Assembly: GCF_040438885.1 (NCBI RefSeq)
Contig: NZ_CP159218.1
Coordinates: forward strand, 1,364,001-1,428,000
Length of the DNA: 64,000 bases
Origin: Nakamurella sp. A5-74
Lineage (GTDB): Bacteria; Actinomycetota; Actinomycetes; Mycobacteriales; Nakamurellaceae
Reading direction: 5' to 3'
Under the pieces are notes generated by a model that made no database searches, was not told where the DNA came from, and saw nothing but the letters and a program-made list of their open reading frames with translations. How positions within the stretch are numbered: the stretch's first letter is position 1; each line of letters opens with the position of its first letter. Shown in pieces: positions 1-64,000 of this stretch. A program made the translations under genes and the position numbers.

Positions 1-1961
<1,961 letters not shown>

Positions 1962-2050
1962 GCATCGTAGTGAGCGCCGGCGAGCGAGCAGCGGAGCTCG
2001 TCGGGAGCCGAGCAGTACGCTCGGCGAAGGCAACGGGCGAGTGACGTTCG

Positions 2051-2080
2051 CGGTGCCCGGCAGTTCACTGCCGGGCACCG
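2051..2080 (+). terminator. Perfect 13-bp hairpin after fusA
   Basis: The arms 2051-2063 and 2068-2080 are perfectly complementary around a TTCA tetraloop. No T-run follows, as is common for terminators in high-GC actinobacteria. It probably ends or attenuates the fusA transcript before tuf. Confidence 0.7.
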
Positions 2081-2238
2081 CACCTCGCTCGGCAGCAGTA
2101 TCCACAGACTTTGGCGGCCGGGACACCATTCCGGCGGCCATCGGGTCCGGTCCACCAGGACCGGTCCAGATCCACCCAAGGACGTCACCCGGTAGAGGTT
2201 GAGACCGCGGGGCGTTCCCAGTCCTGAGGAGGACCGCA
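2081..2238 (+). other. fusA-tuf intergenic region / tuf leader
   Basis: This stretch should hold the tuf promoter, but no pair of hexamers with good spacing stands out. It contains a 7-bp hairpin with an ACCA loop at 2147-2164. A strong Shine-Dalgarno, GAGGAGG, sits at 2226-2232, seven to eight bases before the GTG start. TATCCACA near 2099 resembles a DnaA-box core but is a single imperfect match. Confidence 0.4.
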
Positions 2239-3429
<1,191 letters not shown>

Positions 3430-3453
3430 CCTGAGCTTCGCCTGAACCACCCG

Positions 3454-3486
3454 AAGGCCCCCGTCGACACTGTCGGCGGGGGCCTT
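3454..3486 (+). terminator. tuf terminator
   Basis: The inverted repeat starts AAGGCCCCCG and ends CGGGGGCCTT, with 15 of 16 positions pairing (one G-T) around a very short loop. It begins 24 bases after the tuf stop and closes the tuf transcript. Confidence 0.85.
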
Positions 3487-3527
3487 CCGGCATCTCGCGG
3501 GGTGGCCATGGCCTCGGTACGCGCTGT

Positions 3528-3589
3528 GCAGATCAGTTCCAGTGGTGCGCCACCTTCCCGGTCGTGGCGAACCACGAGAACTGTTCTGC
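3528..3589. repeat. 62-bp palindromic repeat, left copy (bounds AbiEi-like gene)
   Basis: The outer arms GCAGATCAGTTC and GAACTGTTCTGC pair at 11 of 12 positions. Inner arms GGTGCGCCAC and GTGGCGAACC pair at 9 of 10. A second copy at 4703-4764 matches over 50 of 62 positions in direct alignment, and 46 of 62 when inverted because the element is nearly symmetric. This copy lies 29 bases past the stop of the gene at 3619-4599. It could form a cruciform in DNA or a hairpin in RNA, and might also terminate that gene's transcript. Confidence 0.8.
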
Positions 3590-3618
3590 AGCGGGGGTTC
3601 GGGGGTCTGGAACGGGCC

Positions 3619-4599
3619 TCAGAACCGCACCGGCGGCGTCGTGCGGATCGAGCCGCGGAGGCCGAAGGCGGCCACCGGTCGCCGCCGGTTCCCACACGCT
3701 CGCAGGACGCGATCGGCGAAGGCCTGCGGCCGCGCCAGATCAGCCCAGATGACCCGGATCACCAGCCAGCCGCGCTCGGAGAGTCGTTCCTCCCTGCCCT
3801 TCTCGGCGAGGACGACGTCGCTGACGCTCTGTCCCGGACGGAGCAGCGATGTGTACTTGCTGCGGCCGTCGAACTCGAGCAGCACCCCGCACTCGGGGAT
3901 CGCACCGTCGGTCCTGCCGACGAATGTCCCGCGCTCGTCGTGGATCTCGGGCTGCAGCTCGAGATGCGGGATCTCGGGGTGCGCAAGCGCCAGACGGGTC
4001 AACGTCTCTCCCGGACTCTCGGATCTGCCGTCCGCCAGCCTGAGGGCCCTGATCGCGCTCGGTCGGCCGGCGGTCGAGGGGTGCTCAGCCAGCACACGCC
4101 GCATGGAGGGACCGTCGATGAGACCGCGCTGCAGCGCGGCGTCGGCAGCCACCACCGTCGCCTGCAGGCTGTCGGTGCGTCCCATGTCGAACAGGGTCCT
4201 GGCGACGGTGGTCAGTTGCAGCCCGCCGATCGTCATCCGGTCGTGATCGGGCAGTCGGGAAACGTGGACCTTCTTCGCGGTCGTTGTGCGACTGCCGCCC
4301 GACCCCGGCCGGGTGAAGTGCACAGCGTGCGCTGCGGTGGCCAACAGCGGGAGCCCGTGCGCGGCTGCGGCAGAGCGGTGGCTGAGCACCAGCCCAGGAG
4401 ATTGCAGGGCGGCAGCGCGGACGCGGACGACTTCGCGCGCGTTCTGGTCCAGGTCGACGAGGCGATCGGCGTCGAGGTACACACCACGCGCCATCCGGAT
4501 GCGCCGGCCGGCATGCAGATCGGCCCGGATCTCGGCGTCCGTGACGCCGGCTGCGAGCAGTGCTGCACGTGCGGACGCCTGCGGCAAGGTCTTCGACAT
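3619..4599 (-). CDS. AbiEi-antitoxin-like N-domain plus DUF559/Vsr-like nuclease-fold C-domain protein
   Basis: The 326-residue protein belongs to a large actinobacterial family usually annotated as type IV toxin-antitoxin AbiEi-family antitoxin or DUF559 protein. The N-terminal third, with RIRMARGVYL and LVLSHRSAAAAHGLPLL, matches the AbiEi-like winged-helix and adjoining region. The C-terminal part, GVLLEFDGRSKY followed by a basic segment and GWLVIRVIW, looks like the Vsr/PD-(D/E)XK-like fold, with the E-x-D-G core intact. The open frame extends upstream to 5088, but the ATG at 4599 is chosen because of homology and a -10-like hexamer six bases upstream. No AbiEii toxin partner lies beside it. 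It is flanked by the palindromes at 3528-3589 and 4703-4764. Function is unknown. Confidence 0.85.
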   Translation of the reverse strand: MSKTLPQASARAALLAAGVTDAEIRADLHAGRRIRMARGVYLDADRLVDLDQNAREVVRVRAAALQSPGLVLSHRSAAAAHGLPLLATAAHAVHFTRPGSGGSRTTTAKKVHVSRLPDHDRMTIGGLQLTTVARTLFDMGRTDSLQATVVAADAALQRGLIDGPSMRRVLAEHPSTAGRPSAIRALRLADGRSESPGETLTRLALAHPEIPHLELQPEIHDERGTFVGRTDGAIPECGVLLEFDGRSKYTSLLRPGQSVSDVVLAEKGREERLSERGWLVIRVIWADLARPQAFADRVLRACGNRRRPVAAFGLRGSIRTTPPVRF

Positions 4600-4605
4600 C
4601 GGACC

Positions 4606-4611
4606 AGGGTG
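4606..4611 (-). promoter_or_regulatory. -10 hexamer CACCCT, leaderless start of AbiEi-like gene
   Basis: On the minus strand CACCCT is followed by six bases and the ATG at 4599. This fits the recurring xAnnnT-N6-start pattern of the window. There is no Shine-Dalgarno. Confidence 0.45.
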
Positions 4612-4650
4612 ACGCCACCGGCGCTGCTGCGCACCAGCGCTCAAGGCCGG

Positions 4651-4678
4651 TGTGGACAACCCGGGCGGGTGTGGACAA
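4651..4678 (-). promoter_or_regulatory. Two perfect DnaA-box-like 9-mers upstream of AbiEi-like gene
   Basis: Read on the minus strand, TTGTCCACA occurs at 4678-4670 and again at 4659-4651, with starts 19 bases apart. This 9-mer is the DnaA-box consensus of high-GC actinobacteria. The pair lies 52-79 bases upstream of the ATG at 4599, between the gene and its right-hand palindrome. Whether DnaA binds here is inference. Confidence 0.5.
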
Positions 4679-4702
4679 CGCGTTCGCCCGGAATGTCCGT
4701 CT

Positions 4703-4764
4703 GCAGAACAGTTCTCGCGGTGCGCTACCTGCCCGGGACTAGCGGACCACGGGAACTGTTCTGC
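4703..4764. repeat. 62-bp palindromic repeat, right copy
   Basis: The outer arms GCAGAACAGTTC and GAACTGTTCTGC are perfectly complementary over 12 bp. Inner arms GGTGCGCTA and TAGCGGACC pair at 8 of 9. Compared with the copy at 3528-3589, an inner C:G pair is replaced by T:A, so pairing is preserved while the sequence changes. It lies between the AbiEi-like gene and mshA-mshB. Confidence 0.8.
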
Positions 4765-4816
4765 AGCGCGCGGAACCGTCCCGCACCGGCCGGGCAACGT
4801 GTCCGGAGCGGCGTGA

Positions 4817-4822
4817 CACACT
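4817..4822 (+). promoter_or_regulatory. -10 hexamer CACACT, leaderless start of mshA-mshB
   Basis: CACACT is followed by six bases and the GTG at 4829, with no Shine-Dalgarno. This supports the GTG as both transcription and translation start. Confidence 0.5.
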
Positions 4823-4828
4823 GCAGGG

Positions 4829-6928
4829 GTGTCGGGTCGTGGTCGGGTCGCGTTGGTCTCCATGCACACCTCCCCGGCGGACCCGCCCGGTCGGGGTGAT
4901 GCCGGTGGGATGAACGTCCACCTCCAGGAGCTCTCGGCGGCGCTGGTCGCGCTGGGCTGGGAGGTCGACGTCCTCACCCGTCGGGTGGCAGCGGAACAGC
5001 AGGAGATCCGCGAGCTCGCCGGCGGCGCCCGGTTGATCGCGATCCCGGCCGGCCCCGCAGATCCGGTCGCCAAGACCGAACTCGCCACGCTGGTCGGTGA
5101 GTTCGCCAGTGCTGCAGGCGATCTCGCTCGGCGGCGGAGCTACGACGTCGTGCACTCCCACTACTGGCTCTCCGGCGTCGCCGGTCTTGCGATCGCCCGC
5201 GCGGCCGACGCGCCCCACGTGCTCAACCTGCACACCGTCGCCGCGATGAAGAACGCCGCCCTCGCCCCCGGTGACGCTCCCGAGCGCCCGGAGAGGCTGC
5301 GGTGGGAGGCCGATCTGGTGCGGGCCTCCGCGGTGACCGTCACGGGCACCCGCGCGGAACGCAGGACCATCGAATCCGCGTACGGAGCAGAACCGGAGCG
5401 GGTGCGGGTGATACCACCCGGCGTCGATCTGCGGGCCTTCTCGCCGCAGCGCTCAGGGGCAGTGGTGACGGAACTGGCCGCGGATCCCTCGATTCCGGCC
5501 GCCACCATCGACGTGCTGCGACGCGGTGGCCAGCTCGTCATGATCGCTCGGGTCCAGCCGCTCAAGGGACACGACATCGCAATCCGGGCTCTCGCCGCGA
5601 TCGCACCGGAGCGGCGACCGCCGCTGGTGCTGGCGGGGGACACCAGCCCGGGACACCAGGACTTCCGGGATCGGTTGCAGGCGTGGGTGATCGAGCTCGG
5701 ACTCGAGGATCTGGTGCACTTCCTGCCGGCCGTGTCCAGGCGCTCCGCTGCTGATCTGTTGGCCGGCGCAGCGGTGTTACTGGCGCCGTCACGGTCGGAG
5801 ACGTTCGGCCTGATCACCCTGGAGGCGGCAGCGAGCGGGACACCGGTGATCGCGTCCCGGGTCGACGGCCTCGCCGAAGCAGTGGCCGAGGGCCGCTCGG
5901 GTGAACTCGTCGACGGGTTCGCGCCGGCCGACTGGGCGGGGCACATCGACGGGTTGCTGTCGGACCCCTCGCGGCTGCGCGCACTCGGGGAGTCCGCGCG
6001 GGAGTACGCCCATGGTTTCGGCTGGGACCGGGTGGCCGCCGCGACGGCCGAGGTCTATCAGTCCGTCATCGCGCGTCACCCCCTGACAGTTGCTCGTGAC
6101 GGGGCGCAGCCCGACCCGACCCGCGGTCCGGCTCCTGACCCGACCTTCGGTCTGGTCGGCCGCCACGTGCTGTTCCTGCACGCGCATCCGGACGACGAGA
6201 CGATCGCCACCGGCGGGACCATTGCCCGACTGCTGGCGGCCGGAACGACCGTCAGCGTGCTGACCGCGACCCGCGGCGAGTGCGGGGAGAGCGCGCCGGG
6301 AGCGGCGCCGGAGAACGCCGGTGCCGACGCACTGGTCGTCCTGCGGCTGCGTGAACTGGCCGGGGCACTGGCGGAGCTCGGTGTGCAGCAGCACTTCTGG
6401 CTCGGCACGCGGCCGGCGCGGGCCGGCAATGATCCCGACGGCGGCGAGCGTCGGTACAGCGATTCCGGGATGCAGTGGGCCCCCGACGGATGGGCGGTGC
6501 CGGCACCGGACGTCCCCGACACCGCGCTGAGTCTGGCCGACCCCGACGAGATCACCGCCGACGTGCTGGCGTTGATCCGGGCGATCGGACCGGAGCTGGT
6601 GGTGAGCTACGACGCGCGCGGTGGCTACGGCCACCCGGACCACGTGAGCCTGCACCGGGCCGGGCGGGCGGCCGCCGCACTGGCCGGGGTCGGATTCGCG
6701 GAGTGCCTGCCCGGGCCGCCGGAGCATCGGGACGGCACGGTCGAAGACCCGTCAGACGGCACCGCCGGTGAGGTGGTCGCGGTGGATGTCCGGGCGCACC
6801 GCGCGCAGGTGGTCCGGGCGTTGCGCTGGTACCGCAGCCAGCTGATCGAGGTGGCCGACGACCACATCGTGCACGTGGGCGGGCAGCGGCAGCAGCTGCC
6901 GTCGGTGGAGTACTTCCGCATCCGGTGA
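4829..6928 (+). CDS. mshA-mshB: MshA-MshB fusion: mycothiol glycosyltransferase joined to GlcNAc-Ins deacetylase
   Basis: The single 699-residue frame joins two mycothiol enzymes. Residues 1 to about 415 are MshA, the GT-B glycosyltransferase that makes GlcNAc-inositol-phosphate. It shows the N-terminal GDAGGMNV nucleotide-sugar loop, RVQPLKGHDIAI, and the E324/E332 pair of the EX7E motif in SETFGLITLE. A proline-rich linker (about 418-443) leads to residues 445-699, MshB, the zinc deacetylase acting on GlcNAc-inositol. MshB shows HAHPDDE (H453, D455, D456) and GHPDH (H602, D604). Both domains are near normal length with active-site motifs intact. In mycobacteria and Streptomyces these are separate genes. 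The phosphatase step between them is not encoded here. The GTG start is set by homology and the -10 at 4817. It converges on gntP. Confidence 0.93.
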   Translation: MSGRGRVALVSMHTSPADPPGRGDAGGMNVHLQELSAALVALGWEVDVLTRRVAAEQQEIRELAGGARLIAIPAGPADPVAKTELATLVGEFASAAGDLARRRSYDVVHSHYWLSGVAGLAIARAADAPHVLNLHTVAAMKNAALAPGDAPERPERLRWEADLVRASAVTVTGTRAERRTIESAYGAEPERVRVIPPGVDLRAFSPQRSGAVVTELAADPSIPAATIDVLRRGGQLVMIARVQPLKGHDIAIRALAAIAPERRPPLVLAGDTSPGHQDFRDRLQAWVIELGLEDLVHFLPAVSRRSAADLLAGAAVLLAPSRSETFGLITLEAAASGTPVIASRVDGLAEAVAEGRSGELVDGFAPADWAGHIDGLLSDPSRLRALGESAREYAHGFGWDRVAAATAEVYQSVIARHPLTVARDGAQPDPTRGPAPDPTFGLVGRHVLFLHAHPDDETIATGGTIARLLAAGTTVSVLTATRGECGESAPGAAPENAGADALVVLRLRELAGALAELGVQQHFWLGTRPARAGNDPDGGERRYSDSGMQWAPDGWAVPAPDVPDTALSLADPDEITADVLALIRAIGPELVVSYDARGGYGHPDHVSLHRAGRAAAALAGVGFAECLPGPPEHRDGTVEDPSDGTAGEVVAVDVRAHRAQVVRALRWYRSQLIEVADDHIVHVGGQRQQLPSVEYFRIR

Positions 6929-7022
6929 CCCGGGCAGCTGCGACCGGCGACGCTGGACAGCACGCACCCGGAAGCGCGCCGTCAGGCGGACGGACCCGGC
7001 CGGATGGCCCGGGCGGATGGAC

Positions 7023-8531
7023 TCAGACGAAGGCCCAGATGATCGACACCGACCCGAAGGCGACCACCGAGATCAGGCACTCCATCAGCGTCCAGGTCCG
7101 GAAGGTCTGCGCGACGGTCAGCCCGAACGACTCCTTGACCAGCCAGAAGCCCGCATCGTTGACGTGCGAGAGGAACAGCGATCCGGCGCCGATCGCGAGG
7201 GCGACCAAGGCGGCCTGGGTCGGCGTCAACCCGGTGGCCAGGCCGGCCATGATGCCGGCAGCAGTGGTCGTCGCGACCGTTGCGGACCCGGTGGCGACCC
7301 GGATGACCACGGCGAGCAGGAAGCCCAGCAGCAGGGTCGAGACGCCGAGCGCGACGGCGGCCTTCGCAACCGAGTCGCCGACGCCGGCGTTGATGAGGCT
7401 CTGCTTGAATCCGCCGCCCGCGCCGACGATGAGGAAGACGGAGGCGATCGGGCCGACGCTGGCCGTCAACTTGCCGGAAATGCTGCCCCCGGAGAACCCG
7501 ACCGCGCGGCCGAAGGTGATCACGGCGAGCAGCACCGCCAGCACCATGGCGACCAGCGGCTCGCCGAGGAAGTCCAGGACGACCCGGACCTGGTTGGCCT
7601 CCTCCGACCGCCAGATGATGTCGGCCAGGGCCTTGAGCAGCATCAGCACGATCGGGAACAGGATCGTGCCGAGCGTGACGGCGAAGGACGGCGGACGTTT
7701 CGCTTCGGGGTCGCCGACCCCGGCGCCGTCGGTGACGCTGCCGGTGCGGCCGTCGGACGCCCGCTGCATGTCCGCCCGGAACAGCGGGGCGGAATCTGCA
7801 CCGACGGGAACCCACTTCGCCGCGAGCACGCTGAACACCGGGCCGCAGATGATCACCGTCGGGATCGCGGCCAGCAGACCGAAGGCCAGGGTCGTGCCGA
7901 GCGGTGCGCCCAGGGCGCCGATGGCGATCAGCGGACCCGGGTGCGGGGGGATCAGCCCGTGCAGCACGGACAGCCCGGCCAGAGCGGGGATGCCGACCCG
8001 CATCAGCGGCAACCGCGACTTCGCCGCCACCAGCACGATGACGGGCAGCAGCAGCACCAACCCGATCTCGAAGAACATCGGCAGGCCGATGATCGCTGCG
8101 ACCAGCGCCATCAGCCACGGGATCGCCGCAGCCGACCGCCCGCGCAGGATCGTGTCGACCACCCGGTCGGCGCCGCCGGAATCGGCCAGCAGCTTGCCGA
8201 GCATCGCGCCGAGCGCGATCAGCAGGCCGACCTCCTTGAGGGTGCCGCCGACCCCGTCCTCGAAGTTCTTGATCGCGTCCAGCACCGGGACGCCCCCGGC
8301 GATGGACAGGAACGCGGATCCCAGGATCAGCGCCAGGAACGGGTGCAGCTTCAGCCAGGCGATCAGCACCACGATGAGCGCAATCGCGGCGACCGCGACC
8401 AGGATCAGCCGGGTGTCCTGACCGGTCCACGGCTGCGCCGCTTTCTCGGCCGGCGTCAGGTCGTCCTGGCGCAGGACGACGGGCGTCGCGAGCTGCGCGC
8501 CGATTGAATGCGCTGCCGTGCTGATGCTCAT
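7023..8531 (-). CDS. gntP: GntP-family gluconate:H+ symporter
   Basis: This 502-residue polytopic membrane protein has a dozen or more hydrophobic segments typical of the GntP family of gluconate importers. Recognisable stretches are GMPMFFE-like GLPMFFEIGLVLLLP, GLIPPHPGPLIA and LSHVNDAGFWLVKE. It is longer than the roughly 440-450-residue enteric proteins because of a hydrophilic N-terminal tail and a polar insertion near residues 255-305. The ATG at 8531 overlaps the gluconokinase stop as ATGA, so the two are translationally coupled in the order kinase then permease. It brings in gluconate for phosphorylation by the upstream kinase. Confidence 0.95.
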   Translation of the reverse strand: MSISTAAHSIGAQLATPVVLRQDDLTPAEKAAQPWTGQDTRLILVAVAAIALIVVLIAWLKLHPFLALILGSAFLSIAGGVPVLDAIKNFEDGVGGTLKEVGLLIALGAMLGKLLADSGGADRVVDTILRGRSAAAIPWLMALVAAIIGLPMFFEIGLVLLLPVIVLVAAKSRLPLMRVGIPALAGLSVLHGLIPPHPGPLIAIGALGAPLGTTLAFGLLAAIPTVIICGPVFSVLAAKWVPVGADSAPLFRADMQRASDGRTGSVTDGAGVGDPEAKRPPSFAVTLGTILFPIVLMLLKALADIIWRSEEANQVRVVLDFLGEPLVAMVLAVLLAVITFGRAVGFSGGSISGKLTASVGPIASVFLIVGAGGGFKQSLINAGVGDSVAKAAVALGVSTLLLGFLLAVVIRVATGSATVATTTAAGIMAGLATGLTPTQAALVALAIGAGSLFLSHVNDAGFWLVKESFGLTVAQTFRTWTLMECLISVVAFGSVSIIWAFV

Positions 8532-9250
8532 GTGGGGTCCCCGGTCTCGTCGGATGGTGCGGAGGCTGTGTGTGCTGCTGCGGTGGAGGTCCCGGGGGAG
8601 GGCGCGCCCAATGCGGACGAGCCGGCTTCCGGGCGCAGACCGAGCCGCCCGATCACCTCGGCGGCCAGCTCGGCCGGCCGGCGGTCGGGTCCACCGGGCG
8701 GTCCGGCCGCCTCGACGATCAGCACGTCCTCGTCGGGCGTCGGCAGCTGCAGCGAGCTGAGCTGCGAATCGAGCAGGGCCGCCGGCATGAAGTGGTCGGT
8801 GCGGGTGGCCATCCGACGGGCCAGCCGGTCCCGGCCCGCGTGCAGGAAGACGAACACGACCCGGTTGGCGGCGGAGGAACTCCCGCGCAGCACGTTGCGA
8901 TAGGAGTGCTTCAGCGCCGAGCAGGTGATGATGCCGGGCACCCCCGCCATCGTGTGCTCCGCGATCCAGGACGCGACCGTCTCGAGCCACGGCCAGCGGT
9001 CCTCGTCCGTCAGCGGATGTCCGGCGGCCATCTTCTGTACGTTCTCGTCCGGGTGCAGATCATCGCCCTCGCCGAGATCCCAGCCCAGCTGACCAGCGAG
9101 CAGCGCGGCCACCGTGGACTTGCCGGATCCGGACACCCCCATCACCACCAGCACCGGTTGCTGCGAACCGGCGGGGACCGCGCGGGCGGTACCGCCGGGC
9201 GGCATCTGGCGGGTGTCGTCGAGCTGGTTTCCTGCCGGGTCGGCGGTCAT
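8528..9250 (-). CDS. gntK: Gluconokinase
   Basis: Gluconokinase phosphorylates imported gluconate to 6-phosphogluconate for the pentose-phosphate pathway. The P-loop GVSGSGKST lies near residues 38-46, followed by GDDLHPDENVQKM and the conserved ITCSALKHSYRNVLR and RTDHFMPAALLDSQ motifs. At 240 residues it exceeds the usual 165-180 because of about 30 extra N-terminal and about 35 low-complexity C-terminal residues. The ATG at 9250 is supported by the -10 hexamer TAGGGT six bases upstream, although a GGAGG also directly abuts the ATG. It is the first gene of a two-gene operon with gntP. Confidence 0.93.
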   Translation of the reverse strand: MTADPAGNQLDDTRQMPPGGTARAVPAGSQQPVLVVMGVSGSGKSTVAALLAGQLGWDLGEGDDLHPDENVQKMAAGHPLTDEDRWPWLETVASWIAEHTMAGVPGIITCSALKHSYRNVLRGSSSAANRVVFVFLHAGRDRLARRMATRTDHFMPAALLDSQLSSLQLPTPDEDVLIVEAAGPPGGPDRRPAELAAEVIGRLGLRPEAGSSALGAPSPGTSTAAAHTASAPSDETGDPT

Positions 9251-9256
9251 CCTCCG

Positions 9257-9262
9257 ACCCTA
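9257..9262 (-). promoter_or_regulatory. -10 hexamer TAGGGT for gntK-gntP
   Basis: On the minus strand TAGGGT precedes the ATG at 9250 by six bases, consistent with leaderless transcription. Confidence 0.5.
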
Positions 9263-9379
9263 GAACTGCGCTGCACGCTGCTGTCACGGGAGGTGCCGTC
9301 GGAGCCGGGAGGGCCCGGTGCATCGTCCGGCCCGTTCCGGCTCCGCGGCAGTCTGCACCGACGACGCCCTCGCGGTCAG

Positions 9380-9385
9380 TAGTTT
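9380..9385 (+). promoter_or_regulatory. -10 hexamer TAGTTT, leaderless start of ferric-reductase-like gene
   Basis: TAGTTT is followed by six bases and the ATG at 9392. The divergent gntK -10 lies about 120 bases to the left. Confidence 0.55.
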
Positions 9386-9391
9386 GGCGGG

Positions 9392-10774
9392 ATGGATCCG
9401 GCGAGGCGGACACCGCCGGGACGGCAACGGCGCGTCGACAGGACCGTCGCCGCTGTCGTCATGATCGGATCTGTCACGTCGATCCTCGTCACCACCTGGA
9501 TCGCGTTCCGGACCCCAGGTGCTGCGCTGTACTTCCTGCGCCACCCGCTGCAGGTGCAGGAGGTTCACGCACTGCTGACGGGCCTGCTGTCGGCGAACCT
9601 GCTGGTGCTGCAGGTGATCTTCCTGGCCAGACTGCCCTGGTTGGAACGGGCCTGGGGACGCACGGTGCTGATGCGGCGACACCGCCGACTCGGACAGTGG
9701 TCGTTCGGGTTGATGGTGGCTCACGTACTGCTGTTCGCGGTGCAGCGACAGTTGCAGGATCGGGCCAGACCCGGTGCGGCGCTGCTGCGGGTGTTCCTCC
9801 TCGACCCGTGGATGCTGATCGCGACGATCGGCACCCTGGTGCTGGTGCTGGTCGTGGTGACGTCGGCGACGCGAGCCCGGCGGCGGATCCGCTACGAGTC
9901 GTGGCACCTGATCCATCTGTGGGCCTACGTCGGGATCGCACTGGCCCTGCCGCACCAACTCGTCAGCCGCGATTTCGCCACCGGTTGGACGGTGCCCTAC
10001 TGGTGGGGGCTCTACCTCGCAGCGCTCGGCGCCGTGCTGTGGTTCCGGGTCGGGGTGCCGATCGTCAGATCCGCCCGGCACCGTCTGCGGGTGGTGGACG
10101 TGCGGCCCGAGTCGGGCGGCGCCACCACGATCACGATGACCGGCCGCTGTCTCGATCGGCTGCGCGTGAGTGCCGGCCAGTTCTTCATCTGGCGCTTCCT
10201 CGGGTCGTCCGGCCGAACGCGCGGGCATCCGTACTCGCTGTCTGCCGCGCCGACCGCCGACCGGCTGCGGATCACCGTCGGCCGTACCGGCGACGCCGGC
10301 CGACGTGCTGCCGGACTTCAGATCGGCGTCAGGGTCGTCGTCGAAGGTCCATACGGCTCGGTCGTCGGCGACCGTCGACGCCACCCGCGACTGCTGCTGC
10401 TGAGCGCCGGCATCGGGATCACGCCGTTCAGGTCACTGTTGGAGAGGTTGCCGCTGCGGCCGGGGGAGGCTGTGCTGATCCATCGGGTGCACGACAGCAC
10501 GACGGCGGTACTGCTCGCGGAGATGACGGAGCTCGCCCGGCGGCGGAACGTCGAACTGATCGTCCTGACCGGCGCGCGCCGCGCGGACGGATCCTGGCTT
10601 CCCGCGGGCCACGTGGCGGACGACGCACCGGAACTGCAGCGACTGGTGCCCGACGTGGCCGATCGCGATGTGCTGATCTGCGGACCACCGGAGTGGACCA
10701 CGGCCGTCCGCGCTGCCACGCTCGCCGCCGGGGTGGCCCGCCGGGACGTCCAGATCGAGGAGTTCGGCTGGTGA
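9392..10774 (+). CDS. Ferric-reductase-like transmembrane flavoprotein
   Basis: The 460-residue membrane oxidoreductase has an N-terminal ferric-reductase-like helical domain (about residues 20-225). Histidines in VHALLTG, MVAHVLLF, HLIHLW and LPHQL are candidate b-heme ligands. The C-terminal half is a ferredoxin-NADP reductase-type module: the FAD-binding HPYSLSAAP, the NAD(P)-binding LLLSAGIGITPFRSLLERL, and the terminal LICGPPEW and EEFGW. Such proteins move electrons from NAD(P)H across the membrane. In other actinobacteria they often sit beside an FMN-binding protein and ApbE, but neither is present here. The true acceptor is unknown. It is the last gene before the S10 operon promoter. 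Confidence 0.85.
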   Translation: MDPARRTPPGRQRRVDRTVAAVVMIGSVTSILVTTWIAFRTPGAALYFLRHPLQVQEVHALLTGLLSANLLVLQVIFLARLPWLERAWGRTVLMRRHRRLGQWSFGLMVAHVLLFAVQRQLQDRARPGAALLRVFLLDPWMLIATIGTLVLVLVVVTSATRARRRIRYESWHLIHLWAYVGIALALPHQLVSRDFATGWTVPYWWGLYLAALGAVLWFRVGVPIVRSARHRLRVVDVRPESGGATTITMTGRCLDRLRVSAGQFFIWRFLGSSGRTRGHPYSLSAAPTADRLRITVGRTGDAGRRAAGLQIGVRVVVEGPYGSVVGDRRRHPRLLLLSAGIGITPFRSLLERLPLRPGEAVLIHRVHDSTTAVLLAEMTELARRRNVELIVLTGARRADGSWLPAGHVADDAPELQRLVPDVADRDVLICGPPEWTTAVRAATLAAGVARRDVQIEEFGW

Positions 10775-11280
10775 TGGACCTCGCACCCGCAGGGGACGAG
10801 ATCGATTTGGCCGGGCAGCAGCCGTGGGGCATACTTGCATGGTTGCCCCGGACGGGGTGTGCACTGATTCGCGCCCGACGCAGTCTCCACTGCCGGTCTC
10901 GATCATCGACACACCCGACGGGATTCGAACCGCCTCTCGCAGGCGGGGCGGGCCGGCTCCGGGCGATGCAGGCGGGCTGATCGGGTCAACACCGATGCGG
11001 CCGCCGAACAAGACGGACACCACCGCGCGAGCGGAACGGTGACTCGTGCGGTTCGGACGTCCTGGACACGAGAACAGCGGCAGCGATGGAGTCAGGCGGC
11101 GCATGCGTGCGTCCCGGTCCGCCCGAGGGCGGACTGTGACCTGAGATCCGGACAGAGTCGGGTGTTTCTACGTGCCCGGCGCCTCCCGCCACGGCAGTTC
11201 AGCACGACCGACAGCACGACAGCAGCAGGACGGCACCGGCCTCGAGGTCAGTGCCCCCGACGATGAGAAGGACGGCAAGC
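10775..11280 (+). other. 506-bp non-coding region: S10 operon promoter and long leader
   Basis: No convincing gene is present. The left end holds a promoter (10807-10835). The rest would be a 5' leader of about 440 bases carrying hairpins, for example CCGCCT/AGGCGG with a CTCG-containing loop at 10930-10946. The rpsJ Shine-Dalgarno GAGAAGGA is at 11265-11272. A GGATTCGAACC motif at 10921 resembles an antisense tRNA T-loop, but no tRNA folds around it. Confidence 0.5.
10807..10835 (+). promoter_or_regulatory. Candidate S10 operon promoter
   Basis: A -35 TTGGCC at 10807-10812 and a -10 CATACT at 10830-10835 are separated by an ideal 17 bases. They lie 30-60 bases after the preceding stop codon. 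Transcription would begin near 10842, about 440 bases before rpsJ. Confidence 0.5.
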
Positions 11281-11586
11281 GTGGCCGGACAGAAGATCCG
11301 CATCAGGCTCAAGGCCTATGACCACGAAGCGATCGACGCCTCAGCGCGCAAGATCGTCGAGACGGTGACCCGAACGGGTGCCCGCGTGGTCGGCCCCGTG
11401 CCGCTGCCCACCGAGAAGAACGTGTACTGCGTCATCCGCTCGCCGCACAAGTACAAGGACTCGCGCGAGCACTTCGAGATGCGTACGCACAAGCGGCTCA
11501 TCGACATCCTCGATCCGACCCCGAAGACGGTCGACGCGCTGATGCGCATCGATCTGCCGGCATCGGTCGACGTCAACATCCAGTAG
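11281..11586 (+). CDS. rpsJ: 30S ribosomal protein S10
   Basis: S10 (NusE), 101 residues, is a head protein of the small subunit and also a partner of NusB in antitermination. The sequence from [18 protein letters not shown] through [26 protein letters not shown] is canonical. The GTG at 11281 is fixed by homology and a Shine-Dalgarno eight bases upstream; an upstream in-frame ATG at 11251 is not used in the family. It is first in the S10 segment and about 86 bases before rplC. Confidence 0.98.
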
Positions 11587-11672
11587 GCACTGACCAGCGG
11601 TTCACGCCCCTGATCAGCACTTCTCGTGAAACCTCGGATGACAGCGTTCGAGGAGATGGGTTCGAAAACATC

Positions 11673-12341
11673 ATGGCCAACAATCTGAAGGGCATCCTGG
11701 GTCACAAGCTCGGGATGACGCAGGTGTTCGACGAGTCGAACCGGGTCGTCCCGGTGACCGTCGTCGCCGCGGGACCGGTCGTCGTCACCGCCGTGCGGAC
11801 GTCCGAGAAGGACGGCTACACCGGGGTGCAGTTCGCGTTCGGCGCGATCGACCCCCGCAAGGTCACCAAGCCGGTCGCCGGCCACTACGCGAAGGTCGGC
11901 GTCACGCCGCGTCGCCACCTGGTCGAGCTGCGCACCACCGACGTCGCCGGCTACGAGGTCGGCCAGGAGCTGACCATCGAGCAGGTGTTCGAGGCGGGCG
12001 CAGAGATCGACGTGACCGGCACGACCAAGGGCAAGGGCACCGCGGGTGTCATGAAGCGGCATGGCTTCAAGGGCCTCTCCAGCGGCCACGGCGTGCACCG
12101 CAAGCACCGCGCCCCCGGCTCCATCGGCGGCTGCTCCACCCCCGGCCGCGTCTTCAAGGGGATGCGGATGGCCGGTCGCATGGGCGCCGTCACCATCACC
12201 ACCCAGAACCTGACCATCCACGCCATCGACGCCGAGAAGGGTCTGCTGCTCATCAAGGGCGCAGTCCCCGGTGCCAAGGGTGGCGTCCTGATGATCAAGA
12301 GCGCAGTGAAGTCCGCTGCTGCCGGAAAGGTCGTTGCCTGA
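11673..12341 (+). CDS. rplC: 50S ribosomal protein L3
   Basis: L3, 222 residues, is an early-assembly protein near the peptidyl-transferase centre. [15 protein letters not shown] at the N-terminus and [25 protein letters not shown] in the central loop are diagnostic; the latter carries the glutamine/glycine-rich tip region. Its TGA shares a base with the rplD ATG (TGATG), indicating coupled translation. Confidence 0.98.
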
Positions 12342-13024
12342 TGACCACCGTCCAGATCACCAGTCCGGCCGGCAAGGCCGACGGCTCGGTCGAACTGCCC
12401 GCCGAGATCTTCGATGTGCAGGCCAACGTGCCGCTGATGCACCAGGTCGTCGTCGCCCAGCTGGCTGCTGCCCGCCAGGGAACGCACTCGACCAAGACCC
12501 GCGCCGAGGTCCGCGGTGGTGGCGCCAAGCCGCACCGCCAGAAGGGCACCGGTCGCGCCCGCCAGGGCTCGACCCGCGCGCCGCAGTTCGTCGGCGGTGG
12601 CGTTGTGCACGGCCCGCGGCCGCACCTCTACCTGCAGCGCACCCCCAAGAAGATGAAGGCCGCTGCCCTGCGCGGCGCCCTCTCCGACCGGGCTCGCTCC
12701 GGAAACATCCACGTGCTGTCCTCGCTCGTCGAGGGCACTGCCCCGTCCACCAGCACCGCCCTCGCGGCGTTGGCTGCGGTCGCCACCAGCCGCAACGTGC
12801 TGGTTGTCATCGAGCGGACCGACGAGGCTGCCTGGAAGTCGCTGCGCAACGCACACACCGTGCACTTGATCAGCGCCGACCAGCTCAACACCTACGACGT
12901 CCTGATCTCCGACGACGTGGTCTTCACCAAGGCCGCGCTGGACGAGTTCCTGGCGTTCGCCCAGAAGACGCGGCCGGCGCAGAGCACCGACGCTGTTTCA
13001 GTCGAGAAGGAGTCCGGCAAGTGA
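12341..13024 (+). CDS. rplD: 50S ribosomal protein L4
   Basis: L4, 227 residues, has its globular domain on the subunit surface and a loop ([15 protein letters not shown] and [16 protein letters not shown]) lining the exit tunnel. In enterobacteria L4 autoregulates the S10 operon through the leader; whether the long leader here works that way is unknown. It overlaps rplC by one base and rplW by four. Confidence 0.98.
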
Positions 13025-13314
13025 TCGCCAATCCCCGCGACGTCATCCTGCGGCCGGTGGTCTCCGAGAAGAGCTACGGCCTGCTCGAGACCGGCCGGTA
13101 CACCTTCGAGGTGCACCCGGATGCGAACAAGACGCAGATCAAGATCGCCATCGAGCAGATCTTCGAGGTCACCGTCGTCTCGGTGAACACACTGAACCGC
13201 CAGGGCAAGCGCAAGCGCACCCGGGCCGGATTCGGCAAGCGGAAGTCGACCAAGCGCGCGATCGTCACGCTGTCCTCGGACAGCAAGCCGATCGAGATCT
13301 TCTCGGGCGCCTGA
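13021..13314 (+). CDS. rplW: 50S ribosomal protein L23
   Basis: L23, 97 residues, sits at the exit-tunnel rim where trigger factor and SRP dock. [18 protein letters not shown] and the basic loop [21 protein letters not shown] identify it. The GTG start overlaps the rplD stop as GTGA. Confidence 0.98.
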
Positions 13315-13337
13315 GCGCGGACAAGGACTGAACAGAC

Positions 13338-14177
13338 ATGGGTATCCGTAAGTACAAGCCGACGACCCCGGGTCGTCGCGGAGCCTCGGTGAGTGATTTC
13401 ACCGAGATCACCCGCGACACGCCGGAGAAGTCGCTCATCGCGCCGCTGCACAGCAAGGGTGGCCGCAACGTCCACGGACGGGTTACCGCCCGCCACCAGG
13501 GCGGCGGTCACAAGCGGGCATATCGGCTGATCGATTTCCGGCGGGCGGACAAGGACGGCGTGCCGGCCAAGGTCGCTCACATCGAGTACGACCCCAACCG
13601 CACCGCGCGCATCGCGTTGCTGCACTTCGCCGACGGCGACAAGCGCTACATCGTGGCGCCGAACCGTCTCGTGCAGGGTGCGACCGTCGAGACCGGCCCG
13701 CAGGCCGACATCAAGCCGGGCAACAACCTGCCGCTGCGCAACATCCCGGTCGGCACCGTGATCCACGCGATCGAGCTCCGCCCCGGTGGCGGCGCCAAGA
13801 TCGCCCGGTCTGCCGGCAGCAAGGTGCAGCTCGTCGCCAAGGACGGCCCCTACGCCCAGCTGCGGTTGCCCTCGGGCGAGATCCGCAACGTGGACGTCCG
13901 GTGCCGCGCCTCGATCGGTGAGGTCGGCAACGCCGAGCACTCCAACATCAACTGGGGCAAGGCCGGCCGGATGCGGTGGAAGGGCAAGCGCCCGTCCGTC
14001 CGAGGTGTCGCCATGAACCCGGTCGACCACCCGCACGGTGGTGGCGAGGGCAAGACCTCCGGTGGCCGTCACCCGGTCAACCCGGGTGGCAAGCCCGAGG
14101 GCCGCACCCGTCGCCCGAACAAGGCGAGCGACAAGCTCATCGTCCGCCGCCGCCGCAAGTCCGGAAAGAAGCGCTGA
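13338..14177 (+). CDS. rplB: 50S ribosomal protein L2
   Basis: L2, 279 residues, is a core protein required for subunit joining and peptidyl transfer. [32 protein letters not shown] and the C-terminal [14 protein letters not shown] (with the histidine near the active centre) are canonical. It lies 23 bases after rplW and is followed almost directly by rpsS. Confidence 0.99.
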
Positions 14178-14179
14178 TC

Positions 14180-14461
14180 ATGCCCCGTTCACTGAAGAAG
14201 GGCCCGTTCATCGACGACCACCTCCTCAAGAAGGTGGATGTCGCCAACGACAAGGGCTCCAAGGCAGTCATCAAGACCTGGTCGCGCCGCAGCACGATCA
14301 TCCCCGACATGCTCGGGCACACGATCGCTGTCCACGACGGCCGCAAGCACGTCCCGGTGTTCGTCACCGAGTCGATGGTCGGTCACAAGCTCGGCGAGTT
14401 CGCCCCGACGCGTACCTTCCGGGGTCACGTCAAGGACGACCGTCGCGCCCGCCGCGGCTGA
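14180..14461 (+). CDS. rpsS: 30S ribosomal protein S19
   Basis: S19, 93 residues, is in the 30S head near the decoding region. [19 protein letters not shown] and [16 protein letters not shown] are canonical. The ATG starts two bases after the rplB stop. Confidence 0.98.
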
Positions 14462-14501
14462 TCCCGCACAGCACAAGACTTCTACAGAGAAGGAATCGAG
14501 A

Positions 14502-14945
14502 ATGAATCCGAAGGCTGCACAGGCAACGCAGTTGCCGCGCGCCCGGGCTCAGGCACGCTTCGTGCGGACGACGCCGATGAAGGCCCGGCGGGTCATCGAC
14601 CTGGTCCGTGGTCGGTCGACGACCGACGCGCTGGCGATCCTGAGGTACGCCCCGCAGGCTGCTGCCGAGATCGTGGCCAAGGTCGTCGCCTCCGCGGTGG
14701 CCAACGCCGAGAACAACCTGGGACTCGACCGCGAGGCACTGGTCATCGAGACCGCCTACGCGGACGAGGGGCCGACGCTCAAGCGTTTCCAGCCCCGCGC
14801 CCAGGGTCGTGCGTTCCGCATCCGCAAGCGCACCTGCCACATCACCATCGAGGTCGTCGAGGTCAAGACCGAGGCGGGCCGGGAATCCGGCCGCTCGCGT
14901 CGCACCGCCGGCAGCCGCACCAGCACGAAGGGGAGTGCGTCCTAG
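14502..14945 (+). CDS. rplV: 50S ribosomal protein L22
   Basis: L22, 147 residues, contributes a beta-hairpin to the exit tunnel, a known site of macrolide-resistance changes. [21 protein letters not shown] and the hairpin [20 protein letters not shown] are clear. About 25 extra Arg/Ser/Thr-rich C-terminal residues extend the bacterial core. An AGAGAAGGAA Shine-Dalgarno precedes the ATG at 14502. Its TAG shares a base with the rpsC GTG. Confidence 0.98.
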
Positions 14946-15787
14946 TGGGCCAGAAAGTCAACCCGCACGGGTTCCGATTGGGCATCACGACCGACTGGAC
15001 GTCCCGTTGGTATGCGGACAAGGCCTATGCCGAGTACGTGGCTGAGGATGTCGCCATCCGCAAGCTCATGGACAAGGGCATGGAACGCGCCGGCATCGCG
15101 AAGGTGGAGATCGAGCGCACCCGTGACCGGGTCCGCGTCGACATCCACACCGCGCGTCCGGGCATCGTCATCGGCCGCCGCGGCGCCGAGGCCGATCGTC
15201 TGCGTGGCCAGCTGGAGAAGCTCACCGGCAAGCAGGTGCAGCTGAACATCCTCGAGGTGCGCAACCCCGAGAGCAATGCCCAGCTCGTTGCCCAGGGTGT
15301 GGCCGAGCAGCTGTCGAACCGCGTGTCGTTCCGTCGCGCCATGCGCAAGTCGATGCAGTCCGCGCAGCGCTCCGGGTCCGTCAAGGGCATCCGGATCCAG
15401 TGTGCGGGTCGCCTCGGTGGCGCCGAGATGAGCCGGTCCGAGTTCTACCGCGAGGGTCGCGTCCCGCTGCACACGCTGCGTGCCGACATCGACTACGGCT
15501 TCTTCGAGGCCAAGACCACCTTCGGCCGCATCGGCGTCAAGGTGTGGATCTACAAGGGTGACAAGACCGGTTCTCTCGCCGAGCAGAAGGCCGCTGAAGC
15601 GGCTGCTGCCCAGCGACCGGGCTCCGGCCCGCGTACCGGAGCACCGGCGGCGGATCGCCCGCGTCGTCGCGGCGGCTCCGCCGGTACCACCCCGACCTCC
15701 ACCGACGCCTCGCGTGCAGCCGATTCCGCTCCCGCGGCCGACGAGGCCGCACCTGCAGTCCCGGCAACCGCCGGATCGGAGGCCTGA
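14945..15787 (+). CDS. rpsC: 30S ribosomal protein S3
   Basis: S3, 280 residues, forms the mRNA entry channel with S4 and S5. [13 protein letters not shown], the KH domain around [14 protein letters not shown], and the C-terminal domain with [12 protein letters not shown] are canonical. From about residue 215 the protein continues as an Ala/Pro/Arg-rich tail typical of actinobacterial S3. The GTG overlaps the rplV stop by one base (TAGTG). Confidence 0.98.
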
Positions 15788-15792
15788 GCACC

Positions 15793-16209
15793 ATGTTGAT
15801 CCCCCGCAGGGTCAAGCACCGTAAGCAGCACCGTCCGCACCGGACGGGGTTCGCGACCGGTGGCACCGCAGTGACCTTCGGCGAGTACGGCATCCAGGCC
15901 CTGGAGCCCGCCTACGTCACCAACCGGCAGATCGAGTCCGCTCGTATCGCCATCAACCGGCACATCAAGCGTGGCGGCAAGGTCTGGATCAACGTCTTCC
16001 CGGACCGTCCGCTCACCAAGAAGCCCGCCGAGGTCCGGATGGGTTCCGGTAAGGGATCCCCGGAGTGGTGGGTCGCCAACGTCAAGCCAGGCCGGGTCAT
16101 CTTCGAGATGAGCTACCCGACCGAGGCGATCGCCCGTGAGGCGCTGCGTCGTGCAATCCACAAGTTGCCGATGAAGTGTCGCATCGTTACCCGTGAAGGC
16201 AGTGAGTGA
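15793..16209 (+). CDS. rplP: 50S ribosomal protein L16
   Basis: L16, 138 residues, contacts the A-site tRNA and 5S r[37 protein letters not shown] and [19 protein letters not shown] identify it. Its TGA shares the A with the rpmC ATG. Confidence 0.98.
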
Positions 16210-16592
16210 TGGCAGACAAGACCGCTGACAAGACCGCCGACGACACCGTTGCGGTGACCGTCGACGAGAAGAAGGCTGCCAAGGCGGCGAAGGCCCCCAA
16301 GGCTTCCAAGGCTGACAAGAAGGCCGACGCCAAACCCGCCGAGACCACCGTGGTGGTCCGCGAGTCCGCCGCCGACCAGCTCCGTGAGCTGTCCGGTGAC
16401 GAAATGCTTTCTCGTCTGCTCGAAGCCAAGGAGGAGCTGTTCAACCTCCGCTTCCAGCTGGCCACCGGCCAGATGGACAACAACCGCCGGCTCCGTACGA
16501 TCCGGCACGACATCGCCCGGGTGTACACCGTCATGCGTGAGCGCGAGCTCGGCCTGTCGGTCGGCCCGGACTCCGAGGAAGGCGCCGCATGA
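16209..16592 (+). CDS. rpmC: 50S ribosomal protein L29 with long Lys/Ala-rich N-terminal extension
   Basis: L29 lies at the tunnel exit beside L23. The canonical two-helix core is residues from about 52 to 115, including [19 protein letters not shown] and [19 protein letters not shown]. It is preceded by about 50 residues rich in Lys, Ala, Asp and Thr, so the protein is 127 residues against a usual 60-80. The ATG at 16209 overlaps rplP by one base; no internal start has a better Shine-Dalgarno, so the extension appears to be translated. The overlap with rpsQ is ATGA. Confidence 0.95.
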
Positions 16593-16900
16593 GCGAGCCC
16601 ACCGCTGCTCCGGCAGCCGAAGAGACTGACCCGCAGGCTGCGGCTGCTGCCCGCGGCGAGCGCAAGACCCGTGAGGGTTACGTCGTCTCGGACAAGATGG
16701 AGAAGACCATCGTCGTCGAGTTGGAGGACCGGGTGAAGCACCCGCGCTACTCCAAGGTCATCCGTCGCACCAGCAAGGTCAAGGCGCACGACGAGCAGGG
16801 CACCGCAGGTGTCGGCGACCGCGTGCTGCTGGCCGAGACCCGGCCGCTGTCCGCCACCAAGCGCTGGCGGCTCGTCGAGGTGCTGGAGAAGGCCAAGTAG
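16589..16900 (+). CDS. rpsQ: 30S ribosomal protein S17
   Basis: S17, 103 residues, is a primary 16S rRNA-binding OB-fold protein. The core [25 protein letters not shown] through [20 protein letters not shown] is canonical. An acidic/alanine-rich N-terminal extension of about 28 residues precedes it, as in other actinobacteria. It is the last gene of the S10 segment, followed by a terminator at 16929. Confidence 0.97.
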
Positions 16901-16928
16901 GCCTGCTTCGCCCTCATCGCTCCACCCG

Positions 16929-16961
16929 AACGCCCCGTCCCGGTCCGCCGGACGGGGCGTT
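16929..16961 (+). terminator. S10-segment terminator after rpsQ
   Basis: The arms AACGCCCCGTC and GACGGGGCGTT are perfectly complementary over 11 bp with a short loop that can pair further. It begins 29 bases after the rpsQ stop and physically ends the S10 segment. Confidence 0.85.
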
Positions 16962-16970
16962 CGTCGTCCC

Positions 16971-17095
16971 CCACGGTCGCGGTACTGGCGGTCGTTTGCC
17001 CCCTATGTTCGCGGTAGTGGCGGTCGTTTGCCACTCACGTTCGCGGTCCTGATGGTCGTTTGCCACTCACGATCGCGGTGCTGGCGGTCGCCACC
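16971..17095. repeat. Four-copy 32-bp intergenic tandem repeat
   Basis: The copies are 16971-17000, 17001-17032, 17033-17064 and 17065-17095. The shared core is TCGCGGT-nn-TGGCGGTCGT followed by TTGCC. The first and last copies are slightly diverged or trimmed. There are no unique spacers, so this is not a CRISPR. The array fills the gap between the rpsQ terminator and the galM promoter. Confidence 0.85.
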
Positions 17096-17124
17096 CGCGG
17101 GCGGACACGTCCAGGGGCTGCTGG

Positions 17125-17130
17125 CACACT
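17125..17130 (+). promoter_or_regulatory. -10 hexamer CACACT, leaderless start of galM
   Basis: CACACT is followed by seven bases and the ATG at 17138. It is the same hexamer as in front of mshA-mshB. Confidence 0.45.
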
Positions 17131-17137
17131 CGGACGG

Positions 17138-18157
17138 ATGCACAGCGTCGAGCTCGTCAGCGGGTCCCTGGCCGTCACGATCATCGACCACGGCGCGCGC
17201 ATCGCCTCCGTGCACACCCCTGACCGGAACGGGAATTCCGGCGAGGTGACGCTCGGGTTCGACGACGAGCAGGGCTGGCTCGAGGACGGTGACTTCCTCG
17301 GGGCCACTATCGGCCGGATCGCCAACCGCGTCGACGGTGCCCGGTTCACCGTCGACGGCCGCGAGTACCGGATCACCCCGAACGAGGGCGAGCACGCGCT
17401 GCACGGCGGACCGCAGGGATTCGACAAGCAGACGTTTGCTCTCTCGGCCGTCGAGACGTCGGAGGACGGTGCGCAGAGCCTGACGGCGACCCGGCGCAAT
17501 CCGGACGGCGAGATGGGCTTCCCCGGCAACCTCGATGTGACCGTCACCTACACGGTTGTCGCCAGCGCCCTCACGATCGAGATGAGCGCCGTCACCGATG
17601 CGCCGACGCCGGTGTCGCTGACGAACCACACCTACTGGAATCTGGCCGGCCGGCCCTGCTCGATCGAGGAGCATGTGTTCCGGGTCGACGCCGACAGTGT
17701 TCTACCGGTCCGTGCGGACCTGATCCCCACGGGTGGGATCGACCGGGTCGAAGGCACACCGTTCGACCTGCGGGAGCCGGTGAGGATCGGCGAACAGCTG
17801 CACACCCGGTCGGCCCAGACTGGCATCACCCGTGGCATCGACCACGACTACCTGCTGCGGGACCGCACCGATCGTCGCAGCACGCCGGTCGCCCGGGTGG
17901 TCGAGCCGGTCAGCGGCCGGACGATGACGATGTGCACAGACCAGGACAGCCTGCAGGTCTACACGGGCAACTTCCTGGACGGCAGCAAGCCGCTGCGCGA
18001 CGGGGTGACGGCCCGGCAGGGCGGAGCGTTCTGTCTGGAGCCACAGGCGCATCCGAATGCGGTAAACGGCGGTGCGGACGATGCGGCCAGGGGAATCCTG
18101 CGACCGGGGAACACCTACCGCTGGTGGACGCGCATCGAGTTCGGCGTCGAGGGCTGA
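17138..18157 (+). CDS. galM: Aldose 1-epimerase (galactose mutarotase)
   Basis: GalM interconverts the alpha and beta anomers of aldoses. The 339-residue product carries NRVDGARF, the LHGGPQGFDKQ loop, the catalytic histidine in LTNHTYWNLAG and the catalytic glutamate in FCLEPQAHPNAVN. The open frame extends back to 17060 into the tandem repeat, but the ATG at 17138 matches the family N-terminus and lies seven bases after a -10 hexamer. It stands alone; no other Leloir genes are adjacent. Confidence 0.92.
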   Translation: MHSVELVSGSLAVTIIDHGARIASVHTPDRNGNSGEVTLGFDDEQGWLEDGDFLGATIGRIANRVDGARFTVDGREYRITPNEGEHALHGGPQGFDKQTFALSAVETSEDGAQSLTATRRNPDGEMGFPGNLDVTVTYTVVASALTIEMSAVTDAPTPVSLTNHTYWNLAGRPCSIEEHVFRVDADSVLPVRADLIPTGGIDRVEGTPFDLREPVRIGEQLHTRSAQTGITRGIDHDYLLRDRTDRRSTPVARVVEPVSGRTMTMCTDQDSLQVYTGNFLDGSKPLRDGVTARQGGAFCLEPQAHPNAVNGGADDAARGILRPGNTYRWWTRIEFGVEG

Positions 18158-18194
18158 TCGTGGCGGACGACGACAGCTCCGGCCGGTGGGTTGA

Positions 18195-18962
18195 TCAGGC
18201 GGTGAGCATGGCGTTCGATGCCGACCGCCGGCGACCACGGATCGCCCAGACGCCCAGGGCCACCACCGAGGCCACCTCGAAGCCGACGATTCCGCGCTCC
18301 ACGAGACCCAGCGGGATCACGCGCCACCAGGATGCATCCGCCACAGCGCCGTAGAGGATCGCGCCGACCAGCATCGTCAGGAACGCCAGAGTGCCGATGT
18401 TGAGCCACCAGGCAGCGCCCGCAGCGCGGGATGCGCGCCGTTCGCGGCGCCGGACGACGAACAGCACGGCCAGCGGGATCGACAGGAAGGCCACCATACT
18501 GGCCAACCGGTGGATCGATCCCGACGACGACGGGCCGACGGCCCAGTTGTGCTTGGGGAACGCCACCACGCCGAGGAGGCCGACGACCCAGGCAGCCAGC
18601 AGCACCGCACCGGCGGATCGCCGGCGCAGCAGGCCGGAGCGGACCAGCCCGACGACCAGCGCCGCCGAGCCGACAGCGAGCCCGAGCACCGCGAGGTTGA
18701 ACACCCACGAACCGGAGCTGTAGACGTACTCGGAGATCGTGGACGCGCGGAGCTCGCGGCCCCGCACCGTGTCGCTGCCGATCGTGGCATCCAGCCCGAG
18801 GATGCCGACCGCGGCGATGACGGCGCCGAGGATCGCGAGTGCCCCCCAGACCGGTTCACCGATCGATCCGACCCGGGCGTCGTCGAGGCGCGGATCGGGC
18901 CGGGACCCGGAGCCGGCGGTCGCGACGCGGCCGAGTGCCGCAGCGGGGATGGTGTCGGACAT
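18195..18962 (-). CDS. DUF998-family integral membrane protein
   Basis: The 255-residue protein has about six hydrophobic segments (for example WGALAILGAVIAAVGILGL and LAAWVVGLLGVVAFPKHN) and the conserved WVFNLAVLGL and SIHRLASMVAFL segments of DUF998. It has no known catalytic motif and the function of the family is unknown. The ATG at 18962 is preceded by TAATCT at a six-base distance. It converges with galM and diverges from the next gene. Confidence 0.8.
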   Translation of the reverse strand: MSDTIPAAALGRVATAGSGSRPDPRLDDARVGSIGEPVWGALAILGAVIAAVGILGLDATIGSDTVRGRELRASTISEYVYSSGSWVFNLAVLGLAVGSAALVVGLVRSGLLRRRSAGAVLLAAWVVGLLGVVAFPKHNWAVGPSSSGSIHRLASMVAFLSIPLAVLFVVRRRERRASRAAGAAWWLNIGTLAFLTMLVGAILYGAVADASWWRVIPLGLVERGIVGFEVASVVALGVWAIRGRRRSASNAMLTA

Positions 18963-18968
18963 CGCCCC

Positions 18969-18974
18969 AGATTA
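18969..18974 (-). promoter_or_regulatory. -10 hexamer TAATCT, leaderless start of DUF998 gene
   Basis: On the minus strand TAATCT precedes the ATG at 18962 by six bases. It is one of the closest matches to TAnnnT in the window. Confidence 0.55.
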
Positions 18975-19066
18975 GAGCCGCTCCCTGGGAGCCTGCTGAG
19001 AACGGCAGCGGACCGGGATGAACGCCGACGAGGTCCTGACGGATGCATCGATCGGCGCGCGAAGGG

Positions 19067-19072
19067 CACTGT
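19067..19072 (+). promoter_or_regulatory. -10 hexamer CACTGT, leaderless start of MpaB-like gene
   Basis: CACTGT is followed by six bases and the GTG at 19079. It favours that start over the upstream in-frame ATG at 19043. Confidence 0.4.
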
Positions 19073-19078
19073 GGTGGG

Positions 19079-19978
19079 GTGACCCCCGACATCCTGGCCC
19101 CGCTCGCCCCGCTGCGCCGTGCGCTGGCGAAGTCCTTGCGTGATCGCGTCGCCGGCGCGGACGCCGAAGAGCGCGCTCGGACGATCTGGGGATCCGCGGG
19201 CCCGCGGTGGTTCACTCCCGAGGATCCGATCTGGCGGGTGCACGCCGACGCGTCGATGTTCGTCGGGGGAGTGCGCGCACTGTTGCTGCAGTCGTTGCAT
19301 CCGTTGGCGATGGCCGGGGTGGCCGGGCACTCGGGATTCCGCGGTGATCCGTGGGGACGGCTGGAGCGCACGAGCCGCTTCCTGGCCACCACCACGTTCG
19401 GCATCATCGCGCATGCCGAGGCCGAGATCGCCAAGGTGACCGGAGTCCATCGCGCGGTGGTGGGCCGGGCCGACGACGGTCGTCCCTACTCAGCGAACGA
19501 TCCGCACCTGCTGGAATGGGTGCACATCGCCGAGGTGGATTCGTTCCTGTGCACCTACCAGCAGTTCGGCGGGACGGCTCTGACGGCGGCAGAAGCCGAC
19601 CGGTACGTCGAGCAGAGCGCGATCGTTGCCGGCAAGCTCGGCGTGCGGAACCCGCCGACGACGGTGGCCCAGCTGCACGCGCGGATGGCGGCCTACCGGC
19701 CGGAGCTCCGGGCCACCGCCGCCTGTCGGGACGCAGCCAAGTTCCTGCTGCTGGATCCGCCGCTGCCGGTCGCCTCGCGACCCGGTTACGGACTGTTGGC
19801 CGCCGGCGCCATCGCCACGCTGCCCGGCTGGGCGCGTCGCGAGCTGCGGCTGCCGCCTCCGATGGTGCTGTGGGACGCGCCCGGTCGACTGCTGGGCAGG
19901 GTCGGTGCCGGCGTCGTGCGCTGGGCGATGAGCGATCCGTCGGTGGCGAACCGCCGGGAACCTGGCACCGCCGCCTGA
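19079..19978 (+). CDS. Oxygenase MpaB family / DUF2236 protein
   Basis: The 299-residue protein has the DUF2236 (latex-clearing-protein/MpaB-like) layout. It starts with RTIWGSAGPRWFTPEDPIWRVHAD, then LLLQSLHPLAMAGVAGHSGFRGDPWGRL with its conserved histidines, then HLLEWVHIAEVDSF. Family members bind b-heme or act as oxygenases, but the substrate here cannot be inferred. The GTG at 19079 is chosen over the ATG at 19043 because conserved sequence begins right after it and a -10 hexamer is correctly spaced. It is monocistronic and converges with the next gene. Confidence 0.83.
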   Translation: MTPDILAPLAPLRRALAKSLRDRVAGADAEERARTIWGSAGPRWFTPEDPIWRVHADASMFVGGVRALLLQSLHPLAMAGVAGHSGFRGDPWGRLERTSRFLATTTFGIIAHAEAEIAKVTGVHRAVVGRADDGRPYSANDPHLLEWVHIAEVDSFLCTYQQFGGTALTAAEADRYVEQSAIVAGKLGVRNPPTTVAQLHARMAAYRPELRATAACRDAAKFLLLDPPLPVASRPGYGLLAAGAIATLPGWARRELRLPPPMVLWDAPGRLLGRVGAGVVRWAMSDPSVANRREPGTAA

Positions 19979-19985
19979 CTGCGGC

Positions 19986-20594
19986 TCAGCCGACGATCGT
20001 CGTCACCAGGGTGGTCACGGACGGGGTCGCGGGGGTCGAGGAGAAGCCGAACCCGACCGATGGCGTGACGTCGGTGAGGATGCCCAGATCGGTCCGTTCC
20101 CAGCGGCCGGTGAGCGCGGCGATGGTGCGTTGTCCGGTGGCTCCGTAGTACTCGCGCCGGCCGCCGCCGGCCGTCCCACGGGTGCTGACTCCGGGCAGGA
20201 TCCGGCGGGCCAGCGGGTCGATCGCAGTGTTCCACCACGGGCGGGCGGCCAGCACCGTCGGCACCAGAGCGAGCAGCCGGCCCAGCCCCGACACCGGACC
20301 GATGGTCAGGCTGACCCGGAGTGCGCCGGCGTCGACCCGCCAGATCCCGGTGCCGGTGACGGTCACCGGGGCGATGCGCACCTCGTCGAAGGTGTAGGTC
20401 TCGGAGACGAAGGCGGCAACGCTCTGCGTCGGGGCGAGCAGGATGCGCCGGCCGTCGGGCTGCTGCAGCATGACGTCGGAGAAGCTGCCCAGCGGCGAAC
20501 GGTGCCAGCGGCCGATCACCAGCCGGACCCCGCTGGAACTGCCGGCACCGGCGATCCGGCCGTGGAACCTGCGGACCGGCGGACGGGTGCTCAT
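19986..20594 (-). CDS. Conserved hypothetical protein
   Basis: I do not recognise a named family for this 202-residue soluble protein. It starts RRFHGRIAGAGSSSGVRLVIGRWHRSPLGSFSDVML and has a beta-rich look (DGRRILLAPT, YTFDEVRIAPVTV) typical of actinobacterial proteins without assigned function. Hydrophobic stretches near LGRLLALVPTVLA are too short for a clear membrane anchor. The ATG at 20594 is supported by TACGCT six bases upstream, rather than the upstream in-frame start at 20687. Confidence 0.7.
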   Translation of the reverse strand: MSTRPPVRRFHGRIAGAGSSSGVRLVIGRWHRSPLGSFSDVMLQQPDGRRILLAPTQSVAAFVSETYTFDEVRIAPVTVTGTGIWRVDAGALRVSLTIGPVSGLGRLLALVPTVLAARPWWNTAIDPLARRILPGVSTRGTAGGGRREYYGATGQRTIAALTGRWERTDLGILTDVTPSVGFGFSSTPATPSVTTLVTTIVG

Positions 20595-20600
20595 GCTGCC

Positions 20601-20606
20601 AGCGTA
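20601..20606 (-). promoter_or_regulatory. -10 hexamer TACGCT, leaderless start
   Basis: On the minus strand TACGCT precedes the ATG at 20594 by six bases. Confidence 0.5.
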
Positions 20607-20704
20607 GGGAGCATGGTCGCCGGAGGCCATCCGAGGTCGGGCCCGGCGCGAACCACCCGGCAGTGCTGCCACCGCACGTCCCGTCACCCCGTTTGGAGCT
20701 GTCC

Positions 20705-21190
20705 ATGACCGTTCTGTCCGACTTCACTGCTGATGCGCTCACCGGCACGACGACCCCGCTGAGCGAGTACGCGGGCAAGGTCGTGCTGGTCGTCAACACC
20801 GCGTCGAACTGCGGTTTCACCCCGCAGTACACGGCGCTGGAGCGGCTGTGGCAGACCTACCGCGACCAGGGGCTCGTCGTGCTGGGGTTCCCGTGCAACC
20901 AGTTCGGTGGGCAGGAGCCGGGTGACGCCGAGGCCATCGGCGAGTTCTGCCAGGTCAACCACGGGGTGAGCTTTCCGATGTTCGCCAAGGTCGACGTCAA
21001 CGGCGGCGAGTCCCATCCGCTGTTCGCCTGGCTGCGCGCGGAGGCCAAGGGAGCGCTGGGGACCTCCAAGATCAAGTGGAACTTCACCAAGTTCCTCATC
21101 GGGCGGGACGGCGCCGTGATCAAGCGGTTCGGTTCGACCACCAAGCCCGACGACCTGGCCGGCGACATCGAGCGGGCACTGGGCTCCTGA
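20705..21190 (+). CDS. Glutathione-peroxidase-family peroxidase (cysteine type)
   Basis: The 161-residue thioredoxin-fold peroxidase reduces hydroperoxides. The peroxidatic cysteine is in NTASNCGFTPQY. FPCNQFGGQEP supplies the glutamine and a probable resolving cysteine, and the KWNFTKFLI tryptophan completes the triad. Cysteine replaces selenocysteine, and such bacterial enzymes generally use thioredoxin rather than glutathione; this organism appears to make mycothiol. The start has a GGAG Shine-Dalgarno (TTTGGAGC), unlike its leaderless neighbours. Confidence 0.93.
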   Translation: MTVLSDFTADALTGTTTPLSEYAGKVVLVVNTASNCGFTPQYTALERLWQTYRDQGLVVLGFPCNQFGGQEPGDAEAIGEFCQVNHGVSFPMFAKVDVNGGESHPLFAWLRAEAKGALGTSKIKWNFTKFLIGRDGAVIKRFGSTTKPDDLAGDIERALGS

Positions 21191-21369
21191 GGCGGTTGCC
21201 ACCGGGGCCCCCGAGAAGCTCTCAGATCCCCCGCGGGCTCTGTGCGTAGCCGGACACGGGGAGTTCACGGGCGACGGCGCTCGGCGAAACACACGCTGCC
21301 TAGCGTTGTCGTCAGTTGCCCCGCAATGACGGGGGGTGCGCCATCACACTCTGACCCCAGGAGCGCATC
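21191..21369 (+). other. Upstream region of the nitrate-assimilation operon
   Basis: The stretch holds a C/G-rich hairpin (CCCCG-CAATGA-CGGGG near 21317) and a CAGGAG Shine-Dalgarno before the GTG at 21370. A GAAAC at 21286-21290 resembles one half of an actinobacterial GlnR box, but no correctly spaced partner is visible. No confident promoter is called. Confidence 0.4.
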
Positions 21370-22788
21370 GTGGCCGTGCCCGTCGGATCCATCACCTCAT
21401 CCGCACCCGAACCACCCGTCGACCTTGTCGATGTTTCGGCTGCCCCGTCGCCCAACCTCGAGCGTCGGCGCCCGGCCGGCCGCCGGATCGAGGTGTGGGA
21501 ACCGGAGGACGAGACCTTCTGGCGCGGCGGCGGTCGTCGGGTCGCCACCAGGAACCTGCAGATCTCGATCTTCGCGGAGTTCCTCGGCTTCGCCGTCTGG
21601 GCGCTGTGGTCGATCGTGGTGCCGCAACTGTCGGCTGCCGGCTTCGCGCTCAGCGTCGACCAGCAGTTCTGGCTGATCGCGATCCCGAGTCTGGTCGGGG
21701 CGACGCTGCGCATCCCGTACACCTTCGCGGTCCCGAGGTTCGGTGGCCGCAACTGGACGGTCGTGTCCGCCCTGTTGTTGCTGCTGCCGACCGCAGCGCT
21801 GGCGATCGTGGTCCAGCATCCTGGGGTGCCTTTTGCGGTACTGATGCTGGTAGCGGCCCTGGCCGGGGTGGGCGGCGGCAACTTCGCCTCGTCGATGGCG
21901 AACATCTCGTTCTTCTATCCGGAAGCGGAGAAAGGCAAGGCCCTCGGGCTCAACGCCGCCGGCGGCAATCTGGGTACCGCGGCCGTGCAGTTCGCCGTTC
22001 CGCTGGTGATCGTCGGCGCCGCCGGGATCCACCTGGAGCGCGCGGGACTCATGTTCATCCCACTGATCCTGCTGGCCGCGGTGCTGGCATGGAAGTGGAT
22101 GGACAACCTCGCCGCCACCCGATCAGATCCGAAGGCGTTCGCTGCCGCGACCCGGTCGCGTCACACCTGGATCATCTCCTTCCTCTACATCGGAACCTTC
22201 GGCTCCTTCATCGGGTACTCGGGGGCGTTCCCCACCCTGATCAAGAGCCAGTACCCGACGGTCACGCTGTCGATCGCCTTCCTCGGCGCGCTGGTCGGAT
22301 CGATCGCCCGTCCGCTGGGTGGCTTCGTTGCCGACCGCCTCGGTGGGGGCCGGGTCACCGTCGTGTCGTACTGCGTGATGGCGCTCGCTGCCATCGGCGT
22401 CATCACGGCGCTCCGCGGAGGTGGCTTCGGACTGTTCCTCTCGTCGTTCCTGGTGCTCTTCGTAGCCAGTGGCCTGGGCAACGGCTCGCTCTACCGGATG
22501 ATCCCCGCCGTGTTCCAGGCGACGGCCGAGCCGGACGCGACGGGCACCGTGACCCTTGCCGCCAGGACAGCCGCCAGACGGGCAGCGGCGGGGTGCATCG
22601 GCATCGCAGGTGCGATCGGAGCGTTCGGTGGATTCCTCATTCCCCGTGGCTTCGCCATCTCGAAGTCGGTGGCCGGCTCGCTGGTCCCGGCGCTGTGGAT
22701 CTTCGTCGGCGTCTACCTCGTGATGGCGGTGGTGACCTGGGCGGTGTATGTGCGACGCACCACTCCGCTCGGCGCCGACGCCATCTGA
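21370..22788 (+). CDS. narK: NarK-type nitrate/nitrite transporter (MFS)
   Basis: The 472-residue major-facilitator protein has 12 hydrophobic segments after a hydrophilic N-terminal tail of about 60 residues. The nitrate-porter signature is present as GGGNFASSMANISFFYP followed by KGKALGLNAAGGNLG, and a second GLGNGSLYRMIPAVF signature occurs in the C-terminal half. It imports nitrate, possibly exchanging nitrite, for the reductases downstream. GTG start with CAGGAG. The next gene starts eight bases after its stop, making it first in the nitrate operon. Confidence 0.95.
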   Translation: MAVPVGSITSSAPEPPVDLVDVSAAPSPNLERRRPAGRRIEVWEPEDETFWRGGGRRVATRNLQISIFAEFLGFAVWALWSIVVPQLSAAGFALSVDQQFWLIAIPSLVGATLRIPYTFAVPRFGGRNWTVVSALLLLLPTAALAIVVQHPGVPFAVLMLVAALAGVGGGNFASSMANISFFYPEAEKGKALGLNAAGGNLGTAAVQFAVPLVIVGAAGIHLERAGLMFIPLILLAAVLAWKWMDNLAATRSDPKAFAAATRSRHTWIISFLYIGTFGSFIGYSGAFPTLIKSQYPTVTLSIAFLGALVGSIARPLGGFVADRLGGGRVTVVSYCVMALAAIGVITALRGGGFGLFLSSFLVLFVASGLGNGSLYRMIPAVFQATAEPDATGTVTLAARTAARRAAAGCIGIAGAIGAFGGFLIPRGFAISKSVAGSLVPALWIFVGVYLVMAVVTWAVYVRRTTPLGADAI

Positions 22789-22796
22789 CCGCGCTG

Positions 22797-25028
22797 ATGA
22801 CCTCCGTCGCCACGCACTGCCCCTACTGCGCGCTGCAGTGCGGGATGGCTTTGACCCCGGTCGCCGACCGGGCTCCCGGCGGGCAGTCCGGTGACGGGCC
22901 GGCCGGTGACGGGGAGCCGAACAGATCCCTGCCGATCGTGGCCGGTCGCGCGTTCCCGACGAACCGCGGCGGTCTGTGCCGCAAGGGCTGGACCAGCGCG
23001 ACGGTGCTCGGCGTCCCCGACCGGCTGACCAGACCGCTGCTCCGCGGTCCCGACGGTGCACTCGGCGCGGTGTCCTGGCCGGTCGCCCTCGACCACATCG
23101 CCGAACGCCTGCAGGCCCTCATCACGGAATCCGGGCCGCAGTCGGTGGCGGTGTTCGGCGGCGGGGGCCTGACCAACGAGAAGGCCTACCAGCTCGGCAA
23201 GTTCGCCCGGATCGTGCTGCGCACACCGAACATCGACTACAACGGTCGGTTCTGCATGTCGAGCGCGGCAGCGGCGGCCAACCGCTCCCTCGGGATCGAC
23301 CGCGGCCTGCCGTTCCCGCTGGCGGATCTCGGGACTGCGGACGCGATCCTGTTGCTGGGCAGCAACATCGCCGAGACGATGCCACCGGCCGTCGCCCATC
23401 TGGCCGGGGTTCGCGACCGGGGCGGACTGATCGTCGTCGACCCACGCCGCAGCGCCACTGCCGCGCTGGGATCCGCCGGCCAGGGACTGCACCTGCAGCC
23501 GGTGCCGGGGACCGATCTGGTGGTGCTTTCGGCACTGCTGCACGTGTTGTTCGCCGAGGGACTGGTGGACCACGAGTACCTGGCGGCCAGGACCACCGGC
23601 GCCGACGAGGTGCTGCGGTCGGTGTCCGCGTGGTGGCCCGAGCGGGCCGAGAGTGTGTGCGGCGTCGCCGCTTCGGTGCTGCGCGGAACGGCACGTCGGT
23701 TGGCGGCCGCCTCGCCCTCCCGGGGCGGCGCCGGCGTCTTCGTGCTGTCCGGTCGCGGCGTCGAGCAGTCGAGCCAGGGCACCGACACCGTCACCGCTGC
23801 GATCTCGCTGGCGCTGGCCCTCGGCCTGCCCGGCCGCAGGGGGAGCGGGTACGGAGCGATCACCGGGCAGGGCAACGGGCAGGGCGGCCGCGAGCACGGC
23901 CAGAAGGCCGACCAGTTGCCCGGCTACCGGTCGATCTCCGACCCGGCCGCCCGGCGGTTCGTCGCCGGGGTCTGGGGAGTACCGGAGGAGTCCCTGCCGG
24001 GGCCGGGACTGCCTGCGGTGCAACTGTTGTCCGCGCTCGGGCGTCCCGGTGGACCGCGGGCGCTGCTGGTGCACGGCAGCAACCCGGTGGTCAGCGCGCC
24101 CGACGCGGATCGGGTCGTCGAGCGACTCCGTTCGCTGGATCTGTTGGTCGTCTGTGACGTCGTGCCGTCCGAGACGGCGCTGCTCGCGGACGTCGTCCTG
24201 CCGGTCACCCAGTGGGCCGAGGAGGAGGGGACGATGACGTCGCTGGAGGGGCGGGTGCTGCGCCGCCGACGAGCCGTCGACCCGCCGCCCGAGGTGCGGT
24301 CGGAGCTGTGGATCCTGGCCGAGCTGTCGCGTCGACTGGGTGGCCCCGTCCTGGACACCGATCCGGCAGCGGTGTTCGACGACCTGGCCAGAGCCAGTGC
24401 CGGCGGCCGCGCCGACTACAGCGGGCTGAGCCACGCCCGCCTCGACGAGGACGAGCACTCCGGTGGTGACGGGCTGTTCTGGCCGTGTCCGGCCGTCGGT
24501 GCCGACCGGCACCCTGGCTCCCCACGACTGTTCGCGAACTCCTTCCCCACCCCCGACGGCAGGGCCAGGTTGGTGGCGGTCGAGCACCGCGGACCGGCGG
24601 ACGACCTGCGACCCGACGCTCCGGTGTACCTGGTGACCGGGCGCATCCTGCAGCACTACCAGTCGGGCGCCCAGACCCGAAGGGTCCCCGAGCTGAACCG
24701 CTCGGCCGACGGCGCGTTCGTCGAGATCCATCCACTGCTGGCCGACCGGTTCGGCATCGAGGACGGCGACCGGGTACGCCTGAGATCGGCAAGGGGGACC
24801 GTGGTCGCACCCGCCAGGTTCACCGAGCGGATCAGGCCCGACACCGTCTTCATGCCGTTCCACTTCGCCGGCGCCGGCAGCGTCAACCGGATCACCAATG
24901 ACGCCACCGACCCGATCTCCGGGATGCCGGAGTTCAAGGTCTGCGCGGTGTCGGTCGAGGCCGCGGCTTCTTCGGACCAGGACGCGGGCGCTTTGCGGAC
25001 CGGTTCACCGGCGCCGGTCCCCGCATGA
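22797..25028 (+). CDS. nasA: Assimilatory nitrate reductase, molybdopterin catalytic subunit
   Basis: The 743-residue molybdopterin oxidoreductase reduces nitrate to nitrite. Cysteines C8, C11, C15 and C61 form the N-terminal [4Fe-4S] site. C153 in NGRFCMSSA is the expected molybdenum ligand of the Nas/Nap type. The C-terminal dinucleotide-binding domain shows VTGRILQHYQSGAQTRR and MPFHF. A longer open frame runs back to 21336 but is out of frame with narK and is an artefact. The ATG at 22797 fits the family (NarB/NasA/NasC type). It carries no fused electron-transfer domain, so it depends on the next gene or a ferredoxin. Its stop overlaps the next start as ATGA. Confidence 0.95.
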   Translation: MTSVATHCPYCALQCGMALTPVADRAPGGQSGDGPAGDGEPNRSLPIVAGRAFPTNRGGLCRKGWTSATVLGVPDRLTRPLLRGPDGALGAVSWPVALDHIAERLQALITESGPQSVAVFGGGGLTNEKAYQLGKFARIVLRTPNIDYNGRFCMSSAAAAANRSLGIDRGLPFPLADLGTADAILLLGSNIAETMPPAVAHLAGVRDRGGLIVVDPRRSATAALGSAGQGLHLQPVPGTDLVVLSALLHVLFAEGLVDHEYLAARTTGADEVLRSVSAWWPERAESVCGVAASVLRGTARRLAAASPSRGGAGVFVLSGRGVEQSSQGTDTVTAAISLALALGLPGRRGSGYGAITGQGNGQGGREHGQKADQLPGYRSISDPAARRFVAGVWGVPEESLPGPGLPAVQLLSALGRPGGPRALLVHGSNPVVSAPDADRVVERLRSLDLLVVCDVVPSETALLADVVLPVTQWAEEEGTMTSLEGRVLRRRRAVDPPPEVRSELWILAELSRRLGGPVLDTDPAAVFDDLARASAGGRADYSGLSHARLDEDEHSGGDGLFWPCPAVGADRHPGSPRLFANSFPTPDGRARLVAVEHRGPADDLRPDAPVYLVTGRILQHYQSGAQTRRVPELNRSADGAFVEIHPLLADRFGIEDGDRVRLRSARGTVVAPARFTERIRPDTVFMPFHFAGAGSVNRITNDATDPISGMPEFKVCAVSVEAAASSDQDAGALRTGSPAPVPA

Positions 25029-26766
25029 GGTGGACCAGATCGCACCCGATGCAGATCGTGGTGATCGGCGACGGGATGGTCGGCAGCCGATTCGTCGACG
25101 ATCTGCTGAGCAGGGACCTCGACTGCCGGACCCGGGTGACCCAGCTGGGCGCGGAACTGCACCCCGCGTACACCGCGTGCTGCTCAGTGACGTGCTGGCG
25201 GGCCGCACAGCACTCGGGTCGCTGACCCTGCCGACCAGGTCGGACCTGCGTCACCGGCTGCTCACCGGTCGCGCTGCGATGAGCATCGACCGTCGGGCGC
25301 GGCTGGTGCACGATGCAGCCGGGGACGAGCATCCGTTCGACCTGCTGGTGCTCGCCACCGGTGCCGCGGCGCGGATCCCCTCGGTCCCGGGACTGGCGCT
25401 CGAGCACGCGGACGGTGAACCGGCGTTGCCCGTCGGCGCCCATGCCCTCCGGACCCTCGACGACGTCGCGGAGATCATCGCCAGGAGTGATCACGTCGCT
25501 GCGGCCGTGGTCGTCGGGGCCGGTGTCCTCGGAGTGGAGGTCGCCGCCGGGCTGGCGGTCCGCGGGCTGGCGGTGACGCTGGCTGCCCACGGCGGGGTGA
25601 TGGACCGACAGTTCGCTCCGGCGGCCGCTGCGGTGGCCGCCCGGCGGCTGCGGGTGGCCGAGGTCACCGTGCTGACGGAGGTGTCGACCGAGCAGGTCCT
25701 GCTGGCGGACGGCGCGATGTGCGGGATCCGACTGCGACCGACCGGATCTGCCGCCGGGCCGCCGATCGACCTGGCTGCCGGTCTGCTGGTGCTGGCCTGC
25801 GGCACGACCCCGGAGGTGGGCCTGGCCGTCGCCGCCGGCCTCCCGGTCGAACACGGGGTGCTGGTGGACGCGGACCTCGCCTCCCCGACGGACAGCAGTG
25901 TCTGCGCCATCGGCGACTGCGCCCAGCCCCTGGAGGGCAGCTCCGGACTGATCGCGCAGGGGTGGGAGCAGAGCCGGCGGCTCGCCGTCCGGATCGTGAC
26001 CGAACTCGACGCCGATGCTGCGGCTCCGTCCGCCGAGATCGTCGGTGCCGCAACCGGATCCACGGCCACCACGTCTGCTGCTGCCCCGTCCGGGGCGACG
26101 CCGAGTGCCTGGCCCGCGTCGCCCACGGACGTGGTGAAGGTCAAGGGCGACGGGCTCGATCTGGTCGCCTTCGGTGTCTCCGCGCCGGGGGGCGGCGGCC
26201 CGACAGGTGCGCCCGGCGGCGGCGCGGCCGGCTCCACGCGCAGCGTGACGTTGAGCGACCCGGAGGGCGGTCGGCACCTCGAGGTGGTGCTGGCGGGTGA
26301 CCGGGTGATCGGGGGGACCTGCATCGGTGGTGGCCAGGTGACCGCCGACCTGGTCAGCGCCTACCTGCGCAGGACCCCGGTCCCGACAGACCCTGCACAG
26401 CTGTTGGTCCGGTCCGTCGTCGCCGCACCCGAGGTGGTCAACCCGACCCGGATGCCCGACCACACGACGGTGTGCACCTGCAACGCGGTGAGCAAGGGCG
26501 AGATCGTCGCCTGCTGGGTCGGTGGCGGGCGCAGTGTGGCGGAGGTCGCCGCCACCACCCGGGCGACGACCGGCTGCGGCAGCTGCACCGCAGTCGTCTG
26601 CGGCCTGCTCGACTGGCTGCAGGAATCGGATCCGGACGACGCAGCGCCGGGTTACCTGCCGGAAACACCGTCTGCACCCGCCGGCAATCCACCGCTCGTA
26701 GCGTCGTCGGGGTTCCGCCCGATGACGCACGGAGTTCCCTCCCACCAATTCCAGGGGTCGACGTGA
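25025..26766 (+). pseudogene. nasB-like: NAD(P)H/FAD oxidoreductase with BFD-like [2Fe-2S] domain, interrupted by a frameshift
   Basis: This is the likely electron donor to the nitrate reductase. The N-terminus (MQIVVIGDGMVGSRFVDDLL, then LGAELHPAY) reads in one frame from ATG 25025 or 25049. From about 25173 the protein continues in another frame as RVLLSDVLAGRTALGS through a Rossmann segment VVVGAGVLGVEVAAGL and a BFD-like site CTCNAVSKGE and TTGCGSCTAV near the C-terminus. Inserting one base after TAC at 25169-25171 would restore HPAYNRVLLSDVLAG, the usual family sequence, so a single base appears missing. Everything else is intact, so a sequencing error, a recent mutation or programmed shifting are all possible. 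The stop overlaps nirB as GTGA. Confidence 0.8.
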
Positions 26767-29369
26767 CACAGGCAGCTGCACCACGAGAGTTGGTGGTGAT
26801 CGGTGGCGGTATGGTCGCCCACCGCATCGTCGAAGCGATGCGCGCCCGCGACGGCGACGGCAGCTGGCGGGTGTCGGTGTTCGCGCGCGAGCCGCGGCTG
26901 CCCTACGACCGGGTGGCGCTCACCTCCTACTTCGAGGCCGTCGATCCCGAGGCGCTGTCGCTGGGAGACCGCGCACTGTGGACCGACCCGCTGGTGCACC
27001 TGCATCGCTCGGTCGCCGTCGTGGACATCGACCGGGCAGCACGGACGGTCACCGATTCACTCGGTCGCACGCACCGCTACGACCGGCTCGTCCTGGCGAC
27101 GGGCGCCGACGCGGTGGTGCCGCCGGTTCCGGGCAGCGAGCTGCCCGGAGTGTTCGTCTACCGGTCCATCGACGACGTCGCGGCCCTCCGCGGATGGGTG
27201 CACGACAGGCAGGTGGGCGGCCGCGCGGTGCAGGGTGCCGTGATCGGCGGGGGCCTGCTGGGCCTGGAGGCCGCCGGCGCACTGGCGAGGCTCGGTGTGG
27301 GCGTCACCATCGTCCAGTCGGCGGGCCACCTGATGAACGCCCAGCTCGATCTGGGTGGCGGAGAAGCGTTGCGGCGACTCATCAACCGGTCCGGCATCGC
27401 CGTCCGGGTCGGCACCCGGACGACGCGCGTGGTTCGCGGCAGGTCGGGTCGGGTCGGCCGGGTGGAGTTCGCCGACGGCGGTCGGTTGCCGGTCGAGCTG
27501 GTGGTGATGGCCACCGGCGTCCGTCCTGCCGATGCGCTGGCCAGGGCCGCCGGCCTGGCGGTGCACGACACCGGCGGGATCGTCGTCGACGCAGGCTGCG
27601 TGACCTCCGATCCCGCTGTCTACGCGGCCGGGGACGTCGCCGCCATCGACGGCCGGTGCCTCGGGCTGATCGCCCCCGGCTATGCGATGGCCGAGATCGT
27701 CGTCGATCGGCTGCTCGGCGGTGACGGCGAGTTCCCCGGCGCGGACACCGCGGCCAAGTTGAAGCTGTCCGGCGTCGACGTCGCGAGCTTCGGCGACGCG
27801 CTGGGAACGACACCCGGTGCGCTGGAGGTGGTCTGGGCCGATCCGGTCGCTGGGGTGTACCAGAAGTTGGTGATGTCCGACGATGCGCGGACGTTGCTCG
27901 GCGGCGTGCTGGTCGGCGACGCATCCGCCTACGCCTCGCTGCGGCCGATGCTCGGTCGGGCGTTGCCCGGCGATCCGGCGACCTACCTGTCGCCGGCGGG
28001 CGCCGGCGCGTCGGTATCGGGTGAGCTGCCGGACGACATCGCGGTCTGCTCCTGCAACAACGTCTCCGCCGGCGCCGTCCGGAGCGCCGTCACCGACGGC
28101 GGCTGCAGCGATCTGGCCGCCGTCAAGACGTGCACCAGGGCGGGCACCAGCTGTGGGTCGTGCCTGCCGCTGGTCAAGAAGCTGGTCGGTGCCGAGCTGG
28201 AGAAATCCGGTGTCTCGATGTCGACGGCCCTGTGCGAGCACTTCGCGGTGTCGCGGGCGCAGCTCTTCGACATGGTGCGGGTCGCCGGTCTGCGCACGTT
28301 CAGCGCCATCATCGACCGGTTCGGGGTGCGGACCGGCGAGGGTCTGGATCCTGGTCGCGGGTGCGACATCTGCAAGCCGGTGATCGCCTCCGTCCTGGCG
28401 TCGCAGTTGGGCGGCCACATCCTCGACGGCGAGCAGGCGACCCTGCAGGACACCAACGACCACGTGATGGCGAACCTGCAGAAGGACGGCAGCTACTCGG
28501 TGGTCCCGCGGATCGCCGGCGGGGAGGTGACACCCGAGGGGCTGATCGTGATCGGTGAGGTGGCCAGGGACTTCGGGCTCTACACGAAGATCACCGGTGG
28601 CCAGCGGATCGACATGTTCGGAGCGCGCATCGAGCAGCTGCCGTTGATCTGGAAACGGTTGGTGGACGCCGGTTTCGAGTCCGGCCATGCCTACGGCAAG
28701 TCGCTGCGGACGGTGAAATCGTGCGTGGGATCGACGTGGTGCCGCTACGGCGTGCAGGACTCCGTGGAGATGGCAGTCAGGTTGGAGCTGCGCTACCGCG
28801 GGCTGCGATCGCCGCACAAGCTCAAGATGGGCGTGTCCGGGTGCGCCCGGGAGTGTGCGGAAGCCAGAGGCAAGGACGTCGGGGTGATCGCCACCGACCG
28901 TGGCTGGAATCTCTACGTCGGCGGCAACGGCGGATTCACCCCACGTCATGCGCAGCTGTTCGCCGAGGATCTCGACGACGAAGCCCTGATCCGCACCATC
29001 GACCGGTTCCTGCAGTACTACATCAGGACGGCAGATCGCCTGCAGCGCACGGCCCACTGGATCCAGGAGGTCGACGGCGGCATGGACGCCGTGCGTTCCG
29101 TCGTGCTGGAGGATTCGCTCGGGATCTGCGCCGACCTGGACGCCGCGATGCTCGGACACGTGGAGTCCTACGCCGACGAGTGGGCTGCGGTGCTCGCCGA
29201 TCCGGACCAGCTGCGGCGCTTCTCCTCGTTCGTCAACGCACCCGACGAGGCCGACCCCGACCTGCAGTACCTGCCGACCCGTGGCCAGGTACGGCCGGCC
29301 ACCCCGGACGAGCGCCGATCCGGGGGACCGGTGCTCATTGCCGGCGTCGATCTGGCGATGCGCCGATGA
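26763..29369 (+). CDS. nirB: NADH-dependent assimilatory nitrite reductase, large subunit
   Basis: NirB, 868 residues, reduces nitrite to ammonia. In order it has an FAD/NAD(P)-binding oxidoreductase domain (VIGGGMVAHRIVEAM; VIGGGLLGLEAAGAL), a BFD-like [2Fe-2S] domain (CSCNNVSAGAV and GTSCGSC), and nitrite/sulfite-reductase ferredoxin and siroheme domains. Siroheme and [4Fe-4S] ligands are C654 and C660 (CVGSTWC) and C694 and C698 (CARECAEARGK). The GTG at 26763 overlaps the preceding stop by four bases; the frame is open further upstream but unrelated. Partners are NirD and the siroheme pathway encoded immediately downstream. Confidence 0.96.
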   Translation: MTQAAAPRELVVIGGGMVAHRIVEAMRARDGDGSWRVSVFAREPRLPYDRVALTSYFEAVDPEALSLGDRALWTDPLVHLHRSVAVVDIDRAARTVTDSLGRTHRYDRLVLATGADAVVPPVPGSELPGVFVYRSIDDVAALRGWVHDRQVGGRAVQGAVIGGGLLGLEAAGALARLGVGVTIVQSAGHLMNAQLDLGGGEALRRLINRSGIAVRVGTRTTRVVRGRSGRVGRVEFADGGRLPVELVVMATGVRPADALARAAGLAVHDTGGIVVDAGCVTSDPAVYAAGDVAAIDGRCLGLIAPGYAMAEIVVDRLLGGDGEFPGADTAAKLKLSGVDVASFGDALGTTPGALEVVWADPVAGVYQKLVMSDDARTLLGGVLVGDASAYASLRPMLGRALPGDPATYLSPAGAGASVSGELPDDIAVCSCNNVSAGAVRSAVTDGGCSDLAAVKTCTRAGTSCGSCLPLVKKLVGAELEKSGVSMSTALCEHFAVSRAQLFDMVRVAGLRTFSAIIDRFGVRTGEGLDPGRGCDICKPVIASVLASQLGGHILDGEQATLQDTNDHVMANLQKDGSYSVVPRIAGGEVTPEGLIVIGEVARDFGLYTKITGGQRIDMFGARIEQLPLIWKRLVDAGFESGHAYGKSLRTVKSCVGSTWCRYGVQDSVEMAVRLELRYRGLRSPHKLKMGVSGCARECAEARGKDVGVIATDRGWNLYVGGNGGFTPRHAQLFAEDLDDEALIRTIDRFLQYYIRTADRLQRTAHWIQEVDGGMDAVRSVVLEDSLGICADLDAAMLGHVESYADEWAAVLADPDQLRRFSSFVNAPDEADPDLQYLPTRGQVRPATPDERRSGGPVLIAGVDLAMRR

Positions 29370-29812
29370 CCGCCGCCGGCAGCTGGGTGCGAGTGTGTCC
29401 GGTGGACGCCCTGACCATGGAACGCGGAGCGGCGGCGCTCGTCGACGGTATCCAGATCGCCCTCTTCCGGCTGGCGGACGGGAACGTCCATGCCGTCCAG
29501 CACCGCGACCCGTTCAGCGGAGCGAACGTGCTGGCCCGCGGCATCGTCGGCAGTCGGCAGGGGGAACCGACGGTGGCCTCGCCGATGTACAAGCAGGTCT
29601 TCTCGTTACGGACGGGTCGGTGTCTGGACCGGGCCGGCCGGGAGCCGGTGCCGGGTGACGACGGGAACCTCGTCGTCCATGCGGTGCAGGTGCGGCACGG
29701 CGCCGTGCACGTCGGTCCCGCGGTGAGCGGTCCTGCGGTGAGCGGTCCTGAGGCGAGCGGTCCTGCGGCGAGCGGTCTGCCGGCGGACGACCAGGTGGTG
29801 GTCCTGACGTGA
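29366..29812 (+). CDS. nirD: Nitrite reductase, small subunit
   Basis: NirD, 148 residues, is the Rieske-fold small subunit. The diagnostic stretch DPFSGANVLARGIVG and VASPMYKQVFSLRTG is present, and as in other NirD proteins the Rieske cluster ligands are missing. The C-terminus carries a tandem pentapeptide segment (29714-29773) that most NirD proteins lack. The ATG overlaps the nirB stop as ATGA, and its own stop overlaps cysG as GTGA. Confidence 0.93.
   Translation: MTAAGSWVRVCPVDALTMERGAAALVDGIQIALFRLADGNVHAVQHRDPFSGANVLARGIVGSRQGEPTVASPMYKQVFSLRTGRCLDRAGREPVPGDDGNLVVHAVQVRHGAVHVGPAVSGPAVSGPEASGPAASGLPADDQVVVLT
29714..29773 (+). repeat. Four-copy 15-bp in-frame repeat in nirD
   Basis: The units start at 29714, 29729, 29744 and 29759, each close to GGTCCTGCGGTGAGC. 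They encode GPAVS/GPAVS/GPEAS/GPAAS. Two or three substitutions separate the copies. It lies in the C-terminal tail, outside the conserved NirD fold. Confidence 0.9.
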
Positions 29813-31053
29813 CCACCCTGCTCGGCATCGACCTGCGCGGACGCCCGGTGCTCGTCACCGGCGGTGGACCGGTGGCGGCCAGGCGCGTCACGGCGATGGT
29901 CCGGGCCGGGGCACTGGTCAGGGTGGTCTCGCCGTGGATGTGTGAGGACATCCTCGACCTGCATGCGGAACATCCCGACGCCGTGCAGTTGCACCACCGC
30001 GAGGTCGCCGAGTCCGATGTGGATGACGTCTGGTTGGTGCACGGCGCCACCGGTGACCCGGCGACCAACCTGCAGCTGGCCGGCTGGGCGACCGAGCGCC
30101 GGGTGTTCTGCACCAATGGTGGAGCGGCTGACCGCGGTACGGCCAGGACGCCTGCCGTCACCCGGTCGGGGGAGGTGGTCATCGGGGTGGTGTCGGGCGG
30201 CGACACGGCAGGTTCCTCGCACGCCGATCCGCGTCGGGCCACCGTGCTGCGCGACCGGATCGCCGACCTGCTCGCCGAGGGCGAACTCGACCTGCGACGT
30301 CATCGTCCGGGAGCCGGTCGGGTGGTGCTGGTCGGCGGCGGTCCCGGGGCCGAGGACCTGATGACGGTGCGCGGTCGCCGTGCCCTTGCCGAGGCCGATG
30401 TGGTGGTCACCGACCGACTCGGGCCGTCCTCGCTGGTGCAGCGACTGCGTCCTGGGGTCGAGGTGATCGACGTGGGGAAGGCCCCGGACCACCATCCGGT
30501 CCCGCAGCAGCGGATCAACGAGATCCTCGTCGAACACGCCCGACGCGGTCGGGTGGTGGTGCGGCTGAAGGGCGGTGACCCGTTCGTCTTCGGCCGCGGC
30601 GGCGAGGAGGTCATCGCGTGCCGGGAGGCCGGGGTCGAGGTCTCGGTGGTCCCCGGGATCAGCAGCGCGCTCGCTGCTCCGGCACTGGCCGGCATCCCGA
30701 TCACCCAGCGGGGTCTGTCGACCTCGTTCCACGTCACGACCGGACACGGCGGCCTCGACCCGGCGGCCACGGCCGTCGTCGGCCTGCCGGGATCGGTGTT
30801 GGTCGTGCTGATGGGAGTGTCCGCGCTGGGTCTGATCGCCGAGCAGGCGGCCGCTGCCGGTGCGCCCGCCGACACCCCGATCGCGGTGGTGGAGAACGGG
30901 TCGACACCGCAGCAGCGGATCGTCCGCGGCACCCTGGGCACCATCCGGGCGATCGCGCGACAGCGGGCGATCGCTGCCCCGGCGGTCATCGTCATCGGTG
31001 CGGTCGCCGCGCCGGACGTGCTCGGTCCGTCACCGGAAACGGCGGCCGGGTGA
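29809..31053 (+). CDS. cysG: Siroheme synthase: precorrin-2 dehydrogenase plus uroporphyrinogen-III C-methyltransferase
   Basis: The 414-residue two-domain enzyme helps make the siroheme that NirB needs. The N-terminal domain (about 1-165) is the NAD-dependent precorrin-2 dehydrogenase with VLVTGGGPVAARRV. The C-terminal domain (about 170-410) is the SAM-dependent SUMT with VLVGGGPGAEDLMTVRG, RLKGGDPFVFGRGGEE and VVPGISSALAAPA. It may not chelate iron efficiently; a dedicated chelatase is encoded at 32174. The GTG overlaps the nirD stop. Confidence 0.95.
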   Translation: MTTLLGIDLRGRPVLVTGGGPVAARRVTAMVRAGALVRVVSPWMCEDILDLHAEHPDAVQLHHREVAESDVDDVWLVHGATGDPATNLQLAGWATERRVFCTNGGAADRGTARTPAVTRSGEVVIGVVSGGDTAGSSHADPRRATVLRDRIADLLAEGELDLRRHRPGAGRVVLVGGGPGAEDLMTVRGRRALAEADVVVTDRLGPSSLVQRLRPGVEVIDVGKAPDHHPVPQQRINEILVEHARRGRVVVRLKGGDPFVFGRGGEEVIACREAGVEVSVVPGISSALAAPALAGIPITQRGLSTSFHVTTGHGGLDPAATAVVGLPGSVLVVLMGVSALGLIAEQAAAAGAPADTPIAVVENGSTPQQRIVRGTLGTIRAIARQRAIAAPAVIVIGAVAAPDVLGPSPETAAG

Positions 31054-32177
31054 GCGAGCTCGGCGCCGCACTCGGCCAGGTGATGGCCGGCTGCACCGTC
31101 CTGCTCACGGGGGAGCGGCGGGCGTCCGAGCTGGCTGCTGCGCTGTCCAGGCGCGGGGCGAACATCCGTCATGCGCCTGCGCTGACGATGATCCCGTCGC
31201 CCGACGACGAGGCCCTGATCGCGCGCACCCGGGAGCTGATCGCCGCGCCGCCCGACGTCCTGGTGGTCTCGACCGGTATCGGCTTCCGCGCCTGGGTGGA
31301 GGCGGCCGACGTCCACGGGCTCGCGGAACGCCTCATCGTCGCGCTCGGCGGAGTCCGGCTCATCGCGCGCGGACCGAAGGCCCGCGGTGCGCTGCAGGCC
31401 GCGGGTCTGCATGCCGACTGGGTGGCCGAGTCCGAGACGTCCGCCGAGGTCGCCGAGGTGTTGCTGTCGGAGGGCGTCGACGGCAGCAGGATCGCACTGC
31501 AGCACCACGGTGCCGGCGCGGACGGGTTGGACGAGGTGTTCCGGGCCGCCGGCGCCGAGGTGATGGCACTGGAGGTCTACCGGTGGGGCCCACCGCCCGA
31601 TCCCGCGTTGCTGCAGGAGTCGGTCCTGGACGCGGCGGACGGTCGGATCGACGCCGTCGTGTTCACCTCCGCCCCCGGGGCGGAGGCGTGGCTGTCGGCC
31701 GCGGAGTGTGCCGGGGTGGCGGACCTACTCGTCGACCGGGCCCAGCGTGGTCTGCTGGTGACCGCCGCGGTCGGACCGGTGACGGCGAAACCGTTGCAGC
31801 GCCGCGGTATCGACCCGCTGCAGCCCGAGCGGAGCCGGCTCGGTGCGCTGGTCAGGGTGATGATCGCGCACTACGAACAGGCGGGCGCCGTCGCCCTGCG
31901 GACCGCAGCGGGTGCGCTGCAGCTGCGAGCCAGGATGGCCGTGCTCGACGGGCGGGTCCTGGCGCTGTCACCGAGCGGTCTGCTGGTACTCAGGTTGCTG
32001 GCCCAGGCGCAGGGGGACGTGGTGCCGCGGGCCGACATCCTGCAGGCGCTGCCCGGTGACTCGCAGGACCCGCACGCCGCCGAAGTGGCCATCGCTCGGC
32101 TCCGTGAGGCCGCAGGCGAGCGTGGGCTGGTGCGGACGGTGGTCAAACGGGGCTATCGACTGGTGCTGGCGGAATGA
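31050..32177 (+). CDS. Uroporphyrinogen-III synthase-like protein with C-terminal winged-helix DNA-binding domain
   Basis: The 375-residue protein combines a HemD-like domain (about 10-270; LLTGERRASELAAALSRRG, LVVSTGIGFRAWVEAA, VVFTSAPGAEAWL) with a C-terminal OmpR/PhoB-type winged helix (about 285-375; LALSPSGLLVLRLLAQAQGDVVPR and VRTVVKRGYRLV). It is the Rv0260c type of actinobacterial fusion found with nitrite reductase genes. It could supply uroporphyrinogen III, regulate the operon, or sense a tetrapyrrole intermediate; the sequence does not decide. The GTG overlaps cysG and the stop overlaps the chelatase ATG. Confidence 0.88.
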   Translation: MSELGAALGQVMAGCTVLLTGERRASELAAALSRRGANIRHAPALTMIPSPDDEALIARTRELIAAPPDVLVVSTGIGFRAWVEAADVHGLAERLIVALGGVRLIARGPKARGALQAAGLHADWVAESETSAEVAEVLLSEGVDGSRIALQHHGAGADGLDEVFRAAGAEVMALEVYRWGPPPDPALLQESVLDAADGRIDAVVFTSAPGAEAWLSAAECAGVADLLVDRAQRGLLVTAAVGPVTAKPLQRRGIDPLQPERSRLGALVRVMIAHYEQAGAVALRTAAGALQLRARMAVLDGRVLALSPSGLLVLRLLAQAQGDVVPRADILQALPGDSQDPHAAEVAIARLREAAGERGLVRTVVKRGYRLVLAE

Positions 32178-32980
32178 CGGCGGGCGTCAGCCGGGTCGAC
32201 GCGCGCGCACCGGCCGGGGCGCAGCCGGGCGGTGCAGAGCTGGACGGCCGTTTCCGGCTCGGTCGCACGCGCGGACCGTTGCCCGTGCTCATCGGCTGCT
32301 CGCACGGGACCGCTGATCCCGAGGGACGGGCCGCGATCCGCGCTCTGTTGCAGCAGGTGAGGCTCGCCGCGGCGACGCTGGGGTGCGCTGAGATCGACGT
32401 CGTCGAGTCCTTCGTCGACGTGCAGCACCCGCAGATCGGCGAGGTCGTTGCGAGCGTCCTGCACACGGCGGCCGCCGGCGCCGTGGTGGTGCCGTTGCTG
32501 CTGTCGGGTGGCTTCCACGTCCACGTCGACATCGCCGCGGCGGTTGGTGGCACCGGGATGCGTGCCGTGGCCTCCCGGCCGCTCGGCCCCGACCCGCGGC
32601 TCGTCCAGATCCTGCTCGAACGCATCAAGGAGGCCGGTGTCGACGAAGCGAGGGCGGTGGTGATCGCGGCCGCCGGATCGTCCGATCCGCGCGCCGGACG
32701 GGACGTCGAGGCGGTCGCAGCCGCGCTCGCGCAGCAGAGATCGGGCCCGGTCAGCGTCGGGTACGGCGCAATGGCCCCCCCGACCGTCGACGAGGCCGTC
32801 GACGCTGCAGGACCTCTCGCTGCCGCGGCCAGCTACCTGTTGGCGCCGGGGCACTTCCACGGCCGCGTCCGGGCAGCGGGAGCCGCCGTCGTGACCCGGC
32901 CGCTGGCGCCGCACCCGTTGCTGGCCGAGATCGTGCTCGACCGCTACGCGGCAGCGGTGCTGCGCGGCCGCCGCTCCTAG
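32174..32980 (+). CDS. Sirohydrochlorin chelatase (CbiX/SirB family)
   Basis: The 268-residue two-repeat chelatase inserts Fe2+ (or Co2+) into sirohydrochlorin. The N-terminal repeat has LIGCSHGTADPEG, with the metal-binding histidine, and VPLLLSGGFHVHVDI. The C-terminal half has VVIAAAGSSDPRAG and YLLAPGHFHGR. It completes the siroheme route begun by cysG, and homologues (Rv0259c type) occupy the same place in mycobacteria. It is the last gene of the nitrate operon. Its stop TAG forms part of the next gene's -10 hexamer. Confidence 0.9.
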   Translation: MTAGVSRVDARAPAGAQPGGAELDGRFRLGRTRGPLPVLIGCSHGTADPEGRAAIRALLQQVRLAAATLGCAEIDVVESFVDVQHPQIGEVVASVLHTAAAGAVVVPLLLSGGFHVHVDIAAAVGGTGMRAVASRPLGPDPRLVQILLERIKEAGVDEARAVVIAAAGSSDPRAGRDVEAVAAALAQQRSGPVSVGYGAMAPPTVDEAVDAAGPLAAAASYLLAPGHFHGRVRAAGAAVVTRPLAPHPLLAEIVLDRYAAAVLRGRRS

Positions 32981-32983
32981 ACT
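32978..32983 (+). promoter_or_regulatory. -10 hexamer TAGACT, leaderless start of pseudouridine synthase gene
   Basis: TAGACT overlaps the TAG stop of the chelatase gene and is followed by six bases and the GTG at 32990. The next gene can therefore be transcribed independently of the nitrate operon. Confidence 0.6.
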
Positions 32984-32989
32984 CTGGCG

Positions 32990-33925
32990 GTGCCCTCACG
33001 ATCCCCGCTGCCACCCCGGTTCGGGTTGGACGCTGCTCGGATCCGCACGCCGCAGCAGGGTCACTGGGCCACCGTGCGGGAATGGCTGCACTGGAAGCTG
33101 ACCCGGGTACCGGACGAGGACGTCGATGCGGCGCTGGCCGCGGGGGAGTACGTCGACGACGACGGTCGGCCGCTCACGCAGGACACCGCATTCGTGCCAG
33201 AGCAGCGCATCTGGTTCCACCGGGAGCTGCCGGTCGAGGTGGACGTCCCGTTCGACATTCCGGTGCTGTACCGGGACGAGCGGATCGTGGTGGTGGACAA
33301 GCCGCACTTCCTGGCCACCATCCCGCGCGGTCAGCACATCCGCCAGACCGTCGTCGTGCGGCTCCGTCGTGAGCTCGACCTTCCCGAGCTGTCGCCGGTG
33401 CACCGCCTGGACCGCGCCACCGCGGGGGTGCTGCTGCTGACCACCGAGCAGCAGTGGCGTGGGCCATATCAGAACATCTTCCGCGATCGGTTGGCGCGCA
33501 AGAACTATCACGCGATCGCCGGCTTCCGGGACGACCTGGAGCTGCCGCGCGAGGTGCGCAGCCACATCGCCAAGGACCGCGGCACGATCCAGGCGTACGA
33601 GGTGCAGGGCGCCGAGCCCAATGCCGTCACCCGGATCGAGCTGCTGGACCGCCAGGGTGCGCAGGCGCTCTACCGGCTCGAACCCACCACCGGCCGCACC
33701 CACCAGTTGCGGGTGCACCTCGCGTCGCTGGGCATCCCGATCGTCGGGGACGCGCTGTATCCCGAACTGCTCGAGGTGGCTCCCGACGACTTCTCCGCGC
33801 CGCTGCAACTGCTCGCCCAGCGACTCGCCTTCCGCGACCCGATCACCGGAGCGGACCGGGAGTTCCTCAGCGAGCGGGAGCTGGTGGGTGCTCCCCGATT
33901 TGGGCGGCCGGGGGATGACGGGTAG
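32990..33925 (+). CDS. RluA-family pseudouridine synthase
   Basis: The 311-residue enzyme isomerises specific uridines in rRNA or tRNA. The catalytic aspartate lies in PVHRLDRATAGVLLL. IVVVDKPHFLATIP and the C-terminal GRTHQLRVHLASLGIPIVGDALYP are family motifs. An N-terminal region with WLHWKLTRVPDEDVDAAL resembles a degenerate S4-like segment. The target uridine cannot be predicted. GTG start, leaderless pattern, promoter in the preceding stop codon. Confidence 0.9.
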   Translation: MPSRSPLPPRFGLDAARIRTPQQGHWATVREWLHWKLTRVPDEDVDAALAAGEYVDDDGRPLTQDTAFVPEQRIWFHRELPVEVDVPFDIPVLYRDERIVVVDKPHFLATIPRGQHIRQTVVVRLRRELDLPELSPVHRLDRATAGVLLLTTEQQWRGPYQNIFRDRLARKNYHAIAGFRDDLELPREVRSHIAKDRGTIQAYEVQGAEPNAVTRIELLDRQGAQALYRLEPTTGRTHQLRVHLASLGIPIVGDALYPELLEVAPDDFSAPLQLLAQRLAFRDPITGADREFLSERELVGAPRFGRPGDDG

Positions 33926-33928
33926 TCT
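33900..33928 (+). promoter_or_regulatory. Candidate spc-segment promoter
   Basis: A -35 TTGGGC at 33900-33905 and a -10 TAGTCT at 33923-33928 are separated by 17 bases. They overlap the end of the preceding gene. The architecture matches the S10 promoter (TTGGCC-17-CATACT). Transcription would begin near 33935, about 345 bases before rplN. Confidence 0.55.
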
Positions 33929-34279
33929 TCGGACCAGGTAGCTGTGTGCGCAGGTCTGTGCGAGAGCACGACGGCAGGCAGCAGCTGCTGATTGGCTCGG
34001 TGGGGTCGGAAATCCTGCCGAGGCTCCGTTCTTCCTTCTCGTCCCTGATGTGAACTCCCGCGCTCGCGCGGGACCGGTTCATCCTGGCCCAGGCCAACAG
34101 GCAAGAGTGAAAAGGCGGGTCCGATCGCCCAGCGATCGAGCTTCCCGTACTTCCTCTTGTCTTTTCGCGTGTGTTCGGCGGTGTGTACCAGTGTCCATCC
34201 CAGGGACAGGGATACGGCTACGGAACCACACACCGTCGGCGCCCTCGGGCGCCGCAGGATCGAATGAGGAACGACTGCT
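33926..34279 (+). other. 354-bp spc leader region with two hairpins
   Basis: No gene is visible. A 7-bp hairpin with CTCG loop lies at 34056-34073 (TCCCGCG/CGCGGGA). A second 7-bp hairpin, also with a CTCG loop, lies at 34237-34254 (CGGCGCC/GGCGCCG), 10 bases before the rplN Shine-Dalgarno TGAGGAACG. The placement suggests a leader that could control spc translation, but no specific ribosomal-protein binding motif is recognised. Confidence 0.5.
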
Positions 34280-34648
34280 GTGATTCAGCAAGAGTCGCGT
34301 CTCCGGGTTGCCGACAACAGCGGCGCCAAGGAGCTCCTGTGCATCCGCGTACTGGGCGGCTCCGGCCGCCGCTACGCGGGCATCGGCGACAAGATCATCG
34401 CCACCGTCAAGGACGCGCAGCCCGGTGCCGCCGTCAAGAAGGGCGACGTCGTCACCGCCGTCATCGTCCGCACCGTCAAGGAGAAGCGTCGTCCGGACGG
34501 CAGCTACATCAAGTTCGACGAGAACGCCGCCGTGCTCATCAAGGGTGACGGCGATCCCCGCGGGACCCGCATCTTCGGGCCGGTCGGCCGCGAGCTGCGC
34601 GACGCCCGCTACATGAAGATCATCTCTCTCGCGAACGAGGTGTTGTGA
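34280..34648 (+). CDS. rplN: 50S ribosomal protein L14
   Basis: L14, 122 residues, sits at the subunit interface. [36 protein letters not shown] is canonical. The GTG at 34280 is fixed by homology with a GAGG eight to ten bases upstream. First gene of the spc segment. Confidence 0.98.
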
Positions 34649-34650
34649 CG

Positions 34651-34971
34651 ATGAGCATGAAGGTACGCAAGGGCGACACCGTCCTCATCATCGCCGGCAA
34701 GGACAAGGGTGCGAAGGGCAAGGTCATCCAGGCCTACCCCGAGACCGGCAAGGTCCTCGTCGAGGGTGTCAACCGGATCAAGAAGCACACCAAGGTCTCC
34801 ACGACCGAGCGTGGTGCCAAGTCCGGCGGCATCGTCACCCAGGAAGCCGCGATCCAGGCCTCCAACGTGATGGTGGTCGACGGCGACAACAAGCCGACGC
34901 GCATCGGTAAGCGCACCGACTCCGAAGGACGCCGCGTCCGCGTGTCGCGTCGTTCCGGCAAGGACATCTGA
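34651..34971 (+). CDS. rplX: 50S ribosomal protein L24
   Basis: L24, 106 residues, is an assembly initiator with a KOW motif ([22 protein letters not shown]). The ATG at 34651 is ten bases after GAGG. A GTG at 34645 that overlaps the rplN stop is an alternative start adding two residues. Its stop overlaps rplE by one base. Confidence 0.97.
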
Positions 34972-35540
34972 TGACCAGTGCAACCGAGGACCGGGTCGTC
35001 CCCCGGCTCAAGACCCGCTACCTGGACGAGATCAAGCCTGCGCTGCAGAGCGAGTTCTCCTTCTCCAACGTCATGCTGATCCCCGGCCTGGTCAAGGTCG
35101 TCGTCAACATGGGTGTCGGCGAGGCAGCCCGCGACGCGAAGCTGATCGAGGGCGCCGTGCGCGACCTCGCGACGATCACCGGCCAGAAGCCCGAGGTCAA
35201 GAAGGCCCGCAAGTCGATCGCCCAGTTCAAGCTGCGCGAGGGCATGCCGATCGGCGCCAAGGTCACCCTGCGCAACGACCGGATGTGGGAGTTCCTCGAT
35301 CGGCTGGTGTCGATCGCGCTGCCCCGTATCCGCGACTTCCGCGGCCTGTCCGACCGTCAGTTCGACGGCAACGGCAACTACACCTTCGGTCTCAACGAGC
35401 AGTCGATGTTCCACGAGATCGACATCGACCGGATCGATCGTCCGCGCGGTATGGACATCACCGTCGTGACCACGGCCAACAACGACGACGAGGGTCGGGC
35501 GCTCCTGCGGCACCTGGGCTTCCCCTTCAAGGAGAACTGA
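34971..35540 (+). CDS. rplE: 50S ribosomal protein L5
   Basis: L5, 189 residues, binds 5S rRNA in the central protuberance. [29 protein letters not shown] and [20 protein letters not shown] are canonical. Its ATG shares a base with the rplX stop (TGATG). Confidence 0.98.
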
Positions 35541-35544
35541 TCCC

Positions 35545-35730
35545 ATGGCGAAGACTGCTCTGATCAACAAGGCCAAGCGCAAGCCGAAGTTCGCGGTGCG
35601 CGGCTACACCCGCTGCAACCGCTGCGGCCGGCCGCACTCGGTGTACCGCAAGTTCGGCCTGTGCCGGATCTGCCTGCGCGAGATGGCGCACAACGGCGAA
35701 CTGCCGGGCGTCACCAAGTCCTCCTGGTAA
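35545..35730 (+). CDS. rpsZ: 30S ribosomal protein S14, zinc-binding type Z
   Basis: S14 type Z, 61 residues. A zinc site is formed by CNRC and CRIC, 12 residues apart, as in the C+ form used under zinc-replete conditions. Many actinobacteria also carry a zinc-free rpsN elsewhere, which cannot be assessed here. A 123-base gap follows before rpsH. Confidence 0.98.
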
Positions 35731-35853
35731 CTCGCTTCTTCCACTATTCGGCCAGGCCCGCACAGTGACCTGCGAAGGACGGCAAGAGCTTGCTCTTTCC
35801 GATGCCCTCGCGGAGCGATGTCAGGGAACCGGCCGAGAAAGGCACCACACGAC

Positions 35854-36252
35854 ATGACGATGACCGATCCGATCGCGGACTTCCTGACCCGCATCCGGAA
35901 CGCGAACTCCGCCTTCCACGAGCAGGTGGCGATGCCGTTCTCCAAGCTCAAGGGGAACATCGCCGACATCCTCGTCAAGGAGGGCTACATCGCCTCCTGG
36001 ACCACCGTCGACGCCACCGTGGGCAAGTCCCTGGTGATCGACCTCAAGTACGGCCCCAGCCGCGAGCGCTCCATCGCGGGCGTCACGCGCGTCAGCAAGC
36101 CCGGTCTGCGTATCTACGCGAAGTCGACCGAGCTGCCCAAGGTCCTCGGTGGCCTGGGTATCGCCATCATCTCCACCTCCACCGGCCTGCTGACCGACCG
36201 TCAGGCTGCCCGACAGAAGGTGGGCGGGGAAGTCCTCGCCTACGTCTGGTAA
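35854..36252 (+). CDS. rpsH: 30S ribosomal protein S8
   Basis: S8, 132 residues, binds the central domain of 16S rRNA; in enterobacteria it also represses the spc operon. [16 protein letters not shown] and the C-terminal [22 protein letters not shown] are canonical. The ATG at 35854 has a GAGAAAGG 11 bases upstream and matches the family N-terminus; the upstream in-frame start at 35818 is not supported. Confidence 0.97.
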
Positions 36253-36282
36253 CGGGTAAGACGAAGAAAGGCATCGAAGAAA

Positions 36283-36819
36283 ATGTCGCGAATCGGAAAA
36301 CAGCCGATCTCGGTACCCACCGGGGTCGACGTGACCATCCACGGCTCGCGCGTCACGGTCAAGGGGCCCAAGGGCACCCTCGAGCACACCGTTGTCGAGC
36401 CGATCCAGGTGGCGAACGAGGACGGCGTGGTCCTGGTGACCCGTCCCAACGACGAGCGTGAAGCGCGGGCCCGCCACGGCCTGACCCGCAGCCTCGTCAA
36501 CAACATGGTCGTCGGCGTCACCGAGGGGTACTCCAAGACCCTCGAGATCGTCGGCGTCGGCTACCGCGTGCAGGCCAGGGGCAGCGACCTCGAGTTCGCC
36601 CTCGGTTACTCGCACCCGGTGCCGGTCCCCGCTCCGGCCGGGATCTCTTTCGTCGTCGAGTCCCCGATCAAGTTCCGCGTCGAGGGCATCGACAAGCAGC
36701 TGGTCGGAGAGGTCGCCGCAAACATCCGCAAGCTGCGTCGCCCTGATCCGTACAAGGGCAAGGGCGTCCGGTACTCGGGCGAGCAGATCCGCCGCAAGGT
36801 CGGAAAGACGGGTAAGTGA
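36283..36819 (+). CDS. rplF: 50S ribosomal protein L6
   Basis: L6, 178 residues, lies at the base of the L7/L12 stalk. [14 protein letters not shown] and the C-terminal [27 protein letters not shown] are diagnostic. It is preceded by a purine-rich Shine-Dalgarno (GAAGAAAGG). Confidence 0.98.
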
Positions 36820-36821
36820 CC

Positions 36822-37190
36822 ATGACGAAGAACATCTCCCAGCAGCGGGCCCAGTCCCGTACGCGACGGCATTTCCGACTGCGCAAGAAGGTCGTCGGCA
36901 GCGCCGCACGGCCGCGCCTGGTCGTCACCCGCTCTGCGCGCCACATCGGCGTGCAGGTGGTGGACGATACGCTCGGCCGTACCCTGGCTGCGGCGTCGAC
37001 CCTCGAGGCCGACCTGCGCGGCCACGACGGCGACAAGACGGCCAAGGCCCGCAAGGTCGGCGAGCTGATCGCCGAGCGCGCCAAGGCTGCCGGTGTCGAC
37101 GCGGTCGTGTTCGACCGCTCCGGCGACAAGTACCACGGCCGCATCGCGGCTCTGGCTGATGGCGCCCGTGGCGCCGGGCTGGAGTTCTGA
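36822..37190 (+). CDS. rplR: 50S ribosomal protein L18
   Basis: L18, 122 residues, binds 5S r[24 protein letters not shown] and the C-terminal [26 protein letters not shown] identify it. ATG 36822 is preferred; a GTG at 36816 overlapping the rplF stop is possible. Confidence 0.97.
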
Positions 37191-37191
37191 G

Positions 37192-37239
37192 ATGACCGTG
37201 CACAGCATTTCTGCCACTGACATCGAGAGGGACATCTGA
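37192..37239 (+). other. 15-codon mini-ORF between rplR and rpsE
   Basis: ATG at 37192 opens a 15-residue frame ([15 protein letters not shown]) whose TGA overlaps the rpsE ATG as TGATG. The rpsE Shine-Dalgarno GAGAGGG lies inside it. It could couple rpsE translation to upstream ribosomes or be chance. Confidence 0.3.
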
Positions 37240-37880
37240 TGCCCGGACCCGCACGTCGCGACGCTCGCGGCGGCACCACCGACGCCGCTGCCGCCGGCGG
37301 TTCGTCGGATCGTCGCGACAACCGTCGCGGTGGCCGCGACAACCGTCGTGATGCCCCGCCGGAGAAGAGCCCCTTCATCGAGCGGATCGTCGTGACGAAC
37401 CGCGTCTCCAAGGTCGTCCAGGGTGGACGCCGCTTCTCCTTCACCGCTCTGGTGGTCGTCGGCGACGGCGACGGACAGGTCGGCGTCGGCTACGGCAAGG
37501 CCAAGGAGATCCCCGCCGCCATCTCCAAGGGTGTCGAGGAAGCCAAGAAATCCATGTTCCGGGTTCCCCGGATCGCCGGCACGATTCCGCACCGTGTCCA
37601 GGGAGAGGCTGCAGCCGGCGTCGTCCTGCTGCGTCCGGCCAGCCCCGGTACCGGTGTGATCGCCGGTGGTCCCGTCCGCGCCGTCCTGGAAGCCGCCGGC
37701 ATCCACGACATCCTGAGCAAGTCGCTCGGTTCGGACAACCCGATCAACATCGTGCACGCCACCGTCGCTGCGCTGAAGATGCTGCAGCGGCCGGAAGAGG
37801 TCGCGGCCCGCCGTGGTCTCCCGATCGAGGACGTCGCGCCGGCAGCCATGCTGCGGGCTCGCGCCGGCCAAGGAGTCTGA
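37239..37880 (+). CDS. rpsE: 30S ribosomal protein S5
   Basis: S5, 213 residues, acts in decoding fidelity with S3 and S4. [23 protein letters not shown] and [14 protein letters not shown] are canonical. A 40-residue Arg/Gly/Asp-rich N-terminal extension ([16 protein letters not shown]) precedes the core, as in many actinobacterial S5 proteins. Confidence 0.98.
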
Positions 37881-37881
37881 C

Positions 37882-38067
37882 ATGCCCCAGATCAAGGTGA
37901 CGCTGACCAAGTCGACGATCGGCGCCAAGCCCAATGCCCGTGAATCCGTCCGCTCGTTGGGCCTCAAGCGACTGCACCACAGTGTGGTCGTCGAGGACTC
38001 GCCGATCGTCCGGGGTTACCTCAAGACCGCACCGCACCTGGTGACGGTCGAAGAAGTGAAGGACTGA
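37882..38067 (+). CDS. rpmD: 50S ribosomal protein L30
   Basis: L30, 61 residues: [28 protein letters not shown] is diagnostic of the short bacterial form. The ATG at 37882 follows the rpsE stop by one base, with AAGGAG upstream inside rpsE. The longer frame from 37813 is not supported. Confidence 0.97.
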
Positions 38068-38069
38068 CC

Positions 38070-38513
38070 ATGACGATCAAGGTGCATCACCTGCGCCCTG
38101 CTCCCGGAGCCAAGACCGCCAAGACCCGGGTCGGCCGTGGTGAGGGTTCCAAGGGCAAGACCGCCGGCCGCGGTACCAAGGGCACCGGTGCTCGCAAGAA
38201 CGTGCGTGCCGGGTTCGAGGGTGGCCAGCTGCCGCTGCACATGCGGCTGCCGAAGCTCAAGGGCTTCAAGAACCGTTTCCGGGTCAGCTACCAGGTCGTG
38301 AACCTGGGCCAGCTCGCGAAGCTCTTCCCGCAGGGCGGCACGTTCGGTGTCGACGAGCTCGTGGCAGCCGGTGCCGTTCGCGACAACCAGCTGGTCAAGG
38401 TGCTCGGCGACGGCGACCTCGCCGGCGTCACGCTGAACATCACCGCGCACGCCTTCTCCGCCTCCGCGGCGGAGAAGCTGTCCGCTGCCGGCGGAACTGC
38501 CACCACCCTGTAA
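38070..38513 (+). CDS. rplO: 50S ribosomal protein L15
   Basis: L15, 147 residues, is a late-assembly protein. [33 protein letters not shown] and [18 protein letters not shown] are canonical. It is separated by 262 bases from secY, with a 13-bp inverted repeat between them. Confidence 0.98.
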
Positions 38514-38578
38514 GTACTGCCGGAAGTACTCGGCAGCGGCTGTTTTCGCAGGTCCAGATGTTCTTCCGGACCCGCATC

Positions 38579-38632
38579 CACACGCTCCGCCAGGCCGGCG
38601 ACCTCGGTTGCACGGTCCCGGCGGAGCGTGTG
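38579..38632. terminator. 13-bp perfect inverted repeat between rplO and secY
   Basis: CACACGCTCCGCC (38579-38591) and GGCGGAGCGTGTG (38620-38632) are perfectly complementary around a 28-base loop. It lies 65 bases after rplO and about 140 bases before secY. It probably terminates or attenuates the spc transcript. TTAGGCT directly after the right arm (38635-38641) could be the -10 of a secY promoter. Confidence 0.55.
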
Positions 38633-38775
38633 CGTTAGGCTCACTCGACAGTGGTACGCCCAGGGGGCGCCATCCGCCGTCCACGTCAGGCAATCCTTGC
38701 CGACTCGCCATCATCGCCCGGCCGCACGGCCGGGAGGATGGTGCCCGCAGTGCGGCAGCTCGACCAGGAGGAACG

Positions 38776-40113
38776 TTGCTCAAGGCATTCGTCTCGGCGC
38801 TGAAGACGCCCGATCTTCGGAAGAAGATCCTCTTCACGCTGGGCCTGGTCGCGATCTATCGTCTGGGCGCCACCATCCCGGCGCCCGGTGTCGACTTCAC
38901 GGCGGTGGACTACTGCCGCGGGATCCTGGACAACAAGACCAACGACGTCTTCACGCTGCTCAACCTGTTCTCCGGTGGGGCGCTGCTGCAGCTCTCGGTC
39001 TTCGCGCTCGGCATCATGCCGTACATCACCGCGTCGATCATCGTCCAGCTGCTGGGCGTGGTGATCCCGCGGTTCGAGGAGCTCAAGAAGCAGGGCCAGC
39101 CCGGCCAGGCCAAGCTGACGCAGTACACCCGGTACCTGACCATCGGTCTGGGCATCCTGCAGTCGACCGCCTACATCGCCCTGGCCCGCAACGGCAGCCT
39201 GTTCAACGGCTGCGACCGTGCGGACGAGATCATCAACGGCGGCTCGTTCACCCTCATCGTGATGGTGCTGACGATGACGGCCGGCACCGCGATGATCATG
39301 TGGATGGGCGAGCTGATCACCGATCGCGGCATCGGCAACGGCATGTCGATCCTCATCTTCACCTCGATCGCCGCGCGCATCCCGGCCGAGGGCCAGAACA
39401 TCCTGGCCAACCAGGGCGGTCTCGTCTTCGGCGTGGTCTGTGTGATCGCGCTGGGCATCATTGCGGTGGTCGTCTACGTCGAGCAGGCGCAGCGGCGCAT
39501 CCCGGTGCAGTACGCGAAGCGGATGGTCGGTCGGAAGATGTACGGCGGCACCTCGACGTACCTGCCACTGAAGGTCAACCAGGCCGGCGTCATCCCCGTC
39601 ATCTTCGCGACCTCGCTGCTCTACATCCCCACCCTGCTGATCAACCTGATGGGCGTCACCTACGACCCGCAGACCAACCAGGCCACCGGTGGCGGCTGGA
39701 AGCAGTGGGTGAGTTTCTACGTCATCAGCCCGAGCAGCTGGGTGCACATCCTGCTGTACTTCGCGATGATCATCTTCTTCACCTACTTCTATGTCGGGAT
39801 CACGTTCAACCCCACCGAGCGGGCCGACGACCTGAAGAAGTACGGCGGCTTCATCCCCGGCATCCGTCCTGGACGCCCCACGGCGGAGTACCTGCAGTTC
39901 GTGCTCAGCCGGATCACCTTCCCCGGCTCGATCTACCTCGGCATCGTGGCGATCCTGCCCAACCTGTTCCTCGAGCTGACCGACCAGGGCAACAACCAGA
40001 ACTTCCCGTTCGGCGGTACAGCAGTGCTCATCATGGTCGGTGTCGGGCTCGACACCGTGAAGCAGATCGAGTCGCAGCTGATGCAGCGGAACTACGAGGG
40101 CTTCCTGAAGTGA
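38776..40113 (+). CDS. secY: Protein translocase subunit SecY
   Basis: SecY, 445 residues, is the channel of the Sec translocon in the cytoplasmic membrane, with ten hydrophobic segments. LRKKILFTLGLVAIYRLGATIPAPGV, GGALLQLSVFALGIMPYITASII and ITDRGIGNGMSILIF are diagnostic. The frame lacks an ATG or GTG at the right place: TTG at 38776 gives LLKAFVSALKTPDLRKK, which matches the family N-terminus, and AGGAGG lies four bases upstream. Adk follows with an overlapping GTG. Confidence 0.96.
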   Translation: MLKAFVSALKTPDLRKKILFTLGLVAIYRLGATIPAPGVDFTAVDYCRGILDNKTNDVFTLLNLFSGGALLQLSVFALGIMPYITASIIVQLLGVVIPRFEELKKQGQPGQAKLTQYTRYLTIGLGILQSTAYIALARNGSLFNGCDRADEIINGGSFTLIVMVLTMTAGTAMIMWMGELITDRGIGNGMSILIFTSIAARIPAEGQNILANQGGLVFGVVCVIALGIIAVVVYVEQAQRRIPVQYAKRMVGRKMYGGTSTYLPLKVNQAGVIPVIFATSLLYIPTLLINLMGVTYDPQTNQATGGGWKQWVSFYVISPSSWVHILLYFAMIIFFTYFYVGITFNPTERADDLKKYGGFIPGIRPGRPTAEYLQFVLSRITFPGSIYLGIVAILPNLFLELTDQGNNQNFPFGGTAVLIMVGVGLDTVKQIESQLMQRNYEGFLK

Positions 40114-40664
40114 GGCTGCTGATCATCGGGCCCCAGGGTGCGGGCAAAGGCACCCAGGCGGAGCGGCTCGCTGCGGAACTCGGCATCCCGCACATCTCGA
40201 CCGGCGACCTGTTCCGCGACAACATCGGACGCGGCACCGACCTCGGCACGCTGGCGCAGCAGTACATGAACGCCGGCAACCTGGTACCGGATGAGGTCAC
40301 CCAGTCGATGCTGGCCGATCGACTGGCCCAGCCCGACACCGAACCCGGCTTCCTGCTCGACGGCTTCCCGCGCAACCTGCCGCAGGCGACCTGGTTGGCC
40401 GGGTTGCTGCAGGAGCGCGGCACCGCGCTGGAGAAGGTCATCCTGCTGACGGCACCCGACGAGGTGCTGATCGAGCGGATGACCGCGCGTGGTCGCCAGG
40501 ACGACACCGTCGAGGCGATCCAGCGTCGGCTCGATCTGTACCACGCGGAGACCGAACCACTGGTGGAGCACTACGGCGAGATCGTGGTGCCCATCGACGG
40601 GGTCGGCGGAGTCGACGAGGTGACCGACCGGATCGTGTCCGGGCTGGGCCTCGCGACCCGCTGA
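40110..40664 (+). CDS. adk: Adenylate kinase
   Basis: Adenylate kinase, 184 residues, interconverts AMP, ADP and ATP. The P-loop GPQGAGKGTQ, STGDLFRDNI, LLDGFPRNLPQA and RGRQDD are canonical. The zinc/LID insertion of long-type enzymes is absent, so it is the short form common in actinobacteria. The GTG overlaps the secY stop. Confidence 0.97.
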   Translation: MRLLIIGPQGAGKGTQAERLAAELGIPHISTGDLFRDNIGRGTDLGTLAQQYMNAGNLVPDEVTQSMLADRLAQPDTEPGFLLDGFPRNLPQATWLAGLLQERGTALEKVILLTAPDEVLIERMTARGRQDDTVEAIQRRLDLYHAETEPLVEHYGEIVVPIDGVGGVDEVTDRIVSGLGLATR

Positions 40665-40677
40665 CGGGCACGTGAGC

Positions 40678-41520
40678 ATGTCGATCGAGTACAAGACCCG
40701 CGGTGAGCTGCAGGCGATGCGTCAGGCGGGGTTGATCCTGGCCCGTGCGCTGGAGTCAACGGCCACCGCCGTGCGGCCGGGCATCACCACCGCGGAGCTC
40801 GACGCCGTCGCCGCCCAGGTGATCTCCGATGCCGGCGCGACCTCCAACTTCCTCGGCTACCACGGCTTCCCCGCGACGCTGTGCATCTCGGTGAACGACG
40901 AGGTGGTGCACGGCATCCCCGGCGGCCGCGTGCTGGAGCCGGGGGACCTGGTCAGCATCGACGGTGGCTGCGTCAAGGACCGTTGGCACGCCGATGCGGC
41001 GATCAGCCTGCACGTCGGCGAACCACCGCGTGATGAGGACCAGGCGCTCGCCGAGGTCGACCTCATCAACGCTGCCTGGCGCTCGCTGTGGGCCGGGGTC
41101 GCGGCTGCGGCCGGCGCCACCCGGCTCGGTGACATCTCCGCGGCCATCGAAGGCTCCATCGCCGAGTCGTCCCGCGCCGACGGCCGGCGCTACGGCAACG
41201 TCGACGGCTACGGCGGGCACGGCATCGGCACCGAGATGCACATGGACCCGTTCCTGGCCAACGTCGGCAAGAAGGGCAAGGGGATCAAGCTGGCCGCCGG
41301 CATGGCCCTCTGCATCGAGCCGATGCTCACGCTGGGCAAGTCGTCCACCCGGATCCTGGCCGACGACTGGACCGTCGTCACCAAGGACGGCACCCGCGCC
41401 GCCCACGTCGAGCACTCGATCGCCATCTGCGAGGACGGGATCTCGGTACTCACCGCACCCGACCGCGGTCGCGCTGAGCTCGCGCCCTTCGGCATCACCC
41501 CGGTGGACCTGGACTCCTGA
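40678..41520 (+). CDS. map: Methionine aminopeptidase type I
   Basis: Methionine aminopeptidase, 280 residues, removes initiator methionine. Metal-site residues are visible: D in VSIDGGCVKDRWHADAAIS (two aspartates), H in GGHGIGTEMH, E in CIEPMLTLG and E in HVEHSIAI. FLGYHGFPATLCISVNDEVVHG is diagnostic. ATG 40678 is chosen; a GTG at 40672 adds two residues. Last gene of the spc segment. A hairpin in the repeat at 41549 probably terminates it. Confidence 0.96.
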   Translation: MSIEYKTRGELQAMRQAGLILARALESTATAVRPGITTAELDAVAAQVISDAGATSNFLGYHGFPATLCISVNDEVVHGIPGGRVLEPGDLVSIDGGCVKDRWHADAAISLHVGEPPRDEDQALAEVDLINAAWRSLWAGVAAAAGATRLGDISAAIEGSIAESSRADGRRYGNVDGYGGHGIGTEMHMDPFLANVGKKGKGIKLAAGMALCIEPMLTLGKSSTRILADDWTVVTKDGTRAAHVEHSIAICEDGISVLTAPDRGRAELAPFGITPVDLDS

Positions 41521-41548
41521 GTTCTGACGCCAGTCCCGCCACCCCGCC

Positions 41549-41613
41549 CATCCGTTCGGCGTTATTACGCCGAACCGGCGCTTCCAGCACGTGTTTCTGC
41601 CGATCCGATGACG
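41549..41613. repeat. 65-bp inverted repeat, left copy (bounds DUF559 gene)
   Basis: The reverse complement of 42574-42638 matches this segment at 54 of 65 positions. It contains a palindrome, TTCGGCGT/ACGCCGAA with loop TATT, at 41555-41574. It lies between the map stop and the stop of the DUF559 gene, so the palindrome may also act as a bidirectional terminator. Confidence 0.85.
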
Positions 41614-41623
41614 CCGGCCGGGT

Positions 41624-42523
41624 TCACCGTGCGTACAGGGCCCGGCGGACCCGGGTCAGCGTCTCGCGGGGCTGTTGGTAGAGCCCGGTCGACCGGACGC
41701 GCACCACGGTCCATCCTGCGGCTGTTGCCTCGTCGAAGCGCCTGATGTCCCGCTCGTACTGCTGCTTCGAGGTGCGGTGCTGGTCGCCGTCGTACTCGAG
41801 CAGGACCCGCCGCGCCCGCCAGCCGAGATCGAACCAGCCGATCCATCGGCCGTCCTCGCGGTGCACCTCGATGCCCGTCTCGGGTTCGGGCAGGCCGTCA
41901 CCGATCACCAGCAACCGCAGATGCGTCTCCGGTGCCGATTCGACGCCGGGTCGGACCAGACGCGCTGCCCGCTGCGCGAGCCTCACGCTCGGCCCACGTA
42001 GCTGCTGCAGGCCGGAGACCAGGTCTTCGATCGAGGCGAACGGCCGGTGTTCGGCCTCCCGCACGAACCTGGGTGTCTGGACCAGGAAGTCACCGACGGC
42101 CACCAGGTCGGGCAGCGTCAACTGACGGGCGCACTCCGCGAACGTCGCCACCGGACCCGAGATCGGCAGGTCGTCGTACCGAGCTTCGTCGGGCCGCAGG
42201 TGGTTGTGTCCGATGACGCCTGGCCGTCGCACCCGGACGCGGCCCTGGGTGGAGATGTGTACCTCGCCGGCCAGAGTGCTCGGGACCGGTCCACCGCGGA
42301 TGACGACTGCGGTGACGTGGCTGAACCGTTGGCCCGGGCGTAGCAGCGGGACGTAGCCGCGCCAGTGCTCGACCTCGAGACCCGTCGCGATCCGCACCCC
42401 GGCGAAGGGGCGTTGGAACGAGGGACCTGCCAGGCGCTGGCGCCCGAGTCCGAGCGCGCCGCCGGCGGCGATGGGGAACGGTGCCGAGCGCAGTTCGGGT
42501 GGCACCTGGTTCGGGGATGTCAT
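41624..42523 (-). CDS. DUF559-type endonuclease-fold protein (AbiEi-like family)
   Basis: The 299-residue protein ends with an unmistakable DUF559/Vsr-like nuclease fold: RRVLLEYDGDQHR with the E-x-D-G core, then YERDIRRFDEATAAGWTVVRVR. The N-terminal two thirds (residues 1 to about 190) have the layout of actinobacterial AbiEi-like proteins, with VRIATGLEVEH and GPVATFAECARQLTLPDLVAVGDFLV. It is distantly related to the gene at 3619-4599. The ATG at 42523 is preferred over a GTG at 42541 because CATTCT lies six bases upstream. The gene fills almost the whole space between two 65-bp inverted repeats. Function is unknown; no toxin partner is adjacent. Confidence 0.87.
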   Translation of the reverse strand: MTSPNQVPPELRSAPFPIAAGGALGLGRQRLAGPSFQRPFAGVRIATGLEVEHWRGYVPLLRPGQRFSHVTAVVIRGGPVPSTLAGEVHISTQGRVRVRRPGVIGHNHLRPDEARYDDLPISGPVATFAECARQLTLPDLVAVGDFLVQTPRFVREAEHRPFASIEDLVSGLQQLRGPSVRLAQRAARLVRPGVESAPETHLRLLVIGDGLPEPETGIEVHREDGRWIGWFDLGWRARRVLLEYDGDQHRTSKQQYERDIRRFDEATAAGWTVVRVRSTGLYQQPRETLTRVRRALYAR

Positions 42524-42529
42524 CGGTGC

Positions 42530-42535
42530 AGAATG
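42530..42535 (-). promoter_or_regulatory. -10 hexamer CATTCT, leaderless start of DUF559 gene
   Basis: On the minus strand CATTCT precedes the ATG at 42523 by six bases. A DnaA-box-like CTGTCCACA (8 of 9) lies further upstream at 42563-42571 on the plus strand. Confidence 0.45.
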
Positions 42536-42573
42536 CGTCACCCGAGCGGGGTGGCCAGGAACCTGTCCACAAC

Positions 42574-42638
42574 CGCCATCCGGTCGGCAGGAATGCGTGC
42601 TGGGATCGTCGGTTCGGCGTAAAAGCGCCGAACGGATG
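42574..42638. repeat. 65-bp inverted repeat, right copy
   Basis: This is the inverted counterpart of 41549-41613, with 54 of 65 identities. It also contains a palindrome, TTCGGCG/CGCCGAA with loop TAAAAG, at 42613-42632. It lies upstream of the DUF559 gene and 15 bases from the stop of the serine hydrolase gene. Confidence 0.85.
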
Positions 42639-42653
42639 CGGGGGCCGCCGCGA

Positions 42654-44153
42654 TCAGGGTGCGGGTGCAGGCGGCGTGTTGACCCGCTCCGATCGTGCCA
42701 TCTGCTGCCGGCGACGGGCGCGGAACGCCGCCTCCGGCCAGCAGGACATGCCGCCCAGCCGCACCACCTCGATCGCGCCGTCCGTGCGCTGGTAGATCAC
42801 CGGCTCGCCCGCCGATCCGTACCCGGGGCGGCTGGCGATCTCCAGCCGGTCCGGTCCGCGGACCGTCAGCTCGGTGGCCTCGACGGTCGGATCGTCCTGC
42901 TCCGGGTGCAGCAGGAGCAGGCGTGCACCCATCCGTGCGATCGTGGTCCGGCCGAAGCCGGCCACGACGGTGGTGGCGAACGTGTCGAGGTCGATGTCCG
43001 GTTCGGCCTCGTCATCCGCGCCTCGGGCTCGCGTCTTCACCGCCAGGTCGATGAGCTTGACGATGCCGACGGCCAGCTGGTGGGCCGGTCCGCGGCTGGC
43101 GTTCGTCAGCACCGACACGACGAGCGACGATTTCGGATCGACGAACGTCCGGGTGACGAAACCTGGGAACCCACCGCTGTGGCCGACGAAGGAGTGCTTG
43201 CCGATCGTGTGCAGTTCGAGGCCGAGCGCGTACCGACCGATCTCCTCGTCATCGGCCGAGACGATCGACTCCGTGCGCTGCATGAGTCGCTTGGTGCTGT
43301 CGGCGAGCAGGCGCTCGTCGCCGGTCACGTGCGCGCTCGCATAGGCGGACAGATCCTCCGCGCACGCCACGAACCCGGTGGCCGCGGCCATCGAACCGGT
43401 CGACGGGTTGCGCAGCGAGAACAGTTCGTCGTCCCCGTCCAGTAGCAGCGAGTGCCCGGCTGCCAGGTCGGGATGACTGCCGTCGGCGCCGGTGGCCAGG
43501 TCGGCGGTGAGGCGCGGCAGGCCCAGCGGGCCGGTGATCGCCTCGGCGACGAAATCGCGGAAGCTGCGACCGCTCACGGACTCGATGATCTGACCGACCA
43601 CCGAGTAGCCGTAGTTGGAGTACTTGAAGTGCTCGTTGGCGCCGAAACTCACGCCGTCACGGTGCAGATCCTCCAGAAGCGTTGCGGCGTCGGGGAAGTC
43701 GCGCATCAACTGCCAGTAGTCGCAGTCGTCGCCGTCCCGGATGACCCCGCCCTGGTGTCCGATCAGCTCGCGGACTGTCCGGTCGGCGAGGGGGGTGTCG
43801 GCCAGCGCCGGCACGTGGGTGGCGACGGTGTCGTCCAGCCGCAACAGACCGCGATCGCGCAGGATCATCACCGCGGTGGCGGCGAAGGTCTTGGAGTGCG
43901 AGGCGATGCGGAACAGATGGTCCGCACGGAGCGGGATGCCCTCGTCCGCGTCCGCCAGACCCAGTGCCCCGGAGGCGATCAGCTCACCGTCGACCCGCAC
44001 CGCGTACTGCACGCCAGGGGTGCGGAGCATCCGACGGCGGAGCTCCACCCATTCGGCGATGAGCCCGCTGATCTCCCTGGTGGCAGCGGCGATCTCGGTG
44101 CGATCCGTGTCCGCAGTCGTTGCGGCAGAGGACTTCTGGGCGGTGTCGGTCAT
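42654..44153 (-). CDS. Beta-lactamase-fold serine hydrolase (class C / D-aminopeptidase-like)
   Basis: The 499-residue protein has the class C/esterase/D-aminopeptidase fold. The SxxK nucleophile motif is SHSK in FRIASHSKTFAA, the YxN motif is YSN in FKYSNYGYSVVGQIIE, and the third motif is HSG in FVGHSGGFPGF. No signal peptide is visible, so it is likely cytoplasmic. Such enzymes often accompany dipeptide ABC transporters, and a remnant of such a permease lies directly upstream. Substrate unknown. Confidence 0.88.
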   Translation of the reverse strand: MTDTAQKSSAATTADTDRTEIAAATREISGLIAEWVELRRRMLRTPGVQYAVRVDGELIASGALGLADADEGIPLRADHLFRIASHSKTFAATAVMILRDRGLLRLDDTVATHVPALADTPLADRTVRELIGHQGGVIRDGDDCDYWQLMRDFPDAATLLEDLHRDGVSFGANEHFKYSNYGYSVVGQIIESVSGRSFRDFVAEAITGPLGLPRLTADLATGADGSHPDLAAGHSLLLDGDDELFSLRNPSTGSMAAATGFVACAEDLSAYASAHVTGDERLLADSTKRLMQRTESIVSADDEEIGRYALGLELHTIGKHSFVGHSGGFPGFVTRTFVDPKSSLVVSVLTNASRGPAHQLAVGIVKLIDLAVKTRARGADDEAEPDIDLDTFATTVVAGFGRTTIARMGARLLLLHPEQDDPTVEATELTVRGPDRLEIASRPGYGSAGEPVIYQRTDGAIEVVRLGGMSCWPEAAFRARRRQQMARSERVNTPPAPAP

Positions 44154-44226
44154 CGGTGTTCCTTCTTCTTCGGTGCTGTACGGGGTGCGGTACGGGATGC
44201 TGTGCGGGCGGGTCGTGGACGGCCGG

Positions 44227-44469
44227 TCATCGGTTGCGGGGATCGAGGGTGTCCCGCAGCAGGTCCCCGAGCGCGATCACGCTGATCACCGTGACGCTCA
44301 GGAACAGACCGGGGAACAGCAGCATGTGCGGGTGCTCCTGGAACTGACTCTGCGCGGAGGCCAACTGCAGCCCCCAACTCACCGACGGTGCCTGCAGGCC
44401 CACCCCCAGGAAGGTCTGGGTCGACTCCGCGACGATGAGGCCGCCGACCATGATGGCGGCCACCACCAG
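44227..44469 (-). pseudogene. C-terminal remnant of a DppC/OppC-type peptide ABC permease
   Basis: About 80 residues are recognisable (VAAIMVGGLIVAESTQTFLGVGLQ, SVSWGLQLASAQS, LLFPGLFLSVTVISVIALGDLLRDTLDPR), the last third of an OppC/DppC permease. Homology stops near 44469; upstream codons in the same frame are not permease-like, and the EAA-type loop and N-terminal helices are missing. The reading frame stays open but is not a functional permease. It is probably a relic of a deleted peptide-uptake operon that ended with the serine hydrolase gene. Confidence 0.7.
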
Positions 44470-44821
44470 GGCGGCGCAAGTCCGGTGGCGGGCGGTCAGG
44501 CCACCGCAGCTGGTCGCCCTCGTCCGGGTGGGAGCGACGTTCCACCACGGCCAACTCGTCGAACGACCCGACGACACCGCCGAGACGCAGGTCGCCCAAA
44601 AGATCTTCGTCCACAAGTTTTGACTATTGCTCGGGGGATCGGCTGCAGTGATTGACCTTTCGCCCGCCTGGCCGTCCGGATGGGATGCGGGCCACGGCAC
44701 GGGAAGGACCTTCGGCCCTGGCTACTGTGCGGCGGCCGCCAGACGATGACGCGTCGGCGTGTTTCCGACCGGGTTGTGCAGAGCAGCAGCGCCCGTGGTG
44801 ATCGAGTAAGTCGGAGGTTTC
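44470..44821. other. 352-bp rearrangement-scar region upstream of hmp
   Basis: No complete gene is visible. A plus-strand open stretch ending at the TGA at 44621-44623 (VGATFHHGQLVERPDDTAE near its end) might be the 3' end of another broken gene; I do not recognise it. The right half should hold the hmp promoter. GGAGG before the ATG at 44822 is the hmp Shine-Dalgarno. Confidence 0.35.
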
Positions 44822-46075
44822 ATGTCGTCATCGGTGGTACAGGACCGATCTTCGTTGTTGTCGGACAGTTCCGCGGAAGTGATCAGGGCGACGGCCGAGG
44901 TGGTCGCCGAGCACGCCGACCAGATCACTGCCCTGTTCTATCCACGGATGCTCGCCGCAAACCCGGATCTGCTGAGGTTGTTCAACAAGGGCAACCAGGC
45001 CACCGGTGAGCAGTCGCGGGCGTTGGCGGCGTCGGTGGTCGCGTACGCCGTGCAGCTCATCAACCCAGACGCCCCGTCGTTCTCCCACGTGATGCAGCGG
45101 ATCGCCTACAAGCACATTTCGCTGGGGATCAGGCCGGAGCAGTACACCATCGTCGGGCATCACTTGTTGGCCGCGGTCGGCGAAGTTCTCGGTGAGGCGG
45201 TGACTCCGCAGATCGCCGAGGCCTGGAACGAGGTGTATTGGCTGTTCGCAACCCAGTTGATCGCCGAAGAGGCCAGGCTGTACCAGCAGGCCGGCATCGA
45301 CGCAGCACACCCGCTCCGGCCCTACCGGGTGGTCCGGCGTATCGACGAGACGCAGGACGTGATCTCGTTGATTCTGGAACCCGCGGACGGCGGCGAGCTC
45401 CCGGCGATCAGTCCGGGACAGTACGTGTCGTTGTTCGTCGACCTACCCGACGGTGGACGTCAGCCACGGCAGTACACCGTGTCCTCCACCGCGCTCGGGC
45501 CGCGACTGCAGATCACTGTCCGGCGGGTGAAAGGTGCCAACGGCGCGCCGGACGGGCAGGTCTCCAGCCACCTGCACGACGGGGTCAAGCCCGGTGACCT
45601 GCTCGATGTCAGCGCTCCTGCCGGCGACTTCGTGGTGCAGCCGTCGGAGGGACCGTTGCTGCTGGCCAGCGCGGGCGCGGGCATCACCACGGTCCTGCCG
45701 ATCGTCGAGCACATCGCCCGCACGCAGCCGAAGCGGAAAGTCATCGTCGCTCACGCGGACCGCACAGCGCAGGACCACGCCCTTCGGGAAACCGTTCTTC
45801 ATGTCGCGCGGGAACTGGACGACTTCACGGCCCACACCTGGTACGAGACCGTTGACCCCGACAACGACCGGTCCCGGCAAGGCTTCATGGACCTGTCCGA
45901 AATTCCTCTGCCAGACGACATCCAGGTGTTCACCTGCGGGCCGCTGCCCTTCATGCGGCACGTCAGGTCCACCCTGCTCGCCCGCGGCGTGCCGGCGGAC
46001 AGGATCCGCTACGAGGTGTTCGGACCCGACCTGTGGGCCGCGCAGATCCCCGCTGAAGACAAACCGCAACGCTGA
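44822..46075 (+). CDS. hmp: Flavohemoglobin (nitric oxide dioxygenase)
   Basis: Hmp, 417 residues, oxidises nitric oxide to nitrate using O2 and NAD(P)H. The globin domain (about 1-150) has the proximal histidine in IAYKHISLGI and LFYPRMLAANPDLLRLFN. The FAD domain shows RQYTVSSTALG and the NAD domain shows LLASAGAGITTVLPIVEHIA and CGPLPFMRHVR. All three domains are complete. It overlaps by one base the hemerythrin-like gene, which may be co-regulated. No NsrR-type site was recognised upstream. Confidence 0.95.
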   Translation: MSSSVVQDRSSLLSDSSAEVIRATAEVVAEHADQITALFYPRMLAANPDLLRLFNKGNQATGEQSRALAASVVAYAVQLINPDAPSFSHVMQRIAYKHISLGIRPEQYTIVGHHLLAAVGEVLGEAVTPQIAEAWNEVYWLFATQLIAEEARLYQQAGIDAAHPLRPYRVVRRIDETQDVISLILEPADGGELPAISPGQYVSLFVDLPDGGRQPRQYTVSSTALGPRLQITVRRVKGANGAPDGQVSSHLHDGVKPGDLLDVSAPAGDFVVQPSEGPLLLASAGAGITTVLPIVEHIARTQPKRKVIVAHADRTAQDHALRETVLHVARELDDFTAHTWYETVDPDNDRSRQGFMDLSEIPLPDDIQVFTCGPLPFMRHVRSTLLARGVPADRIRYEVFGPDLWAAQIPAEDKPQR

Positions 46076-46578
46076 TGTGCAGCTACTGCGGTTGCCGGAA
46101 CATCCCGTTGATCGGCAAACTCACGATGCAGCACGAGAACATCACCAACCACACGACGGCGCTGCGAGCCGCCGGCCGCAAAGACGACCGCGCCGCGGCG
46201 GCGGCCGCGGCAGCGGTCCTCGGGGAGTTGCTGCACCCGCACACCCGTCTCGAGGAGCGGGGCCTGTTCGCCGAGATGCGGACCGACGAGATGTTCACCG
46301 AGCACATCGACTCGCTGTGCGCCGAGCATGAGGTGATCGACGCCGAGTTGGCAGCGATCTGCGGCGGTGATCTGTCGCGGGTGGACCCGCTGCTCAACCT
46401 GCTGGCCAACCACATCGACCGCGAGGAGAACGGGCTGTTCCCGGCCGCACTGGTGTACCTGGACGACGTGCACTGGGACCGCCTGCACGAGCCGGAAACG
46501 CCCGATGCCGGCGCCGTGGCGGCGGCACATGGCCACAGCCACCCACACGGTGTCGGGCACCAACACGCCCAGCTGTGA
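46075..46578 (+). CDS. Hemerythrin HHE-domain protein with N-terminal Cys motif
   Basis: The 167-residue protein binds a probable di-iron centre in a four-helix bundle. Candidate ligands are in MQHENITNH, LHPHTRLEERGLF, HIDSLCAEHEVID and NHIDREENGLFPAAL. The N-terminus MCSYCGC gives a C-x2-C-x-C cluster, and the C-terminus is histidine-rich (HGHSHPHGVGHQH), so both ends could bind metal. The ATG shares a base with the hmp stop (TGATG). Pairing with flavohemoglobin suggests a role in NO or O2 sensing, storage or iron-sulfur repair. Confidence 0.88.
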   Translation: MCSYCGCRNIPLIGKLTMQHENITNHTTALRAAGRKDDRAAAAAAAAVLGELLHPHTRLEERGLFAEMRTDEMFTEHIDSLCAEHEVIDAELAAICGGDLSRVDPLLNLLANHIDREENGLFPAALVYLDDVHWDRLHEPETPDAGAVAAAHGHSHPHGVGHQHAQL

Positions 46579-46692
46579 CCGAAGGGACAAGCGCCTCACG
46601 TCGCGCTTTCACGCGTAGGTGAGCGAGGGTGGTTTTCTCATGGAGAAGCGTGAGTCCGACTCCGGGAGTGCGGCGGCACCCGGCTCGCCGCC

Positions 46693-47580
46693 GTGATCGA
46701 GGTGCCTCGGACGTTCCGGGAGATGCCGCGGTGGTGGCATGACGACACCGGACGCACGTGGCTCGACCGTCTTCCGGGGGTTGTCGCCGAGCGCTGCGCA
46801 CGGTGGGATCTCGAGGTGGACGGACCGGTGCTGCACGGGTCGAATGCTCTCGTGGTGCCGGTTCGTCGGGGCGAGCAAGCAGCGGTCCTACGGATGGCGC
46901 CCCCGGGCGATGACGTCGCTGCGGAGGCTGCCGCCCTGGGGCACTGGCGCGCCGGGCCCGTGGTGGGACTGTTCGAGGTCGACATCGGGGCGGGCGCGAG
47001 CCTGCTGGAGCGGCTCGATGCCGACCAGTCCCTGGCGTCCGAGCCGATCCTCGTCGCGATCGGGACGCTCGGCGCACTGACGAGGGAGCTCGCGATCCCG
47101 GCACCCGCGTGGGCCCGGACCACGGCTGACATCGCTGCGGAGGAGGGACAGTCGTTCGTGGGCCGCTGGCAGCGACTGGGCGGGCCGACCCCGCGGAACC
47201 ACCTGGACGCTGCGCTCGCGGCCGGCGCCGTGCTGGCTGTGCGCGACATCGCCGCGCACTCGTCGGTCAACGGCGATCTGCATTTCGAGCAGGTGCTGGC
47301 CGGCGGACGGCATCCGTGGACGGTGGTGGATCCGGTGCTGCTGCGGGGCGACCCGGAGTACGACCTCGGGCGGGTGCTGTGGAGCCGGTTGGACGAGCTG
47401 ACCCGCGATGGCGATGTGCAGCAGGCCTTCTCGATGTTCGTCGCCGCTGCGGACGTTCCCGCGGGCCGGGCGCAGGCCTGGGTGCTCGTGCGCTCGATGT
47501 CCTACCTGCTGTGGGGGCTGGAGCGGGGTCTGACGCTGGACCCGCCGAAGTGCCGGCGGCTGCTCGAACTCTTCAGCTGA
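46693..47580 (+). CDS. APH(6)-like aminoglycoside phosphotransferase-family protein
   Basis: The 295-residue kinase-fold protein resembles streptomycin 6-phosphotransferases (StrB/APH(6) type). It has the catalytic loop VNGDLHFEQVL (the aspartate base) and VVDPVLLRGDPEYDLGRVLW (metal-binding aspartate). The N-lobe LVVPVRRGEQAAVLRM has an arginine in place of the usual nucleotide-binding lysine. Chromosomal homologues are common in actinobacteria and need not confer resistance. GTG 46693 is the longest start; no Shine-Dalgarno or clear -10 fixes it. Its 3' end overlaps the converging methyltransferase gene by eight bases. Confidence 0.8.
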   Translation: MIEVPRTFREMPRWWHDDTGRTWLDRLPGVVAERCARWDLEVDGPVLHGSNALVVPVRRGEQAAVLRMAPPGDDVAAEAAALGHWRAGPVVGLFEVDIGAGASLLERLDADQSLASEPILVAIGTLGALTRELAIPAPAWARTTADIAAEEGQSFVGRWQRLGGPTPRNHLDAALAAGAVLAVRDIAAHSSVNGDLHFEQVLAGGRHPWTVVDPVLLRGDPEYDLGRVLWSRLDELTRDGDVQQAFSMFVAAADVPAGRAQAWVLVRSMSYLLWGLERGLTLDPPKCRRLLELFS

Positions 47581-48397
47581 AGCCGGCTCCGGCGTGTCGC
47601 AGCAATGCGGTGAACTCACCGTTCTCGACGGGGCTGATCTCGGCGGCGAGTCCTGCTGACCTGCTCAGGGCGTCGAAGCCCTCGGGCGTGTGCCAGTGGA
47701 TGATCCACTCCCGATCGACCCGGGTGGTGCGGACCCCGTCATCGAGTTCGTACGTGGTGGAGGTGCTGCGGGTCCGCGCCGCAGTGTCGTAGCACTCCGA
47801 GTCGACGATGTACCGAGCCGTCGCGCCATCCGATGTCGTTGCCGTCCGAGTCTGCCCGAATTGCTCGGACGGAGTGGCGGCGGGAATCCACAAGGGCACC
47901 AACACTTCTCCGCCCGGTTCGAGGTGCGCGGCGATCCGCCCCAGGGCGCGGCCTGCCAGTTCGTCGTCGGGTACCAGGTTGAAGGTCGGACCAGCCAGGT
48001 AGATGGAGCGGTACCGCCGCTGCAGCGCGAGCGATTCCATCGGCTGGCAGTGGGTGATGACGGTGAACCCCCTGGCCGCAGCGTGGACCGCGCAGCGATC
48101 GAGCATGTCCTGCGAGGAGTCGACGCCCTCGATGTCGATGCCCTGGGCTGCGAGCTCCAGGAACGGCCCCTCGTCACCGCAGCCGAGCTCAAGCGCCGGC
48201 TCCCCGACCCGGCGGACGAAGTCGAGATAGCGCTCGGCGCCGAAGCTGGTGCTGCGCAGCGCGTCGTAGACCTCGGCGACAATGCCGGTGTAGAAATCGG
48301 CGGCCGCGGTCGGCGCGTTGTCCATCAGCGCTGTGCCGGTCGGCGCTGTGTCGGTCGGCTCGGCGTCCGTCGGCTCGGGGTCAAGGGGTCCGTTCAC
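47573..48397 (-). CDS. SAM-dependent methyltransferase
   Basis: The 274-residue class I methyltransferase has motif I ALELGCGDEGPFLELAAQG, the acidic loop IEGVDSSQDMLDRC and YRSIYLAGPTFNLV. The substrate is unknown. The GTG at 48397 overlaps the ackA stop as GTGA, so it is the third gene of the pta-ackA operon. The frame stays open to 48409. The first 25 residues are a Pro/Thr/Asp/Glu repeat (EPTDAEPTDTAPTGTA). Confidence 0.87.
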   Translation of the reverse strand: MNGPLDPEPTDAEPTDTAPTGTALMDNAPTAAADFYTGIVAEVYDALRSTSFGAERYLDFVRRVGEPALELGCGDEGPFLELAAQGIDIEGVDSSQDMLDRCAVHAAARGFTVITHCQPMESLALQRRYRSIYLAGPTFNLVPDDELAGRALGRIAAHLEPGGEVLVPLWIPAATPSEQFGQTRTATTSDGATARYIVDSECYDTAARTRSTSTTYELDDGVRTTRVDREWIIHWHTPEGFDALSRSAGLAAEISPVENGEFTALLRHAGAGFS

Positions 48398-49575
48398 AGC
48401 TGCACACACTCCATGGCGATCTGACGCTCCTCGTCGGTCGGCACCACCAGCACCGTGAGCCGGGATGTCGGGCTGCTGACGATCCTCTCACCACGGCCGG
48501 CGTCACGGGTCGGATCAAGCACAGCGCCGAAGAGTGCGAGCTTCTCGACGACCGCCGTGCGCAGCGCCGCGCTGTTCTCGCCGATCCCGCCGGTGAAGAC
48601 CACCGCATCGAGCCTGCCCAGCGTCGCTGCGTAGGCACCCACATACTTCACCAGCCGGTGCACCACCACGTCGAAGGCGAGCTGCGCCACCGGATCACCG
48701 GCGTCGACGCGGTCCTGCAACTCGCGGAAGTCGTTGTCCCCCACCAGCCCTCGAAGGCCGGACTGCTGATTGAGGGCGGTGTCGATCTGCTCGGCGGACA
48801 GGCCGGCGACCCGGGCGAGATGGCCGGCGATTGCCGGATCGATGTCGCCGGATCGACTACCCATCACCAGTCCCTCCAGCGGCGTGAGACCCATCGACGT
48901 CTCGACGCTGCGTCCGGAGTCGACGGCGCAGGCGCTCGCGCCGTTGCCCAGGTGCAGCACCACCATCCGGGCATCCGCCCGGCCGAGCAGCGCAGCCGCC
49001 CGTCCCGAGGCCCAGCGGTGGGAGGTGCCGTGGAAACCGTAGCGCCGCACCGCATACTCCTCCCGCCACTGCTGCGGCACGGCGTAGGTGTGGGCGGCAG
49101 GCGGGATCGTACCGTGGAACGCGGTGTCGAAGACGGCGACCTGGGGCAGATCAGGGAACAATGCTGCGGCGGCATCGATCCCGGCCAGGTTCGCCGGCTG
49201 GTGCAGGGGTGCGAGCGGAACCAACTGCTCGATCTCCGTGCGGACGCCGGCGTCGACGAGGGTGGCCGCCGAGAAGCGGGTGCCGCCGTGCACCACCCGG
49301 TGGCCGACCGCGATCGGCGGCTGCTTCGCCAGATCAGGGCCGTGCGCCGCGAAGCCGTCCACCATCGCGGCGAACGCGGCGGTCGCGTCCGGAATCCGCG
49401 ATTCGCTACGGGTGGTGCCGCCGGGTCCGGTGTGTCGTAGCTCCGAGACTGGCCCGCCGATCCGCTCGATCAGTCCCGACCCGCGGACGATTCCCGAGAC
49501 CGGTTGCACCAGTTGGTATTTGAGCGACGATGAGCCGGCATTGATCACCAGCACCGCTGCGAAATCATCTGTCAT
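48394..49575 (-). CDS. ackA: Acetate kinase
   Basis: Acetate kinase, 393 residues, interconverts acetyl phosphate and acetate with ATP formation. VINAGSSSLKYQL, GHRVVHGG, FHGTSHRWASG, HLGNGASACAVDSG and FTGGIGENSA are all present. The ATG overlaps the pta stop as ATGA, giving the classical pta-ackA pair. Confidence 0.98.
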   Translation of the reverse strand: MTDDFAAVLVINAGSSSLKYQLVQPVSGIVRGSGLIERIGGPVSELRHTGPGGTTRSESRIPDATAAFAAMVDGFAAHGPDLAKQPPIAVGHRVVHGGTRFSAATLVDAGVRTEIEQLVPLAPLHQPANLAGIDAAAALFPDLPQVAVFDTAFHGTIPPAAHTYAVPQQWREEYAVRRYGFHGTSHRWASGRAAALLGRADARMVVLHLGNGASACAVDSGRSVETSMGLTPLEGLVMGSRSGDIDPAIAGHLARVAGLSAEQIDTALNQQSGLRGLVGDNDFRELQDRVDAGDPVAQLAFDVVVHRLVKYVGAYAATLGRLDAVVFTGGIGENSAALRTAVVEKLALFGAVLDPTRDAGRGERIVSSPTSRLTVLVVPTDEERQIAMECVQL

Positions 49576-51662
49576 CGTGAAGTCTCCGCGATCTTCCCGG
49601 CCGCACCCTGGACCGCGGTGATGGCCACCGTGTTGACGATGTCCCGCACCGTTGCACCTCGCGACAGGTCGTTGATCGGTCGACGCAGCCCCTGCAGCAC
49701 CGGCCCGATCGCGACCGCGCCGGCACTGCGCTGGACGGCTTTGTAGGTGTTGTTGCCGGTGTTCAGGTCTGGGAAGATCAGCACGGTGGCCCGGCCGGCG
49801 ACCGGATTGTCGGCCCCGACCTTCGATGCTCCGATCTCGGGGTCGACAGCGGCGTCGTACTGGATCGGTCCCTCGACCAGCAGGCCGGGGCGGCGGGCGC
49901 GCACGAGATCCGTTGCTACGCGGACCTTGTCGACCTCCGCGCCGCTACCGGACGAGCCCGTCGCGTACGACAGCATCGCCACCCGGGGCTCGATCCCGAA
50001 GGTGGCGGCCGTTTCTGCGGACGACAGCGCGATGTCGGCCAGTTGGTCGCTGTCCGGTTCCGGGTTGACGGCGCAGTCGCCGTACACCAGCACCCGATCG
50101 GCGAGGCACATGAAGAACACGCTGGACACCACCGAGACACCGGGGACCGTCTTGACCACCTCCAGCGCCGGCCGGATGGTGTTGGCGGTGGTGTGCCTGG
50201 CCCCGGAGACCATCCCGTCGGCCTGCCCGAGCAGCACCATCATCGTGCCGAAGTAGGAGACGTCGGTGACGGTGCCCCTGGCCTGCAGCACCGTCACCCC
50301 CTTGTGCGCGCGCAGCTCCGCGTAGCGGGTCGCGAACTGTTCGACCCGTTCCGGATCGGTCGGCGAGACGAGGTGCGCTGCAGCAAGATCCAGGCCCAGG
50401 GCTGCGGCCCGGGCGGTGATCGCCGGGGGCTCGCCGAGGATCGTCAGTTCAGCGATCCGGCGTGCCAACACTTCGTGGGCTGCCCGCAGGACCCGGTCGT
50501 CATCACCCTCCGGCAACACGATGTGTGCCGGGTGCTCCCTGGCCCGCTCCACGAGTTGCTGTTCGAACATCAACGGTGTGACCGCGCCGGTGGTGCGGTC
50601 GCCGAGCATCGTCCGCAGGATGTCCACGTCGACGTGTTCGGCGAAGACCGCCCGGGCTGCGGCAATCTTGCCGGTCGCCTCCGCGGTCAACCGACCGCGA
50701 ACCTCCGCGAGCGCCGAGGCCGTCGCCATCGACCCACCGCTGCAGCTGATCAAGGGCAGCGGGACGTGCAGGCCGTCGATCAGCCTGCGGACCTGGGGAC
50801 TGATCGGCAGGTCGCCGTTGAGGAACACCGCAGAGGGGGAGGGGAACGTCCGCGAGGCCGAGGCCACCAGCAGGCCGAGCAACACGTCGTCCCGGTCGGC
50901 CGGACAGACGACCCCGATGGATTCGGTCAGCCGGTCGAGCACGTGCGGCATCGTCATCGCGGCGACCATCACGCCGATCGACTCGGCATCGAGCGACACC
51001 TCGTCGCCGGTGATGACGGTGCCCTCGACCGCGGCCACCAGCTCGCGAACGGTCGGTGCCTGCAGCAGGGGGATCTCGGGGATGGCCGAACACGGCAGCG
51101 ACGTCGCTGCGGTCAGTAGATCGCGCACGACACCCGGATCGTCGGTCACCCGGTTGGCGACCACCGACAGCACCCGGACATGTTGTCCGCGGGCCTCGCC
51201 GATCGACACCTCCGCCGCGGTGGCCAGATCGGCGGCCGATCGGCCGGACCCGCTGAGCACCAACACGATCGGGGCATCCAGGTTCGCGGCGATGACGGCG
51301 TTGAAGCCGAACTCGGTGGGCGTCGGGACGCCGGAGAAGTCGGAACCGACGATCACCATCGCGTCGTGCCCCTCGCAGGCCGCCCGAAAACCGTCGACGA
51401 TGCGCTGCAGGGCCTGCTGCGGATCGCGGTGCACGTCGGAGTAGTGGACGCCCTCGGCGGTTCCGGCATTGCCGCCACCCGGTAGTTGCGCCAACAGCAG
51501 CTGCAGCACGTGATCGACCCCATCGCGGACCACCGGGCGGTAGACACCCACCCGACCGGCGGTCACGGCGAGCGCGTCGAGGAGCCCGAGCGCGACCGTC
51601 GACTTGCCCGATTCACCCTCCACCGAGGCGATCATCACCCGGGTGATCCGTGTCGTGTTCAC
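49572..51662 (-). CDS. pta: Phosphate acetyltransferase, long three-domain form
   Basis: Pta, 696 residues, converts acetyl-CoA to acetyl phosphate. It has an N-terminal P-loop-like domain (MIASVEGESGKSTVALGLLD), a central DRTGG domain and the C-terminal PTA_PTB catalytic domain (about 370-696; MVSGARHTTANTIRPAL, MLSYATGSSGSG, VDPEIGASKV and RATVLIFPDLNTGN). The GTG at 51662 is chosen over an upstream start at 51680 because CAGGCT lies six bases before it and homology starts there. Confidence 0.96.
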   Translation of the reverse strand: MNTTRITRVMIASVEGESGKSTVALGLLDALAVTAGRVGVYRPVVRDGVDHVLQLLLAQLPGGGNAGTAEGVHYSDVHRDPQQALQRIVDGFRAACEGHDAMVIVGSDFSGVPTPTEFGFNAVIAANLDAPIVLVLSGSGRSAADLATAAEVSIGEARGQHVRVLSVVANRVTDDPGVVRDLLTAATSLPCSAIPEIPLLQAPTVRELVAAVEGTVITGDEVSLDAESIGVMVAAMTMPHVLDRLTESIGVVCPADRDDVLLGLLVASASRTFPSPSAVFLNGDLPISPQVRRLIDGLHVPLPLISCSGGSMATASALAEVRGRLTAEATGKIAAARAVFAEHVDVDILRTMLGDRTTGAVTPLMFEQQLVERAREHPAHIVLPEGDDDRVLRAAHEVLARRIAELTILGEPPAITARAAALGLDLAAAHLVSPTDPERVEQFATRYAELRAHKGVTVLQARGTVTDVSYFGTMMVLLGQADGMVSGARHTTANTIRPALEVVKTVPGVSVVSSVFFMCLADRVLVYGDCAVNPEPDSDQLADIALSSAETAATFGIEPRVAMLSYATGSSGSGAEVDKVRVATDLVRARRPGLLVEGPIQYDAAVDPEIGASKVGADNPVAGRATVLIFPDLNTGNNTYKAVQRSAGAVAIGPVLQGLRRPINDLSRGATVRDIVNTVAITAVQGAAGKIAETSR

Positions 51663-51668
51663 CTGTCC

Positions 51669-51674
51669 AGCCTG
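51669..51674 (-). promoter_or_regulatory. -10 hexamer CAGGCT, leaderless start of pta-ackA operon
   Basis: On the minus strand CAGGCT precedes the GTG at 51662 by six bases. Confidence 0.45.
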
Positions 51675-51731
51675 CCTCACGTGGTCCTGGGACCGGCAGC
51701 CCGCAGCGACTCGGGACCGGTCGTCATCCGT

Positions 51732-52526
51732 TCAGCTCTGCTGCCGGGTCTCCACCAAGGACCTGATCCGCTCGCCGATCGCGAACATCTCGCCGAGCAC
51801 GACGTCGCGCTCGGTCTGCTGCTCCGTCTCGGTGAAGGACGCCAGCACGGCGTAGGCCACCGAGCGTGCGGGGCCGGTCAGTACCCCGACGTCGCACCGG
51901 ACGCCGGTGTCGGTGCCGGTCTTGTGGGCGAGGGTGAGGCCGCGGTCGGGATCCACGTGAGCCAGTGGGTCGAGACCGAAGGCGCCGGCCGTCATCGAGG
52001 TGTCGGCGTCGTGGGTGAGCCAGCTGAGCACCTGCCGGGAGATGGCGCGTGAGCGCACCTCCCCACGGTGCAGCCGGGCGAAGAGATCGGCCAGTTCGGC
52101 AGCTGTACCGGAGGACAGCCGCGGTGGATCGGACGGCTTGCGACTGCTGCGCACCCGGTCGTGCAGGGCGGTGTGGGTCAGCTCCAGTGTGCGGGCCCGC
52201 TCGAGCACCGACGGCAGACCGACGGTGCGCAGCAATACGTTCGTGGCGAAGTTGTCACTCACCGCGCCGACCAGCGTGGCCAGGTCACCGGGCGGGAGGG
52301 TGCGGGTGTGCAGGAACTGCAGCAGCCCCGAATCGGCGACCTCGTCGTCCGGCACCGGCGCAAGCACCTGGCTGTCGCGCAGACGACCGTCCTTGAGCCG
52401 GATCGCGACCTCGATCAACAGCAACACCTTGCCGACGGACGCGGTCGAGTGGACGCGTTCGCCGCCGTCGAACTCGAGTACGGCACCGGAATCGGCGTCG
52501 AGGACACACACACTGATCTGGGCCAC
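51732..52526 (-). CDS. Class A beta-lactamase-like serine hydrolase
   Basis: The 264-residue protein has the SxxK motif SVGK in STASVGKVLLL, an SDN loop in AVSDNFATNVLL and the KTG motif in LAHKTGTDTG, in class A order. No signal peptide or lipobox is present, and the omega-loop E-x2-L-N glutamate needed for beta-lactam deacylation is not visible. It may therefore be a cytoplasmic esterase or peptidase rather than a resistance enzyme. The GTG at 52526 is supported by TAGGCT seven bases upstream. It is divergent from the nfeD-flotillin operon. Confidence 0.83.
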   Translation of the reverse strand: MAQISVCVLDADSGAVLEFDGGERVHSTASVGKVLLLIEVAIRLKDGRLRDSQVLAPVPDDEVADSGLLQFLHTRTLPPGDLATLVGAVSDNFATNVLLRTVGLPSVLERARTLELTHTALHDRVRSSRKPSDPPRLSSGTAAELADLFARLHRGEVRSRAISRQVLSWLTHDADTSMTAGAFGLDPLAHVDPDRGLTLAHKTGTDTGVRCDVGVLTGPARSVAYAVLASFTETEQQTERDVVLGEMFAIGERIRSLVETRQQS

Positions 52527-52533
52527 GGCGATC

Positions 52534-52539
52534 AGCCTA
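52534..52539 (-). promoter_or_regulatory. -10 hexamer TAGGCT, leaderless start of beta-lactamase-like gene
   Basis: On the minus strand TAGGCT precedes the GTG at 52526 by seven bases. Confidence 0.5.
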
Positions 52540-52712
52540 ATGAGCAGCGGACTCCTGGCCTCGATCGCCCACGCCGAGGGGGCAACCGGGATAGGTTGGA
52601 GGCACGGAGCGATCGCGTCCCACCGGGCGAGACGCACCGTGACGATCAGCCGGAGCGGATCGCCTGACGCACCGGGACGCGGCGAGAGCTGAACGGCAGA
52701 TGCGGAGGGGTG

Positions 52713-53246
52713 ATGGACCCGATCACCCTCACCTTCCTGGTCGTCGGCGCGATCGGCATCGCCCTGCTCGCCCTGGCCCTCGTCGTGGGTGACGTCCTGC
52801 ATCTGGCACTGCACGCGGACGCGGACGGACCGTTCTCGCTGCCGGCGATCGCCGCCTTCTTCGGCAGCGCCGGATTTTTCGGGGCGATCCCGGCATCGCT
52901 GATGGCGGGCCATGTCTCCAGCGGAGTCATCGTTGCCGTTTCGACCGCGGTCGGAGTCGTGTGCGCGCTCCCGGTGGCCTTCGGTGCCGTGCGTCTGACC
53001 GCCGGACTGATGCGGATGCGTACCGATCCGACCCTCACCGAGCGCGACCTCGAGGGAACCCTCGGCGTGGTGATCTCGTCCATCCCGGCAACGGGGTTCG
53101 GCGAGGTCAGGCTCCGCATCCACGGTCAGGATCTCAAGTACTCCGCCCGGGCTGCCCAGGCCCTCGTCGCCGGAACCCCGGTGTTCGTCACCACTGCCCT
53201 GTCACCCACGTCGGTCGAGGTCGTCTCCACGGCGCCCGAGGTCTGA
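52713..53246 (+). CDS. NfeD-like membrane protein
   Basis: The 177-residue protein has three hydrophobic segments (FLVVGAIGIALLALALVVGDVL, FFGSAGFFGAIPASLMAG and GVIVAVSTAVGVVCALPVAF) followed by a C-terminal beta-rich OB-type domain (LEGTLGVVISSIPATGFGEVRL). This is the layout of truncated NfeD1b/YuaF proteins that pair with flotillins. The ATG at 52713 has GGAGGGG just upstream; a GTG at 52710 is an alternative. Flotillin follows after 29 bases. A role in membrane microdomains is inferred from the pairing. Confidence 0.8.
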   Translation: MDPITLTFLVVGAIGIALLALALVVGDVLHLALHADADGPFSLPAIAAFFGSAGFFGAIPASLMAGHVSSGVIVAVSTAVGVVCALPVAFGAVRLTAGLMRMRTDPTLTERDLEGTLGVVISSIPATGFGEVRLRIHGQDLKYSARAAQALVAGTPVFVTTALSPTSVEVVSTAPEV

Positions 53247-53275
53247 CACCGATAGCTCACCGAAAGCGGAAACCG

Positions 53276-54859
53276 ATGTCGCCCATCCTGTACTCCATCA
53301 TCGGGGCGGTCGTCCTGATCGTCCTGGTGGTCCTGCTCATCCTGTCCCGGATCAAGGTCGCAGGCCCGAACCAGGCGTTCCTGGTGACCGGCCGACGCGG
53401 TCGGTCGGTGACCGCGCAGGACGGCAGCATCTCCACCGACTCCTCGGGCCAGAAGGTGGTGCTGGGAGCGAGTGTGTTCGTGCTGCCCATCGTGCAGAAG
53501 CTGCACACGATCGACCTGTCGAGCCGGCGGATCCCGGTCGGCATCCGCGGCGCCATCTCCAAACAGGGCGTCAAGTGCGACCTGGAGGGGGTGGCGATCG
53601 TGAAGGTCGGTGGCAGTGAGTCGTCCATTCGCGCTGCGGCCCAACGTTTCCTGAACCAGCAGCAGGGCATCGACGTCTTCACCTCGGAAGTCCTCAGCGG
53701 TGCGCTCCGCTCGATCGTCGGCCGGCTGACGATCGAGGAGATCATCAGGGACAGAACAGCTTTCGCCTCTGCGGTGGCGGAGGAGGCCGAGAGCGCGTTG
53801 ACCGGCCAGGGTCTCGTGCTGGACACCTTCCAGTTGCAGGACATCCAGGCGGAGGGCAGCTACCTGCAGGACCTCGGTCGGCCGGAGGCCGCCAGGGTGA
53901 TCCGGGACGCGGCGATCGCCGAGGCCAAGGCCCGGCAGAGCGCGGAGCAGGAGCGGCTGCTCGCCGAGGAGGCGATCGCCATCTCGCAGCGGCAGTTCGA
54001 GTTGCGGCAGGCGGAGATCAGCGCCCAGATCGATGCGGCGAAGGCGGAAGCGGCCGCCGCCGGACCGCTGTCGCAGGCTTCGCAGGACCAGCTCATCCTC
54101 GAGCAGCAGGAGAAGGTCGCCCAGCGCACAGCAACCCTGAAGGAACGTCAGTTGGACACCGAGGTGCGCAAGCCCGCCGACGCCGAGCGCTACCGCATCG
54201 AGCAGCAGGCAGAGGCCAGCAAGAACGCGGCGATCTTCAAGGCCGAGGCCGACCGGCAGGCGACGGTCGCGAACGCCGGCGCCCAGGCCGAGCAGGCCAG
54301 GCTCTCCGGTGAGGGCGAGCGCTCCCGTCGTCAGGCGCTGGCCGAGGCCGAGGCGATCGAGGGTGCCAAGCGCGGTGAGGCCGAGAAGCTCCGACGATCC
54401 GCCATCGCCGACGCCGTCGAACGCGAGGGTCACGCCGAAGCGAGCGCCATCCTGGCGAAGGGTCAGGCAGAGGCCGAGGCGATGGAGAAGCGCTCGCAGG
54501 CGTTCGCCGGCTACGGCGAGGCAGCAATCCTCGACCTGCTGGTCCGGGTGCTCCCCGACGTCGTAGCATCCGCTTCGGCCCCGTTGGCCGCGGTGGAGAG
54601 GATGACGGTCATCTCGGCCGACGGTCCTGCCGCACTCGGCAAGTCGGTGGCTTCCAACGTCGCCCAGGGTCTGCAGTTGTCGAAGGACCTGACCGGCCTG
54701 GACATCACGGCGTTGCTGGGTCGACTCGGCGGCGGCGACAAGAGGGACGGTGACATGAAGGACGGTGACGTGAAGGACGGCTCGAAGCAGCCCGGTGCCC
54801 AGAAGCAGGAGCGGGCCGGGATCGCCATCGCCGACGCGGGCACCTCGGAGAAGGTCTGA
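53276..54859 (+). CDS. Flotillin / SPFH-domain protein
   Basis: The 527-residue protein begins with a membrane anchor (ILYSIIGAVVLIVLVVLLIL), followed by an SPFH domain (about 35-200; TIDLSSRRIPVGIRGAISKQGVKC, LSGALRSIVGRLTIEEIIRDR, VLDTFQLQDIQAEGSYLQDLG). A long Ala/Glu/Gln/Lys-rich coiled coil with EA-type repeats spans about 220-430. A charged tail with KDGDVKDG repeats closes it. It is the flotillin (FloT/YuaG-like) half of an NfeD-flotillin operon and scaffolds membrane microdomains in the family. ATG start with GAAAGCGGAAA upstream. Confidence 0.92.
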   Translation: MSPILYSIIGAVVLIVLVVLLILSRIKVAGPNQAFLVTGRRGRSVTAQDGSISTDSSGQKVVLGASVFVLPIVQKLHTIDLSSRRIPVGIRGAISKQGVKCDLEGVAIVKVGGSESSIRAAAQRFLNQQQGIDVFTSEVLSGALRSIVGRLTIEEIIRDRTAFASAVAEEAESALTGQGLVLDTFQLQDIQAEGSYLQDLGRPEAARVIRDAAIAEAKARQSAEQERLLAEEAIAISQRQFELRQAEISAQIDAAKAEAAAAGPLSQASQDQLILEQQEKVAQRTATLKERQLDTEVRKPADAERYRIEQQAEASKNAAIFKAEADRQATVANAGAQAEQARLSGEGERSRRQALAEAEAIEGAKRGEAEKLRRSAIADAVEREGHAEASAILAKGQAEAEAMEKRSQAFAGYGEAAILDLLVRVLPDVVASASAPLAAVERMTVISADGPAALGKSVASNVAQGLQLSKDLTGLDITALLGRLGGGDKRDGDMKDGDVKDGSKQPGAQKQERAGIAIADAGTSEKV

Positions 54860-54863
54860 CCCG

Positions 54864-55469
54864 CTAGCCGGCCGGCTCGATCGTCCTGCTCATGACGCAG
54901 TTGCCCTTTCCCTTGGGGCGCAGGTAGTCGAAGCCGAGGCGCTCGTACATGGAGCGGGTCGCGTTGTAGAGGAACGAGGACGACGTCTTCTTGCCGTCAG
55001 GGACGTCGTGCGGGTACGACTCGACCAGTCCGCCGCCCTGCGCGGCGATCAGGGCCATGGCACCCCGAACCGCCGCCGCAGCGACACCGCGGCGGCGGTG
55101 ATCCCTGTCCACGAACAGACAGGTGATCCGGAAATCCGGTTGCTGCTGCGTGGTCTTCTCCCACTCCTTGCGGTGGTGGATGTTCCGGAGCTCCTCGACC
55201 GGGCCGAACTCGGCCCAGGCGATCGCTGTGCCCGGCTCGGCGTCGTCGAACACCAGCGCTGCGTGTGCCCGGCCGGCGAGCACGAGAGCGTGCTTGAACT
55301 CCCGATTGCCGAGCACCCTGCGTTCCGGGGGATCGGGGTACTGGTGGAACCAGGTGCACCAGCAGCCACCCCAGACCCCGTTGTGCCGCTCGGCGAGCGC
55401 CGCGAACGCGTCCCAGGTGTCCGGGCCCAGCGGTTCGATCCGGTAGTCGTCCACCCGCAGTGTCGTCAT
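54864..55469 (-). CDS. GNAT-family N-acetyltransferase
   Basis: The 201-residue protein has an acetyl-CoA-binding motif ITCLFVDRDHRRRGVAAAAV and a C-terminal SMYERLGFDYLR typical of GNAT enzymes. The N-terminal NGVWGGCWCTWFH segment is seen in a subgroup annotated only as GNAT-family. Substrate unknown. The ATG at 55469 is supported by TACGGT six bases upstream. Confidence 0.86.
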   Translation of the reverse strand: MTTLRVDDYRIEPLGPDTWDAFAALAERHNGVWGGCWCTWFHQYPDPPERRVLGNREFKHALVLAGRAHAALVFDDAEPGTAIAWAEFGPVEELRNIHHRKEWEKTTQQQPDFRITCLFVDRDHRRRGVAAAAVRGAMALIAAQGGGLVESYPHDVPDGKKTSSSFLYNATRSMYERLGFDYLRPKGKGNCVMSRTIEPAG

Positions 55470-55475
55470 CGGCGA

Positions 55476-55481
55476 ACCGTA
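55476..55481 (-). promoter_or_regulatory. -10 hexamer TACGGT, leaderless start of GNAT gene
   Basis: On the minus strand TACGGT precedes the ATG at 55469 by six bases. Confidence 0.5.
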
Positions 55482-55545
55482 CGGCCGATCACGGACGAAT
55501 GTCGTCCGGGTCCGGGTCCGGTGTGCCCCCGGTACTGGACATCGA

Positions 55546-55579
55546 ACAGCTCCCCGAGGTCGAGACCTCGAGGAGCTGT
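55546..55579 (-). terminator. Long hairpin downstream of the four-helix-bundle gene
   Basis: The arms ACAGCTCCCCGAGGTC and GACCTCGAGGAGCTGT pair at 15 of 16 positions with a minimal loop. It lies 27 bases after the stop at 55607 on the minus strand and probably terminates that gene. Confidence 0.75.
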
Positions 55580-55606
55580 CGGTCGTGCCGGGTCGCGCTG
55601 GTCGGG

Positions 55607-56053
55607 TCAGCTCGCGGACTGCAGCGCCTTGACCTCGGCGCGCGCGTCGACGATCTCGCTGTGCTGACGCTGCAGCACGGTACGGAATCCGTCGGACAGA
55701 TCGGTGTCGGCCAGTGCCTTCTCGTACTCCGAGACGGTGTGGTCCTCACCCGTGACGGCTGCACCGAGTACGCCCGAGGGGTCGTCGCCGGTGAGCGCGT
55801 CCTTGAGGGAGAGCCAACCGCGGTGCAGGGTGCCGAGCACCGAACCGCTCTCGTCCACGTCATCGCCGTACTCGTGGCCCAGGCCGACGATCTCCTGGGT
55901 GAACTGCGTTCGCTGCCGCTGCAGGCGCGTCATGGTGGCAGCCCATTCGGGACGGTCGCTGTCGGCCAACTTCTCGGCGGAAGCGGCGAAGCCCTTCTGA
56001 CCGTCCTTCAGGGTCTCGACGAGGTCCTTGGCGACCTTGGCATCAGAACTCAC
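55607..56053 (-). CDS. PA2169/DUF2383-type four-helix-bundle protein
   Basis: The 148-residue, strongly helical and charged protein resembles PA2169-type (DUF2383) ferritin-like proteins, with VAKDLVETLKDGQKGF at the start and HRGWLSLKDAL and VSEYEKALAD later. The helices lack the full di-iron E-x2-H pattern I would expect of a ferroxidase. The role is unknown; relatives are often stress-induced. GTG 56053 has a good Shine-Dalgarno, GAGGAGGA, eight to ten bases upstream, so it is leadered. Confidence 0.72.
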   Translation of the reverse strand: MSSDAKVAKDLVETLKDGQKGFAASAEKLADSDRPEWAATMTRLQRQRTQFTQEIVGLGHEYGDDVDESGSVLGTLHRGWLSLKDALTGDDPSGVLGAAVTGEDHTVSEYEKALADTDLSDGFRTVLQRQHSEIVDARAEVKALQSAS

Positions 56054-56214
56054 GGGGTGTTCCTCCTCTACGCCGACCGCCGGAGTGCGGTCCGCATGCG
56101 GGGGTTCGGTACCCGCGGACCCGCTCGCCCAACCGATGGGTGCACGTGCGCAGGCTCACCGGCCGGGAGAGCGGTGGACCTGCCGCACCGGGGTTGTCCG
56201 TCGGTGTCGAAGGG

Positions 56215-56220
56215 CATGGT
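56215..56220 (+). promoter_or_regulatory. -10 hexamer CATGGT, leaderless start of DUF3072 gene
   Basis: CATGGT is followed by six bases and the ATG at 56227. Confidence 0.4.
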
Positions 56221-56226
56221 GACGGC

Positions 56227-56496
56227 ATGACAGAACAGAACCACCCCGCAGCCGACGAGAACGACAACAGCGGTACTGAGCCCGAGATGCTCGGTGCCGC
56301 CGAGCCCACCGAGGACGCGGCCCTGGAGAAGGACCCGTCCGACTGGGTGAGCGGTGACGACCCCATCACCGAGGCGCAGAAGAGCTACCTCGACACCCTC
56401 GCCCGCCAGGCCGGCGAGGAACTGCCTGCCGACCTGACGAAGGCAGAGGCGTCGCAGCACATCGAGAGGCTGCGGGCAGCGACCGGAAAGCAGTGA
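56227..56496 (+). CDS. DUF3072 small acidic protein
   Basis: The 89-residue protein has an acidic disordered first half (DENDNSGTEPEMLGAAEPTEDAA) and a conserved C-terminal DUF3072 segment (DWVSGDDPITEAQKSYLDTLARQAGEELP and KAEASQHIERLR), which looks like a small SAP/helix-hairpin-like module. Function unknown. The longer frame from 56140 is rejected in favour of the ATG at 56227, which fits the family and the -10 spacing. Confidence 0.78.
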   Translation: MTEQNHPAADENDNSGTEPEMLGAAEPTEDAALEKDPSDWVSGDDPITEAQKSYLDTLARQAGEELPADLTKAEASQHIERLRAATGKQ

Positions 56497-56581
56497 CTGA
56501 TCGCCGAGCATCGCGCGGACAGGGCCTGCGGACGAGCATGGTCTGAGCTCCGCGGCCGGCAGGATCGAATCGGGGAGGGGA

Positions 56582-57775
56582 TCATCGGTCGGAGGTTCTG
56601 GCCGGCGCTGATGCAGCCGACGACGAGGCGATCTCGCTGAGCGCCAGAGCACCGATGATGTCGGCGTTCGCCTCCAGCGTGCTGGCGCGCAGGTCGACGG
56701 CTGCGGCTGCGCTCGGTACGGCACAGCGGTCCAGCGCTGCCCGCATCGGTCCGAGAACCACGTCGGCGACCCGGGAGAGCTGACCGCCGAGCACGACCAC
56801 CTCGGGGTTGATGAGGTTGACCAGGCCCGCAACCGCCATCCCCAGGTAGCGGCCGGCATCCTCGATGACCCGATGACAGGCGGCGTCGCCCCTGCCAACC
56901 CTGGTGACGACGTCCCGCAGGGTCAGAGTTCCGTGGGTACGCACCAGTGCGTCCTGGAATGCGCGAGAGCCGACGTAGGTCTCCAGGCATCCCCGATTGC
57001 CGCAGCGACAGACAGGTCCGCGCTCGTCGATCGTCAGATGCCCGATCTCGCCGGCCGTTCCAGCGCTCCCGCGGAACAGCTCGCCGCCGATGATCAGGCC
57101 CGCTCCCACCCCGTGCGAGATCTTCAGGTAGACGCCGGTCTCCACCCCCTGCAGCGCGCCGAGCTTGAGTTCGCCGACGGCCGCGAGGTTTGCCGTGTTC
57201 TCGACCAACACCGGTGCGCCGAGCAGGGTGCGCATCTCCCGGCCGACGTCGACCCCCGACCATCCGGGGAGGATGTCGTCGGCACCTACTCGGCCGGTAG
57301 CGGAGTTGATCGGCGCCGGGACACCGATGGTCAGGGCGCTGATGTCTGCTCGGGTCATGCCAGCGGTGTCGATGAGATCCAGCAGGAGCTCGGCGGCTCG
57401 CTCCATGCCCTCGTCTGCACGATGTTCCGGAGGCAGCGGCATCCGGTGACTTCCGGTCAGCTCGCGGGGACCGGTGCCGATGGCCACCCGGACGTCCCGA
57501 TCGCCGAAGGCGATCCCCGCGAGCAGTTCCCGGGCGCGGGGGAGGCTCACCAGCACTGCACGACGCCCGTTGCGGATGCTGGGCTCGAGCACGACCGCGT
57601 CGGCGGCGTCTAGGTCCTTGACCAGGTTGGAGACGGTCGCGGGGCTGAGCCCCGTGGTGCCGGCGATCTCGACCTGGGTCATGGCGCCGTGGGTCTGCAG
57701 AGCCTGCACAACCCGGAGGCGGTTCGACTCGCGCAGCCCGGACTGCGACCCCGGGGCCGAGGCCGATGAGTTCAC
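56582..57775 (-). CDS. ROK-family transcriptional regulator (XylR/ROK7B7-like)
   Basis: The 397-residue repressor-type protein has an N-terminal winged helix (about 12-75; LRVVQALQTHGAMTQVEIAGTTGLSPATVSNLVKDL) and a ROK sugar-kinase-like domain with GVPAPINSATGRV, HGVGAGLIIGGELFRG and the zinc motif CRCGNRGCLE. It is divergent from a XylFGH-type transporter, the arrangement of Streptomyces ROK7B7, so it probably controls that operon in response to a sugar. The GTG at 57775 is chosen because TATATT lies six bases upstream; an ATG at 57838 would run through the intergenic operator region. Confidence 0.9.
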   Translation of the reverse strand: MNSSASAPGSQSGLRESNRLRVVQALQTHGAMTQVEIAGTTGLSPATVSNLVKDLDAADAVVLEPSIRNGRRAVLVSLPRARELLAGIAFGDRDVRVAIGTGPRELTGSHRMPLPPEHRADEGMERAAELLLDLIDTAGMTRADISALTIGVPAPINSATGRVGADDILPGWSGVDVGREMRTLLGAPVLVENTANLAAVGELKLGALQGVETGVYLKISHGVGAGLIIGGELFRGSAGTAGEIGHLTIDERGPVCRCGNRGCLETYVGSRAFQDALVRTHGTLTLRDVVTRVGRGDAACHRVIEDAGRYLGMAVAGLVNLINPEVVVLGGQLSRVADVVLGPMRAALDRCAVPSAAAAVDLRASTLEANADIIGALALSEIASSSAASAPARTSDR

Positions 57776-57781
57776 TTCTCG

Positions 57782-57787
57782 AATATA
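57782..57787 (-). promoter_or_regulatory. -10 hexamer TATATT, leaderless start of ROK regulator
   Basis: On the minus strand TATATT, the strongest -10 in the window, precedes the GTG at 57775 by six bases. Confidence 0.65.
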
Positions 57788-57795
57788 CCGCGTAA

Positions 57796-57851
57796 CCTGC
57801 CGCATACGCGGCAGGCATCGAATCCGTATTGAGTTCAATCCTTGACTTCAA
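57796..57851. promoter_or_regulatory. Candidate operators between ROK gene and xylFGH
   Basis: A perfect palindrome CCTGCCGC-ATAC-GCGGCAGG spans 57796-57815. To its right TTGAGTTCAA (57829-57838) and TTGACTTCAA (57842-57851) form a near-perfect direct repeat, 13 bases apart start to start; each half is itself TTGA/TCAA-symmetric. Either could bind the ROK protein. The second copy overlaps the xylF -35. Confidence 0.5.
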
Positions 57852-57871
57852 GGGTTGGAGGCATGTTGTAT
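57842..57871 (+). promoter_or_regulatory. Candidate xylFGH promoter
   Basis: A -35 TTGACT at 57842-57847 and a -10 TTGTAT at 57866-57871 are separated by 18 bases. The -35 lies inside the second TTGAnTTCAA repeat, which fits repression by occlusion. Unlike the divergent ROK gene, xylF has a Shine-Dalgarno (AAAGGAG). Confidence 0.6.
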
Positions 57872-57912
57872 CTCTGGATAGCCCCGTTCGGGCGTTGACC
57901 AAAGGAGCTCAC

Positions 57913-59106
57913 ATGTCCATCCGTTTCGTTCGACTGACGGCGGCCGTCGCCATCGGTCTGGGCCTCGTCGGTCTGGCCGGCTGCGGCAGCGACACCAATA
58001 CGACCTCACCGGCCGGCACCGGGTCGGCAGTGACCGGTTCCAGTGCTCCGGCGACCGGTTCCAGTGCTCCGGCGACCGGTTCCAGTGCTCCGGCGACCGG
58101 TTCCAGTGACGCGCCCACCAACTCCAGTGGCGGCGGCGCCGTCAGCGGCAAGAAGATCGCACTGCTGCTGCCGGAGTCCAAGACGGCCCGCTACGAGGCC
58201 TTCGACCGTCCGCTGTTCGAAGCCGACATCAAGGCCAAGTGCGGCGACTGCGAGGTGCTGTACTCCAACGCCGATCAGGATGCCGCCAAGCAACAGCAGC
58301 AGGCCGAAGCAGCGCTCACCCAGGGCGCCGACGTGCTGGTGCTCGACCCCGTCGACGGAACCGCAGCCGCGTCGGTGGTTGCTGCGTCGAAGGCGAAGGG
58401 TGTGCCGGTCGTGGCCTACGACCGCTTCATCGCCGGAGCCGACTTCTACGTGTCGTTCGACAACGAGACTGTCGGAAAGCTGCAGGCGCAGACCCTGGTC
58501 GATCTGCTCAAAGCGGGTGGCAAGACCGCCGGCAGCATCGTGATGGTCAACGGATCGCCGACCGATCCGAACGCGGCGTCGTTCAAGAAGGGCGCGCACG
58601 GCGTGCTCGACGGCAGCGGCTACACGATCGCGGCCGAGTACGACACCCCTGACTGGAGCCCGGACAAGGCGCAGACGTGGATGGACGGCCAGGTGATCAA
58701 GGTCAAGGCGGACCTCGTCGGCGTCTACGCGGCGAACGACGGCACTGCGAGCGGCGTCATCGCCTCCCTGCGGGCCGGCGGCGTCAATCCGGTGCCGCCA
58801 GTCACCGGTCAGGACGCCGAACTACCAGCGATCCAGCGGATCCTCACCGGGGACCAGGCAATGACCGTCTACAAGCCGATCAAGCCCGAGGCCGCGGCGG
58901 CCGCCGATGCGGCGCTCGCGCTGGCCGGCGATTCGAAGCCGACGTCCACGACCGACACCGAGGGTGTTCCGTCGACGATCCTTGACCCGATCGCGGTGAC
59001 CAAGGACAAGATCAAGGACACCGTGGTGAAGGACGGCTTCTACACCGCGGCCCAGATCTGCACCGGTGCAGCCGCTGCCGCCTGCACGGCCGCCGGCATC
59101 GGCTGA
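57913..59106 (+). CDS. xylF: Xylose-type sugar ABC transporter substrate-binding lipoprotein
   Basis: The 397-residue protein has a lipoprotein signal peptide (RLTAAVAIGLGLVGLAGC, lipobox LAGC), a Ser/Thr/Pro/Ala linker with a perfect heptapeptide tandem repeat, and a periplasmic-binding-protein fold with KKIALLLPESKTARYEAFDRPLFEADIK and VPVVAYDRFIAGADFYVSFDN of the XylF/ChvE type. It captures the sugar outside the membrane for XylGH. The assignment to xylose rests on synteny and resemblance; the actual sugar is unproven. Confidence 0.88.
   Translation: MSIRFVRLTAAVAIGLGLVGLAGCGSDTNTTSPAGTGSAVTGSSAPATGSSAPATGSSAPATGSSDAPTNSSGGGAVSGKKIALLLPESKTARYEAFDRPLFEADIKAKCGDCEVLYSNADQDAAKQQQQAEAALTQGADVLVLDPVDGTAAASVVAASKAKGVPVVAYDRFIAGADFYVSFDNETVGKLQAQTLVDLLKAGGKTAGSIVMVNGSPTDPNAASFKKGAHGVLDGSGYTIAAEYDTPDWSPDKAQTWMDGQVIKVKADLVGVYAANDGTASGVIASLRAGGVNPVPPVTGQDAELPAIQRILTGDQAMTVYKPIKPEAAAAADAALALAGDSKPTSTTDTEGVPSTILDPIAVTKDKIKDTVVKDGFYTAAQICTGAAAAACTAAGIG
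58033..58108 (+). repeat. Perfect 21-bp in-frame tandem repeat in xylF linker
   Basis: The units are 58033-58053, 58054-58074 and 58075-58095, plus a partial copy to 58108, all identical (ACCGGTTCCAGTGCTCCGGC plus one G). They encode the heptapeptide TGSSAPA between the lipobox and the binding domain. Identity at the DNA level implies recent expansion or ongoing slippage. Confidence 0.95.
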
Positions 59107-59136
59107 GCTCCACTCCGTCACGACCAGAGGACACCG

Positions 59137-59940
59137 ATGAGCGTCACCATCTCTCCACCGGGAGAACCTGTCCTGCGCCTGCAGGGAGTCTCCAAACGAT
59201 TCGGGGCGGTCCAAGCCCTGCACCACGTCGATTTCGACGTCCGCCCCGGAGAGGTGGTGGCGCTCGTCGGTGACAACGGTGCCGGCAAGTCCACCCTGGT
59301 CAAGACCGTCGCCGGGGTCTACAGCCCGGACGAGGGACTGTTCGAGTTCGACGGTGCAGCCGTCGACGTCGCCAGCCCGGTCGACGCCCAGGCCCTCGGG
59401 ATTGCCACCGTTTTCCAGGACCTCGCCCTGTGCGACAACCTGGATGTCGTGGCGAACCTGTTCCTCGGTCAGGAGCGACTGCGCGGGTCGACGCTCGACG
59501 AGGTGACGATGGAAAGGGAATCCTGGCGGCTGCTGCGCCAACTGAGCGCGAAGATCCCCTCTGTACGCATTCCGGTCGCCAGCCTGTCCGGTGGCCAGCG
59601 GCAGACGGTGGCGATCGCACGATCGCTGCTGGGCGATCCGAAGGTGGTGATGTTGGACGAGCCGACCGCAGCACTCGGGGTCGCCCAGACCGCAGAGGTG
59701 CTCAACCTCGTCGAACGGCTCAGGGAGAACGGTCACGGGGTGATCCTGATCAGCCACAACATGTCCGACGTGATGGCGGTCGCCGACCGGGTCACGGTGC
59801 TGCGACTCGGCCGGAACAACGGCACGTTCACCGTGGCCGACACCAACAGCCAGGAGATCATCGCCGCCATCACCGGCGCGACGAACAACGCCGCATCAGC
59901 CCGGGCGGCCCGCAAGGACATCAAGGAGCACGACGCGTGA
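59137..59940 (+). CDS. xylG: Sugar ABC transporter ATP-binding protein, single-domain
   Basis: The 267-residue ATPase has one nucleotide-binding domain: Walker A GDNGAGKST, Q-loop VFQDLALCDN, signature LSGGQRQ, Walker B VVMLDEPTAAL and H-loop LISHN. Many monosaccharide importers have two fused domains; the single-domain form agrees with XylG of actinobacteria. It energises the permease downstream, whose GTG overlaps its stop as GTGA. Confidence 0.93.
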   Translation: MSVTISPPGEPVLRLQGVSKRFGAVQALHHVDFDVRPGEVVALVGDNGAGKSTLVKTVAGVYSPDEGLFEFDGAAVDVASPVDAQALGIATVFQDLALCDNLDVVANLFLGQERLRGSTLDEVTMERESWRLLRQLSAKIPSVRIPVASLSGGQRQTVAIARSLLGDPKVVMLDEPTAALGVAQTAEVLNLVERLRENGHGVILISHNMSDVMAVADRVTVLRLGRNNGTFTVADTNSQEIIAAITGATNNAASARAARKDIKEHDA

Positions 59941-61208
59941 GCACATCCTTCGACGACACGGCCGGCGGCGGTAAACTCCCCGGGCTTCCCGCCGACCTGC
60001 AGGACGAGAGACTCATCGCCAGCAAGGGACTCAGCGGGTGGGCCTCGGTGATGGTGTCCCGGATGCGCACGGGTGATCTCGGTTCGCTTCCTGTCGTCAT
60101 CGGGCTGGTGGTGATCTGGGCCGTGTTCGCAAGCCTCGATCCGCTGTTCCTCTCCAGCGCCAACCTCGTCAACCTCACCCTGCAGAGCGCAGCCACCGGC
60201 ACCATCGCGCTGGGCATCGTGCTGGTGCTGCTGCTGGGCGAGATCGATCTGTCGGTCGGTTCGGTGAGCGGTGTTTCTGCAGCGGTTCTTGCCGTGACCT
60301 ACATCCAGCTGGAGTGGCCCTGGTACCTCGCGGTGCCGGCCGCCCTGGTCACCGGGTTGGTCATCGGTCTGGTCTACGGGGCGATGTTCATCCGGTTCGG
60401 GGTCCCCAGCTTCGTGATCACGCTTGCCGGTCTGCTCGCCTTCATGGGACTGCAGTTGTTCATCCTCGGAGATGCCGGATCGATCGCATTCCCGTTCGAC
60501 TCGAAGATCGTCAAGTTCGCCCAACAGACGTTCTTGCCGGAGCCGGTCGCCTACGTGTTGGTGGTCCTGGTCGTCGGGTTGTTCCTGGCCTCGAGGTTCG
60601 CCACCAACAAGCAGCGGTCCGCTGCAGGCCTGTCCACGACGCCGGTGGCGATCCAGACGGTTCGCGCCGGTGTGCTGGCCGTGCTCCTGCTCATCGCGGT
60701 CTACATCCTCAACGAGGACCGCGGTGTGTCGGTGATGTTCCTGGTCTTCCTGTTGCTCGTGGTCATCGTGGACCTGGCCGTTCGCCGCACCCGGTGGGGG
60801 CGCTCCATCATGGCCGTCGGCGGCAACGTCGAGGCGGCTCGCCGGGCGGGGATCAAGGTCAAGCGGGTCTACCTGAGCGTCTTTGCCGTCTGTTCGACGC
60901 TCGCGGCCCTCGGTGGCATCTTCGCCGCGGCGCGATTGGCTGCGGCGAACCAGTCGACGGGCGCCGTTGACGTCAACCTGAACGCGATCGCTGCAGCGGT
61001 CATCGGCGGCACGAGCCTGTTCGGTGGGCGTGGGTCTGCCTACTCGGCGCTGCTCGGGATCCTGGTGATCCAGTCGATCACCAACGGCCTCGGGCTGCTC
61101 AACCTCGACTCGCCGGTGCAGTACATGGTCACCGGAGGGGTACTCCTGCTGGCCGTCATCATCGATTCACTCAGCCGCCGCAGCAGGTCCGCACACGGCC
61201 GTGCTTGA
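59937..61208 (+). CDS. xylH: Sugar ABC transporter permease
   Basis: The 423-residue membrane protein belongs to the RbsC/XylH permease family, with about ten or more hydrophobic segments. GEIDLSVGSVSGVSAAVLAV, GVPSFVITLAGLLAFMG and VIGGTSLFGGRGSAYSALLGILVI are conserved. It forms the membrane channel for the sugar bound by XylF. A short hairpin GCCCGC-TCAG-GCGGGC at 61227-61242 lies between it and the converging PAP2 gene. Confidence 0.92.
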   Translation: MSTSFDDTAGGGKLPGLPADLQDERLIASKGLSGWASVMVSRMRTGDLGSLPVVIGLVVIWAVFASLDPLFLSSANLVNLTLQSAATGTIALGIVLVLLLGEIDLSVGSVSGVSAAVLAVTYIQLEWPWYLAVPAALVTGLVIGLVYGAMFIRFGVPSFVITLAGLLAFMGLQLFILGDAGSIAFPFDSKIVKFAQQTFLPEPVAYVLVVLVVGLFLASRFATNKQRSAAGLSTTPVAIQTVRAGVLAVLLLIAVYILNEDRGVSVMFLVFLLLVVIVDLAVRRTRWGRSIMAVGGNVEAARRAGIKVKRVYLSVFAVCSTLAALGGIFAAARLAAANQSTGAVDVNLNAIAAAVIGGTSLFGGRGSAYSALLGILVIQSITNGLGLLNLDSPVQYMVTGGVLLLAVIIDSLSRRSRSAHGRA

Positions 61209-61232
61209 CGCCCGCCCGCTCGGCACGCCCGC

Positions 61233-62165
61233 TCAGGCGGGCCGGCCGGCGTCGGGATCGGTGTCGGTGACCCCGGGCTGGACGGCGGCTGGGCCGCCCG
61301 CGTCCCGGTTGTCACTCCACGAGCGGTAGAGCCGGCGCACCGTCACACAGAGGATCAGCCAGGCGCTGCCGCTGACCCAGCCGGCCAGCACGTCCGTCGA
61401 CCAGTGCACCCCGAGGTACAGCCGGGAGATGCCGATCGAGAACCAGAACACCACGATCACCACGGGCACGACGATCCGCACCCACAGCGGACCCCAGGCG
61501 CCGCCGCGGACCAGCAGCACCAGCACGATCCCGAGGATCGCGGTGGACGCGAGCGCATGACCGGACGGGAAGGAGTTGTTGGTCTCCACCACCAACCGGA
61601 ACTCCTCCGGCGGACGGGTGCGGCCGAGGAGTTTCTTGGCGAAGAAGACCAGCGCCGCTGCGCCGATGCCGACCACTGCGACCATGGCCGCATCACCGCG
61701 CCGCCGCCTGTACAGCAGCCAGGCGACGCACAAGGCGGCGACGATCGTCATCGCGGCGGTGGAGCCGATCTCGGTGACGACCTTCGCGACCGCGGTCCGG
61801 AAGGGATCGCGGTGATCGACCATCCATTGCCAGACCGGGAGGTCGAACGTCGCCAGCCCGTCGCCCTCGGACACCGCGTCGGTCAGGGAGACGGCGAACC
61901 ACCCCAGCACGGCGAGGCTGATGCCCGGCACCAGGAATGCGGGCGGGGGAGCGATCCAGCGGGGACCGCTCAGCTCGCCGGCGCGGGCGGAACGCCGTCG
62001 GCCCCGGGTGGCGGCCGACCAGCCGCCGAGCACGATCAGCAGCACAGCGGCGACCAGGTACGGCAGCCACACCGACCACAGCTGCTCGAGCATGGTGCTC
62101 AGGGTCTCGCTCGTCGGGGATGCCAGGAACAGGCTGTCGGAACCGGAAGTCGGGGTGACGCGCAT
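61233..62165 (-). CDS. PAP2-family phosphatase, integral membrane
   Basis: The 310-residue membrane phosphatase has about six hydrophobic segments and all three PAP2 motifs: KKLLGRTRPP, PSGHA and SRLYLGVHWSTDVLAG. Relatives act on undecaprenyl pyrophosphate or phosphatidyl phosphates at the outer membrane face; the substrate cannot be told from the sequence. The ATG at 62165 is preceded by CACAAT at six bases. Confidence 0.9.
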   Translation of the reverse strand: MRVTPTSGSDSLFLASPTSETLSTMLEQLWSVWLPYLVAAVLLIVLGGWSAATRGRRRSARAGELSGPRWIAPPPAFLVPGISLAVLGWFAVSLTDAVSEGDGLATFDLPVWQWMVDHRDPFRTAVAKVVTEIGSTAAMTIVAALCVAWLLYRRRRGDAAMVAVVGIGAAALVFFAKKLLGRTRPPEEFRLVVETNNSFPSGHALASTAILGIVLVLLVRGGAWGPLWVRIVVPVVIVVFWFSIGISRLYLGVHWSTDVLAGWVSGSAWLILCVTVRRLYRSWSDNRDAGGPAAVQPGVTDTDPDAGRPA

Positions 62166-62171
62166 CGGACC

Positions 62172-62177
62172 ATTGTG
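62172..62177 (-). promoter_or_regulatory. -10 hexamer CACAAT, leaderless start of PAP2 gene
   Basis: On the minus strand CACAAT precedes the ATG at 62165 by six bases. Confidence 0.45.
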
Positions 62178-62209
62178 CGTGGCGACCGCCCGTCGACCGG
62201 ACGAGCCGC

Positions 62210-62286
62210 GGGATCTCGACTCCTGCGTGGCGCGATCACCGTGCCGCGGGGGGATCTCGACTCCTGCGTCGTGCGATCACCGTGCC
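62210..62286. repeat. Two-copy 36-bp direct repeat (41-bp period)
   Basis: The segments 62210-62245 and 62251-62286 match at 34 of 36 positions; both begin GGGATCTCGACTCCTGCGT and end GCGATCACCGTGCC. They fill the intergenic space between the PAP2 and purine permease genes. Confidence 0.9.
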
Positions 62287-62327
62287 ATCGGACGGACCTC
62301 GGTGACGCGGCCGTAACACGGGCCGGG

Positions 62328-62333
62328 CAAGAT
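62328..62333 (+). promoter_or_regulatory. -10 hexamer CAAGAT, leaderless start of purine permease gene
   Basis: CAAGAT is followed by seven bases and the GTG at 62341. Confidence 0.4.
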
Positions 62334-62340
62334 CTCCTCC

Positions 62341-63810
62341 GTGACGACACGCATCGAGAAGCCGGGCAGCGCCGGGCGTTCGCCGTTCGACAACTACTTC
62401 AAGATCACCGAGCGGGGGTCGAGCGTGGTCCGGGAGATCCGCGGCGGGCTCGTCACCTTCTTCACGATGGCCTACATCGTGGTGCTCAACCCGCTGATCC
62501 TCGGGTTCGCGAAGGACGCCGACGGTCAGTACCTCGGCGGCGGCGCCGCACCGAACCTGCCGGCGATCGCCGCGGGCACTGCGCTGGTCGCCGGGGTGCT
62601 GACGATCCTGATGGGCGCGGTGGCGAACTTCCCGCTCGCGCTGGCGACCGGGCTCGGGCTGAACGCCTTCGTCGCGGTGGCGATCGCGTCGAAGATGACA
62701 TGGGCCGACGCCATGGGGCTGGTGGTGCTGGAGGGCATCGTCATCCTGGTGCTGGTCCTCACCGGGGTCCGCAAGGCAGTCTTCCGAGCGGTCCCGGCCC
62801 CGCTCAAGACGGCGATCTCGGTGGGCATCGGCTTGTTCATCGCATTCATCGGCTTCGTCGATGCGGGCTTCGTCCGCCGCATCCCGGACGTCGCGCAGAC
62901 CACCGTGCCGGTCCAGCTCGGCCAGACCGGGCAGCTGGCCGGCTGGCCCGTGTTCGTCTTCGTCGTCGGCCTGATCCTGGTGATCGCGCTGTTCGTGTTG
63001 CGGGTCAAGGGCGCCATCCTGATCGCGATCCTGGCCACCACGGTGCTGGCGGTGATCATCGAGGCGATCGCGAAGGCCGGCGGTGCGCAGGACAGCCCGA
63101 CGGGCTGGGCGCTGACCGTCCCCAAGCTCCCCTCGTCCATCGTGGACAAGCCGGACTTCGGCACCCTCGGTCAGTTCAACCTGTTCGGCTCGTTCGACCG
63201 GGTCAGCGTCGTCGCCGTCGTGCTGCTGGTGTTTTCGCTGATGCTGGCGGACTTCTTCGACACCGTCGGCACGATGACGGCAGTCGGATCAGAGGCCGGT
63301 CTGCTCGACGCCGAGGGAACGCCGCCCAAGGCCCAGCAGATCCTGATCGTCGACTCGGTGGCCGCGATCGCGGGCGGCGCCGCCGGCGTCTCGTCCAACA
63401 CCTCCTACATCGAGTCGGCGTCCGGCGTCGGCGACGGGGCCCGCACCGGCCTCGCGTCGATCGTCACCGGCGTGCTGTTCCTGCTGACGATGTTCCTCGC
63501 GCCGCTGGTGGCGGTGATCCCCTCGGAGGCGGCCGTCCCGGCGCTCGTCCTGGTCGGGTTCCTGATGATGCAGCAGGTCGGCGAGATCGACTGGAAGGAC
63601 GTCGAGATCGCCCTGCCGGCGTTCCTGACGATCATCCTGATGCCGTTCACCTACTCGATCAGCGTCGGCATCGGTGCGGGCTTCATCGCCTACGTGCTCA
63701 TCAAGGCGATCCGCGGCAAGGCGAAGCAGGTGCATCCCTTGCTGTGGGTGGTTGCCGTGCTGTTCGTCGTCTACTTCGCGATCCATCCGATCACCGTCCT
63801 GCTGGGCTGA
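62341..63810 (+). CDS. AzgA-type NCS2 purine permease
   Basis: The 489-residue polytopic protein belongs to the AzgA branch of NCS2 transporters (adenine, hypoxanthine, guanine:H+ symport). Diagnostic stretches are FDNYFKITERGSSVVREIRGGLVTFFTMAYI, GLGLNAFVA, SLMLADFFDTVGTMTAVG and GGAAGVSSNTSYIESASG. It has 12-14 hydrophobic segments. The exact purine cannot be told. No purine riboswitch is seen; the start appears leaderless. Confidence 0.92.
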   Translation: MTTRIEKPGSAGRSPFDNYFKITERGSSVVREIRGGLVTFFTMAYIVVLNPLILGFAKDADGQYLGGGAAPNLPAIAAGTALVAGVLTILMGAVANFPLALATGLGLNAFVAVAIASKMTWADAMGLVVLEGIVILVLVLTGVRKAVFRAVPAPLKTAISVGIGLFIAFIGFVDAGFVRRIPDVAQTTVPVQLGQTGQLAGWPVFVFVVGLILVIALFVLRVKGAILIAILATTVLAVIIEAIAKAGGAQDSPTGWALTVPKLPSSIVDKPDFGTLGQFNLFGSFDRVSVVAVVLLVFSLMLADFFDTVGTMTAVGSEAGLLDAEGTPPKAQQILIVDSVAAIAGGAAGVSSNTSYIESASGVGDGARTGLASIVTGVLFLLTMFLAPLVAVIPSEAAVPALVLVGFLMMQQVGEIDWKDVEIALPAFLTIILMPFTYSISVGIGAGFIAYVLIKAIRGKAKQVHPLLWVVAVLFVVYFAIHPITVLLG

Positions 63811-64000
63811 TCGGCACGGTGTCGAGCGGACCCACCGGCGGCCCGACGGCAGGAACAATCCTGTGCCGGGCGAGGTTGCAGCCGGGGCAGCACCCGTGGG
63901 GGTGCGTGCGAGTTGGAGGGACGCATCCACACCGCGTACAGTTGACACTCGGCGCGCGTGTCGTGTCGGTTTCGCTGTGGCCGCGAACCGATCGATCCCT
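63811..64000. other. Right-edge stretch without a recognised gene
   Basis: No open frame with family features is present in these 190 bases. A perfect -35 TTGACA lies at 63942-63947, but no good -10 follows at 16-18 bases, and the region runs off the window edge. Confidence 0.3.

Follow-up and report, generated by a model that had tools for sequence, protein, structure and literature searches.

A gene for a predicted nuclease-fold protein in Nakamurella sp. A5-74 lies between two palindromes, and this unit is best explained as belonging to a class of palindrome–nuclease elements that is large among actinobacteria. We consider it probable that the nuclease recognizes its own palindrome and spreads this palindrome, and sometimes also itself, by cutting and repair. 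The evidence counted in favor comprises the bracketing of related genes by repeats, the spacing of boxes within the palindromes, solo palindromes that accompany their cognate gene, palindrome copying in genome G012 (probably N. silvestris), the different states of one chromosomal site, the predicted protein fold, and published precedents for AbiEi binding to inverted repeats and for an EDxHD enzyme on a long target.

The palindrome-bracketed unit between tuf and mshA

In the window, i.e., the entire 64,000-nucleotide stretch of DNA at G000:C1:1364001-1428000 that was analyzed, a 1.24-kb unit of palindrome, gene and palindrome is situated between a terminator-like repeat of tuf and a frame that we take to be mshA, following the first-pass annotation (Table 1). 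The elements at 3528–3589 and 4703–4764 are identical at 50 of 62 positions, and the full left and right palindromes share 82% identity across 67 nt. When the right palindrome was searched against the whole genome, the left palindrome ranked first among the other matches (E = 1.3e-11). Both also matched in reversed orientation, so each copy is a palindrome in itself. The hairpin z-scores of −6.8 (left) and −8.5 (right) were equaled by none of 200 shuffles in either case. The left outer arm contains one mismatch (GCAGATCAGTTC), both flanking palindromes look complete, and the upstream one sits between divergent genes. The bracketing of the gene and the placement of the unit between the tuf terminator and mshA, both described in the first-pass annotation, are thus upheld. 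No partner gene was found inside the unit, and tuf and mshA are the only neighboring frames that we read as genes. The mshA frame itself encodes 699 aa and is possibly a fusion of two mycothiol genes; its second half presumably resembles an LmbE/MshB-type deacetylase, judging from a motif, and most relatives of its first half in the genus are open frames of 429–548 aa.

Table 1 Features of the unit and its immediate neighbors in the window
Feature	Position	Strand	Size	Remark
Left palindrome	3527..3591		65 bp	Just past the stop codon of the nuclease gene
AbiEi/DUF559-type nuclease-fold gene	3619..4599	-	326 aa	
Right palindrome	4701..4766		66 bp	102 bp upstream of the nuclease gene's start codon
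Terminator-like inverted repeat of tuf	3450..3490	+		Left neighbor, outside the unit
Open reading frame taken to be mshA	4829..6928	+		Right neighbor, outside the unit

As modeled, the predicted protein combines an AbiEi-like DNA-binding half with a nuclease half of the Vsr/EDxHD type. Residues 16–171 are matched by PADLOC profiles for AbiEi (E = 1.9e-16), and in the AlphaFold2 model (pLDDT 94.9) residues 4–190 match the AbiEi antitoxin (6y8q; Z 10.2, rmsd 6.1, 173 aligned). Residues 191–307 match the catalytic domain of I-Bth0305I (3r3p; Z 11.2, rmsd 2.4, 97 aligned), the putative endonuclease 3hrl (Z 11.4) and Vsr (Z 9.3). E194, E198, D231, E242, D244, K248, R269 and R282 are among the residues invariant in 67 aligned proteins, and the first six of these are candidates for the EDxHD residue set of the active site. 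Fold likeness alone does not establish nuclease activity of this half. Pfam returned no match for the window protein; among 22 family members (E up to 0.01), AbiEi_4 was found in nine and DUF559 in three. Neither the window protein nor the 22 relatives matched a transposase family in Pfam, in agreement with the lack of a transposase noted in the first-pass annotation. Family matches are present in 215 of 296 sampled genomes of the class and in 99 of 115 genera, many genomes having at least seven matches, and the genes are currently annotated as antitoxin-like or of unknown function.

Bracketing as a trait of the gene family

To score bracketing, the 300 bp before each gene were compared with the 300 bp after it, and a score of 30 or more was taken as a shared repeat. 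Such a repeat is common to both flanks at 79 of 142 distinct family loci (protein duplicates removed), and 63 loci have no pair at this cut-off. In the genus set, 21 of 41 family loci are bracketed, compared with 0 of 29 TetR loci taken from these genomes as controls and 0 of 1500 pairs of mismatched flanks; L100 (the same gene as L062) and L260 (short flank) were dropped from this set, as was one of 30 TetR loci for which no frame fitted. A named set from Rhodococcus, Nocardia, Pseudonocardia, Blastococcus, Tomitella, Kribbella, Propionibacteriaceae and others yielded 36 bracketed loci out of 80 vs. 0.6% of ~2000 mismatched pairs; here duplicates were kept, and at least four of the 80 loci (L141, L147, L149, L168) were already in the genus set. 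In a later set from the class, 25 of 28 loci are bracketed and 82 of 756 mismatched pairs also pass, a high background that probably reflects orthology among some of the loci.

The geometry of the elements was examined in a set of 39, from which protein duplicates and flank repeats longer than 130 nt were left out. Their upstream copy ends a median of 102 bp before the start codon, the downstream copy starts a median of 6 bp past the stop codon, and the best fit of the pairs is direct in 19 and inverted in 20. Of 114 loci, 34 have a palindrome scoring at least 14 on either side of the gene; single control windows reached this score in 6 of 178 cases. The palindrome sequence changes from gene to gene, even between two genes of one genome. 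Across the 39 elements, palindrome likeness did not follow protein likeness significantly (118 of 2000 permutations were as good), which disfavors a slow, smooth coevolution of palindrome and protein. Only pairs of elements with more than 60% protein identity tend to have palindromes in common (4 of 7). At three loci (L088, L063 and L077), tandem arrays of short units, exemplified by GTAGCGGGGTTGTCCCGC at L088, replace the single palindromes on both flanks. Four family genes of Geodermatophilaceae (L161, L164, L189, L209) have one downstream neighbor sequence in common, which suggests an old common site within Geodermatophilaceae.

Many palindromes consist of four 8-bp boxes, two per arm, with a gene-specific box sequence. 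In 220 arm tests (protein duplicates removed), an 8-bp box was directly repeated at a distance of 19 bp in 58 and of 20 bp in 42, where 1.6 and 1.4 repeats were expected; the neighboring offsets of 17, 18 and 21 bp gave 9, 6 and 7, and farther offsets were at background. The later set behaved similarly (7 of 44 at 19 bp and 3 of 44 at 20 bp, with 0.2 expected for each). Boxes are present at 52 of 114 loci, 47 of them with a spacing of 19 or 20 bp. The outer box begins at the palindrome end (median 0), whereas a median of 8 bp separates the inner box from its mirror image. The two helical turns between like boxes suggest recognition of the DNA duplex on a single face by the proteins. The window palindromes are too degenerate and fail the box test, and the corresponding pair in N. 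lactea (L062) passes it. Neither pairing nor covariation in the palindrome family of L083, a second nuclease gene of the window's genome, went beyond shuffles (44 of 500 and 82 of 500 equaled it, respectively), and Rfam gave two matches, both far under their gathering scores. An RNA reading was rejected as the main explanation on these grounds.

Solo palindromes and their cognate genes

Palindromes resembling the flanking pair also stand alone in the genome of the cognate gene. The comparison within the genus covered 17 genomes, i.e., that of the window and 16 relatives, among which G008 is probably N. lactea. By DNA query and covariance model, six solos of the window gene were found in its own genome, and the 16 relatives contained no full-length DNA match to the window palindrome. 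Together with the bracketing of related loci and the gene-specific palindrome sequences, this search of the genome and its relatives bears out the suggestion of the first-pass annotation that the repeats belong with the gene. The second nuclease gene (L083, G000:C1:3994775-3995656) has a different palindrome, which is present as a flanking pair and at 14 solo places and in none of the 16 other genomes. G010 carries a flanking pair and four solos of its own family, with one weak match in another genome of the genus, and N. lactea a flanking pair, five clear solos and one weaker. For the window-gene and N. lactea families, the covariance-model search scored 150 candidates per genome.

The largest family was found in G012 (L079), with at least 40 places that are 89–95% identical to the query copy, apart from that copy itself, and none in the 16 other genomes. 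This count is based on scoring 40 of 266 first-look candidates, and 38 of the 40 read as solos. Their surroundings mostly differ, the exceptions being L345/L348 and L374/L375, neighboring pairs with similar flanks; a C-rich left and a G-rich right flank are common to the solos. The many near-identical copies in different surroundings indicate that the G012 palindromes were copied recently. Insertion into host hairpins was considered because the flanks of the solos looked complementary; it was rejected, since the complementarity of matched flanks did not exceed that of mismatched flanks (402 of 5000 permutations, 16 nt). The palindrome center (L341–L378) shows a few recurring variants, e.g., GAAACATC and GATGTTTC, which may represent center inversions or subfamilies.

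By eye, no target-site duplication was recognized at the 38 G012 solos or at eight copies of the window family. Many pairs of solos resemble each other as closely as the flanking pair does in three of the four families compared, so that no single duplication event is visible. No tRNA genes were found beside the window-family solos L004–L007; one of these solos (L004:1501-1567) lies ~290 bp before a phage-integrase-type gene (L004:1853-3052). A viral origin was also considered and set aside, as the one pattern tried had no relative in viral contigs.

An old locus with changing palindromes

The orthologue of the window protein in N. lactea is 56% identical and occupies the same chromosomal place, in the order fusA, tuf, unit, metallo-beta-lactamase-like gene (Pfam match slightly below cut-off) and mshA, where the mshA relative beside the orthologous unit is 58% identical. 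Its palindromes keep the core CCAGTGGTKCGC and have different outer arms, and in both species the solos resemble the local pair. Because the orthologue is in place, the core is kept and the solos resemble the local pair, the tuf–mshA unit is maintained vertically while its palindrome family turns over. The presence of the unit at the identical place in N. lactea speaks against the fresh insertion suggested by the wording of the first-pass annotation. That annotation had also named a case against mobility, in which the gene would be ancestral at the locus and the repeats would vary independently; the first part of it stands, as both species carry the gene and the repeats have changed, and the second does not, as the solos track the local pair. 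Matches resembling mshA were found in 10 genomes. In the eight beyond the window's genome and N. lactea, tuf and the nuclease are absent from the 1.5-kb flanks, which falls short of an empty site.

Since the tuf–mshA flanks gave no empty site, occupied and unoccupied states were compared at another locus. A query made up of fba, the unit and a DUF3151 gene (L275 in genome G271; both gene names are our assumption from the sequence) was run over 49 genomes of another genus. The orthologous unit is present in five genomes (G271, G313, G262, G339, G317). From 43 loci in 42 genomes, the interval could be read in the 38 genomes where both ends were found. Nine of these intervals contain a nuclease of the family, four of the nine being other versions with other palindromes. 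Ten are at most 126 bp long, and seven of these ten contain a 46–90 bp palindrome and no gene. The remaining 19 hold other DNA and no nuclease gene of the family; these inserts measure ~0.5–3.4 kb, some with palindromes of their own (e.g., L300, L303). In G339 and G317 (L284, L285) the unit is flanked on each side by a further, outer palindrome; in G326 (L294) one such outer palindrome is present and the gene is absent.

Solos elsewhere in G271 are 82–100 bp long, except for one of 50 bp, and are built of an outer arm, an inner palindrome and an outer arm. In the G271 unit, each of the two copies retains only the outer arm of its own side. The unit therefore looks like a solo palindrome into which the gene and a second inner palindrome were set. 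Recombination between the inner copies would restore the solo palindrome, and the states of the fba–DUF3151 site fit gain of the gene as well as its loss. Among the matches listed, solos occurred in four of five carriers vs. two of the 44 other genomes (Fisher p = 3.4e-4; six candidate stretches scored per genome), and the fifth carrier had none.

Proposed mechanism and alternative explanations

In the proposed mechanism, the AbiEi-like half, probably dimeric or tetrameric, would bind the boxes, and the Vsr/EDxHD-type half would cut at or near the palindrome. Repair of the break could then copy the palindrome, and sometimes the whole palindrome–gene–palindrome unit, into the cut site, and recombination between the two flanking copies could remove the gene, with a solo palindrome left behind. 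The result would be a selfish or half-domesticated nuclease accompanied by a species-specific family of non-autonomous palindromes. Counted against this mechanism are the 63 of 142 loci without a pair, the background of 82 in 756 mismatched pairs in the later set, the failure of the window palindromes in the box test, the lack of an overall correspondence between palindrome and protein likeness (118 of 2000 permutations), the arms without compensatory change, the flanking pairs that show no single duplication event, the lack of a recognized target-site duplication, the fit of the fba–DUF3151 site to both gain and loss, and the one carrier there with no listed solo.

It is unlikely that the palindromes are spread in a MITE-like manner by some other enzyme, with the nuclease gene merely inserting into them or surviving beside them. 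Such a process would suit the near-equal numbers of direct (19) and inverted (20) pairs, the flanking copies, which in three of the four families look as if drawn independently from the palindromes of the genome, and the reading of the G271 unit as a gene set within a solo palindrome. It fits poorly with palindromes that are specific to the gene, even where one genome has two such genes, with solos confined to the genome of the cognate gene, with the lack of bracketing at all 29 control genes, and with the joint change of the tuf–mshA pair and the solos between two species.

A regulatory role, in which the AbiEi-like half represses its own gene and the solos are further sites of its regulon, appears decidedly unlikely as a full account. 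For AbiEi and Rv2827c, binding to inverted repeats within the promoters of their own genes is described (PMC7319586); the upstream palindrome is likewise close to the promoter, at a median of 102 bp from the start codon, and boxes two helical turns apart would suit a bound protein. Operators would leave aside the second palindrome right behind the gene (median 6 bp past the stop) and the retention of a nuclease half with invariant acidic residues, and an ordinary regulon would have fewer and less uniform sites than the 38 solos of G012, which are 89–95% identical and stand in mostly different surroundings. Autoregulation may exist alongside a nuclease that spreads its palindrome.

That the protein is a defense nuclease for which the palindromes mark self or foreign DNA is very improbable: PADLOC does class AbiEi-like proteins under defense and the second half has a Vsr-like fold, but the unit contains no partner gene, the one pattern tried had no relative in viral contigs, and the scattered copies would be left unexplained. 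Least probable of all are terminators or RNA hairpins that stand by chance on both sides of the gene, which would account for the strong hairpins and the typical terminator position of the downstream copy but not for an upstream copy between divergent genes in the window, the lack of any Rfam family at gathering score, the absent compensatory pairing signal, control genes without such pairs, or the direct box repeat at 19–20 bp.

Comparison with known systems

The proposed palindrome-spreading nuclease combines traits of several known systems. In IS200/IS605 insertion sequences, which have palindromic ends, hairpins likewise stand at both ends of a single gene; here no transposase of a known family is present, and each end is a complete palindrome that is also found alone. 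A search of the literature, within a scope that left out preprints and most subscription journals, found no description of such a system and no paper linking AbiEi/DUF559 proteins to palindromes.

With the AbiE type IV toxin–antitoxin systems the window protein shares its AbiEi-like first half (Z 10.2), and the DNA sites described for AbiEi and Rv2827c are two or four 23-bp inverted repeats (PMC7319586). Because it has no partner gene, the unit is not an AbiE operon: the AbiEii (DUF1814) toxin is missing from both the window unit and that of N. lactea, a nuclease half is added, and the palindrome recurs downstream of the gene and at dispersed places of the genome. The EDxHD homing endonucleases have the same Vsr-like catalytic fold (I-Bth0305I, Z 11.2 over 97 residues), and I-Bth0305I dimerizes on a target of nearly 60 bp (PMC3943268). 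They differ in that the putative cutter described here has an AbiEi-like DNA-binding half, is intergenic and not intronic, and is bordered by palindromes that also multiply alone. A gene interrupting a target that is intact elsewhere fits the fba–DUF3151 site, and both window palindromes look complete.

The closest likeness in arrangement is to REP/RAYT, where the RAYT gene lies between two inverted REPs, palindromes with a GTAG-type tetranucleotide head, and the number of REPs follows the gene (PMC2817692). Both systems have one gene between two palindromes along with scattered solos, copies tied to the cognate gene, and a gene kept vertically at one site (PMC2817692). The scattered palindromes described here similarly accompany their cognate gene, and the 16 other genomes yielded at most a single weak match. 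Because there is no HUH transposase and the pairs are direct as often as inverted (19 and 20 of 39), the unit is not a member of REP/RAYT. Its enzyme is an AbiEi plus Vsr/EDxHD nuclease in place of an HUH (Y1) tyrosine transposase, its palindromes are 60–80 bp long with boxes 19–20 bp apart, and its hosts are actinobacteria.

We tentatively propose a separate class of actinobacterial mobile elements, in which an AbiEi–EDxHD nuclease would home between copies of its own four-box palindrome. This palindrome would act as border, target, homology arm and independently multiplying satellite, and would be repeatedly re-invented together with the binding half, giving rise to private families in each species. 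If the family members are palindrome-spreading nucleases, a single account would cover both a large gene family that has lacked an explanation and an extensive class of intergenic repeats that has gone unnoticed. REP/RAYT raised the question of how bacterial genomes come to keep and multiply short palindromes, and this would be a second solution of independent evolutionary origin. The architecture is strong and repeated, and the mechanism is inferred. As the flanks of each gene display its probable target, they offer naturally diversified proteins with long matching DNA sites, and target recognition is directly testable for this reason. The class would be new in that enzyme, repeat grammar and hosts differ from REP/RAYT; grouped by arrangement, it would join REP/RAYT.
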